From Selenomonas sp. (GTDB lineage Bacteria; Bacillota; Negativicutes; Selenomonadales; Selenomonadaceae), in the NCBI GenBank assembly GCA_017635515.1, contig JAGBLH010000223.1, positions 1 through 34,166 of the forward strand: DNA of 34,166 nucleotides. The letters run 5' to 3'. Position numbers and translations under genes: made by a program. Numbering within the stretch: the stretch's first letter is position 1; the number at the start of each line of letters is the position of its first letter. Shown here in pieces: positions 1 through 34,166 of the stretch. Under the pieces are notes generated by a model. The model saw nothing but the letters and a program-made list of their open reading frames with translations, did no database searches and was not told where the DNA came from.

Positions 1-108
1 CACCGCATTATCGACCAAAATCAGCACGAGCTGACGGATTTTCTGTTCGTCTGCATGAATGATGGTTTTCGGCGACCGCACCATCTCTTGACAACTTCAT
101 ATAATTGA
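1..108 (+). CDS. C-terminal tail of an unidentified open frame (partial)
   Basis: Frame 1 is open from the window edge to a TGA at 106-108, giving 35 residues that end in HHLLTTSYN. No family is recognisable from so short a piece. The 3' end overlaps the tRNA promoter that starts at 88, and it contains a 12-bp match to the 3' end of the downstream tRNA-Leu. It could be a real gene tail or a chance frame, so confidence is low. Confidence 0.25.
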   Translation, partial: HRIIDQNQHELTDFLFVCMNDGFRRPHHLLTTSYN

Positions 109-116
109 TATATAAT
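88..116 (+). promoter_or_regulatory. Consensus sigma-70-type promoter for the tRNA-Leu pair
   Basis: A perfect -35 (TTGACA, 88-93), a 17-bp spacer and a perfect -10 (TATAAT, 111-116) lie just ahead of the first tRNA-Leu. This is the strongest promoter in the window, as expected for a stable RNA. It probably drives both tRNAs. Confidence 0.9.
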
Positions 117-127
117 ACACATATCGT

Positions 128-213
128 GCGGTCGTGGCGGAATGGCAGACGCGCTAGCTTCAGGCGCTAGTGGTAGCAATACCGTGGAGGTTCAAGTCCT
201 CTCGACCGCACCA
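128..213 (+). tRNA. tRNA-Leu(CAG)
   Basis: This is an 86-nt class II tRNA. The acceptor stem starts GCGGTCG and pairs with CGACCGC, followed by an encoded CCA. The anticodon stem CTAGC/GCTAG encloses the loop TTCAGGC, giving anticodon CAG. A long variable arm follows, and the T arm carries GGTTCAAGTCC. The long variable arm and the anticodon both indicate leucine. Confidence 0.95.
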
Positions 214-247
214 TTATTATATTCTGAAGTAAATTCTTATGTATCAT

Positions 248-333
248 GCGGTTGTGGCGGAATCGGCAGACGCGCTACTTTGAGGGGGTAGTGTCCACAA
301 GACGTATGGGTTCAAGTCCCATCAACCGCACCA
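248..333 (+). tRNA. tRNA-Leu(GAG)
   Basis: This second 86-nt class II tRNA has acceptor GCGGTTG/CAACCGC and an encoded CCA. The anticodon stem CTACT/GGTAG encloses loop TTGAGGG, giving anticodon GAG. It starts 34 nt after the first tRNA and closely resembles it, so it is probably a diverged tandem duplicate transcribed from the same promoter. Confidence 0.95.
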
Positions 334-344
334 GTTGAACTTAC

Positions 345-376
345 AGCTCAAGCAGTTTGCTTGGGCTTTTTATTTT
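345..376 (+). terminator. Intrinsic terminator after the tRNA pair
   Basis: A 10-bp stem (345-354 with 358-367, one G-T wobble) has a 3-nt loop and is followed by a T-rich tract. It lies directly downstream of tRNA-Leu(GAG). Because it lies here, an upstream TTG at 357 is unlikely to be the start of the next gene. Confidence 0.85.
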
Positions 377-401
377 ATGGCATTATTGCGAGGTGCTTTG
401 C

Positions 402-1715
402 ATGTTAGGGAAGAGAATGCTGTTATTCATATTACTTCTTTCTGGCTCCTTGGCAGGCAGCCTTGTTACGGCCTTTGCTGCCGCAGTCATTTACGGTGAG
501 CGTTCTACGCCTGACTATTGGCTGGCGCGTACGCCCCAGGCGGAAGAAGTGCTTCTCACTCCCCAGCAGATTGCTGACCAGAACGCAGATATGCTCCTGA
601 GGGATGAGAGTCTCAAGGATTTGGCGGCCTATCCGGAGAGCCTGAACGGGCGGGAGGTGCGCCAGCATATCATGGCAGCCATGCAGGATTTCTGGCAGGA
701 GGCTTTGCCCGTGGAATATGTGGGGCAGGAACTTTTGTCAGAAAGCAGCTGGCGGGCAGCCAGGAGCAACTGCAATTTGAATGCTCTTGAGGATAATATT
801 GAAGTGAGATACGCCGTCACCGTGGCCCGTGCCAATCTGCGTCTGTTGCCCGTGTCTGAGGCATGGTCGGCCAAGCCGGGGGCAGGCAGTTTCGATGCTT
901 TGCAGGGCACTGCCCTTGACCCTGCCGAAGCGGTGATCATAGAGCTTGACAGTGCAGACGGGCAGTTTGCCTTTGTGCAGGCAGAGGACTATAAGGGTTG
1001 GGTGCTCTGGTCTGATTTGGCCCTGGCTGACAGGGAGGACTGGCTCCGCTATGCCCAGCCTCAGCAAGTGGCGGTGGTGACCGCCTACCGCAAGGGCTTT
1101 GCAGCCGGGGGCAGGAATCAGCTCTATCAGATGGGGGCTGCTATTCCCCTGGGGCAGGTGGAGGGATTGGCGGGACTCTTTACCTCCGCCCCTCTGGGGC
1201 TTCTGTTGCCCGTGAGAGAGGCAGATGGCAGCCTTTCCATAGAGAACCATGCCCCCAGCTACGATGAGAGCCTGCATGAGGGTTATTTGCCCTGCACCAG
1301 GGCGGGCTTCATCAGGCAGGCCTTCAAGTTCCTGGGCCAGCCTTACGGCCGGGGCGGGCTCAGGGACAGCGTGGACAGCGCTTCCTTTGTCCAGGACGTC
1401 TATCATGCTATGGGGCTCAAAGTGCCACGGAAGGTGGAGCAGCAGGAAATTGCCCTTCTCAAGCAGATCAAATTGGGCGGGCTCACCGCCGAGGCCCGCA
1501 GCACCACCTTGAAAAATACAGCAGAGCCCGGCGATATGCTCTTTGAGCCTGGCCATGTGATGATGTACCTGGGCATGGACGCTGAGGTCACCCCCATCAT
1601 CATCCACGCCGCCAGCCAAGCGGACAGCGTGGTGGTGTCCGACCTTTATTGCCCTGGCAGCGATGGCCAGCCCATGCTTGACAATCTCACCAGCGTGGCG
1701 GGGATATGGCACTGA
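402..1715 (+). CDS. Exported SH3-like plus NlpC/P60-fold protein with Cys-to-Ser active site
   Basis: 437 residues. ATG 402 is chosen because GAGGTG lies 6 nt upstream and the next residues (LGKRMLLFILLLSG) form a signal peptide or membrane anchor. The middle (around residues 130-215) resembles a bacterial SH3 domain, and the C-terminal third resembles an NlpC/P60 cell-wall peptidase. The usual DCSGF motif reads DSASF here, so the nucleophilic Cys is Ser326. The partner histidine (PGHVMMYLG, His385) and a later IIHAAS remain. Known family members cleave peptidoglycan stem peptides. This one may be a non-catalytic wall-binding protein or use serine. It stands alone between the tRNA terminator and a pseudogene. 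Confidence 0.8.
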   Translation: MLGKRMLLFILLLSGSLAGSLVTAFAAAVIYGERSTPDYWLARTPQAEEVLLTPQQIADQNADMLLRDESLKDLAAYPESLNGREVRQHIMAAMQDFWQEALPVEYVGQELLSESSWRAARSNCNLNALEDNIEVRYAVTVARANLRLLPVSEAWSAKPGAGSFDALQGTALDPAEAVIIELDSADGQFAFVQAEDYKGWVLWSDLALADREDWLRYAQPQQVAVVTAYRKGFAAGGRNQLYQMGAAIPLGQVEGLAGLFTSAPLGLLLPVREADGSLSIENHAPSYDESLHEGYLPCTRAGFIRQAFKFLGQPYGRGGLRDSVDSASFVQDVYHAMGLKVPRKVEQQEIALLKQIKLGGLTAEARSTTLKNTAEPGDMLFEPGHVMMYLGMDAEVTPIIIHAASQADSVVVSDLYCPGSDGQPMLDNLTSVAGIWH

Positions 1716-1733
1716 GCAGATTAACTTGAGCAG

Positions 1734-1762
1734 TTGTAAACTTGTGACATAAGGTGTATACT
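1734..1762 (+). promoter_or_regulatory. Putative promoter of the ldh pseudogene
   Basis: TTGTAA (1734-1739), a 17-bp spacer and TATACT (1757-1762) lie 55 nt before the GTG start of the broken ldh gene. The promoter still looks intact although the gene is not. Confidence 0.55.
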
Positions 1763-1817
1763 GTAGACTGGTAAATGTACTTTACTGGAATACAGATAGC
1801 AAAGGGGATATGTCAAA

Positions 1818-2450
1818 GTGTTCAAGCCGCATAAATTAGCAATCATCGGATAAGGTCATGTGGGGTCGGCGGTGCTGGCTCGGGCTATTGCTTGCCAGCT
1901 GGCGGCAGAGATTGTCTGCATTGATATCAAGCCTGAGGTAGCACACGGGGAGACCATGCGCCTGAAGGCTATTGTGGGGCAGCATTATCATGTGAATGCT
2001 GCCGATGTGCAGGGCTATATGCTGGGGGAGCATGGCAACTCCGCTTTCCCTGCCTGGAGCACTGTCGGCATCGGCGGCGTACCTCTCAAGGAACTGGATG
2101 AGTTCTACGACCACGAAGGGGAATTGAACCTTGCTGAAATCGGTCAGGAAGTGGTGAACACTGCCTATGATGTGGTGCAGTCCAAAGGCTGGACCAATAC
2201 GGGCATTGCCATGGGAGCCTGCCGCCTGGCCAAAGCTGTCCTCCTTGACGAGCATGCTGTCTGCCCCGTGTCCGTCCCGTTGAAGGGAGAGTACGGCCTC
2301 ACCGAGGTGGCTCTGTCCTTGCCCAGCGTCATCGGCAAGAACGGTGTGGAAAAACGCCTTCCCTTGCATCTGCCTGAGGAAGAACTGGCGCTGCTGAAAA
2401 AGAGCGCTGAGAGCATCCAGGAGGTGCTGCGGAGCAACGGGGTCATATAG
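1818..2450 (+). pseudogene. ldh: L-lactate dehydrogenase, inactivated by a stop codon and an internal deletion
   Basis: Reading from GTG 1818 (AAAGGGG upstream) gives VFKPHKLAIIG, then TAA at 1851-1853, then GHVGSAVLARAIACQL. The stop falls inside the NAD-binding GxGxxG loop. The frame continues to VCIDIKPEVAHGETM and then jumps to RLKAIVGQHYHVNAADVQ near 1956-1960. In intact L-LDH about 100 residues lie between these points: the rest of the nucleotide fold, the mobile loop and the substrate-binding Arg. The C-terminal half, with the GEHGNSAFPAWS active-site His segment, is preserved to TAG 2450. About 210 codons remain, against about 310 in the family. The deletion is in frame, and a shortened product from GTG 1860 could not be a working dehydrogenase. 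Confidence 0.9.
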
Positions 2451-2477
2451 AAATTGAAGATGGTCGCATAGCAAACA

Positions 2478-2512
2478 GGCTGGATTCTTCCAAGAGGAGG
2501 AATCCAGCCTTT
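2478..2512 (+). terminator. Hairpin downstream of the ldh pseudogene
   Basis: A 14-bp inverted repeat (2478-2491 with 2496-2509, one T-G wobble) and a 4-nt loop are followed by only TTT. It is a strong hairpin with a weak T tail and lies 27 nt after the ldh stop. Confidence 0.6.
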
Positions 2513-2517
2513 GTGAT

Positions 2518-2549
2518 AAAAAAGTCCCGGCAGGAGCAGCCCTGCCGGG
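2518..2549 (-). terminator. Terminator of the chemotaxis receptor gene
   Basis: Read on the minus strand, a 9-bp GC stem (2541-2549 with 2526-2534) is followed closely by a run of six T (2518-2523). It lies about 45 nt past the stop of the receptor gene and back to back with the ldh hairpin. Confidence 0.8.
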
Positions 2550-2595
2550 GAAGGAAAATGAAAAGAAAGGAGAATATGAGAATGAAAGGGACGGC

Positions 2596-4314
2596 TTAGT
2601 ATTGGAACTTGTGCAGGGAGTTCTGCAAAGTCTGGGCGAGTTCTGCCAGGGCCTTGGAAGCGCTGGCGATTTCGCCTGCGGAAGCGCTCTGCTCCTCGGA
2701 GGCGGCGGAGACGCTCTCCATCTCCTCGGCCACCTGACGGCCCTTGGAGGAAATGCTGGCGGATTTCTCGCCGATGGTGGAGGCATCAGCGGCCACGGTC
2801 TGCAAGTCTCCTATCATGCGCTGGGCACTCTCAACTACTATGTTGGAGGCGTTGCGGATGGCCTGGAAGGCATCACGCAGCTGCTCCACGGAGGCGGTGC
2901 CTTCGCGGACGGCTGTGCTGCCCTTCTTCATGGAGCTCACGGCATCGCTGGTGTCTTTCTGAATCCCTGCAATGAGGGAAGTGATCTGCTGGGCGGCGGT
3001 CTGGCTGGCCTCTGCCAGCTTCCTGACCTCGTCTGCCACGACGGCGAAGCCGCGGCCATGATCGCCTGCCCGGGCGGCCTCGATGGCAGCGTTCAAGGCC
3101 AGGAGGTTGGTCTGCTCGGCAATGCCGGAGATGGTCTCTACGATCTGGCCGATTTCCTGAGAGCTCTGGCCCAGCTTATCCACCGTGGCGGCGGATTCGT
3201 TGACGATTTCCTCCACGGAGAGAATCTGGCTGACGGCGGTCTCGATGGACTTGGCTCCGGACTCGGCTTCGTTATTGGAGGATTGGGCCTGATTGGACAC
3301 GTCATTGGCAGCCCGGCCCAGGGTCTCTACGGCCTGGCCGGAGTGATCAACGGATTCCTGCATGATGGCCAGAAGCTGCTGCTGCTCCACTACGGCTCCG
3401 GCGGAGCTGGTGACATTCTGGGCTACCTGCTCGGCGGCCTGGGCTGACTGGCCGGAGGAGGCGTTGAGCTCCTCTGCGGCGGCTGCCAGCTGCTCGGCGA
3501 TGCGGCCGGTATCCTTCATCATGCCATGGAGGGACATGCGCACTCCTGCCACGGCATCGGCCATTTCGCCAAATTCGTCGCCGCGGATGATAGTGCGCTT
3601 GTGATCGCGGAAGTCGCCATTCTTGAGGCGATCGCAGGCATTGATGGTCTGGCGCAGGGGATTGACCACTTCACGGGTGATCCAGAGAGAAGCGCCTATG
3701 AGAATGACCAGAGACAGGACACACTCCACCAGCATTTTGAATTTGGCTGTTTCGCTGTCCTCGTCGTTCTTGGCATTGAGGGCTTCGGCGGTGGCTGCGG
3801 TGACATCTGCCAGTTCGTCCAGATCCTTGGCTACCTTGGTGGCTTCAGGGGCGTGCTGGTTATAGACAGCCAGGCCCTCGTCCTGCTGCCTGGCACTTGA
3901 GAGACTGACGGATTTTTCCAGGCCCGCCTTCAGAATCGCCCAATCCTTCAGAGTTTCCTCAAGCTTTGCCTGCACAGCAGCATCGGTGCCTGAGGTTTCC
4001 TTGAATTTCTGCAGGGACTCATCCGTTTCTTTCACGTCGGCATCAAATTTGGTGGCCAGGTCTTTCATGCGCTCCGGTGTATTGGAATGGATGGTCATGA
4101 TGACGGTCATGGTCTGGGAGGAGCGCATGCCCTGGCGGGCATCCCCCAGATGGGTGAGACTGCGCACATCCTCCAAATACATCTTTTCCATATCGACCTG
4201 GGCTTCACGGATAGCGGAGTAGCCGGAGAAGCCGATGAAGGCCATGCCGATGAGGGCAATGACTGATAATATCAGCAGCTTGTAGGCTACTTTCAGATTG
4301 TTCATGAATGGCAT
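2596..4314 (-). CDS. Methyl-accepting chemotaxis protein
   Basis: 572 residues, a transmembrane chemoreceptor that would signal to CheA/CheW. ATG 4314 is preceded by AAGGGGG. A first membrane segment (about 11-31) leads to a four-helix-bundle-type external domain (about 33-190). A second segment (about 194-214) is followed by HAMP (about 215-267) and a long coiled-coil cytoplasmic domain. The conserved hairpin tip is clear at about 388-432 ([20 protein letters not shown], then [20 protein letters not shown]). Alanine/serine/glutamine-rich flanks fit methylation helices. The ligand cannot be read from the sequence, and no other chemotaxis gene is nearby. Confidence 0.95.
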
Positions 4315-4436
4315 TGAAAATCCCCCTTGTCTTAGTATGTTCTCTATGCTTAAATCCCAGCAGGCACTGGCCGACAGGCACAGCAGAGGCTGAGATTCAG
4401 TATAAGGGCGTAGTGCGAAAAAATGTTTCGTACGGC

Positions 4437-4449
4437 GTTCACTGTGAAC
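4437..4449. promoter_or_regulatory. Perfect 13-bp palindrome upstream of the chemoreceptor gene
   Basis: GTTCACTGTGAAC is a perfect inverted repeat about 120 bp upstream of the receptor start. It resembles a two-fold-symmetric regulator site. No specific regulator can be named and it could be chance. Confidence 0.3.
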
Positions 4450-4498
4450 ATATTCGTCAAAGGGGGATTTTTTCCTGCTATTTTTTTAATTTGGTCAA

Positions 4499-5509
4499 TT
4501 ATTTGGTGAGGTAGAGGCCAACTTTCTTGCGAGCCTTGGTGAGGGTGCGGCTGGAAATCTTCGTGGCAATCTCTGCTCCCTGCTTCATGAGGCGCTCAAG
4601 TTCTGCCTTGTCTTCCATCAGCTCTTTATAACGTTCACGCACGGGGCGCAGTTCTTCGGCCACGGCCTCGCCTACGGCAGCCTTGAAGTCGCCATAGCCT
4701 TTGCCCGCGAACTCGGCAGTGATATCCTCGAGGCTCTTGCCCGTGACGGCGGAGTAGATGGTCATGAGGTTGTTGATGCCGTCCTTGCCTTCGCGGAACA
4801 CCACTTCCATTTCGCTGTCGGTGACAGCCCGCTTGAACTTCTTGATGATGACGTTCTCCTCATCAAGGATGGAGATGGTGGCGTTGGGGTTGGTGTCGGA
4901 CTTGCTCATCTTGGCGGTGGGCTCCTGCAGGCTCATGACGCGGGCGCCGAGCTTGGGGAAGTAGCCCTCGGGCAATTTGAAGGTCTCGCCGTACACATGG
5001 TTGAAGCGGGTGGCGATGTCCCGGGTGAACTCCAGATGCTGGGTCTGGTCAGCCCCTACGGGCACATAGTCCGCCTGATATAGCAGGATGTCGCCTGCCA
5101 TCAGGGAAGGATAGGTGAAGAGGCCCGCATTGATGTTCTCGGGGTGCTTGGCGCTCTTGTCCTTGAACTGGGTCATGCGGCTAAGTTCGCCGAACTGGGA
5201 GCAGCAGGCCAGTATCCAGCCCATCTCCGCATGGGTGGGCACATGGCTCTGGACGAAGATGAGGCTCTTTTCAGGGTCAATGCCGCAGGCCAGCAGCAGG
5301 GCGAAAGCCTGCAGCGACTGCTGTTTCCTGAGCTTCGGGTCGATATGCACCGTCAGGGAGTGGAGGTCAGCGATGAAATAGTAGCATTGATAGTCTTCCT
5401 GCATCTGCTGCCAGTTCTTCACCGCCCCAAGGTAATTGCCAAGGGTAAAGACGCCCGTGGGCTGGATGCCGCTGAGGATGATTTTCTTTTTTTCCTGTGC
5501 TTCTGACAT
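4499..5509 (-). CDS. trpS: Tryptophan--tRNA ligase
   Basis: 336 residues, the usual length for bacterial TrpRS, a class Ic synthetase that charges tRNA-Trp with ATP in the cytoplasm. The HIGH-equivalent PTGVFTLGNYLGA lies at residues 17-29 and the KMSKS loop at 200-204. GDILLYQADYVPVGADQ is typical of the tryptophan-binding core. ATG 5509 has AGGAG 8 nt upstream. It has its own consensus promoter and a short leader of about 45 nt, too short for a T-box. Confidence 0.97.
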   Translation of the reverse strand: MSEAQEKKKIILSGIQPTGVFTLGNYLGAVKNWQQMQEDYQCYYFIADLHSLTVHIDPKLRKQQSLQAFALLLACGIDPEKSLIFVQSHVPTHAEMGWILACCSQFGELSRMTQFKDKSAKHPENINAGLFTYPSLMAGDILLYQADYVPVGADQTQHLEFTRDIATRFNHVYGETFKLPEGYFPKLGARVMSLQEPTAKMSKSDTNPNATISILDEENVIIKKFKRAVTDSEMEVVFREGKDGINNLMTIYSAVTGKSLEDITAEFAGKGYGDFKAAVGEAVAEELRPVRERYKELMEDKAELERLMKQGAEIATKISSRTLTKARKKVGLYLTK

Positions 5510-5562
5510 AGAGACTACTCCTAACTATCAATATATATGTGAAATCAAACAAACTATAATTT

Positions 5563-5591
5563 AGGATAGTCTATTGGCGTTAATTTGTCAA
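5563..5591 (-). promoter_or_regulatory. trpS promoter
   Basis: On the minus strand TTGACA (5591-5586), a 17-bp spacer and TATCCT (5568-5563) precede trpS, predicting a leader of about 45-50 nt. Confidence 0.8.
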
Positions 5592-5712
5592 TAAAACTGA
5601 AAAATGCAAACAGAGATGCAAAAGCTGGAAGGATGGGCTGTGATATGGTAGAATGAAACAGTATTATGACTTTTGAGGAAAGCAAGACCTTAGATACTGG
5701 AGGAATGGCAAG

Positions 5713-6690
5713 ATGAAAAGTGGGAAAATCCTGGCTGCCCTGTTTATGGCAGCTGTCCTGGCTGTGCCGGGGAATCTGGCTTTGGCAGAGGAGGCGGCAG
5801 CGCCTGCTGCCAAGGCTGAGGCGGGGCCGGTGCATTTTTATGAGAGCCAGGGGCTGAAGCTGAAGGTTCCTGAGGCATATGACAAGCTGCTGCTGACAGA
5901 AACAACCCCTGACCAGCAGGGCAGATTCTTTGCCGTCACAGAGAAGGCCTCGGTGGAAGCTGCCAAGAAGGAGGGCGGGGAGGCGACCGGCGCAGGCTGG
6001 ATTTTCAGCCTGGGACGGCTGACGGAAAAGGAACTCCATGAAAAGCTCTGCGGCGATATGTCGGGGGCGGAGCTGGTGGCCAAGGATGCGGAAGGCGGCT
6101 ATTACATCTACTACCATCCCACCGATGTGCGCTATGTGCGGGAGAGCAACGAGGCCATGGTGCGCGACCAGTCCCAGTGGACCAAGCTGAATGCCTGGGG
6201 CTGGGACTATGCCCACGGCGATTTCATCAAGGACAATGATCTCACGCCTGTCACCGCTGACAACAGCAATATTGGCATCTATCTGGCCAACTTCATCTAC
6301 GGTACGCCTGAGGCCTACACCCTGGCCAAGGATGGGGAGATGCCCATGCTGGCAGATGGCTTTTCTCCGCTGCCCTACGGGGAGAAACTCCTTTACGGGG
6401 CAACCTACAGGAGTGCCAGGGATACGCAGATGCTCAAGTTCAAATATTACACCCTGGTCCTGCCCCGGGAGAAGGTGCGGCTGGATTTCTTCACCGGCAA
6501 GGACGGGAATAACTATGTGCAGGAAGTGCATGAGGGGTGGGCCAATTACCTCTATCGTGCCACCTACGAGGACAAGGACATGAAGGCTGTGAATGTGCTG
6601 GCTCAGTGGATGGCAGACCTGAAGGCTTATCACGAAAAGGCCGGGACGCCAGCCACGCTGGAAGCCGTAGGTTCGTGGGATATCAGATGA
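5713..6690 (+). CDS. Exported protein of unknown function
   Basis: 325 residues. ATG 5713 follows GGAGG with a 9-nt gap. A clear signal peptide (KSGKILAALFMAAVLAVPG, with likely cleavage after NLALA) precedes an alanine-rich linker and a soluble domain. That domain begins with VHFYESQGLKLKVPEAYDKL, reminiscent of exported proteins that bind or process small ligands, but I do not recognise the family. There are no membrane segments after the signal and no catalytic motif I can name. It has its own terminator and no obvious operon partner. Confidence 0.75.
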   Translation: MKSGKILAALFMAAVLAVPGNLALAEEAAAPAAKAEAGPVHFYESQGLKLKVPEAYDKLLLTETTPDQQGRFFAVTEKASVEAAKKEGGEATGAGWIFSLGRLTEKELHEKLCGDMSGAELVAKDAEGGYYIYYHPTDVRYVRESNEAMVRDQSQWTKLNAWGWDYAHGDFIKDNDLTPVTADNSNIGIYLANFIYGTPEAYTLAKDGEMPMLADGFSPLPYGEKLLYGATYRSARDTQMLKFKYYTLVLPREKVRLDFFTGKDGNNYVQEVHEGWANYLYRATYEDKDMKAVNVLAQWMADLKAYHEKAGTPATLEAVGSWDIR

Positions 6691-6693
6691 ATG

Positions 6694-6733
6694 AAAAAAG
6701 AGGCACTGCTTATGCTGCAGTACCTCTTTTTTT
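6694..6733. terminator. Bidirectional terminator between convergent genes
   Basis: The stem 6694-6709 with 6717-6733 carries A6 on one side and T7 on the other, so it works in both directions. It starts 4 nt after the stop of the exported-protein gene and overlaps the stop codon of the converging small gene. Confidence 0.85.
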
Positions 6734-7136
6734 ATCCTTCCAGCGGGCAGCCAGTTGCCTTGGGCGGGAATTCTCCCCGGCTGGCGGTGTGCTGGCCCTC
6801 GAAGAGAGCCTGGCTCATGCGGCGGGAGAGTTCCTCTTCCTCGGCGGCTGCTGAGAAGACTAGCCCCGCCTCTGGGGCAAGGGGCTGGTTCAGCTCCTTC
6901 GCCTCGGTGATGGCCAGCTGCAGGCGGTGTTCCTTGTCCTTGCGGAAGGAATACTTCCTGCGGGTGGCCAGCCACTCGGTGATCATCTCGATGTTCTGGA
7001 AGGAGGCGTTCTTGTTGTAGTCCTTGTAGACCTCGGCTGCCATCTCGGCGGCCTTGTTCTTGTCATCAGTAAGGCCGATGAGGGAGAAGGTCTGCTGGCC
7101 TTTTTCGGTGATGAGGGAATTGACTATATAAAACAT
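6732..7136 (-). CDS. Small protein of unknown function
   Basis: 134 residues. The frame extends further upstream, but ATG 7136 (MFYIVNSLITEKGQQ) is chosen because AGGAAAG precedes it and a promoter lies at 7171-7198, so a longer start would begin upstream of the transcript. The product is soluble, highly charged and probably helical, with a Glu-rich SAAAEEEELSRRM stretch near the end. No family is recognised. It converges on the exported-protein gene and shares its terminator. Confidence 0.7.
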   Translation of the reverse strand: MFYIVNSLITEKGQQTFSLIGLTDDKNKAAEMAAEVYKDYNKNASFQNIEMITEWLATRRKYSFRKDKEHRLQLAITEAKELNQPLAPEAGLVFSAAAEEEELSRRMSQALFEGQHTASRGEFPPKATGCPLEG

Positions 7137-7170
7137 GGCAATCTTTCCTTTCTTGTGGATATATACAGTT

Positions 7171-7198
7171 ATTGTAGCAAAGTTTATAGCCATGTCAA
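7171..7198 (-). promoter_or_regulatory. Promoter of the small unknown gene
   Basis: On the minus strand TTGACA (7198-7193), a 16-bp spacer and TACAAT (7176-7171) lie about 35 nt before ATG 7136. This position fixes the start of that gene. Confidence 0.7.
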
Positions 7199-7482
7199 TA
7201 TATAGACCTTTCCCTTGAGAGGAAGGATAAAATGGCCTGATGTATACATAAAAAAGACATAGAGGCCAATTGTCCTTGCGGGTAAACAACTTTACAAGTG
7301 GTGAAAAATCTTTGTTTTATTTTGCTCTCGTGTGTCCCTGAGAGGAATACACTCCTCAAGCTACAAATCCTAATATTCTTCATGTAAATGACATTTGTGT
7401 TTTTTATGTAGAAGAAAGCAGGCAAAAGAGGCGAACTTAACAGTCTTTACAGTCACGCGGCCTTTTATTGTGCGCAAGATTA
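7199..7482. other. Intergenic stretch between divergent genes
   Basis: No gene is seen here. It holds a degenerate copy of one end of the 18954 repeat (CCTTTCCCTTGAGAGGAAGG, 7207-7226), a 10-bp palindrome ATGTATACAT (7240-7249) and the inverted repeat GTAAA-N4-TTTAC (7282-7295). These may be regulator sites for either divergent gene. Confidence 0.35.
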
Positions 7483-7491
7483 TGGTAAAAT
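7483..7491 (+). promoter_or_regulatory. Possible extended -10 promoter of the peptide permease gene
   Basis: TGG followed by TAAAAT (7486-7491) fits an extended -10 element. No good -35 is visible. It lies 72 nt before the start codon. Confidence 0.35.
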
Positions 7492-7563
7492 GTCCATCAG
7501 TGTGATACATATAAGATTCGGGGAGGAGCAAGGCACTCCCTAAGAGAGATTGGAGTTTTATTT

Positions 7564-9066
7564 ATGTCAGATGCACATCCTATCAACAGGAAGAAAGCAT
7601 TTAACATGCTTTTCTTCATTGAGTTCTGGGAACGCTTCGGCTACTACGGTCTGCAGGCTGTGCTGGCCATGTTCTTCGTCAAGGCCCTGAACATGGGGGA
7701 CGCCCAGTCCTTCATCGTCTTCGGTGCTTTCTCCGCCATGGTGTACGGCTATGTGTCCATCGGCGGCTACATCGGCGACAAGGTGCTGGGCACCCAGCGC
7801 ACCATTGCTCTGGGGGCTATCGTCCTCATGATCGGCTATGCCATGATGGCCTTTGCTGCCAGCGGGGAACAGGCTGAGGAAAATCTGGTCTTCCTGGCAC
7901 TGGGTGCCATTGCCTGCGGCAACGGTATCTTCAAGGCCAATCCTTCTTCTTTGCTTTCCAAGATTTACGAAGGTGACGAGCAGCACCTTGATTCTGCTTT
8001 CACCATGTACTACATGGCCGTGAATATCGGCTCTTTCTGCTCCATGCTGCTGGTGCCTATCGTGGGTGCCATGTACGGCCTTTCCCTGGGCTTCTCCATC
8101 TGCGCCATGGGCCTGGTGGTGGCTATCGGCGGCTTCTTCAGCTTCCGCTATCTGGTGAAGGGCGTTGATTCTCCTGCCGGCAAGCTGCCCTTGTCCACGA
8201 TGAAGATGGTCATGGTGGTGGTGGGCGTCGTGGTCATGACCATCATTTCCGCCTGGATGCTGAGCCATCTGGAAGTGGCCCATATGCTGCTGCTGGCTAT
8301 CGGCCTCTTGGTTTACGGCGTGTTCTTCAAGATGATTGTCCAGTCCCGTGGGGCAGAACGCAGCAAGATGATTGCCGCCATGATCCTCATTGTGGAAGCT
8401 ATTGTCTTCTTCACCCTCTATCAGCAGATGCCTACTTCTCTGAACTTCTTCGCCATCAACAATGTGGAACACACGATTCTGGGCATTGATATTCCCGATG
8501 CGCAGGTGTTCCAGACCCTGAACCCCTTCTGGATCATGCTGGCCAGCCCCATCTTGGCTTGGATGTACAGCCATTTCGGCGACAAGGGCACTGACCTTTC
8601 CATGCCTGCCAAGTTCACCCTGGGCATGCTGCTCACCGCCGGTTCTTTCCTGCTGGTGGGCTTTTCCGCCGGTTTTGCCAGCGAGGCAGGCATTGTCTCC
8701 GCCTGGTGGCTGGTTGGTTCCTACTTCCTGTCCTCCATTGGTGAGCTCCTGATTTCCGGCCTGGGCCTTTCCATGATTTCCAAGCTGGTGCCCCAGCGCC
8801 TGCTGGGCTTCCTGATGGGTGCCTGGTTCCTGACCACCTCCATCGCCGCTGTGCTGGGCGGCAAGGTAGCAGCCCTCACCGCTATCCCCGAGGGCGTGAC
8901 TGATTCCGTGGAGACCCTGGGCATCTACACCGGCGTCTTCACCCAGATCGGCCTGGTGACCCTGGGCGTGACCGTGCTCATGGCCATCCTGGTGCCTGTG
9001 CTGAATAAGCTCATCAATAAGACTGATGAGAATGAGGAAGAGGCAACCGTGGCTGCCGACAACTAA
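7564..9066 (+). CDS. POT/PTR-family proton-coupled di/tripeptide permease
   Basis: 500 residues, full length for the family, with about 14 membrane segments. It imports di- and tripeptides with protons across the inner membrane. The family signatures are present: EFWERFGYYGLQA near residues 20-32 (the ExxERF proton-coupling motif), IGGYIGDKVLGTQRT near 68-82 (PTR2 signature 1) and FTMYYMAVNIGSF near 146-158 (signature 2). The charged tail (KTDENEEEATVAADN) is cytoplasmic. The start follows TTGGAG with an 8-nt gap. It is a single-gene unit with its own terminator. The substrate could differ from peptides. Confidence 0.93.
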   Translation: MSDAHPINRKKAFNMLFFIEFWERFGYYGLQAVLAMFFVKALNMGDAQSFIVFGAFSAMVYGYVSIGGYIGDKVLGTQRTIALGAIVLMIGYAMMAFAASGEQAEENLVFLALGAIACGNGIFKANPSSLLSKIYEGDEQHLDSAFTMYYMAVNIGSFCSMLLVPIVGAMYGLSLGFSICAMGLVVAIGGFFSFRYLVKGVDSPAGKLPLSTMKMVMVVVGVVVMTIISAWMLSHLEVAHMLLLAIGLLVYGVFFKMIVQSRGAERSKMIAAMILIVEAIVFFTLYQQMPTSLNFFAINNVEHTILGIDIPDAQVFQTLNPFWIMLASPILAWMYSHFGDKGTDLSMPAKFTLGMLLTAGSFLLVGFSAGFASEAGIVSAWWLVGSYFLSSIGELLISGLGLSMISKLVPQRLLGFLMGAWFLTTSIAAVLGGKVAALTAIPEGVTDSVETLGIYTGVFTQIGLVTLGVTVLMAILVPVLNKLINKTDENEEEATVAADN

Positions 9067-9074
9067 GACAAATG

Positions 9075-9115
9075 AAAAATAGCCTTCCCTTTTGATGAGG
9101 GGAAGGTTATTTTTC
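9075..9115 (+). terminator. Terminator of the peptide permease gene
   Basis: The inverted repeat GCCTTCCC...GGGGAAGG is flanked by AAAAAT and TTATTTTT, and lies 9 nt after the stop. Its core resembles the ends of the repeat at 18954-19089, so it may have been made from such an end. Confidence 0.8.
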
Positions 9116-9187
9116 GTTTGTGGAGGTATTTGACAAGGAGCTGTGTACCAGTTGAAATCATTCTGAGGCAAGTAACCTAGCCAATGT

Positions 9188-9222
9188 AAAAGCCCCCGGG
9201 GTTTTATGACCTCGGGGGCTTT
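9188..9222 (-). terminator. Terminator of azlCD, possibly bidirectional
   Basis: A 12-bp stem with one G-T wobble (9191-9202 with 9209-9220) and a short loop is followed on the minus strand by TTTTAC. It lies about 50 nt beyond the azlD stop. Confidence 0.75.
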
Positions 9223-9269
9223 GTGTGTTCTGATTAACATGTTCACTTTGCAGTGTCTATTGATGATTT

Positions 9270-9578
9270 TCAGCAAATCACCATTTCCGTCAAAAAAACC
9301 ACGGCGCAGCAGGCTGCCGCTACCTTGAAGAGGCTGGCGCCCCACCAGGCGAGAACCAGCCCCGCGAGCAGGGCCAGTGTGCCGCTGACGGGGCTTTGGG
9401 TGGCCTGAGTCATGGCGGGGAAGGTCATGACGGCCAGGGTGACGTAGGGGACGTAGTAAAGGAAGGATTTGAGGAAAGGGCTCTTGACCTCGCCGCGAAT
9501 CAGGGTCAGGGGCAGGATGCGGATGGCGAGGGTCACGGCGCTCATGACCAAAAGATAGGTGAAGATACTAGGCTCCAT
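9270..9578 (-). CDS. azlD: AzlD-family small subunit of a branched-chain amino acid exporter
   Basis: 102 residues with about four membrane segments, matching the AzlD family (ILPLTLIRGEVKSPFLKSFL is typical). AzlC and AzlD form an inner-membrane exporter of branched-chain amino acids. ATG 9578 (MEPSIF) is chosen over TTG 9584, because AAGGAGG, which overlaps the end of azlC, is 7 nt from the ATG but only 1 nt from the TTG. It starts 2 nt after the azlC stop, so the two are translationally linked. Confidence 0.9.
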   Translation of the reverse strand: MEPSIFTYLLVMSAVTLAIRILPLTLIRGEVKSPFLKSFLYYVPYVTLAVMTFPAMTQATQSPVSGTLALLAGLVLAWWGASLFKVAAACCAVVFLTEMVIC

Positions 9579-9580
9579 AT

Positions 9581-10300
9581 TCAAGCCTCCTTGTGCGGAA
9601 AGAAGTAAGCGGCCAGGCCCGCAATGACAATGGTGAGGAGGATGGTGCGGGTGCCTGCGGACAGTTCGGAAATCATGGGGGCAAGGCTGGCTCCGAGGCT
9701 CAGCAGCATGCTGAGGACAATGAGGGCGGCGATGACATGGTCATTCTTGCCTTGGGGCACGATGACCCAGATGAACATGCCGTAAAGGGCCACGGAGAGG
9801 GCAGATACGGCAGAAAGGGGCAGGACAGAGCCTGCCATGATGCCCAGAGCCGTGCCCACAGACCAGCCGGGCAAAGCCACCAGCATGGCCCCGTAGTTAT
9901 AGTAAGGATTCAGCGGCCCCGGCCGGGCGATGGTGATGCCGAAAATCTCGTCCGTCACATCAAAGGCCACCAAAATGCGGTGGTAGAGGGGCAGATTCTC
10001 CGGGCATTTCTGGGACAGCACTGTGCTCATGAGCATATAGCGGGCATTGGCCACCAGCGTCAGGATAGCCATAGTCAAAAGGGTTCCCCCCGAGGCAATG
10101 ACGGTAAAACCTGCATACTCACCTGCCGAAGCATTGTTGAAGAGGCTGGCAAAGAATCCCTCCAAGGCATTCAGCCCCGCATTCTTGGCAGCGATGCCCA
10201 GGGTGAAGGACACCACAAAATAACCCAGGGCAATGGGCAGGCCGTCCTTCATGCCTTCCAAGAGCACCTGCCTGCGGTTGATAGTCCATTCTGGCTGCAT
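9581..10300 (-). CDS. azlC: AzlC-family large subunit of a branched-chain amino acid exporter
   Basis: 239 residues. The start MQPEWTINRRQVLLEG at ATG 10300 has GGAAGTG upstream; a longer frame begins upstream of the predicted promoter. Family hallmarks are GMKDGLPIALGYFVVSFTLG near the N-terminus and NARYMLMSTVLSQ in the middle, with several membrane helices. It acts with AzlD, encoded immediately downstream. Relatives are AzlC of Bacillus (azaleucine resistance) and YgaZ of E. coli. No Lrp-like regulator gene is adjacent. Confidence 0.92.
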   Translation of the reverse strand: MQPEWTINRRQVLLEGMKDGLPIALGYFVVSFTLGIAAKNAGLNALEGFFASLFNNASAGEYAGFTVIASGGTLLTMAILTLVANARYMLMSTVLSQKCPENLPLYHRILVAFDVTDEIFGITIARPGPLNPYYNYGAMLVALPGWSVGTALGIMAGSVLPLSAVSALSVALYGMFIWVIVPQGKNDHVIAALIVLSMLLSLGASLAPMISELSAGTRTILLTIVIAGLAAYFFPHKEA

Positions 10301-10343
10301 ACAAAAATCACTTCCGTTTGTATATTTGAAAACACATGCCCTT

Positions 10344-10373
10344 AGTATAGCAAAAGACAGCCAGCACAAGCAA
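10344..10373 (-). promoter_or_regulatory. Putative azlCD promoter
   Basis: On the minus strand TTGCTT (10373-10368), an 18-bp spacer and TATACT (10349-10344) preceded by TGC (extended -10) lie about 45 nt before azlC. Confidence 0.55.
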
Positions 10374-10471
10374 GCGGTCTGCATAAGGTCGGAGCACTAA
10401 GTGACATGATGCTGCATTTTTCTGACAACGATTACAGGATATACTGTAGACGGTGATGACAGGAAAAAAGA

Positions 10472-11029
10472 CTAATTATTGCGCCAGGGTTCGCTGCCCT
10501 GGTTCACTACTTCCACCTGAATGGCCTTCATGGCTGCCAAAGCCGTGTCGTGGGAGGCTGGCGACACGCCAGCGCAGCAGGCCGCATCCACCACGATATG
10601 GGCATTGGGCAGAGCAGCCTTGGCAATCACCGCATTGGACAGCACGCAGATGTCTGTGCAGAGCCCCACCAGCTCCACCCGCTCGGGCGCAGAGACCAGC
10701 TCCTTGAGGAAGCTGCCCAAATCCATAGAGCCGAAAGTAAACTTATCAAAGCTGCGGGAGTTTTGGGGATAGGGAATCTTTTCACTGATCTGCCAGCCTG
10801 CGCTGCGCTCTATGCAGTGAGGCACTGGCAGATGCTTCCCTTCCTCCGTGGCCATGTAATCCTCCCCATGTGTGTCACGGGTAAAGAGCACCAGCGCTCC
10901 ATCATCCTCGGCTGCCTTTATCTTTTCTGCCACCTTGTCCACGATAGTCACAGCTTCTTTGGACCCTAAAGCTCCGTCAATAAAGTCATTCTGCATATCA
11001 ACCACAATGAGGATTTTCTTAGTCTTCAT
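10472..11029 (-). CDS. Isochorismatase-fold cysteine hydrolase (nicotinamidase-like)
   Basis: 185 residues, usual length for the family. ATG 11029 follows AAGGAAGA. The catalytic triad can be read as Asp11 (VVDMQNDF), Lys96 (FDKFTFG) and Cys128 (GLCTDICVLSN). LFTRDTHGEDY and LPVPHC belong to the metal-site/nicotinamidase-like region. Such enzymes hydrolyse amides or the vinyl ether of isochorismate. No siderophore genes are nearby, so nicotinamide or another small amide is the likelier substrate, but this is inference. It is monocistronic with its own promoter. Confidence 0.85.
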   Translation of the reverse strand: MKTKKILIVVDMQNDFIDGALGSKEAVTIVDKVAEKIKAAEDDGALVLFTRDTHGEDYMATEEGKHLPVPHCIERSAGWQISEKIPYPQNSRSFDKFTFGSMDLGSFLKELVSAPERVELVGLCTDICVLSNAVIAKAALPNAHIVVDAACCAGVSPASHDTALAAMKAIQVEVVNQGSEPWRNN

Positions 11030-11079
11030 GTTCGATCTTCCTTTCACTTTTCCGCACCGGTACCAACCATATAGTTCTT

Positions 11080-11108
11080 TATATAGACTACAGCACCAGG
11101 GACTGCAA
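11080..11108 (-). promoter_or_regulatory. Promoter of the cysteine hydrolase gene
   Basis: On the minus strand TTGCAG (11108-11103), a 17-bp spacer and TATATA (11085-11080) predict a leader of about 45 nt. Confidence 0.6.
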
Positions 11109-11109
11109 T

Positions 11110-11316
11110 GTCTACCTGAAATTTTTGTGCTTGCCAGGCAGGGGCAGGGCAAGGTGGAGACGAAGGAGCATGGGCCAGGAATATGCCTGAGGGGGCACAG
11201 TTCGGTGCTATGTCGAGGATTTGTCAACGCAGCAGGGACGGTCAAGATACGTGAAGATGGGCTTAGTGAATTAATCAACACGCCCTGGATTCCCTGCAGG
11301 AGCGTTGATTTTTTGC
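11110..11316 (+). ncRNA. Candidate structured small RNA in a gene-free stretch
   Basis: No credible coding frame is seen. On the plus strand three short stems can be drawn: CTTGCC/GGCAAG (from about 11132), CAGG/CCTG around an AATATG loop, and GCAC/GTGC around AGTTCG. A terminator-like hairpin with T6 follows at 11273-11314. There is no upstream plus-strand gene to need that terminator. I do not recognise an Rfam family and found no convincing plus-strand promoter. Confidence 0.25.
11273..11314 (+). terminator. Orphan plus-strand terminator-like hairpin
   Basis: The imperfect stem AATCAACACGCCCTG / CAGGAGCGTTGATT is followed directly by six T. The nearest genes on both sides are on the minus strand, so it would end an unannotated transcript. 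Confidence 0.5.
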
Positions 11317-11358
11317 CTGTAAATTATGTCGAGGCAATCCGATATTGGAGCAGGATTC

Positions 11359-11400
11359 AAAAGGCCGCCGACTGTGATTTTGATGCAGTCAGCGGCCTTT
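11359..11400 (-). terminator. Terminator of yhdT-panF
   Basis: A 13-bp stem with one mismatch (11386-11398 with 11362-11374) is followed on the minus strand by TTTT. It lies about 20 nt past the panF stop. Confidence 0.8.
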
Positions 11401-11418
11401 GCAGTATGGTGGTTCAGT

Positions 11419-12957
11419 TTACTTTCCGGGGAAGAATAGGGCGAGGGTTTCTTCTTTGGTGGGCTTCCCTTTATACGCCCCCACGATGAAGCACACCAGG
11501 GAAACTGTCAGCCCCAGCACAATCCTGTGCAGGCCGAAGGGGGACCAGTTCAGGGCGGCGGCCAGGGAGGTGGCCCAGTCGGCGGAGGTGAGGAGCAGGA
11601 GGATCTTGCCCAGCATGGGCAGGATGTAGATGAAGGTGCCCCCCGCCATGGCCAGGATGGCACCGGCCTTGTTGGCCTTGCGCCAGAAGAGGCCCAGGAG
11701 CAGCACCCAGAAGAAAGCTGTCTCCAGCCCGCCGAAGGCGAACATATTGATGATCCAGATCAGCGAGGGCGGGGTCACGGCGATGAAGAACACCAGCACG
11801 CCGATAATGCCCGTGGCGGCCATGGACAGCAGCCGGAGTTTCTTGTCCGAGACTTTTTCGCCCTTGGTCTTCTTGGCGTGGAGATAGATGTCCTTGATGA
11901 TGGCCGAAGAAGCCACAATCAAGAGGCCGGAAATGGTGGAGATGGAAGCCGCCAGCGGCCCGATGATGGCAAAGCCCACCAGCGAGGGGGGCATGGCGGT
12001 GACGATGGTCTTGGGGATGATGTTGTCTACGCCGCCATGGCTTTCCAGCGGCCCTGTCAGCACCCCGTGGGCCAGAATCCCCGTGAAGTTGATGCCGATA
12101 TTCATGAAGCCCACCACTACAGTGCCTATCAGCATGGCCTGATGAAGTCCCTGGGTATCCTTGTAGCTGATGCCACGCACCACGGACTGGGGCAGGGCGA
12201 TGGTGCAGATGCCCACCAGAATCCACTGGGTCAGGTAGAGGGTCAAAGGCATATGCCCTGCCGATAGTGGCTCGAACATCTCGGGATGATTGGCATGGAG
12301 GTTATCCATGATGGCCATGTAGCCGCCGCCTGCCTGCAGGACGTAGTAGAGCAGCAGCACGATGCCCACCATCATGACGATGGCGCAGCAGGTGTCCGTG
12401 AGGGCCACGGCACGGAAACCGCCGATGGCGGTGTAGAGCACCACCGTCAGGCCGAACAGCAAGAGGCCCATCTCGTAGCTGTACCCCGTGACGGCAGCAA
12501 AGAGCTTGGCTCCCCCTACGAACTGGGCGGTCATGGTGGCGGCGAAGAAGATGACGATGATGAAAGCCGCCAGGCCCGCCAGCCTGTCGGAGCCAAAACG
12601 CGCCCTGATGATGTCCACCACGGTGACGGCCTCCAGCCTGCGGGACAGCAGCGCCACCCGCTTGCCGTAGACCCCCAGCACCAAAAAGATGGCGGTGACC
12701 TGCACCACGGCCATGTAAATCCAGCCGAAGCCTATCTGCCAGGCCATGCCCGGCCCCCCCACGAAGGAGGACACGGAACTGTAGGTAGCCACGGTGGTCA
12801 TGGCCAGCACGAAGCCGCCCAGATTATGATTGCCGATAAAATAATTTTTCACAAAGCCTGTGCCGGAGCGGCTGCCCTCACGTCGGACGTAGAAGCCGAT
12901 GCCGATCATGGCGCCCATGAACACGAGCAGGGGCAGAAGGGCCGAGAGATTTCCCAA
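11419..12957 (-). CDS. panF: Sodium/pantothenate symporter
   Basis: About 512 residues with about 13 membrane segments, sodium:solute symporter family. It imports pantothenate with Na+ for coenzyme A synthesis. SSS-type features include VATYSSVSSFVGGPGMAW near residue 60, GLLLFGLTVVLYTAIGGFRA and PLAASISTISGLLIVASS. Pairing with a YhdT-type gene directly upstream is the E. coli panF arrangement and supports the substrate. Start choice: the frame also has GTG at 12966, overlapping the yhdT stop as GTGA, but AAGGAG overlaps that GTG. It is 8 nt from TTG 12957, which is therefore preferred. Either start implies coupling to yhdT. Confidence 0.92.
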   Translation of the reverse strand: MGNLSALLPLLVFMGAMIGIGFYVRREGSRSGTGFVKNYFIGNHNLGGFVLAMTTVATYSSVSSFVGGPGMAWQIGFGWIYMAVVQVTAIFLVLGVYGKRVALLSRRLEAVTVVDIIRARFGSDRLAGLAAFIIVIFFAATMTAQFVGGAKLFAAVTGYSYEMGLLLFGLTVVLYTAIGGFRAVALTDTCCAIVMMVGIVLLLYYVLQAGGGYMAIMDNLHANHPEMFEPLSAGHMPLTLYLTQWILVGICTIALPQSVVRGISYKDTQGLHQAMLIGTVVVGFMNIGINFTGILAHGVLTGPLESHGGVDNIIPKTIVTAMPPSLVGFAIIGPLAASISTISGLLIVASSAIIKDIYLHAKKTKGEKVSDKKLRLLSMAATGIIGVLVFFIAVTPPSLIWIINMFAFGGLETAFFWVLLLGLFWRKANKAGAILAMAGGTFIYILPMLGKILLLLTSADWATSLAAALNWSPFGLHRIVLGLTVSLVCFIVGAYKGKPTKEETLALFFPGK

Positions 12958-12962
12958 TAGAT

Positions 12963-13226
12963 TCACTCCTTATCTGATTTCACAAAAGGCTTGGTCAGGG
13001 CCATATCCTTGAAGACGAACTTCACCAGGATGAAGGTGAGCAGGATGGCGAGGAGCCAGATGCCCACGGTGCCTGTAAGTGCCCAGAGGGGCAGTCCCAG
13101 AACCATCACTTCGCTGGCTGAGAGCCCAAAGCCCAGCACGCACCAGAGCACGATGAGCAATAAGAGCACCAGCCCGGTGGCACCAGCCTCCCGGCAGATC
13201 TGCCGGTATTTTTCTTTAGGGGTCAT
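12963..13226 (-). CDS. yhdT: YhdT-family small membrane protein, partner of PanF
   Basis: 87 residues. ATG 13226 has a perfect AAGGAGG 5 nt upstream. Two hydrophobic helices (GLVLLLLIVLWCVLGFG and GTVGIWLLAILLTFILV) and a charged tail match the YhdT family, encoded just before panF in enterobacteria. Its role is unknown; a small accessory subunit of the symporter is the usual guess. Its stop overlaps the upstream candidate start of panF. The 27 nt upstream hold only the end of the terminator of the preceding gene, so its promoter is unclear. Confidence 0.85.
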   Translation of the reverse strand: MTPKEKYRQICREAGATGLVLLLLIVLWCVLGFGLSASEVMVLGLPLWALTGTVGIWLLAILLTFILVKFVFKDMALTKPFVKSDKE

Positions 13227-13253
13227 GATTGCCTCCTTGATAGTCGCAAACAA

Positions 13254-13284
13254 AATAAAAAGCGCTTTTCAGCGCTTTTTATTT
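13254..13284 (-). terminator. Terminator at the end of the degenerate kinase gene
   Basis: A perfect 12-bp stem (AATAAAAAGCGC, 13254-13265, with 13272-13283) with a 6-nt loop and A/T flanks on both sides overlaps the stop codon of the kinase-like gene. It lies only 28 nt upstream of yhdT and may also attenuate read-through into yhdT-panF. Confidence 0.8.
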
Positions 13285-14190
13285 TAACTCAAATGCCTTG
13301 TTTTTGCCATAGCTATTCCCAACATTGAAAAACAGCTCTATCTCCGCTGCGTGTCCTTCGCTGGTGCGGCGGAAGTTCAGGGTGCCGCCCATGAGTTCTG
13401 CCAGATGTTTGGCGAAGGGCAGATCCAGAGAGGAAATGGGAGATATGTTGGAGGTATTTTCCTGTAGGGGGAGCGTCTCGCTCAGGGGGTCGAAAAGCTG
13501 CTCGTTGGAAGGAACCTCATAGTCTGTGTCGTTGGCGGAGATGCGCAGCCAGGTGACGATGCGGTTTTCCCCGGAGCGGATGGATTCGGCGGTGAAGTTG
13601 ATATTGCAGCCTTTGGGCAGGTGGGTGGCGATGGCATGGCCCAGATGGCCCAGCATGGAGCAGAACTTGCCCTTGTCCACGATGATTTTGTAATCCTGCC
13701 AGCTTTTGATGTCCAGCAGGAGATGCTGCTGGTTGGAGGAAAGGAAAGTGCGCATGGTGCTGATGGCTTCTTCCAGCAGCAGGCGGCTGGACACGGGTTC
13801 CGGGTGGAGGGTCAGTTCCCCTACCTCCATGGAGGCGTAGTCTTTCAGATTGCTGATGGACTGCAGGAGCAGCTGCATGCGGGACTGCAGCTGGGCGGCT
13901 CCCTTATGGGCTGCAGCGAGATCCTGGCTTTGGGAGATCTTTTCCGTCAGCTCGTTGATGCCGCGGGTGGGAGTCTCCAGATAGTTCACATAGCGGGAAA
14001 TGAAAAAATGCTGCCGCTTGATGACCTGGCGGGCAGTTTCGGAGCGCACACGGCTGGCCCGGCTTTGCTCGGAGAGCACCGCCAGGCGCTGGCCCTGGCG
14101 CCATTTTCGGTAGAAGAAGATGGCGGCCAGCAGGGCCGTGAGGTTGGTCAGCAGGAGCAGGCAGACAGATAGCAAAGCAGTTAAATCCAT
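13279..14190 (-). CDS. Membrane-anchored histidine-kinase-like protein lacking catalytic motifs
   Basis: 303 residues. ATG 14190 follows AGGTG by 6 nt. One N-terminal membrane segment (about 4-26) leads to a helical dimerisation-like region and an ATPase-like fold. Each catalytic signature is altered. The H-box reads FISRYVNYLETP, with Asn69 where the phosphorylated His should be. The N-box asparagine is His185 (LGHLGHAIATHLPKG). The G1 DxGxG reads DTDYEVP (221-227). The G2 glycines read LDLP (255-258) before FAKHLAELMGGTL. The overall fold is still traceable, so this looks like a pseudokinase scaffold or sensor rather than a random frame. It lies 48 nt downstream of the GGDEF gene. Confidence 0.75.
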   Translation of the reverse strand: MDLTALLSVCLLLLTNLTALLAAIFFYRKWRQGQRLAVLSEQSRASRVRSETARQVIKRQHFFISRYVNYLETPTRGINELTEKISQSQDLAAAHKGAAQLQSRMQLLLQSISNLKDYASMEVGELTLHPEPVSSRLLLEEAISTMRTFLSSNQQHLLLDIKSWQDYKIIVDKGKFCSMLGHLGHAIATHLPKGCNINFTAESIRSGENRIVTWLRISANDTDYEVPSNEQLFDPLSETLPLQENTSNISPISSLDLPFAKHLAELMGGTLNFRRTSEGHAAEIELFFNVGNSYGKNKAFELK

Positions 14191-14238
14191 AGACAGCACC
14201 TATCATTTCAAAAGTAAATACACCAAGGAAGGGGGAGC

Positions 14239-15258
14239 TTATGGCTCCCCTGCCTTGCTTTCTTCTGGTGTTTTCTCCGTGGGGGCATCCTTGGCCACAT
14301 AGCAGTTGCGGCCCTTGGCCTTGGCCTCGTAGAGAGCCTGGTCGGCTCGCTCGTAGGCGGTGAGGAAATCGTCAAAGGTGTGGAGCATGGTGGCGCCGAT
14401 GCTGATGGTGACGGGAGAGGCGATGCCCTCTGTCTCCGAGGCCTTCTTCACGCCCTTATTGAGCCTTTCGCAGAGGGTGGAGAGGTAGCCGATGCTGGGC
14501 AGCCCCGGCAGGTAGGCGCAGAATTCGTCACCGCCCAGGCGGCCGATGACATCATCTACCCTGAGATGCTCCTTGAGCACCCTGGCTACGATGCGCAGCA
14601 CCTGGTCGCCGGTCTGGTGGCCGTAGAGGTCGTTGAATTTCTTGAAATTGTCGATATCCAGGATGATGAAGGCGCCCAGACTGTTTTCCGAGAAGTCCGA
14701 CATAGAGTCGGACAGCATGCGCCGCACGGTGCCGCTGTTGTAGACATGGGTGAGGCCGTCGAGCTGGGCATGGAGAGCCAGATGCTCCTCCCGGTGCACC
14801 TCCTGGGTGATATCTGTGAGGATACCGATGATGTAGTCGATTTCTTCGTTTTTCGTGTAGTAGATGCGGTTGGTGACCCGATAGGTGCCGAAAGAGCCGT
14901 TGGCGCGGGTGAGCTGCATGCGCTGCTGGTCAGCCTCCGGGGTCATGGCCTGCAGGAGGTTCTGGCAGCTTTCCTGCTGCCCGTTTTCTTTGTGGCAGGC
15001 TTCCGTGAAGTCCTCAATCAGCTCCGGCAGGCCCATGAGATGGGAGCAGGCGGTGGAGAGCCGCATGGTGTCCTTGCGCATGTCAAAGACAAAGGTGCAG
15101 AGGTCGGTGAAGGTCAGCAGCTGGTCCATGCCGTCCTTGAGCTTCCGCTCCCGCTTCAGCACTTGATGGAAATACCAGACGGTGCCCAGCAGGGAAAGGA
15201 TCCAGAAGATGAAGAAGCCAAAGAGGAGCAAGGGGACATGGATTTCTGTAGGTATCAT
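14239..15258 (-). CDS. Membrane PAS-GGDEF diguanylate cyclase
   Basis: 339 residues. ATG 15258 has AAGGG 6 nt upstream. A single N-terminal membrane helix (about 8-30) and a short coiled coil precede a PAS-like domain (about 50-155, ending in the PAC-like GILTDITQEVHREEH). The C-terminal GGDEF domain has an intact active site RLGGDEF (242-246) and metal-binding LDIDNFKKFND (200-210). An RxxD inhibitory site (RVDD, 233-236) lies at the standard five-residue spacing. It should make cyclic di-GMP from GTP with product inhibition. It is followed by the kinase-like gene in the same direction. Confidence 0.92.
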   Translation of the reverse strand: MIPTEIHVPLLLFGFFIFWILSLLGTVWYFHQVLKRERKLKDGMDQLLTFTDLCTFVFDMRKDTMRLSTACSHLMGLPELIEDFTEACHKENGQQESCQNLLQAMTPEADQQRMQLTRANGSFGTYRVTNRIYYTKNEEIDYIIGILTDITQEVHREEHLALHAQLDGLTHVYNSGTVRRMLSDSMSDFSENSLGAFIILDIDNFKKFNDLYGHQTGDQVLRIVARVLKEHLRVDDVIGRLGGDEFCAYLPGLPSIGYLSTLCERLNKGVKKASETEGIASPVTISIGATMLHTFDDFLTAYERADQALYEAKAKGRNCYVAKDAPTEKTPEESKAGEP

Positions 15259-15363
15259 GACACACCCTTCTTTCTGCGGAGATATCCTGCAAAATTCCAT
15301 TTCCGTTAATATTCGTCCAAAAACTCTGTTTTCCTGCTATGTTTGTAAAAATATCACTGCCGG

Positions 15364-15969
15364 TCAGTTTACTGGCTGTTTTTGCTCTTGGCTCTTGGCC
15401 GGATAGATGCGCTCGTGGAGGCGGCTGGCGAGAAGGGCATCGTCCATGGCCTCACGGACGAGGTAGGCGGCACTGGCGCGGGTGGAGGTTTCACCGTCGT
15501 AGAAACGGGAGGCTCCTTTTTTCACCACTTCGTCCGTGCGGGCATCGTAAACGTAGAGCATGACGGAGGCATAGCTGTGGTAGATGGTGCCCCTGCGCCA
15601 GCTCATGCGCTGCCACTCCTGATAGCCGTCCAGGATGGGGAGCACCACCATATCGGCCTGCAGGCGGGCGGCCAGGGGGCGGAGCAGTTCCTTGTCCTTG
15701 GCCTTGGGGCCCTTTTCCCGCCGCACCTCGCTCATGGCCGCAGCCAGTTCATTCCCCGGCAGATATTCCACCATCTGCAGGTAGCCGTTCAGGGGCACAT
15801 GGGTAGCCCTGGAAACCCGCGCATTCAAATCCATGAGCACCTCACGAGGGCACCAGGTGCGGTCAATGACGGGATACTGCGCCAGCCGCAGGGGAGCGGC
15901 TTCGGTGCAGGAGGCCAGGCCTAGCAGCAAGACTGCCAGCAAAGGAATTATAATGTGAACTCTACGCAA
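15364..15969 (-). CDS. Lipoprotein of unknown function
   Basis: 201 residues. TTG 15969 is chosen because AGGTG lies 6 nt upstream and the product then starts RRVHIIIPLLAVLLLGLASC, a complete lipoprotein signal with lipid-attached Cys21. The longer frame would overlap the upstream gene. The mature part has alternating hydrophobic stretches (LQADMVVLPILDGYQEW, SVMLYVYDARTDEVV) like periplasmic beta/alpha domains. No family can be named with confidence. It begins 22 nt after the YitT-like gene, so the two form an operon. Confidence 0.75.
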   Translation of the reverse strand: MRRVHIIIPLLAVLLLGLASCTEAAPLRLAQYPVIDRTWCPREVLMDLNARVSRATHVPLNGYLQMVEYLPGNELAAAMSEVRREKGPKAKDKELLRPLAARLQADMVVLPILDGYQEWQRMSWRRGTIYHSYASVMLYVYDARTDEVVKKGASRFYDGETSTRASAAYLVREAMDDALLASRLHERIYPAKSQEQKQPVN

Positions 15970-15991
15970 AATAATCACCTCGCTAAAGGAA

Positions 15992-16870
15992 TCAATGGAT
16001 AGCCTTCTTCTTGAACCTGCCGCCGATAATGTCATGTACGGCGTTAATCGTGACAAAGGCATTCTCGTCCTTCTCCAGGACGATTTCCTTGAGCTTATCA
16101 ACTTCCAGCCGTGTCACCACGCAGTAGAGCACTTCCTTGCTCTCCCCCGTGTACCCGCCTGCCCCGTGGAGCAGGGTCACGCCACGGCCCAATCTGTCGT
16201 TGAGGGCTGAGGTGATATCCGCGTGGCTGTTGGTGACTATCATCACGGCGTAGGACTCGTCCAGGCCCTTGATGACCACATCGATCATCTTGGAGATGAC
16301 GAAGTAGGCCACCAGTGAGTACATGGCCTTGTCCCAGCCATAGAGCAGGCCTGCGCTGGAGAGGATGAAGAGGTTGATGAACATGACCACTTCGCCCACG
16401 GAGAAGACGGATTTCTTGTCCATGATGATGGCCACGATCTCAGTGCCGTCCAAGGAACCGCCTGCCCTGATGATGAGGCCCACGCCCACGCCGTCGATGA
16501 TGCCGCCGAAGATGGCAGCCAGGAAGGGGTCAGTGGTGACGGCGGGGATTTCTTCCATGACCTCTGACCAGCCCGCCAGGAAGCAGATGGCTACCATGGT
16601 GGCGATGGCGAAGCTGCGGCCTATCTGCTTGTAGCCCAGATAGAGGAAGGGCAGGTTGAAGAGAATCAGGAACATGCCGATGCTGAAGCCTGAGAGGGTC
16701 TGGGCCATGATGGAGAGGCCCACTACACCGCCGTCAATGACTTCGTTGGGTATGAGGAAGAGTTCCAGTCCTACGGAGGCGATGAGGGCGCCGATGAAGA
16801 TGGTGAGGTACTTTTTGAAGTAGAAGGAGAACTTGCGTTGTTGCTTGATTTGAGGTTTAGGGTTGGTCAT
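15992..16870 (-). CDS. YitT-family membrane protein (DUF161 plus DUF2179)
   Basis: 292 residues from ATG 16870 (MTNPKPQIKQQ), chosen because GGAG lies 9 nt upstream. The ATG 15 nt further upstream has no ribosome binding site. Five to six membrane helices, with family motifs FLIPNEVIDGGVVGLS and IIRAGGSLDGTEIVA, are followed by a soluble C-terminal domain (SKEVLYCVVTRLEVDKLKEI...DENAFVTINAVHDI) typical of DUF2179. Family members are abundant in Firmicutes and of unknown function, possibly transporters. It leads the minus-strand group of lipoprotein, GGDEF and kinase-like genes. Confidence 0.88.
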   Translation of the reverse strand: MTNPKPQIKQQRKFSFYFKKYLTIFIGALIASVGLELFLIPNEVIDGGVVGLSIMAQTLSGFSIGMFLILFNLPFLYLGYKQIGRSFAIATMVAICFLAGWSEVMEEIPAVTTDPFLAAIFGGIIDGVGVGLIIRAGGSLDGTEIVAIIMDKKSVFSVGEVVMFINLFILSSAGLLYGWDKAMYSLVAYFVISKMIDVVIKGLDESYAVMIVTNSHADITSALNDRLGRGVTLLHGAGGYTGESKEVLYCVVTRLEVDKLKEIVLEKDENAFVTINAVHDIIGGRFKKKAIH

Positions 16871-16911
16871 TGGGTCACGCTCCATTCGTTGTTGGGATTC
16901 TTCTATAGGAT

Positions 16912-16917
16912 ATTATA
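16912..16917 (-). promoter_or_regulatory. Probable -10 element of the YitT-like operon
   Basis: On the minus strand a perfect TATAAT lies about 42 nt before the start. No good -35 is visible at the proper spacing. Confidence 0.4.
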
Positions 16918-16940
16918 CATTAAAAAGTTACGTTTATGCT

Positions 16941-17040
16941 TTACTTTTTCTTTGGCGCAAAGAAAAAGTAACAAAAAGAAAACCGGACCTGAATAACTTC
17001 ACGTTATTCAAAGGTCCGCGGGCGCCCATCCTTGGGCGCC
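16941..17040. repeat. Triple-hairpin intergenic element
   Basis: Three consecutive inverted repeats occur in 100 bp: a 14-bp perfect stem (16941-16954 with 16958-16971, loop GCG), a 13-bp stem with a 2-nt bulge (16985-16997 with 17003-17017), and an 8-bp GC stem (17021-17028 with 17033-17040). A run of G-tract sequence follows to about 17105. Such packed, non-coding stems are typical of dispersed intergenic repeats. It could also act as a terminator region between divergent genes, but neither gene is transcribed into it. Confidence 0.6.
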
Positions 17041-17139
17041 AGGGGTGACGGGGGTACGAGGGGGAGTTGTTAGGGCAAGGGGGATTTTTTAGTAGATGGG
17101 GGACTTGTGTCCTGATTCTTTGTAGGCGGGAATGGTTGG

Positions 17140-17209
17140 TTTTGCTTGTATGTAATCGTTTATACCAAAATTTTGCTTGCTTTCTCACGATTTTGATTGA
17201 CTTTGCTCG
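17140..17209 (+). promoter_or_regulatory. Phased direct repeats, probable FruR operator array
   Basis: TTTTGCTTG occurs exactly at 17140 and 17171. The variants TTTTGATTG and CTTTGCTCG start at 17191 and 17201. Start-to-start distances are 31, 20 and 10, close to whole helical turns. The last two overlap the -35 and spacer of the fru promoter, a natural place for repression by the DeoR-type FruR encoded just downstream. Confidence 0.5.
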
Positions 17210-17225
17210 TATTTGGCTATATGAT
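17197..17225 (+). promoter_or_regulatory. fru operon promoter
   Basis: TTGACT (17197-17202), a 17-bp spacer and TATGAT (17220-17225) lie 34 nt before fruR. An inverted repeat ATGATA-N4-TATCAT (17221-17236) covers the -10 and the predicted transcription start, a second possible operator. Confidence 0.75.
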
Positions 17226-17259
17226 ATTAGTATCATAGAGAAGCGAAGGGGGGAGAAGG

Positions 17260-18009
17260 ATGCTCACGGAAGAGCGTTATGCGGCTATTTTGAGGCTCCT
17301 GACGGAGAAGAAGGCCGTTACGGTCACGGAGCTCACTCGTCTTCTGAATACCTCGGAATCCACCGTGAGGCGTGACCTGACCAGCTTGCACAAGAGCGGG
17401 CGGCTTTACAAGGTTTACGGGGGGGCCACTGCTATCGACAACCGCTACTCTTCCTCGGAGGAGGATATGCGCACCAAGAGTTCCCTCTATACGGAGGAAA
17501 AGGTGGGCATTGCCAGGCTGGCGGCTGGGCTGGTGAAGCGGCGGGATTTTGTCTATCTGGATGCAGGCTCCACCACTCTACAGATGATCGACTTCCTGAC
17601 GGAAAAGGGAGCCACCTATGTCACCAACGGCCTGCCCCATGCCTCCAAGCTGGCGGGGCGGGGGTTCAAGGTCTTTATCCTGGGGGGCGCCATGAAGGCC
17701 ACCACGGAGGCGGTGGTGGGCAGCGGTGCCATCAGGAATCTGGAGGCCTACAACTTCACCAAGGGGTTCTTCGGCACCAACGGCATCAGCACTCAGTCCG
17801 GCTTTTCCACTCCCGATGCAGACGAGGGGGAGGTCAAGGGGGAGGCCCTGAAGCGCTGCAAGCACGCCTATGTGCTGGCGGACCGATCCAAGTTCAACAG
17901 GATTGCCCCCATCACCTTCGGCAGCATCTCCAGCGCCACCATCATCACGGGCAAACTGGAGGACAAGAAGTATCGTGATTTTACCAATGTACTGGAAGAT
18001 GAGGCCTGA
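17260..18009 (+). CDS. fruR: DeoR-family transcriptional regulator of the fructose operon
   Basis: 249 residues, usual DeoR-family length. ATG 17260 follows GGGGGGAG. The N-terminal winged helix-turn-helix has the family signature (VTVTELTRLLNTSESTVRRDLTSL, about 20-43). The C-terminal sugar-phosphate sensor domain shows DAGSTTLQM, YVTNGLPHA and LADRSKF. Relatives repress sugar operons and are released by a phosphorylated sugar, here most likely fructose 1-phosphate. It is first in fruR-fruK-fruA, with fruK starting 27 nt later, so it is probably autoregulated. Confidence 0.92.
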   Translation: MLTEERYAAILRLLTEKKAVTVTELTRLLNTSESTVRRDLTSLHKSGRLYKVYGGATAIDNRYSSSEEDMRTKSSLYTEEKVGIARLAAGLVKRRDFVYLDAGSTTLQMIDFLTEKGATYVTNGLPHASKLAGRGFKVFILGGAMKATTEAVVGSGAIRNLEAYNFTKGFFGTNGISTQSGFSTPDADEGEVKGEALKRCKHAYVLADRSKFNRIAPITFGSISSATIITGKLEDKKYRDFTNVLEDEA

Positions 18010-18036
18010 GGCTTCACCTTCAAGGAGGAAGCGTAA

Positions 18037-18948
18037 ATGATTTATACAGTTACTTTCAACCCGGCTCTTGACTACATCGTGCGGTTGGATTCTTTCACCG
18101 CAGGGCAGATCAACCGCGTGAACTACGAGCAGGTGCTGGGGGGCGGCAAGGGCATCAATGTGTCCATCGTCCTTGGCAACATGGGCATCAAGTCTACGGC
18201 TCTGGGCTTCCTGGCTGGCTTCACCGGCGAGGAAATCAAGCGCCAGCTGGAGGGCTTCGGCGTGGCTCACGACTTCGTGCAGCTCCCTGATGGCTTCTCC
18301 CGCATCAATGTGAAGGTCAAGGCCGACAAGGAGACGGAAATCAACGGCCAGGGCCCCAAGATCAGCGAAGAAGCCCAGGCAGAGCTTTTCGCCAAGCTGG
18401 ACAAGCTGGTGGAGGGCGACACCCTGGTGCTGGCTGGCTCCATTCCCAACACCCTGCCCGATGACATCTACGAGCGCATCATGAGCCGTCTGGACGGCAA
18501 GGGCATCCGCGTGGTGGTGGATGCCGAGAAGGGGCTGCTCCTCAAGGTCCTCAAATATCATCCCTTCCTCATCAAGCCCAACAATCACGAGCTGGGGGAT
18601 ATGTTCGGCGTGAAGCTCACCACTGACGAGGAAATCGTCACCTATGCCAAGAAGCTGCAGGAGCAGGGCGCCCGCAATGTGCTGATTTCCATGGCTGGTG
18701 ACGGTGCCATCCTCTTGACGGAAGATGGCCGCCACTTCAAGAGCCCCGCTCCCAAGGGCACCTTGGTGAATTCCGTGGGCGCAGGCGATTCTATGGTGGC
18801 AGGCTTCATCACCGGCTGCCATGAGAAGCCGGAAGACTTAGAGCACGCCTTCTACATGGGCGTAGCCACCGGCTCCGCCTCTGCTTTCAGCGAGAACCTG
18901 GCCACCAGGGAAGAGGCCGAGACCCTGTATAAGAGCATCCGCAGCTGA
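18037..18948 (+). CDS. fruK: 1-phosphofructokinase
   Basis: 303 residues, PfkB/ribokinase fold. It converts fructose 1-phosphate and ATP to fructose 1,6-bisphosphate after PTS import. ATG 18037 has AAGGAGG 8 nt upstream. MIYTVTFNPALDYIV and LGGGKGINVSIVLGNMG (about 34-50) are typical of the FruK/LacC branch. The PfkB signature VGAGDSMVAGF ends the active site with Asp251 as base. Its place between fruR and fruA favours FruK over tagatose-6-phosphate kinase. Confidence 0.95.
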   Translation: MIYTVTFNPALDYIVRLDSFTAGQINRVNYEQVLGGGKGINVSIVLGNMGIKSTALGFLAGFTGEEIKRQLEGFGVAHDFVQLPDGFSRINVKVKADKETEINGQGPKISEEAQAELFAKLDKLVEGDTLVLAGSIPNTLPDDIYERIMSRLDGKGIRVVVDAEKGLLLKVLKYHPFLIKPNNHELGDMFGVKLTTDEEIVTYAKKLQEQGARNVLISMAGDGAILLTEDGRHFKSPAPKGTLVNSVGAGDSMVAGFITGCHEKPEDLEHAFYMGVATGSASAFSENLATREEAETLYKSIRS

Positions 18949-18953
18949 TAAAA

Positions 18954-19089
18954 GCCTTCCCCTTGAGGGGAAGGTGGCAGTCCTGAGGACTGACGGATGA
19001 GGTGCGGCCTAAAAGTATAGGCAGATAGACGAGAGAATGTTCCACCTCATCCACCGCTTCGCGGTCCCCCTTCCCCTCAAGGGGAAGGC
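18954..19089. repeat. 136-bp MITE-like inverted-repeat element inside the fru operon
   Basis: The outer 21 bp (18954-18974 and 19069-19089) are exact inverted copies and are themselves nearly palindromic. The inner ends GGATGAGGTG (18995-19004) and CACCTCATCC (19043-19052) also match exactly. Between outer and inner blocks each arm has its own small hairpin with different sequence (AGTCCTGAGGACT on the left, ACCGCTTCGCGGT on the right). Structure is therefore conserved while sequence is not. A 38-bp core has no coding potential. It lies between fruK (stop 18948) and fruA (start 19153). Confidence 0.8.
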
Positions 19090-19152
19090 TGAAATTGAGT
19101 ATCCTCCTTCTATGTTCTCATTATATATTTTTTTACAAAAAGGAGAGATATC

Positions 19153-21042
19153 ATGCGTATCACTGACCTGCTCAAGAGCGAGTCTATCCTCCTCGGAGCA
19201 CAGCCGGCTGATAAGAATGCAGCCATCGACCAGCTCACCGACCTGATGGAAAAGGGCGGCAACCTCACGGACAAGGCGCAGTACAAGAAGGACGTCCTGG
19301 CCCGCGAAGCCTCCGGCACCACCGGCTTGGGTGACGGCATCGCCACTCCCCATGCCAAGAGCGCAGGCGTGAAGGCCGCAGGCCTTTCTGCCATGACCGT
19401 GCCCGCAGGCATGGATTTCGAGTCCATGGACGGCAAGCCTTCCCGCCTGTTCTTCCAGATTGCGGCTCCTGACTCTGCCAATGACGAGCACATGGCTATC
19501 CTGTCCAAGCTGGCTACCATGATCATGGATGCTGACTTCAAGGAAGCCCTCATTGCCGCCAAGTCCAAGGACGAGTTCCTGAAGCTCATCGACGACAAGG
19601 AAGACGGCAAGTTCGTGGCTGCCGGAGCTGAGCCTGTGGCAACAGCTCCCAAGGCTGACCACATCCAGGTGCTGGCTGTCACCGCCTGCCCCACCGGCAT
19701 TGCCCATACCTTCATGGCTGCCGAGTCCCTGGAGCAGCACGCCAAGAAGCGCGGCATCACCATCAAAGTAGAGACCAACGGCTCCGGCGGTGCCAAGAAT
19801 GTCCTCACTGCTGAGGAAATCGCCGCTGCTGATGCCATCATCGTGGCAGCTGACAAGAACGTGGCTATGGCCCGCTTCGATGGCAAGCGCACCGTCATCA
19901 CCAAGGTGTCAGACGGCATCAACAAGGCTGACGAACTGCTGGACAAGGCCATGAGCGGCACGGCTCCCGTGTACCATGCCACCGGCAGCGACGAGGCTGA
20001 AGGTGCAGCTGATACCGCAGGCGAGTCCCTGGGCCGTCAGGCTTACAAGCACCTGATGAACGGCGTCAGCCATATGCTCCCCTTCGTGGTGGGCGGCGGC
20101 GTGCTCATCGCCCTGGCTTTCCTCTTTGATGCTCCCGAGCCTGCCGCTTCCTTCGGCAGCAACACTCCCTTCGCCAAGTTCTTCATGAGCGTCGGCGGCG
20201 CAGCCTTCGGCTTCATGCTGCCTGTCCTGGCCGGTTTCATCGCCATGTCCATCGCTGACCGTCCGGGCCTGGCTGTGGGCTTCGTGGGCGGCACTCTGGC
20301 TGGCACCACCGGCTCCGGCTTCCTGGGCGCTCTGCTGGCCGGTTTCCTGGGTGGCTGGATCGTGAACCTCCTCAAGAAGGCTTTCTCCGGCATTCCTGCC
20401 AGCCTGGACGGCGTCAAGCCCGTGCTGCTCTATCCCTTCTTCGGCATCCTCCTCATGGGCTTCATCTCCATGTACATCATTGCGCCTCCTGTCAGCGCTA
20501 TCAACACCTGGCTGACTGAGACCCTGGCCAACATGGATCCCTCTGCCCGTATCCTCATGGGCATTGTCGTATCAGGCATGATGGCTATCGACATGGGCGG
20601 CCCCATCAACAAGGCTGCTTACGTCACCGGCACCGGCCTTTTGGCTTCCGGCGAGTATCATGTGATGGCTGCCGTCATGGCAGGCGGCATGGTGCCTCCT
20701 CTGGCCATCGCACTTTGCACCACCTTCTTCAAGAACCGCTTCACCGAAAGCGAGCAGAAGGCCGGTGTCGTGAACTATGTCATGGGCATGTCCTTCATCA
20801 CTGAGGGCGCTATCCCCTTCGCTGCAGGCGACCCCATCCGCGTGATTCCCTCCTGCGTCATCGGCTCTGCTGTGGCAGGTGCCCTGACCATGGCCTTCGA
20901 CTGCACCCTCCGTGCTCCCCACGGCGGCATCTTCGTAGTCCCCACCATCGGCAACCCGGTGATGTACCTCGTCGCCATCCTCATTGGCGCCGTAGTCGGC
21001 TGCGCAGTGCTTTCTGTGCTGAAGAAGCCCCTGAGCAAGTAA
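19153..21042 (+). CDS. fruA: PTS fructose-specific EIIABC component
   Basis: 629 residues, a full fused EIIA-EIIB-EIIC permease that imports fructose as fructose 1-phosphate. ATG 19153 follows AAAAAGGAGAG. EIIA covers about 1-150 with phospho-accepting His67 (GDGIATPHAKSAGV). EIIB covers about 170-270 with phosphocysteine Cys179 (VTACPTGIAHTFMAAE). EIIC, about 290-629, is membrane embedded (HMLPFVVGGGVLIALAFLFD; MSFITEGAIPFAAGDPIRVIP). All key residues are present. It is last in fruRKA. The long gap upstream holds the 18954 repeat, which would be transcribed as a hairpin between fruK and fruA. Confidence 0.97.
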   Translation: MRITDLLKSESILLGAQPADKNAAIDQLTDLMEKGGNLTDKAQYKKDVLAREASGTTGLGDGIATPHAKSAGVKAAGLSAMTVPAGMDFESMDGKPSRLFFQIAAPDSANDEHMAILSKLATMIMDADFKEALIAAKSKDEFLKLIDDKEDGKFVAAGAEPVATAPKADHIQVLAVTACPTGIAHTFMAAESLEQHAKKRGITIKVETNGSGGAKNVLTAEEIAAADAIIVAADKNVAMARFDGKRTVITKVSDGINKADELLDKAMSGTAPVYHATGSDEAEGAADTAGESLGRQAYKHLMNGVSHMLPFVVGGGVLIALAFLFDAPEPAASFGSNTPFAKFFMSVGGAAFGFMLPVLAGFIAMSIADRPGLAVGFVGGTLAGTTGSGFLGALLAGFLGGWIVNLLKKAFSGIPASLDGVKPVLLYPFFGILLMGFISMYIIAPPVSAINTWLTETLANMDPSARILMGIVVSGMMAIDMGGPINKAAYVTGTGLLASGEYHVMAAVMAGGMVPPLAIALCTTFFKNRFTESEQKAGVVNYVMGMSFITEGAIPFAAGDPIRVIPSCVIGSAVAGALTMAFDCTLRAPHGGIFVVPTIGNPVMYLVAILIGAVVGCAVLSVLKKPLSK

Positions 21043-21060
21043 TTCTCTAAAAATAAAACC

Positions 21061-21100
21061 AGGCCGCTGGGCAGGATTGTCTCCTGCCCGGCGGCCTTTT
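21061..21100 (+). terminator. fru operon terminator
   Basis: A 16-bp GC-rich stem (21061-21076 with 21082-21097, one T-G pair) with a 5-nt loop ends in TTTT, 18 nt after fruA. Confidence 0.88.
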
Positions 21101-21180
21101 GCATTGGAAAGAGGGTTTCTTTCTGCTGATGGCGAAGTTACTACAAGTAAAATTGTCTGATAAAGGGAAGGGGAATGCAT

Positions 21181-21981
21181 ATGTCGTTGGTAAGCAAAGT
21201 GATCAAGGACCGCATCTGCTATGTGAAGATGGAAAACAGCCAGCACTTCAACTGTCTCAGCGACCAGATGTGCCAGGAACTGATGGAGGATCTTTCTTTC
21301 GCCTATGAGCAGGAGTGCGTGGGCATCGTGCTGGAGGCAGAGGTCAGGAAAGGCGTCTGGAGCGCGGGCCATGACATACATGAACTGCCCCTGGACGGCA
21401 GCGACCCCCTGTCCTTCGAGGTGCCCATGGAGCAGCTATTGCGGGCGGTGCAGGATGTGCCCATCCCCGTGATTGCCTGCGTGGATGGCACGGTCTGGGG
21501 CGGGGCTTGCGACCTCTGCCTGTCCTGCGATATGATAGTCAGTTCCAAGGATGCCACCTTTGCCATCACCCCTGCCAAGCTGGGTATTCCTTACAATGCC
21601 TCCGGTCTCTTGCACTTCATCAACCAGCTGGGCATGAACAAGGCCAGGGAAATGTTTTTCCTGGGCATGCCCATCGAGGCAGAGGATGCCCTGAACGTGG
21701 GCCTCATCAACCGGGTGGCCGACAAGGAGGAGCTGGAAGCAGTGCTGGAAGAACACTTCCTCCAGCCCCTGCGCCGCAACAGCGTGCTCTCCATCAGCGC
21801 CATCAAGCGCCAGTTCCGCATCCTGAGCCGCGCCTCCACAGTCATCAGCGCAGAGAGCTTCGAGCGCATCAACGATTATCGGCACAAGGTCTACGGCGGC
21901 GAGGATTACAAAGAGGGCATCAGGTCCTTCCTGGAAAAACGCCCGCCCCAGTACAAGGGCAAGGCCTCGGATCTGGATTGA
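21181..21981 (+). CDS. scpB: Methylmalonyl-CoA decarboxylase (crotonase family)
   Basis: 266 residues. ATG 21181 is preferred over ATG 21175, because AGGGG is 7 nt from the former and 1 nt from the latter. It closely resembles E. coli ScpB (YgfG): WSAGHDIHELPLDGSDPLS (60-78), DGTVWGGACDLCLSCD (oxyanion-hole helix) and KLGIPYNASG with Tyr138. The family decarboxylates (R)-methylmalonyl-CoA to propionyl-CoA, which fits a propionate-forming anaerobe. The partner genes (methylmalonyl-CoA mutase, CoA transferase) are not in the window. Confidence 0.87.
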   Translation: MSLVSKVIKDRICYVKMENSQHFNCLSDQMCQELMEDLSFAYEQECVGIVLEAEVRKGVWSAGHDIHELPLDGSDPLSFEVPMEQLLRAVQDVPIPVIACVDGTVWGGACDLCLSCDMIVSSKDATFAITPAKLGIPYNASGLLHFINQLGMNKAREMFFLGMPIEAEDALNVGLINRVADKEELEAVLEEHFLQPLRRNSVLSISAIKRQFRILSRASTVISAESFERINDYRHKVYGGEDYKEGIRSFLEKRPPQYKGKASDLD

Positions 21982-22004
21982 GGAAATTGTACTGAAACCA
22001 ATGC

Positions 22005-22042
22005 AAGGGGAAGTCCATGTCATGAGTGCAGGGACTTCCCTT
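22005..22042 (+). terminator. Weak hairpin after scpB
   Basis: A 9-bp stem (22008-22016 with 22032-22040) with a 15-nt loop is followed by TTT. The T tail is poor and overlaps the next promoter, so confidence is modest. Confidence 0.4.
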
Positions 22043-22068
22043 TACTTGTCTTATCTATATGCTATACT
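22041..22068 (+). promoter_or_regulatory. Putative promoter of the AAA-ATPase gene
   Basis: TTTACT (22041-22046), a 16-bp spacer and TATACT (22063-22068) preceded by TGC (extended -10) lie 51 nt before the start codon. Confidence 0.5.
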
Positions 22069-22118
22069 GAAAGCAAAGGATAGCGAGCGCGGGACAGAGG
22101 CGCAGGGAGGAGAGCGGC

Positions 22119-23699
22119 ATGAAAGAGCAGAGAAGGCGGTTGCCCATTGGGGTGCAGAGTTTTGCCAGCCTGAGAAAGGAAAACTTTGTCTATGTGGACA
22201 AGACTAGGTACATTTATGAACTGGTTCACGGCAGCAAGCAGTATTTTTTGAGCCGTCCCCGCCGTTTTGGCAAGAGCCTTTTCTTGTCAACCCTGAAAGT
22301 TTATTGGGAAGGGGCGCGGGAACTTTTCGAGGGGCTGGCCATAGCAGAGCTTGAGCAGGGAAAAGCAGAAGCCTGGCAGCCGTATCCGGTCTTTTACTTT
22401 GATTTCAACGGGCAGAACTATCAAAAGGAGACGGCGCTGGAAGATGTTTTAGACAAAATGCTGGAGCGCTGGGAGGATGAGTATAGTTGCGAGAAGGATG
22501 GCACATTAAGCAATCGGTTCCAAAATTTGCTGACCAAAGCCAGAGCCAAGACCGGCAGAGAATGTGTGGTGCTGGTGGACGAGTACGACAAGCCGCTGCT
22601 TGAGGTCTTGGAAAATGATGCCTTGGAGGAGCACAACAAGGCAGTATTCAAGGGCTTTTTCGGCACCCTCAAAAATTATGATGAATACCTGCGCTTTGTC
22701 TTTTTCACCGGGGTCACGAAATTCAGCAAGGTGAGCATTTTCAGCGATCTGAACCAGTTGGAAGATATTTCCATGGATGAGGACTATGCCGGTATCTGCG
22801 GCATCACCGAAACAGAAATGAGGGAAACTTTTGCCTTGGAAATCCGGCAGATGGCTGAGGCAAATGGCCTGTCGGAAGAGGCCTGCCTGGCACAGCTGCG
22901 CAAGGCCTATGATGGCTACCATTTTGCTGCGGAGGCGGAAACAGGCGTCTATAATCCCTACAGCCTGCTGAATGCCTTGAAGAAGCGCAGATTCGGTTCT
23001 TTCTGGTTTGAGACAGGCACGCCCACTTTTCTGGTGAAAAGAATTGGCAAGAGCTCCTTTGATGTGAAGAAGTTCACGGATGGAAAGCTTTACTCCACGG
23101 AGCGGGCCCTGTCAGACTATCGTGCAGACAATCCTGACATTGTGCCCCTGCTTTATCAGACGGGTTATCTCAGCATGGCGGGCTACGATTCTAAGCGTCA
23201 GCGCATCACCTTGAGCTTCCCCAACGACGAGGTGAAATACAGCTTTCTGGACAGCTTGCTGGCTGTATATACGCCTGAGGTTCTGGCTGGTTCCGGCAGG
23301 GATTTGTTTTCCTTGGATGATTGTCTGGAAAACGGTGATTTGGAAGGAATCAGGGATATATTGACGGCACTCTTTGCCAGCATTCCCTATAGCTCGTCAG
23401 AATCTCCTTTCGAGCATTATTTTGAAGCGGTGCTCTATCTGGTCTTCACCCTGCTGGGCAAGTTCGCAGCCTGCGAAGTCCATAGCAGCAAGGGCCGCGC
23501 TGATGCTGTGGTGGAAACGGCAGAGTATGTCTATATCTTTGAGTTCAAGCTGGACAAGAGCGCAGACGAGGCCCTGGCACAGATAAAAGAGAAAGAATAT
23601 GCTCTGCCTTACAAGGCAGACAAGCGCAAGGTATTCGAGATTGGCGTGAACTTCGATTCTGAGAGCCGCAAGCTCCAAGAGTGGAAGATGGCAGAGTAG
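22119..23699 (+). CDS. AAA-ATPase-like / PD-(D/E)XK nuclease-like protein
   Basis: 526 residues. ATG 22119 follows GGGAGGAG by 6 nt. The opening (LPIGVQSFASLRKENFVYVDKT) and the variant P-loop RPRRFGKSLF (Gly51-Lys52-Ser53) are typical of the AAA-ATPase-like family (PF09820). Walker B is VVLVDEYDKPL (Asp154, Glu155). The C-terminal region resembles PDDEXK_9 (PF08011, formerly DUF1703), with GRADAVV (Asp462) and EFK (Glu475, Lys477). The family is common and often multicopy in gut anaerobes. Its role is unknown, though a DNA or mobile-element function is often suspected. All catalytic-looking residues are intact. Confidence 0.9.
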   Translation: MKEQRRRLPIGVQSFASLRKENFVYVDKTRYIYELVHGSKQYFLSRPRRFGKSLFLSTLKVYWEGARELFEGLAIAELEQGKAEAWQPYPVFYFDFNGQNYQKETALEDVLDKMLERWEDEYSCEKDGTLSNRFQNLLTKARAKTGRECVVLVDEYDKPLLEVLENDALEEHNKAVFKGFFGTLKNYDEYLRFVFFTGVTKFSKVSIFSDLNQLEDISMDEDYAGICGITETEMRETFALEIRQMAEANGLSEEACLAQLRKAYDGYHFAAEAETGVYNPYSLLNALKKRRFGSFWFETGTPTFLVKRIGKSSFDVKKFTDGKLYSTERALSDYRADNPDIVPLLYQTGYLSMAGYDSKRQRITLSFPNDEVKYSFLDSLLAVYTPEVLAGSGRDLFSLDDCLENGDLEGIRDILTALFASIPYSSSESPFEHYFEAVLYLVFTLLGKFAACEVHSSKGRADAVVETAEYVYIFEFKLDKSADEALAQIKEKEYALPYKADKRKVFEIGVNFDSESRKLQEWKMAE

Positions 23700-23750
23700 A
23701 GTGGTTTTCAATCTGTGCCAGAATGCACACTTAGCTGATGGGAGTATGTG

Positions 23751-24548
23751 ATGACTGAGAAGACAGAGAAATTGTTGGCTGTGCTGCGTGGCTATGGCAG
23801 CGTGGCTGTGGCGTTGTCCGGGGGCGTGGACAGCATGACTTTGGCCAAGGCCGCTTGTCTGGCTTTGGGGGATAAGGCGGTGGCGGTCACGGCGGCGTCG
23901 GAGCTTTTGTCGCGGGAGGAGCACGAGGATGCGGTGCAGGGGGCATCTGCCATTGGCATCAGGCATGTCCTCCTGCCTGCGGAAGACTTGGCCTATGAAG
24001 ATGTGCGGCGCAATGACAGGGAGCGGTGCTACTACTGCAAGCGTCACCGCATGGAAAAGATTCTGGCCTGGGCAGCGGAGGAAGGGATAGCCATAGTGGC
24101 GGACGGCTCCAATATTTCGGACAGGGGCGACTACCGCCCTGGGGCAAGGGCCTTGCAGGAACTTGGCATACGCTCTCCCTTGGCAGAGTGTGGCTTTGAC
24201 AAGGAAGATATACGCAAGCTGGCCCAGACGTGGAATCTGGCGGTCTGGGACAAGCCCAGTGCCGCCTGCCTGGCCTCCAGGGTGGCTTATGGCCTGGAGC
24301 TGACGGCTGAGAGACTGCAGCGCATCGATGAAGCGGAGCGCTTCCTGCGGAAGCTGGGGGTCAAGGGGCAGCTGCGGGTGCGCGACCACGGGAATCTGGC
24401 GCGGCTGGAGGTGGCTGAGGGAAGGCTGCCCCTCTTGCTGGAGCACAGGGCAGAAGTGTCTGGCAGGCTGAAAGACTTGGGCTTTGCCTATGTCACATTG
24501 GATCTGACCGGCTACCGCATGGGCAGCCAGAATGAGGCGGTACACTAA
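23751..24548 (+). CDS. larE: LarE-type ATP-dependent sacrificial sulfur transferase
   Basis: 265 residues. ATG 23751 follows GGGAG by 6 nt; the GTG one codon earlier is less well placed. The PP-loop ATP-binding motif is VALSGGVDSMTLAKA (20-34). The sulfur-donating cysteine corresponds to Cys173 in KPSAACLASRVAYG. LarE adenylates and sulfurises the precursor of the nickel-pincer cofactor of lactate racemase. larA, larB and larC are not present in the window. The downstream gene begins 10 nt after its stop, or overlaps it, so the two may be cotranscribed. Confidence 0.9.
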   Translation: MTEKTEKLLAVLRGYGSVAVALSGGVDSMTLAKAACLALGDKAVAVTAASELLSREEHEDAVQGASAIGIRHVLLPAEDLAYEDVRRNDRERCYYCKRHRMEKILAWAAEEGIAIVADGSNISDRGDYRPGARALQELGIRSPLAECGFDKEDIRKLAQTWNLAVWDKPSAACLASRVAYGLELTAERLQRIDEAERFLRKLGVKGQLRVRDHGNLARLEVAEGRLPLLLEHRAEVSGRLKDLGFAYVTLDLTGYRMGSQNEAVH

Positions 24549-24558
24549 AGTGGGCGGC

Positions 24559-25599
24559 ATGGCGCTGAAAAAGATTGTGGCGTGTCTTGCGGGCGCCATC
24601 CTGCTCCCCCTCTGTCTGTCTGGCTGCGGCGGGCCCCCCGCGCCTGAGGCAGAGGAAAACAAGGTGGTCATTTACTGCTCCCATCCCCTTTCTTTCGTCA
24701 CGCCCTTGGTGGAGGAATTTGAGCAGGAAAGCGGCGTGAAGGTGGAAGTGGTGGCAGAGGGCACAGGGGCCCTTTTGCAGCGTCTGGAGTCTGAGCAGGA
24801 GCAGCCGCAGGCGGATATCTTCTGGGGTGGCTCCCTGTCCACTGTGAAGCCCAAGGCGGCGCTCTTTGCAGAATACCGCTCTGCCCATGAGGGGCAGCTG
24901 CAGGAGGGCTTCAGGAATGTGGAGGGTTCCATCACCCGCTTTACGGATATCCCCAGTGTCATCATGGTCAATACCGACCTGATTGGCGATTTGCAGGTGG
25001 AGGGATATGAGGATCTGCTGAATCCTGCCCTCAGGGGGAAGATTGCCATGGCAGACCCGGCGCAGTCATCCTCGGCCTATGAGCACCTGATCAATATGCT
25101 CTATGCCATGGGGGCAGGTGAGCCGGAGCAGGGCTGGGGCTACGTGGAGAAACTGGTGCAGAATCTGGATGGCAGGCTGCTGGCAAGTTCTGCGGAGGTG
25201 TACCTGGGGGTGGCTGACGGGGAGTTTGCCCTGGGGCTCACCTTCGAGGAAGGAGGTGCCAGATATGCCTTGGCGGGGGCACCGGTGAAGCTGGTCTACA
25301 TGAAGGAGGGAGTTATCTCCAAGCCGGATAGCATCTGCATCGTCAGACAGGCCAGGCATAGGGAGAAGGCCGAAAAATTCCTCGACTTCATCACCGGCAA
25401 AGAAGCCCAGACCTTTATCGCCCGGCGCCTTCACCGCCGCAGCGTCCGTGAGGATGTGGCAGCCCCTGCCGGCCTCCTGCCCAAGGAGGAGATCCGCTTC
25501 CTCACCGATGAGGAGGAAGTGGTAAGCGGATGCAAAAAGGCCTGGCTGGATAGATTCGCCGCTATTTTATCCAGAGGTCAAGAGGGACTTCATTTTTGA
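24559..25599 (+). CDS. AfuA/HptA-like ABC-type substrate-binding lipoprotein
   Basis: 346 residues. ATG 24559 gives a clean lipoprotein signal (MALKKIVACLAGAILLPLCL, then SGC, Cys23). The longer start at 24532 would overlap larE and spoil it. The mature protein has the two-lobed binding-protein pattern of the iron/sugar-phosphate class: VVIYCSHPLSFVTPLVEEFE, ADIFWGGSLSTVKP, RFTDIPSVIMVNTDLIG and LRGKIAMADPAQSSSAYEHL. No permease or ATPase gene is adjacent. With the kinase and AraC-type regulator downstream, it may serve as the sensor of a three-component system, as HptA does in Staphylococcus aureus. The ligand is inferred only. Confidence 0.82.
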   Translation: MALKKIVACLAGAILLPLCLSGCGGPPAPEAEENKVVIYCSHPLSFVTPLVEEFEQESGVKVEVVAEGTGALLQRLESEQEQPQADIFWGGSLSTVKPKAALFAEYRSAHEGQLQEGFRNVEGSITRFTDIPSVIMVNTDLIGDLQVEGYEDLLNPALRGKIAMADPAQSSSAYEHLINMLYAMGAGEPEQGWGYVEKLVQNLDGRLLASSAEVYLGVADGEFALGLTFEEGGARYALAGAPVKLVYMKEGVISKPDSICIVRQARHREKAEKFLDFITGKEAQTFIARRLHRRSVREDVAAPAGLLPKEEIRFLTDEEEVVSGCKKAWLDRFAAILSRGQEGLHF

Positions 25600-25622
25600 G
25601 GACATTTTTACAGGATTCTGGA

Positions 25623-25651
25623 TTGTTTGGTACAATTTACTCCGCTATAAT
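25623..25651 (+). promoter_or_regulatory. agp promoter
   Basis: TTGTTT (25623-25628), a 17-bp spacer and perfect TATAAT (25646-25651) lie 45 nt before agp. Confidence 0.75.
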
Positions 25652-25696
25652 ACAGAGCGTAAAGAAAAACAGCGCTATCTGAGGAGGAAACCAAAC

Positions 25697-27013
25697 ATGA
25701 ATCTCAAGAAAATAGCCGCGTCCCTCTGCCTTTCCATGCTGACTGCGGTAAGTGCAGTGCAGGCGGAGCGCCCTGCATCCTTCCATGACAACTATCAGCT
25801 GGAGGAAATGGTGATTCTCAGCCGCCACAATATCCGCTCACCCCTTTCCGGCAATGGTTCGGCCCTGGGGAACCTCACTCCCCATGAGTGGTTCAAGTGG
25901 ACCTCTGGCCCCAGCGAGCTTTCCCTGCGGGGAGGTCAGCTTGAGACCATGATGGGGCAGTATTTCGCCCAGGTACTGGAAGCTGAGGGGCTGATTGGGG
26001 ACAGGAATACCTACAGCCCGGCTGAAGGGGAGATGCGCTTCTATGCCAACTCCATGCAGCGCACCATTGCCACGGCCCAGTATTTCTCCAGCGGCATGCT
26101 GCCGGTGGCCAATGTCACCATCGAGCACAAGTATGCCCCCAGCAAGATGGACCCGGTGTTCAACCCCCAGCTCACCTATGTCAGCGATGAGTTCCGCCGG
26201 CAGGCCATGGAGGAAATCAGCGCCATGGGCGGCAAGGAGGGGCTGCAGGGCATCAATAAAAAGCTGGCGCAGAACTACCGCACTATAGAAAAGGCTCTGG
26301 ATCTGAAGGATTCTCCTGCGGCCAAAAAGGACGGGCTGGAGAAGTTCCGCTATGATGATCTGCAGATCAGCCTTGAGGAGGGCAAGGAACCTGCTATGAA
26401 GGGGTCGCTGAAACTGGCCAACTCTGCCAGCGATGCCTTTATCCTCCAGTATTACGAGGAGCCGGACAAGGTGAAGGCAGGCTTTGGCCATGCCTTGAGC
26501 CAGAAAGAATGGGAGGAAATCGCCAGCATCAAGGACGTCTACGGCGATGTGCTGTTCACCGCTCCCAGCGTGGCCGTGAATGTGGCCCATCCCCTGCTGC
26601 AGGAAATGAGCAAGGAACTGGCTGTCCCCGGCAGGAAGTTCACCTTCCTCTGCGGCCATGACTCCAACATTGCCAGCGTCCTCGCTGCTCTGGGGGCCGA
26701 GGAATACGACTTGCCCCGCAGCATAGAGAAAAAGACTCCCATCGGCTCCAAGCTGGTGGTGGAGAAGTTTGCCGGCAAGGACGGGGTCGAGTATGCTGCC
26801 CTCAGCATCGTCTACCAGACCACTGACCAGCTCCGTGACCGTACGGCCCTGACTCTGGAGAATCCCCCCATGGTCTACCCCGTGAAGCTCAAGGGGCTCA
26901 AGGCCAACAAGGACGGCCTGTACAAACTCCATGATCTCCAGCAGCGCTTCCACAAGGCCATCGGCGCCTATGACGAACTGCCCGGCAAGAGTGCAGCAAA
27001 GCAGGCAGCCTGA
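25697..27013 (+). CDS. agp: Periplasmic glucose-1-phosphatase (histidine acid phosphatase)
   Basis: 438 residues. ATG 25697 follows GAGGAGG. The signal peptide MNLKKIAASLCLSMLTAVSA has likely cleavage after VQA. The catalytic motif is LSRHNIRSPL (Arg43, His44), with Asn replacing the usual Gly as in E. coli Agp. The proton donor is His321-Asp322 (CGHDSNIASVLAALG). Further Agp-like stretches include NSMQRTIATAQYF and KTPIGSKLVVEKF. The enzyme releases glucose or other sugars and phosphate from sugar phosphates (possibly phytate) in the periplasm. Its own promoter and terminator separate it from the kinase that follows. Confidence 0.92.
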   Translation: MNLKKIAASLCLSMLTAVSAVQAERPASFHDNYQLEEMVILSRHNIRSPLSGNGSALGNLTPHEWFKWTSGPSELSLRGGQLETMMGQYFAQVLEAEGLIGDRNTYSPAEGEMRFYANSMQRTIATAQYFSSGMLPVANVTIEHKYAPSKMDPVFNPQLTYVSDEFRRQAMEEISAMGGKEGLQGINKKLAQNYRTIEKALDLKDSPAAKKDGLEKFRYDDLQISLEEGKEPAMKGSLKLANSASDAFILQYYEEPDKVKAGFGHALSQKEWEEIASIKDVYGDVLFTAPSVAVNVAHPLLQEMSKELAVPGRKFTFLCGHDSNIASVLAALGAEEYDLPRSIEKKTPIGSKLVVEKFAGKDGVEYAALSIVYQTTDQLRDRTALTLENPPMVYPVKLKGLKANKDGLYKLHDLQQRFHKAIGAYDELPGKSAAKQAA

Positions 27014-27040
27014 GCAGGCCTGTTAGAAGAATAAGCAGCG

Positions 27041-27078
27041 AAAAAGCGAAACTCCTTTGTCAAGGGGCTTCGCTTTTT
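27041..27078 (+). terminator. agp terminator
   Basis: The stem AAAAAGCGAA (27041-27050) with TTCGCTTTTT (27069-27078), extended inside by CTT/AAG pairing, lies 27 nt after the agp stop. Confidence 0.75.
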
Positions 27079-27099
27079 GGTGTGCGGGCAAAAGCAGTC

Positions 27100-27128
27100 T
27101 TTATAAGAGACAATTATTTCGCTATACT
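27100..27128 (+). promoter_or_regulatory. Putative promoter of the kinase-HAD-regulator operon
   Basis: TATACT (27123-27128) has a weak -35 (TTTATA, 27100-27105) at 17-bp spacing and lies 32 nt before the kinase start. Confidence 0.4.
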
Positions 27129-27160
27129 AGAGACAGAGAAAAAGAGGAGGGGGCAGTCTC

Positions 27161-28693
27161 ATGCAGCGTTATTTCCAGTCCCGCCTGCAGCGCGCGTTGG
27201 CCTGGTATGCTATCGTGCCAGTGCTGGTCATCACCCTTTTGGGCACTGCCCTCATGCTGGCAAGCTGGCAGCGCTCCGTGGTGCAGGCCAATGAGGAGGC
27301 CAGGGAAGCGGCAGCGGAAGCTTTGAGCGAAGCGGGCCGGGAATTCCTGCAGCGCACCGGGGAGGCGGCTGAGTTTTTGGGGGCGGTGCCGGATTTTTCC
27401 CTGTGGCGGGAGGACAGGGGGAAGCGGGCCGAGGCCTTGGCCAGGCTGCACCATGACACCAGCCGCCGTGGCGTGGCTTTCTACTTGCTGGATGCGGAGG
27501 GCAGGCTGATGCTGGGCAGCGGCCCCCTGCCTGACTGCCTGCAGTATGCAGAGGAAGGCTGGGGGCTTTGGGACAGGTTGCAGAGAGAGCCGCAGCTGCC
27601 CAGGCAGGAATGGCTGCCGGGAGCAGGGGGGCAGGCCCTGGTCTGCGGTCAGGCGGTGCAGTCAGGGGGACAGACGGTGGGAGCCATATTCTTCCTGCTG
27701 CCTGCGGCCTATTTGCAAGAACTGGCGGGGGAGGGCCCTACCTGCCTGGTGCTGACGGACGAGCTTGACAATGCCAGGCTGGTGAAGGGGGACGGGGCAC
27801 CGGTAAAATACAGGAAGCTGAGGAAAGAGTTTGCAGAGCAGGGGGAGGGGCTGGTGATGCTGGAGGAAAACCTCTACTATGTCACCAGCAGGCAGGTGGA
27901 ACTGGGCAGCGGCACAGGCAGGGTCTATGCCATCACCGGGGTTTCGGACCTCCTGCTGCGCTATGCCTTTGGGGCGGGGGCCTTGGCCCTGGCGGTGCTG
28001 CTGATGATTCCCCTGCTGCTCAGGAGCATAGAGAGAGAGAGCCGCCTGACGGCCCAGGCGCTAGATGACCAGACCGCCATCGCCCAGCTGAAGGAGCTGG
28101 AGTCCCAGTTCAACCCCCATTTCCTTTTCAACACCCTGGAAAATATCAAATTCATGGTGCGCCTTGACCCTGGGGCGGCTACGGAGATGCTCATGGCCCT
28201 GTCTTCCCTCCTGCGCTACAGCATTTCCGGCGGGGGGCGGCAGGTGGAGCTGCAGGAGGATTTGAAGTATCTGGCAAGCTATATGAAGATACAGCAGTAC
28301 CGTTTCGGCAGCCGCCTGGCCTTTCAGCAGGAAATCGACTCAGGGGCCCTGTCCTGCCGGATTCCCAAACTGCTCTTTCAGCCCCTGTTGGAAAATGCCA
28401 TCAAATACGGTGAAGATGAGGAGGGGAAGCTGGATATTTCCTTCCAGATCAGAGCAGCCGGAAAGGGCGTGGAAATCACAGTGCGGGACAGGGGCCGGGG
28501 CATAGGGGCAGAGCAGCTGGCAGAATTGCAGGCCTTGCTGAGCTCCGGGGACAACAACACGGGCCACAAGGGCTTGTTCAATGTGCAAAGAAGGGTGCAG
28601 CTGCTCTATGGGGAGAAATACGGCTTGAAGATTGCATGTCCCCCGGAGGGCGGTACGGAAATCAAGCTGCTGCTGCCCCTTTACTTGACCTAA
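27161..28693 (+). CDS. YesM-type sensor histidine kinase
   Basis: 510 residues. ATG 27161 follows GAGGAGGGGG. A membrane helix (about 14-34), an external sensor region of about 230 residues and a second helix (about 269-290) lead to the His_kinase domain. That domain has phosphorylatable His320 in LESQFNPHFLFNTLENIK. The ATPase domain shows PKLLFQPLLENAIKYG (N-box), VRDRGRGIG (G1) and HKGLFNVQRRVQLLYG (G2). All catalytic motifs are intact. The next two genes follow closely (17 nt and 12 nt gaps) and include the cognate AraC-type response regulator. Confidence 0.93.
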   Translation: MQRYFQSRLQRALAWYAIVPVLVITLLGTALMLASWQRSVVQANEEAREAAAEALSEAGREFLQRTGEAAEFLGAVPDFSLWREDRGKRAEALARLHHDTSRRGVAFYLLDAEGRLMLGSGPLPDCLQYAEEGWGLWDRLQREPQLPRQEWLPGAGGQALVCGQAVQSGGQTVGAIFFLLPAAYLQELAGEGPTCLVLTDELDNARLVKGDGAPVKYRKLRKEFAEQGEGLVMLEENLYYVTSRQVELGSGTGRVYAITGVSDLLLRYAFGAGALALAVLLMIPLLLRSIERESRLTAQALDDQTAIAQLKELESQFNPHFLFNTLENIKFMVRLDPGAATEMLMALSSLLRYSISGGGRQVELQEDLKYLASYMKIQQYRFGSRLAFQQEIDSGALSCRIPKLLFQPLLENAIKYGEDEEGKLDISFQIRAAGKGVEITVRDRGRGIGAEQLAELQALLSSGDNNTGHKGLFNVQRRVQLLYGEKYGLKIACPPEGGTEIKLLLPLYLT

Positions 28694-28710
28694 AAGGAGT
28701 TAATGGCAAA

Positions 28711-29529
28711 ATGGGCAAATTTACAGGCAAACTTATCATCTCTGATCTGGACGGCACGCTGATACCCAGGGGCGGCGTCATTTCGGAAGAAAACCGCAGG
28801 GCTATTGCGTATTTCGTAGGGGAGGGCGGCCTTTTCTCTGTGGCCACGGGACGTACCCCGGAGGCAGCGGCGGGCTATGTGGAGGGGCTGCCCCTCAATG
28901 CCCCCGGCATCTTCTTCAACGGCGCCATGCTCTATGACTGGCAGAGAAAACAGGTGCTGAAGACCCTGCCCCTCACGGCAGGGGACGAAAATAATCTCTG
29001 GCCGGCTTTTGCCCGCGAGGCCCTGCGGCGCTTCCCGGAGGCCTGCCTGGAGGTCTATACCGAGGACAACTGCCATGTGGTGACGCCGGAGGAAAATGAT
29101 GACCCCAGGCTGCCCTATGAATACTATCGCTATGCCCATACAGACCTGGAAAGGCTGACGGATACAGGGAAGACCCCCTGGTTGAAATTCTTCGCCTGCG
29201 ACAGGCATGAGCATTTGGAAAAGTATGTGGCTCTGGCTGAGGAGATGGGCGTGGCAGCCCTGGCCAACGGCTTTTATTCCGAGGACAATTACTATGAGTT
29301 CGTAGCCAGGGAGGTTTCCAAGGGGGCCATGCTGGAGACAGTGAGAGAAATGCTGCCCGGGGTGGAAATCATCGCTTGCGGGGACTATCTCAACGACAGG
29401 GAACTGCTGGCATCTGCGGACATTTCCGTGGCTCCCGCCACGGCCCACGAAGCAATCAGGGCCGCCGCCAGGCTGAAAGGCCCTGCCGTAGAAGACCATC
29501 TGCTGGCCTGGCTGATGGAGAAGCTGTGA
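28711..29529 (+). CDS. HAD-superfamily (Cof/IIB-type) phosphatase
   Basis: 272 residues. ATG 28711 (MGKFTGKLIISDLDGTL) has AAGGAG 11 nt upstream, immediately after the kinase stop. Motif I is ISDLDGTLIP (nucleophile Asp12, acid Asp14). Motif II is SVATGRTPEAA. The conserved Lys region is followed by motif IV CGDYLNDRELLASAD. The long cap fits subclass IIB, whose members dephosphorylate sugar phosphates and similar small molecules in the cytoplasm. Its place between kinase and regulator suggests that its substrate is linked to the sensed signal. A fragment of a second copy lies at 30303-30377. Confidence 0.9.
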   Translation: MGKFTGKLIISDLDGTLIPRGGVISEENRRAIAYFVGEGGLFSVATGRTPEAAAGYVEGLPLNAPGIFFNGAMLYDWQRKQVLKTLPLTAGDENNLWPAFAREALRRFPEACLEVYTEDNCHVVTPEENDDPRLPYEYYRYAHTDLERLTDTGKTPWLKFFACDRHEHLEKYVALAEEMGVAALANGFYSEDNYYEFVAREVSKGAMLETVREMLPGVEIIACGDYLNDRELLASADISVAPATAHEAIRAAARLKGPAVEDHLLAWLMEKL

Positions 29530-29541
29530 GGGGAAAGCCAT

Positions 29542-30306
29542 ATGCTGGATTTAGTAATCGTAGAGGATGAAGAAATCATCCGCCGGGGCCTGGTCTGCAC
29601 CATAGACTGGCTGAAGCTGGGTGCCAGGGTGGTAGGGGAGGCCGGCAACGGCAGGGAGGCCCTGTCTGTCATTCGGGAAAAGCGCCCCCAGGTGGTGCTC
29701 ACCGACATCAAAATGCCCGTCATGGACGGGTTCGCCCTCACGGAAGCCCTCAAAGCAGAGGGAAACAAGGCCAAAATCATCTACCTCACCAGCTACGCCG
29801 ACTTTTCCTATGCCCAGCAGGCCCTGCGGCTGGAGGTCAGCGACTACCTGCTGAAGCCCGTCAGCGAGGAGGATCTGGGCAAGGCCCTCGCCAAACTGGA
29901 AGCAAGGGAGGAAGCCCCCCAGGAAGAACCCTCCTGGGACAAAGGCCTCCGGGAGGCTTATCACACGGGGAACCCCTATGTAAAGTCTGTGCTGAAGCGC
30001 ATCGAGAGCGGCTACCAGAAGCGCCTCAGCGGCGAAGCTCTGGCAGACGAGCTGGGAGTCTCCTTCAGCTACCTCTCCCGCAAGCTGAAGGAAGAAACAG
30101 GCCAGACCTTTGGCAGCCTTTTAGCCCAGTACCGCCTGCAGAAAGCCATAGAAATGCTGCAGGCAGGCACTTGGAAGGTCTACGAGATAGCAGAGGAAAC
30201 GGGCTTCGGCGATTACAAGAACTTCGCCCAAGTGTTCAAGAAATACCTGCACACCACTCCCAAGGCCTTTATGCAGGAAATCACCGGGGGGCTGAAGCTG
30301 GAATAA
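29542..30306 (+). CDS. YesN-type response regulator with AraC DNA-binding domain
   Basis: 254 residues. ATG 29542 follows AGGGGAAAG. The receiver domain (about 1-120) has the acidic pair in IVEDEE, phospho-accepting Asp55 (VLTDIKMPVMDG), conserved Thr/Ser in YLTSY and Lys105 (YLLKPVSEEDL). The C-terminal AraC-type double helix-turn-helix (about 150-245) includes LADELGVSFSYLSRKLKEE and AEETGFGDYKNFAQVFKK. It is somewhat shorter than typical YesN proteins because the linker is short. It should activate target genes when phosphorylated by the kinase encoded two genes upstream. Confidence 0.94.
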   Translation: MLDLVIVEDEEIIRRGLVCTIDWLKLGARVVGEAGNGREALSVIREKRPQVVLTDIKMPVMDGFALTEALKAEGNKAKIIYLTSYADFSYAQQALRLEVSDYLLKPVSEEDLGKALAKLEAREEAPQEEPSWDKGLREAYHTGNPYVKSVLKRIESGYQKRLSGEALADELGVSFSYLSRKLKEETGQTFGSLLAQYRLQKAIEMLQAGTWKVYEIAEETGFGDYKNFAQVFKKYLHTTPKAFMQEITGGLKLE

Positions 30307-30377
30307 ATGCGGCTGCCAAATTGCAAGGCCCCGCAGTGGCAGACCATCTCCTGGCATGGCTGATAGACCGGCTGTGA
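30303..30377 (+). pseudogene. Remnant: duplicated C-terminal end of the HAD phosphatase gene
   Basis: Reading to the TGA at 30375-30377 gives INAAAKLQGPAVADHLLAW followed by LIDRL. This matches the last residues of the HAD phosphatase encoded upstream (IRAAARLKGPAVEDHLLAW then LMEKL) almost position for position, including the stop. The similarity starts exactly at the response regulator stop codon. It is the scar of an ancestral duplication of the HAD-regulator pair followed by deletion. Confidence 0.85.
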
Positions 30378-30420
30378 ATTTTTCCCCGTTTGCGGGAAGT
30401 GAAAGAAGGACTTTTCAGAA

Positions 30421-30449
30421 TTGCCTAGAATAATACTCGGAAATAGGAT
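30421..30449 (+). promoter_or_regulatory. Possible promoter of the giant RTX-like gene
   Basis: TTGCCT (30421-30426), a 17-bp spacer and TAGGAT (30444-30449) lie 30 nt before the start codon. Both elements are imperfect. Confidence 0.35.
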
Positions 30450-30478
30450 TTATTTTATCAATCAGGGAGTGAAATGAA

Positions 30479-33400
30479 ATGGCAATTTCTACGAGTACAA
30501 TGAAGTCCTTCATGGATGTATTGGCGCAGTACAAAAATGACACCACGACTAGCGGCATCGCGATTCTTGACCATGCAGTGCGCGCGGTTTCGGGGTTTAA
30601 TAGCCTGCAGGCTGCTATTGATGCCTTTGTGGCTGATGTGACGGATACAAGTGAATATGAGGACGTTGACGAACGCCTTAAAGAGACCTGTGGCATCGTC
30701 CTCGGGACTAAAGAGGCCATCTATACCGCAGATACTGGCGCTGTCAGCGGTTCCAATGCGGGAAACAAAACAACGAAGAACGCGGTGACCATTGTGCCAG
30801 AGGAAACCAACAAGAAACTTAATGAGTTTGAACGGCCAGATGCTAATTCTCGCACTCCGCACCACTATAATGCCGACGGGGTGGAGCACACCTTCTATAT
30901 CAAGTGGCCAACAAGCTTCACTCAGGTCGTAGATCGGAAGTGGCAAAATATTGATGATTATGATCCAACAAATTGGGATACAATTGATTTAAAAAAACAT
31001 GAAAAATATTACATTAAAGACCCAAAGAAAACTGAAAACCCAGGCTACTTTACGGCGGATGATCTGGAAGATAGCATTCAGACTATCAGCAGGGGAATTG
31101 AGCATTGGTGGGTTGAGCAAAGCGCCCAGTTGATTTACGATTCTTTTGGCGTGGATTTTAACGGCAAAACCTTGGTGGTAGACTTCGTGGTGAACCAACC
31201 TGACTTACAGGCGATTACCTCTCCTGCAAACGAGAAGGATTATGATTTTACGCCTACAGATGAAATCCGTATGTCAATCGCACTTTCCACGTACGGGATA
31301 ATAGATGCGTATGATGTGAACGGCAACACTCGCATTAAAGATGGAGCACAGGAGTGCTATCTGGATCGCACCATTGCCCATGAAATGGTGCATGCCGTCA
31401 TGTATGGAAATGGCACCTTGAAGGGCTATGAAAAAAATAAAGGCGTCAGTATGCCGCAGTTTTTCACTGAGGGCGTTGCAGAGCTCATCATGGGCTTGGA
31501 TGATTATGACGCGGACAAGACAGAAGAAATCCTGGAACTGGCCAATGATTCTGAGAAGTTGTCAGAGGCGATGTCTTTGGAAGGCGGGACGGGAAAAGAC
31601 ATCTGCTATACCGCCGGCTATATGTTCCTGCGCTATCTCTGTAAGCAGGGACTGAACAACCCGTCAGCGGTTGCGGATGTCGAAGAGACTGAATGCTACT
31701 ATGGAAATGGCGAGGAGCTTGGAGAAGGTGATGACGTAAGAGACGCGGTTATCAAGATCGATGTCTATAACGATGGCAAGACGGTAGATGTTACGGATAA
31801 GGTGGATGAGGGCGTCAGAATCGACCTGACAGGTGCCAATGTAAAGGTCAGCGACAAAACAGGGGATGTAATCTTTACGTTGAGTGGCACCCGAATTTCA
31901 GGTGAGGCGTTTTCCGTGGAGGGCAACAAAGTTACGGAAACGACAAAACCGCTGACGGTCTGGGAGGGCAGCATTATCACCACTGCTGATGACGGAAACT
32001 TCAATTTAGAGGCGGACGGCGTTATAGATGTCGAGAGAAAAGGCAATAGCAATACTACCATCAACGGCGTACTATTCGCCGTCACTAACGCACCAGAGGA
32101 TGGCGTCACCTTCAGGAAACGGGGCGGAATTGTAGAAGCAGAGCTTGACGCTGATGCAGAGCTTGACGCTGATAAGGAAACCTTAACGGTAGGTGGTGAC
32201 TTCACTTTTGAAGTGGACGAGCTTGCCGAAAAGGGCGGCATTGCCGTCTATGTGGATGAGGCGGGCAGCCATGTGACGAGGCTGGCTGATGGCGACAAGG
32301 TAATTGTCACCAAGGGCGGCCTTTCGACCACCTACACCGCTGCTGGCGGGATGCTGGAAGTCAAATATTCAGACGGCAGTTCCACGACCACCAAATCCTA
32401 CTCCCGCGGAAACTGGACTGCCTTCACCGCCACCTGGGACGGAACTGCTGAACCCGTGGTGGGCACAGGCCTAAAATCAGGGACTGTAATCATGGGGGGC
32501 AAAGAACTGACCTCCGTGGTGGACGGGGCCATGATTGATGCTCAGGGCAATGTCACCGCAGATGGGAACAAGGCCGTTGCCACCATCAAAGAAGAGGGAG
32601 AATTCTTGAACTATAAGTCCAAGGCTACATCGAAAGCACAGGAAATCATTATCACCGACACCAACGGAGTGAACTGGAATATCGACAACAGCGCATCTAG
32701 TGGGCGCACTTTTGTTGATGTGGGCGTGATCAGGGACAGTGAAGGAGAATTCCAGGGAAGCAGGTCCGTGAATGAGGCGGTGAACTTCACCGCAGGTAGT
32801 GGCAAGAGCGAGGTGGCGATTTACAGCGATGCAGATTCCAGCATCCAGGGTGGCGCAGGGAACCTCATCGCCACCGTCGGCGGCGAGGGCAACCATCACT
32901 TGACCGCAGGCTCCGGCAGCAAGAATGAGCTCTATGACTTAGGCACGGGAGAGAACACCATCACCGGCGGTTCCGGCAAGACCATCTTTCAGTCCAAAAA
33001 CGAAAAGGGCAAGCTGGTGGCAGGCACAGGCCAGAATACCTTCCAGACTACCAAAGGCGTCACCAACAAGATTGAAGGCTACACCTTCGGCAGGGACGAG
33101 GTTTCCATAGGAGCCGTCATCGGCTACTACGACGACTTCGTCGTGGGAGAAGGAACCATAAGCTATGAAGACAAAAACACCTATGGCGAGTTGGACGTAT
33201 CCTCCGGCACAGGCACCGGCAATGCGTATATGGTGACCATGGTGGACAGCACGGGCCACAAGACCCGCGTGGGCTGGACAGGAGAAGACGGCGGCACCGT
33301 GGATGCATCCTCTGAGACGAAGCCCTTTGTGCTCATCGGGGACCGGAATAAAGATGCCAAGGATATCCTCATTGGAGGAACGGGCAATGATGTCATCTAT

Positions 33401-34166
33401 GCCGGTGAAAATGACATCGTGAGGGGAGGCGCAGGCAGGAACGAGATTCACCTGCTGGGTGGAAGCTGCAGAACCGTAGAGTTCGGCACTGCAGGAGCCA
33501 AGGACGAAGTCGCAGGTTTCATGCCAGGCTTTGATGTGGATGATGCAGACAGTATCTACCTCATGGATAGCTCAGTCACAGATAGCCTGGATATCAAATT
33601 CGATGGCAAGGATGCTGTCCTGAAGAGCGGCAGCACCAAAATGACGGTGAACTCCGTCCAGAAGAACGGGAAAACCAATGCGGCAGAACTGCTCATCGGC
33701 GGGGTCAAGGTGGCAGCCATCGCGAAGGGCACCACCGCCACCATCAGCGAAGCAGACTACGCCGATGTCTATTTCGCCACAGGTTCCGCAGGCTTGGACT
33801 TCAAGGATGTGAATGATGACCTTACCATCGACCTCTCGGATAAAAATCGTTTCAGGAACATCAAGACTGTCACTGGAGGTAAGGACACCACCATCCTTAT
33901 GGGCGGCAGCGGCAAGACCACTTTGGTCTCTGGCGGCGGCGACACCAGTCTCTGGGGCGGCACAGGCAATGCCCTGCTCGTTGGCGCCAAAGACGCCAGG
34001 GACGAATTCTTCTTCTTTGGTGAAAGCGGCAAAGACACCATCTCTGGCTTTGAAGCAGGAACGGAAGATACCAGCGATGTTCTGAACATCTATGGCTCCG
34101 CCATCACGAAAATCAAGGGCACAGATAAGGGTGTAGAAATCTACACCAGTGACAGTTCCAAGCTCC
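30479..34166 (+). CDS. Giant RTX-like protein with N-terminal zincin-type metalloprotease motif (3' end missing)
   Basis: At least 1229 codons with no stop before the window ends. ATG 30479 (MAISTSTMKSFMDVLAQYKN) has GGGAG 9 nt upstream; an out-of-frame ATG 5 nt earlier yields only 9 residues. There is no signal peptide. Residues 301-305 read HEMVH (ATIAHEMVHAVMYG context) and are followed 26 residues later by FTEGVAELIMG (Glu331, Glu335), the HExxH-E pattern of a zinc metalloprotease. After about residue 425 the protein is beta-rich and repetitive. Towards the end it shows RTX-like nonapeptides such as GGTGNDVIYAG (about 966-976) and GGSGKTTLVSGGGDTSLWGG. Calcium-binding repeats without a signal peptide suggest type I secretion. 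The first third is AT-richer than the surrounding genes. Confidence 0.85.
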   Translation, partial: MAISTSTMKSFMDVLAQYKNDTTTSGIAILDHAVRAVSGFNSLQAAIDAFVADVTDTSEYEDVDERLKETCGIVLGTKEAIYTADTGAVSGSNAGNKTTKNAVTIVPEETNKKLNEFERPDANSRTPHHYNADGVEHTFYIKWPTSFTQVVDRKWQNIDDYDPTNWDTIDLKKHEKYYIKDPKKTENPGYFTADDLEDSIQTISRGIEHWWVEQSAQLIYDSFGVDFNGKTLVVDFVVNQPDLQAITSPANEKDYDFTPTDEIRMSIALSTYGIIDAYDVNGNTRIKDGAQECYLDRTIAHEMVHAVMYGNGTLKGYEKNKGVSMPQFFTEGVAELIMGLDDYDADKTEEILELANDSEKLSEAMSLEGGTGKDICYTAGYMFLRYLCKQGLNNPSAVADVEETECYYGNGEELGEGDDVRDAVIKIDVYNDGKTVDVTDKVDEGVRIDLTGANVKVSDKTGDVIFTLSGTRISGEAFSVEGNKVTETTKPLTVWEGSIITTADDGNFNLEADGVIDVERKGNSNTTINGVLFAVTNAPEDGVTFRKRGGIVEAELDADAELDADKETLTVGGDFTFEVDELAEKGGIAVYVDEAGSHVTRLADGDKVIVTKGGLSTTYTAAGGMLEVKYSDGSSTTTKSYSRGNWTAFTATWDGTAEPVVGTGLKSGTVIMGGKELTSVVDGAMIDAQGNVTADGNKAVATIKEEGEFLNYKSKATSKAQEIIITDTNGVNWNIDNSASSGRTFVDVGVIRDSEGEFQGSRSVNEAVNFTAGSGKSEVAIYSDADSSIQGGAGNLIATVGGEGNHHLTAGSGSKNELYDLGTGENTITGGSGKTIFQSKNEKGKLVAGTGQNTFQTTKGVTNKIEGYTFGRDEVSIGAVIGYYDDFVVGEGTISYEDKNTYGELDVSSGTGTGNAYMVTMVDSTGHKTRVGWTGEDGGTVDASSETKPFVLIGDRNKDAKDILIGGTGNDVIYAGENDIVRGGAGRNEIHLLGGSCRTVEFGTAGAKDEVAGFMPGFDVDDADSIYLMDSSVTDSLDIKFDGKDAVLKSGSTKMTVNSVQKNGKTNAAELLIGGVKVAAIAKGTTATISEADYADVYFATGSAGLDFKDVNDDLTIDLSDKNRFRNIKTVTGGKDTTILMGGSGKTTLVSGGGDTSLWGGTGNALLVGAKDARDEFFFFGESGKDTISGFEAGTEDTSDVLNIYGSAITKIKGTDKGVEIYTSDSSKL
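32138..32173 (+). repeat. Exact 18-bp tandem duplication inside the giant gene
   Basis: GCAGAGCTTGACGCTGAT occurs twice in a row (32138-32155, 32156-32173), encoding AELDAD twice. The copies are identical at the nucleotide level, so the duplication is recent or still slipping. Confidence 0.9.

Follow-up and report, generated by a model that had tools for sequence, protein, structure and literature searches.

A pseudo-histidine kinase gene paired with a diguanylate cyclase gene in Selenomonas and relatives: a candidate phosphotransfer-free receptor

The usual link between histidine kinases and c-di-GMP enzymes is phosphotransfer to a receiver domain. In the NspS-MbaA system, the input protein NspS is free in the periplasm, while MbaA carries GGDEF-EAL domains and a periplasmic part of its own; no kinase core takes part, unlike in the gene pair described here. 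As in our pair, solute-binding input and membrane GGDEF protein come as two separate proteins (excerpts of PMC8967002 and PMC8079147). In CdgH of Vibrio cholerae, two tandem periplasmic PBPb domains feed a diguanylate cyclase, as in the sensor-bearing pairs reported below, and ligand changes the dimer (excerpt of PMC5431781). CdgH is one chain, whereas our pair has separate sensor and cyclase chains, the sensor chain carrying a dead kinase core, and the form found in the window lacks the sensor domains altogether; being two genes with no solute-binding domain (SBP), the window pair falls outside the CdgH type, in which SBP sensor and GGDEF domain share one chain.

Reuse of the histidine kinase fold without kinase activity, as sensor or scaffold, is described for DivL (excerpt of PMC4211667) and for other pseudo-histidine kinases (excerpt of PMC12632262, from which we take the term and its definition), and the protein studied here (denoted pHK) resembles them in this. 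DivL acts on the response regulator DivK~P, whereas the constant partner of pHK is a cyclase, and we noticed no regulator beside its gene. The ChrS pseudokinase is a catalytically dead kinase that acts via protein contacts, as we propose for pHK; it is a laboratory-evolved frameshift of an active kinase and works via its paralogue HrrS (excerpt of PMC9491836), whereas pHK belongs to an old, conserved family. Our search of the open-licence literature found no paper describing a cyclase whose partner is a pseudo-histidine kinase. The available part of a 2024 study describes a Caulobacter hybrid kinase without the His in a c-di-GMP context and mentions no paired cyclase (PMC11481889), the word 'pseudokinase' is nowhere in the available text of a 2022 review of how c-di-GMP networks sense signals (PMC8846402), and c-di-GMP signalling in Selenomonas is described as unstudied in the part seen of a 2026 paper (PMC13339959). 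Tandem-SBP cyclases and pseudo-histidine kinases are each known; their joining appears to be the new part, and the pair offers a handle on c-di-GMP signalling in Selenomonas.

The window, the whole stretch of DNA analysed here (34,166 nucleotides), comes from a Selenomonas genome close to S. ruminantium; two named genomes gave matches, Selenomonas ruminantium and an uncultured Selenomonas assembly. The features of the locus are as follows.

13252..13278, minus strand: intrinsic-terminator-like hairpin with a T run, directly 3' of the pHK stop (from the sequence)
13279..14190, minus strand: pseudo-histidine kinase (pHK), 303 aa (profile matches and alignment; membrane helix and coiled coil by eye)
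14239..15258, minus strand: membrane-anchored PAS-like and GGDEF diguanylate cyclase (DGC), 339 aa (Pfam, motifs)
15364..15969, minus strand: signal-peptide protein, here a predicted lipoprotein, a neighbour outside the co-conserved pair (family search)
15992..16885, minus strand: YitT family membrane protein, a neighbour outside the co-conserved pair (Pfam YitT_membrane, E 1e-63)

The minus-strand order is thus YitT, signal-peptide protein, DGC, pHK, followed by a DUF997 gene and a gene which, from its sequence, we take to encode a sodium/solute symporter. DGC lies 48 nt upstream of the pHK start. A consensus scan did not list the hairpin at 13252..13278, and the signal-peptide protein matched nothing in Pfam or NCBIfam.

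From its N- to its C-terminus, pHK consists of one membrane helix, a conserved basic coiled-coil linker, a degenerate DHp domain and a degenerate catalytic/ATPase domain. The sequence-only reading had called it a kinase-like protein that lost its catalytic residues and kept its fold. Profile-profile alignment (residues numbered from the ATG at 14190) places Asn69 at the H-box position, 'FFISRYVNYLETP' against the canonical 'FLSSMSHDIRTP', confirming that the phospho-His is lost. None of the G1 and G2 glycines is left in an alignment with canonical kinases. The N-box Asn is gone as well, as had been claimed, but the residue named in its place, His185, depends on the alignment: hhalign gives His185 and MAFFT Ala186, neither of them Asn. 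Compared with five canonical kinase cores, pHK gave an hhalign match of 97.4% (E 1e-11) over most of the DHp-CA core, and profile searches matched NCBIfam TorS (E 4e-5) and the PDB kinase 7z8n_A (E 8e-6), whereas a Pfam scan recognised no domain in it. These matches indicate that the DHp-CA core shares descent with histidine kinases, and the kinase fold is probably retained. Judged by its residues, the protein does not count as a histidine kinase, which is defined by the phospho-His, the N-box Asn and the G1/G2 glycines for ATP binding; it would count as a pseudo-histidine kinase, that is, a conserved kinase core without one or more kinase functions. AlphaFold2 models reached a mean pLDDT of 43 for pHK, computed from 3 sequences, and of 57 for DGC, and neither model was used. 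Pfam found no SBP domain in the window proteins.

The neighbouring cyclase is intact, as the earlier reading had it, with a complete GGDEF domain (Pfam PF00990, E 3.1e-38) and an RxxD site ('RVDDVIGRLGGDEF'), and its active-site motif makes it a predicted c-di-GMP synthase; a PAS_9 match is weak (Pfam, E 0.005). Neither Pfam nor NCBIfam matched a receiver domain in DGC, and by eye we noticed no receiver-domain partner among the neighbours read, so the pair does not have the receiver-bearing partner of a two-component system. The window genome has 13 GGDEF matches and 3 PilZ matches.

We then asked how the two genes fare in relatives, since separation of the genes would have spoken against the proposed module, and normal boxes in homologues of the kinase-like gene would have spoken for simple decay. 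Both genes are present in five of the six genomes of the genus, and the sixth (G169) has neither. All five orthologues lack the N, G1 and G2 sets and four lack the His, the H position reading N, K, R, N and H across the five members. Two stretches of the genus pHKs are conspicuous: the linker 'GQRLAxLSEQSRASRVRxETxRQVIKRQxFFISRYV' is nearly invariant, and the C-terminal 'SLxLPFAKHLAELMGG' is invariant except for one residue. Between the window gene and the four others, dN/dS was 0.23-0.32 for pHK, 0.17-0.26 for DGC and 0.05-0.08 for YitT. The dN/dS of pHK and the nearly invariant linker and C-terminal stretches indicate that the window pHK is a pseudokinase under purifying selection, looser than that on its neighbours. 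A terminator-like hairpin with a T run stands behind pHK in all five pair-bearing members.

These data bear on the idea that pHK is a kinase gene heading for loss. As a decaying gene would, the genus form is without sensor domains and changes more quickly than the genes around it, its identity being 65-88% where the SSS symporter has 89-96%, yet its frame is open in five of five members, the dN/dS is that given above, long linker stretches are invariant, and the kinase set is lost in every lineage of the pair family. We therefore regard simple decay as very unlikely, and the degeneracy does not stem from recent decay or from decay in one strain.

Searching the class with the cyclase N-terminus gave 39 places in 34 of 380 genomes (five of the places in the genus), and all 39 loci were read. 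At 16 of them a pHK follows the cyclase on the same strand. Fifteen of these have a kinase-like profile match close behind the cyclase gene, except for a gap of ~590 nt in G173; in the sixteenth (G171) pHK begins at a contig end and its remainder lies on another contig. Measured in 11 pairs, the gap between cyclase and pHK was -4 to 48 nt, with a 4-nt overlap in three of them. The other 23 places have no adjacent pHK, indicating that the cyclase subfamily can work alone. Full-length pHK matches above 500 bits occurred in ten of 79 genomes (G171 summed over its two contigs), all of them beside this cyclase, and the next full-length match scored 291 bits. Outside the genus, the pairs belong to four genera of the family (g22, g23, g27, g28) and to one genome of another family (f32), and there they sit elsewhere, for example near gyrB or gyrA. 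The pair thus appears to be older than the window genus.

Some candidates were set aside. A class-wide search with a 7-row kinase profile (A4) matched 347 of 380 genomes and was too unspecific to serve as family evidence, the matches being mostly ordinary kinases by rank and length. A second G163 protein (C7) is an ordinary hybrid kinase with intact boxes, and in G122 a canonical, intact kinase lies ~600 nt upstream of the cyclase match, in the other order.

In the eleven pHKs outside the genus, the open frame is 717-983 aa long and encodes SBP_bac_3 domains as well as a membrane helix and a kinase-like core (Pfam was run on five of the eleven). Both solute-binding domains are found in ten of them with the full-length profile, G171 in two pieces; in G182 the first is partly lost. 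The window pHK shares descent with these solute-binding forms. All 16 family members are degenerate, so that no homologue in the pair family has full normal boxes: in the alignment table the His is missing in 15, the N-box Asn in 15, a complete G2 in 15 and G1 in 14. G163 has Glu for His and has lost the first N-box Asn, while the second Asn, G1 and G2 are retained (Pfam HATPase_c, E 1e-19); G182 retains G1 (HATPase_c, E 6e-13); the remaining nine outside the genus have no complete box, and Pfam made no kinase call in the three of them scanned. Since Pfam misses the kinase in the window pHK and in three of the five long members it was run on (all but G163 and G182), such proteins are likely annotated as mere solute-binding or hypothetical proteins.

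The same table bears on phosphotransfer hidden in another His. G168 has a His at the old position, the only one among the 16 family members, His61 is present in four of the five genus pHKs, and G163 keeps an ATP site; but the N, G1 and G2 boxes are missing in G168 and the His in G163, and the two halves occur together in no member, which makes such a route extremely improbable.

The ten next-ranked full-length matches served as a control that was not chosen by the His motif. Nine of them (within L137-L146) are tandem-SBP hybrid histidine kinases from the same bacterial family, with an SH[DE][IL]RTP motif and a REC Asp motif, and one is a protein with an EAL motif. These unpaired kinases, the nearest unpaired relatives by the full-length profile, share the pHK architecture up to the kinase core; unlike pHKs, they keep the H box and the receiver motif, and the five that were aligned retain the N and G boxes too. 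A tree splits fifteen pHKs from twelve canonical kinases with support 97/94, on long branches; the canonical kinases in it were picked by their His motif (12 of 17 loci passed), and their canonical state proves nothing alone. The cyclase tree, also with long branches, has two groups, one with the genus, G163, G182 and unpaired cyclases, and one with the rest. The pairing label needs three changes on it, so a single origin is not shown, and partner losses or several gains of pairing are possible.

We also looked at what the tandem solute-binding sensor feeds elsewhere in the class. In 20 stretches chosen by ORF length, it is fused to GGDEF in 12 (L150-L153, L156-L161, L163, L168) and shares one frame with an EAL motif in three (L154, L162, L167); the remaining stretches comprise one canonical kinase and four without a nameable output. 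These GGDEF and EAL fusions indicate that the sensor elsewhere feeds c-di-GMP enzymes directly, and it appears to have been swapped among c-di-GMP enzymes and kinases.

Together, the two-gene conservation, the tight spacing, the lack of a receiver partner noticed nearby and the sensor-GGDEF fusions lead us to favour, as rather probable, a phosphotransfer-free receptor in which pHK controls the membrane-bound PAS-GGDEF cyclase by direct contact. With its membrane helix, its DHp-like coiled coil and its dead ATPase domain, pHK would be a dimeric input and scaffold subunit, which would touch the cyclase, coupled to it through membrane helices and coiled coils, and thereby govern local c-di-GMP; the switch by protein interaction proposed from the sequence would then act in this way. 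Because the pHKs of most family lineages carry two periplasmic solute-binding domains, the ancestral role was probably to sense a small outside solute and to relay the change to the separate cyclase by way of the pHK membrane helix and coiled coil. The pHK form of the window genus has no outer sensor domain; these domains would have been lost there, rather than being originally absent, leaving the short pHK as the cyclase's partner in the membrane and the cytoplasm. Weighing against the favoured reading are the 23 cyclases with no adjacent pHK, the ~590-nt gap in G173, the missing sensor of the window genus form, the three changes that the pairing label needs on the cyclase tree, and a PNAG context confined to one genome.

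Two other readings keep pHK as an active protein. One holds that pHK does not touch the cyclase and that its target is a true histidine kinase or response regulator encoded elsewhere, which it titrates or joins in mixed dimers, adjacency reflecting co-regulation only. Described pseudo-histidine kinases do act on other two-component proteins, DivL by binding DivK~P and the ChrS pseudokinase by dimerising with HrrS (excerpts of PMC4211667 and PMC9491836), and canonical hybrid kinases are present in the window genome; still, reading the loci by eye, we noticed neither a response regulator nor an intact kinase next to the pair, and the neighbour that recurs at all 16 loci is the cyclase. This reading seems to us unlikely, though it is the best placed of the alternatives. 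According to the other, which we judge still less likely, the dead ATPase domain is a reader and not the driver: it binds c-di-GMP that the cyclase has produced and hands it on, as feedback or effector. The ATP site no longer has its former task, and the C-terminal stretch is nearly invariant in the genus. CckA, a histidine kinase, binds c-di-GMP. Yet no known c-di-GMP motif was noticed in pHK, and the periplasmic sensors on other pHKs point to an input role.

The favoured reading, contact between pHK and the cyclase, can be extended to a receptor class in which a histidine-kinase chassis without phosphotransfer, made up of periplasmic solute sensors, membrane helix, DHp coiled coil and ATPase domain, is the allosteric input subunit of a separate membrane DGC, present in several genera of one family and in a second family of the class, with loss beginning at the His (G163 keeps its ATP site), going on to the ATP site and ending with the sensor; we give this wider proposal an even chance. 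If true, a two-component receptor has been rewired into a contact-based one, with a dead kinase core between solute sensor and cyclase, and living intermediates are at hand in G163 (His lost, ATP site kept) and the window genus (sensor lost).

The sequence-only reading had gone further and suggested that the pair might form, together with the lipoprotein and YitT, a four-gene module signalling from envelope to c-di-GMP. The two-gene core of that proposal, a conserved pseudokinase with its DGC, held up, and the four-gene envelope module did not. The four genes are co-directional, and the order YitT, signal-peptide protein, DGC, pHK is found in all five pair-bearing genus members (one with an extra gene). 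However, the four are not co-conserved, as the upstream two are widespread without the pair: the signal-peptide protein occurs in 121 of the 189 genomes of the family, most of which lack the pair, and in the outgroups G143 and G161 it stands beside YitT with two other genes in the pair's place, PLP sulfhydrylase-like and M48 peptidase-like by eye. The lipobox Cys is present in only two of five orthologues, and in other genera the pair sits at other places. A four-gene module is therefore highly improbable. The signal-peptide gene adjoins YitT in the window and in L052-L058, L059 being a short contig without YitT. The extra gene, in G168 (L056 7027-7809), is TauE/SafE-like permease by eye and lies between the signal-peptide gene and the cyclase.

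Among the paired cyclases, GGDEF is present in 16 of 16. The RxxD site reads RVDD or RVND in the genus and is also present in G163 and G182; it is missing from the other nine (L114-L122), though these have GGDEF. In G184 (L114 5835-6839) an in-frame stop splits the cyclase frame, with the N-terminal part on one side and GGDEF on the other; the pHK of G184 is open. Several of the L114-L122 loci adjoin genes that by eye are recF/gyrB-like.

PgaCD of E. coli is a c-di-GMP-controlled synthase and needs c-di-GMP. In G163 (L085 4931-12086) the pair, whose cyclase and pHK overlap by 4 nt, directly follows genes for a polysaccharide deacetylase/GHL13 protein, a glycosyltransferase and PgaD, the order of pgaB-pgaC-pgaD, and is followed by a gyrA/parC-like gene. 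This locus may be a PNAG operon under c-di-GMP control, here in a Negativicutes bacterium. The PNAG gene context of the pair was seen in this one genome only, and a PNAG link in the window species was dropped, as PgaD was not found in the window's genome.

Downstream of the pair in the window (11419-13253), the gene for the DUF997 small membrane protein overlaps or adjoins the sodium/solute symporter gene, and this couple is kept in all five pair-bearing genus members and also in G143 and G161.

Follow-up and report, generated by a model that had tools for sequence, protein, structure and literature searches.

The window analysed here, 34,166 nucleotides of a Selenomonas sp. draft genome (G000; 95% complete, 316 contigs, 5.8% contamination), carries on its + strand the gene order LarE-SBP-Agp-HK-HAD-RR, where SBP stands for a binding lipoprotein, HK for a kinase, HAD for a phosphatase and RR for a regulator. 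The first gene, larE (23748..24548), encodes a sacrificial sulfur transferase (TIGR00268, E 4e-90) and, as the upstream neighbour, shows where the importer was presumably lost. Behind it lie the genes for the SBP, an HptA/AfuA-type solute-binding lipoprotein and proposed sensor component (24559..25599); Agp, a secreted glucose-1-phosphatase-like histidine acid phosphatase and proposed effector (25697..27013); HK, a YesM/LytS-type sensor kinase (27161..28693; PF06580, His_kinase, and PF02518, HATPase_c); HAD, a cytosolic Cof-type phosphatase (Hydrolase_3; 28711..29529; PF08282, E 1e-32); and RR, a YesN-type response regulator with an AraC HTH and the proposed operator-binding activator (29542..30306; PF00072, Response_reg, and PF12833, HTH_18). 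These five open reading frames were all confirmed on the + strand, with the classes and order that a first-pass annotation of this DNA had given them, and no transporter gene lies within the 24559-30306 interval. The layout is known from one contig of one draft genome. Upstream of larE, at 22119-23699, is an AAA-ATPase_like plus PDDEXK_9 protein of a multi-copy kind common in gut anaerobes, a relative of which (67% identity) is also found near agp in the same-genus genome G032; downstream, 30479-34165 is occupied by an open-ended ORF of more than 1229 amino acids that has an HEMVH metallopeptidase-like motif and whose C-terminal part is repetitive and RTX/adhesin-like.

The junction between the SBP gene and agp contains an apparent operator (25589..25627, + strand) made of tandem TTCA-N7-GGACA / TACA-N7-GGATTGTTT boxes with a 20-bp period. 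It is followed by an agp -10 element, TATAAT (25646..25651), read from the sequence and with a geometry shared by relatives; the weak -35 element, TTGTTT (25623-25628), overlaps the distal operator box. On the 3' side of agp there is a terminator-like hairpin, AAAAGCGAA...TTCGCTTTTT (27040..27080), read by eye and carrying no program score, and HK appears to have its own promoter, with a -10 TATACT (27123-27128) resembling that of HK in G053, a genome of the same genus.

Agp shares its family, catalytic motifs (RHNxRxP and HD) and signal peptide with E. coli Agp. Its closest solved chains are Agp structures (PDB 3ntl/1nt4, E about 1e-70; 6e-72 for 3ntl) and it matches NF007553 at E 1e-102, but with 343.6 bits against an equivalog cut-off of 425; it would also differ from the E. 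coli enzyme in being controlled by a dedicated sensor system. The first-pass annotation had pointed to the lack of a transporter and the presence of two phosphatases. There are indeed two phosphatase genes and no importer, but HAD has no signal peptide and is thus cytosolic, not a second external scavenger. In Selenomonadaceae and Pelosinus the module retains it, and it is apparently an ancestral cytosolic partner.

The best start for the SBP is 24559, with a lipobox, LSGC, at the N-terminus within MALKKIVACLAGAILLPLCLSGC. Its best PDB sequence matches are S. aureus HptA (6lki/6lkg, E about 1e-38) and then A. pleuropneumoniae AfuA (4r72, E 2e-23), and HptA is also the first-ranked Foldseek match of the AlphaFold model (pLDDT 87.5). 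The top structures for the model are HptA, AfuA, VcA0625 and P5PA (Z 34-35 for the first three, 33-35 with P5PA included), all ranked over the iron binders; an iron-binding SBP was rejected, with FbpA/FutA-type structures scoring below all organophosphate binders. The phosphate cage involves S37, T60, S148-T150 and the G185 region in AfuA (PMC4546632) and T37, S147, T149 and S183 in P5PA (PMC8427247); by alignment, rather than in a ligand-bound model, the cage positions are kept in the window SBP as T69, S92, S170-S172 and S211, matching those of P5PA. From the family and the retained cage we infer that the ligand is a phosphorylated small molecule. The ring-binding triad of AfuA, H205/D206/E229 (PMC4546632), aligns with E231/G232/K255, and three changes at pocket positions (P41S, G210S, S212A) are, by alignment comparison, not clearly rarer than changes elsewhere. 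In published tests AfuA bound no glucose 1-phosphate (PMC4546632) and an HptA-based sensor did not respond to it (PMC13419708), so that the textbook substrate of Agp may not be the inducer. With the ring residues replaced and both tests negative, the hexose phosphate, or specifically glucose 1-phosphate, first proposed as the ligand is so far not borne out.

The best NCBIfam models of the SBP, and of the ATPase and permease found beside its orthologues, are PhnS2, PhnT2 and PhnU2, the 2-aminoethylphosphonate set. Together with the loss of the AfuA ring residues, this points to a possible, if doubtful, alternative in which the ligand is a phosphonate of the 2-aminoethylphosphonate type or some other phosphate ester, and not a sugar phosphate, with the regulatory logic unchanged. 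All three scores are under the equivalog cut-offs, however, HptA and AfuA outrank the phosphonate SBP 4r6y by sequence and by Foldseek, and the enzymes of the putative regulon are phosphomonoesterases, a class that leaves C-P bonds intact.

The combination of SBP, YesM-type kinase and YesN/AraC regulator is that of the S. aureus HptA-HptS-HptR-UhpT system, as had been recognized from the start, with HptA the closest solved structure of the SBP and the regulator, here presumably, an activator upstream of its target. Reviews describe HptA-HptS signalling as an interface switch (PMC8774646, PMC8399564). The systems differ in that a secreted phosphatase takes the place of the UhpT antiporter as the predicted target here, an ABC importer is the ancestral partner, and the ring-side pocket residues of the window SBP are not those of HptA. 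The HK ectodomain (about residues 35-265 in the model) is dCACHE-like, with Z about 16 to the sensor domains of DctB, KinD and PctA, and the kinase domain gives Z 19 to that of GanS, of the YesM/LytS family. A PDB sequence search with the sensor region gave no match up to E 1; the ectodomain has dCACHE-like matches only, and HptS is not among the chains listed for the HK model.

SBP orthologues are present in many genomes of the family, nearly all in the order ATPase-permease-SBP-HK-RR and often with HAD (genes placed by tblastn), and in Selenomonadaceae, Pelosinus and clostridia an ABC ATPase and permease accompany the SBP-HK-RR(-HAD) set; named importer-linked records include Selenomonas, Anaerovibrio, Mitsuokella, Centipeda, Pelosinus and clostridia. 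A survey of co-occurrence, as originally suggested, thus finds SBP-HK-RR, usually with HAD, conserved across dozens of genomes and ancestrally with the importer, which is not chance, but only in G000 is Agp placed as it is here. HK, HAD and RR of these modules are orthologous to those of the window, and in Selenomonadaceae the same operator is present; the modules differ in keeping ATPase and permease and in having agp elsewhere or not at all. HK groups with same-genus HKs (support 98) and RR is 91% identical to that of G053, so both belong with their same-genus orthologues. The importers of these relatives are of the same general type as the AfuABC hexose/heptose phosphate importer (Actinobacillus; Vibrio VcA0625), with which the window SBP has its fold and phosphate-cage positions in common; the window locus departs from AfuABC in its ring residues and in having no ATPase and permease, and the description of AfuABC (PMC4546632) has no linked YesM/YesN pair.

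In G053 (locus L040) the order is LarE-ATPase-permease-SBP-HK-HAD-RR, the two importer genes sitting between larE and the SBP gene, while in the window the equivalent stretch is contiguous and importer-free, with 10 bp remaining. The permease, 94-97% conserved within and near the genus, has a best match of only 24% identity in a search of the whole G000 genome. The G053 order and the absence of the permease from G000 make a loss of the importer from the stretch separating larE and SBP the most likely event, and with 10 bp left there the SBP gene no longer stands behind an operator. In another same-genus genome, G075 (L037:8950-10137), the place that agp takes in the window, between SBP and HK, is filled by a second periplasmic binding lipoprotein, of sugar type.

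A draft of this completeness and in this many contigs might be missing a permease, on a lost contig or shared with another importer, that the SBP still feeds, in which case the locus would be an import system with agp a mere extra target. An OPA/GlpT-family carrier on the 4-kb contig C185 (244 bits to TIGR00881) means, moreover, that phosphate-ester import may exist by another route. We consider retained import improbable: the importer genes of G053 sit exactly where the window is contiguous without them, a permease so well conserved in and near the genus has no close match in G000, the acceleration of the SBP described below fits the loss of a transport partner, and C185, at 51% GC where the window has 56%, may come from contamination. 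The carrier gene (L244 / G000:C185:1292-2386) adjoins an AraC regulator and is absent from the other five same-genus genomes; no member of TIGR00881 (OPA/GlpT) is over the cut-off in G000.

A shared operator connects Agp with the module. A block, TTCATTTTT-NNN-GACATTTATCC-NNN-ATTCTGGATTGTTT, is conserved in an alignment of the importer promoters of seven relatives, and the same block is found 5' of agp in the window and of the unlinked agp in G053, G032, G066 and G075. It forms a tandem of about 40 bp, with two T(T/A/G)CA-N7-GGA(T/C) boxes. Scored against the consensus built from importer promoters of relatives, the window operator reaches 33/37, compared with a maximum of 25 in 12 Mb of random sequence. 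Exactly one site (up to 3 mismatches) is present in the whole of G000, at agp; a scan of six genomes gave 8 matches against 0 for the reversed control, and one of 151 genomes gave 66, again with 0 for the control. Chance is ruled out by these two kinds of control. The 66 matches comprise 40 importer operons, 14 agp genes, 3 sites beside importer-less SBPs and 9 others, these last including at least two secreted HAD phosphatases (L140 / G053:C2:922299-923496 and L167 / G060:C15:424503), so that the regulon may include a second kind of external phosphatase. The G000 paralogues of the secreted HAD phosphatase have no operator. Since the operator is common to the importer promoters and agp, agp is very probably a target of the module, even where unlinked; and since in G053 both the unlinked agp and the importer operon carry it, regulation of agp by the module would be older than the present layout. 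Free separation of the genes in relatives, which the first-pass annotation took as counting against its reading, is thus seen by half: agp does separate from the cluster, but the operator travels with it.

The direct repeats, in tandem at a spacing of about two helical turns (20 bp) and with the distal box over the -35, have a geometry that suits an AraC-type activator, and we infer that RR binds there. Two same-genus genomes, G032 and G066, keep the agp operator and have no close RR, which might mean that the operator belongs to another regulator, of phosphate or carbon state for example, and that HK/RR does not control agp. This too seems rather unlikely: a global regulator would have many sites, while these number 1-3 per genome, at the RR-linked importer, agp and secreted phosphatases; the boxes fit an activator like RR; the G066 site is altered at a core G; and G026, whose agp is closest to that of the window, has neither an SBP orthologue nor an operator site. 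Recent loss of RR from G032 and G066 is plausible, and their agp DNA is 95-96% identical to that of G053.

The window agp itself was considered as an orthologue of the same-genus genes, but this was discarded: its sister is the G026 gene, and nothing like the agp of G053 is present in G000. In the same-genus genomes with a close agp the gene lies away from the module. A further type of importer-less SBP-HK-RR-Agp cluster occurs in the Selenomonas genomes G098, G080, G108 and G043. Like the window locus these have an operator before agp; unlike it they have agp after RR and no HAD beside, and coexist with a complete importer-linked copy. Their HK and RR form a separate clade and their linked Agps do not form a single clade with that of the window (AU p 2e-5), and the association appears to have arisen twice, independently. 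Of 8 importer-less SBP-HK-RR loci, 5 have Agp adjacent, against 0 of 30 importer-linked ones, counts that include related genomes; as these are not independent, two origins is the safer statement.

The window SBP, intact and full-length, has changed far faster than its neighbours. In Tajima-type counts with four outgroups it has 84-87 private changes against 2-3 in G053 (p about 1e-18), while the ratios of window to G053 are balanced for HK (45:42), HAD (15:12) and RR (10:5). Its C-terminus, RGQEGLHF, runs a few residues beyond that of its relatives and the stop codon falls within the agp operator, as might result from attaching agp, operator included, immediately after SBP. In a tree of importer-linked SBPs alone, grouping the window SBP with those of the same genus is not rejected (AU p 0.14); when importer-less SBPs are added it joins these (95/95), which may be long-branch attraction but could also reflect replacement of the SBP by a paralogue. 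Fast evolution would also be expected of a decaying relic of the lost importer, beside which Agp lies by chance. This reading is very unlikely: the SBP is intact with its cage positions retained, agp bears the module's operator, and the association arose a second time elsewhere.

Taken together, these comparisons make it likely that the locus descends, by loss of the importer, from a module that combined an AfuABC-like ABC importer with an HptS/HptR-like two-component system, and was converted from sense-and-import to sense-and-hydrolyse. The lipoprotein would bind a phosphorylated small molecule in the periplasm and pass the signal on to the dCACHE-type YesM kinase, in the manner of HptA and HptS; the kinase, as is usual in its family, would phosphorylate the YesN/AraC regulator, which would bind the operator over the agp -35 and activate agp; and periplasmic Agp would strip the phosphate, the product presumably entering by other routes. 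Importer loss and Agp insertion are most likely the derived states, and the lineage of the window would have acquired agp, together with its operator, behind the SBP gene. The original suggestion that external compounds are sensed and dephosphorylated instead of imported is thereby upheld as to the absence of an importer and, by the shared operator, agp as the likely target, but not as to a sugar-phosphate ligand. A regulated phosphatase in place of the importer is well supported by the comparative evidence, the sugar-phosphate ligand and the signalling steps being presumptive. The wider proposition, that import modules of the family were rebuilt at least twice in this way, with the importer lost, the SBP freed as a sensor only, and a periplasmic phosphatase from the earlier regulon moved beside it as the main output, we hold to be evenly balanced.

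If true, this would be an example of how a sensor tied to transport can come free of it, in steps that can be followed in living relatives: first the phosphatase enters the regulon, then the importer disappears and the binding protein changes fast. It would also give a glucose-1-phosphatase a dedicated regulator and operator; in the open-access literature we found no such regulator for it, nor any described equivalent of agp with a two-component system or of such a sensor without a transporter. The operator common to the importer genes of relatives and the window agp makes the sensor-phosphatase link testable, and the importer-linked and importer-free homologues are a ready list for telling the kinase-serving from the permease-serving surface of the SBP.

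Two other observations concern related binding proteins. In G092 (L070:7903-9938) another importer-less SBP stands beside HAD only and likewise forms a long branch among the SBPs; here too the importer may have been lost and the SBP have changed fast. In several same-genus genomes a paralogous SBP (41-53% identical) adjoins a large protein that combines a periplasmic binding-protein-like part with an apparent GGDEF/EAL-like cytosolic part (L055:5554-9201, which is G000:C156, and L056, L057 and L059), hinting at binding-protein input into c-di-GMP signalling.
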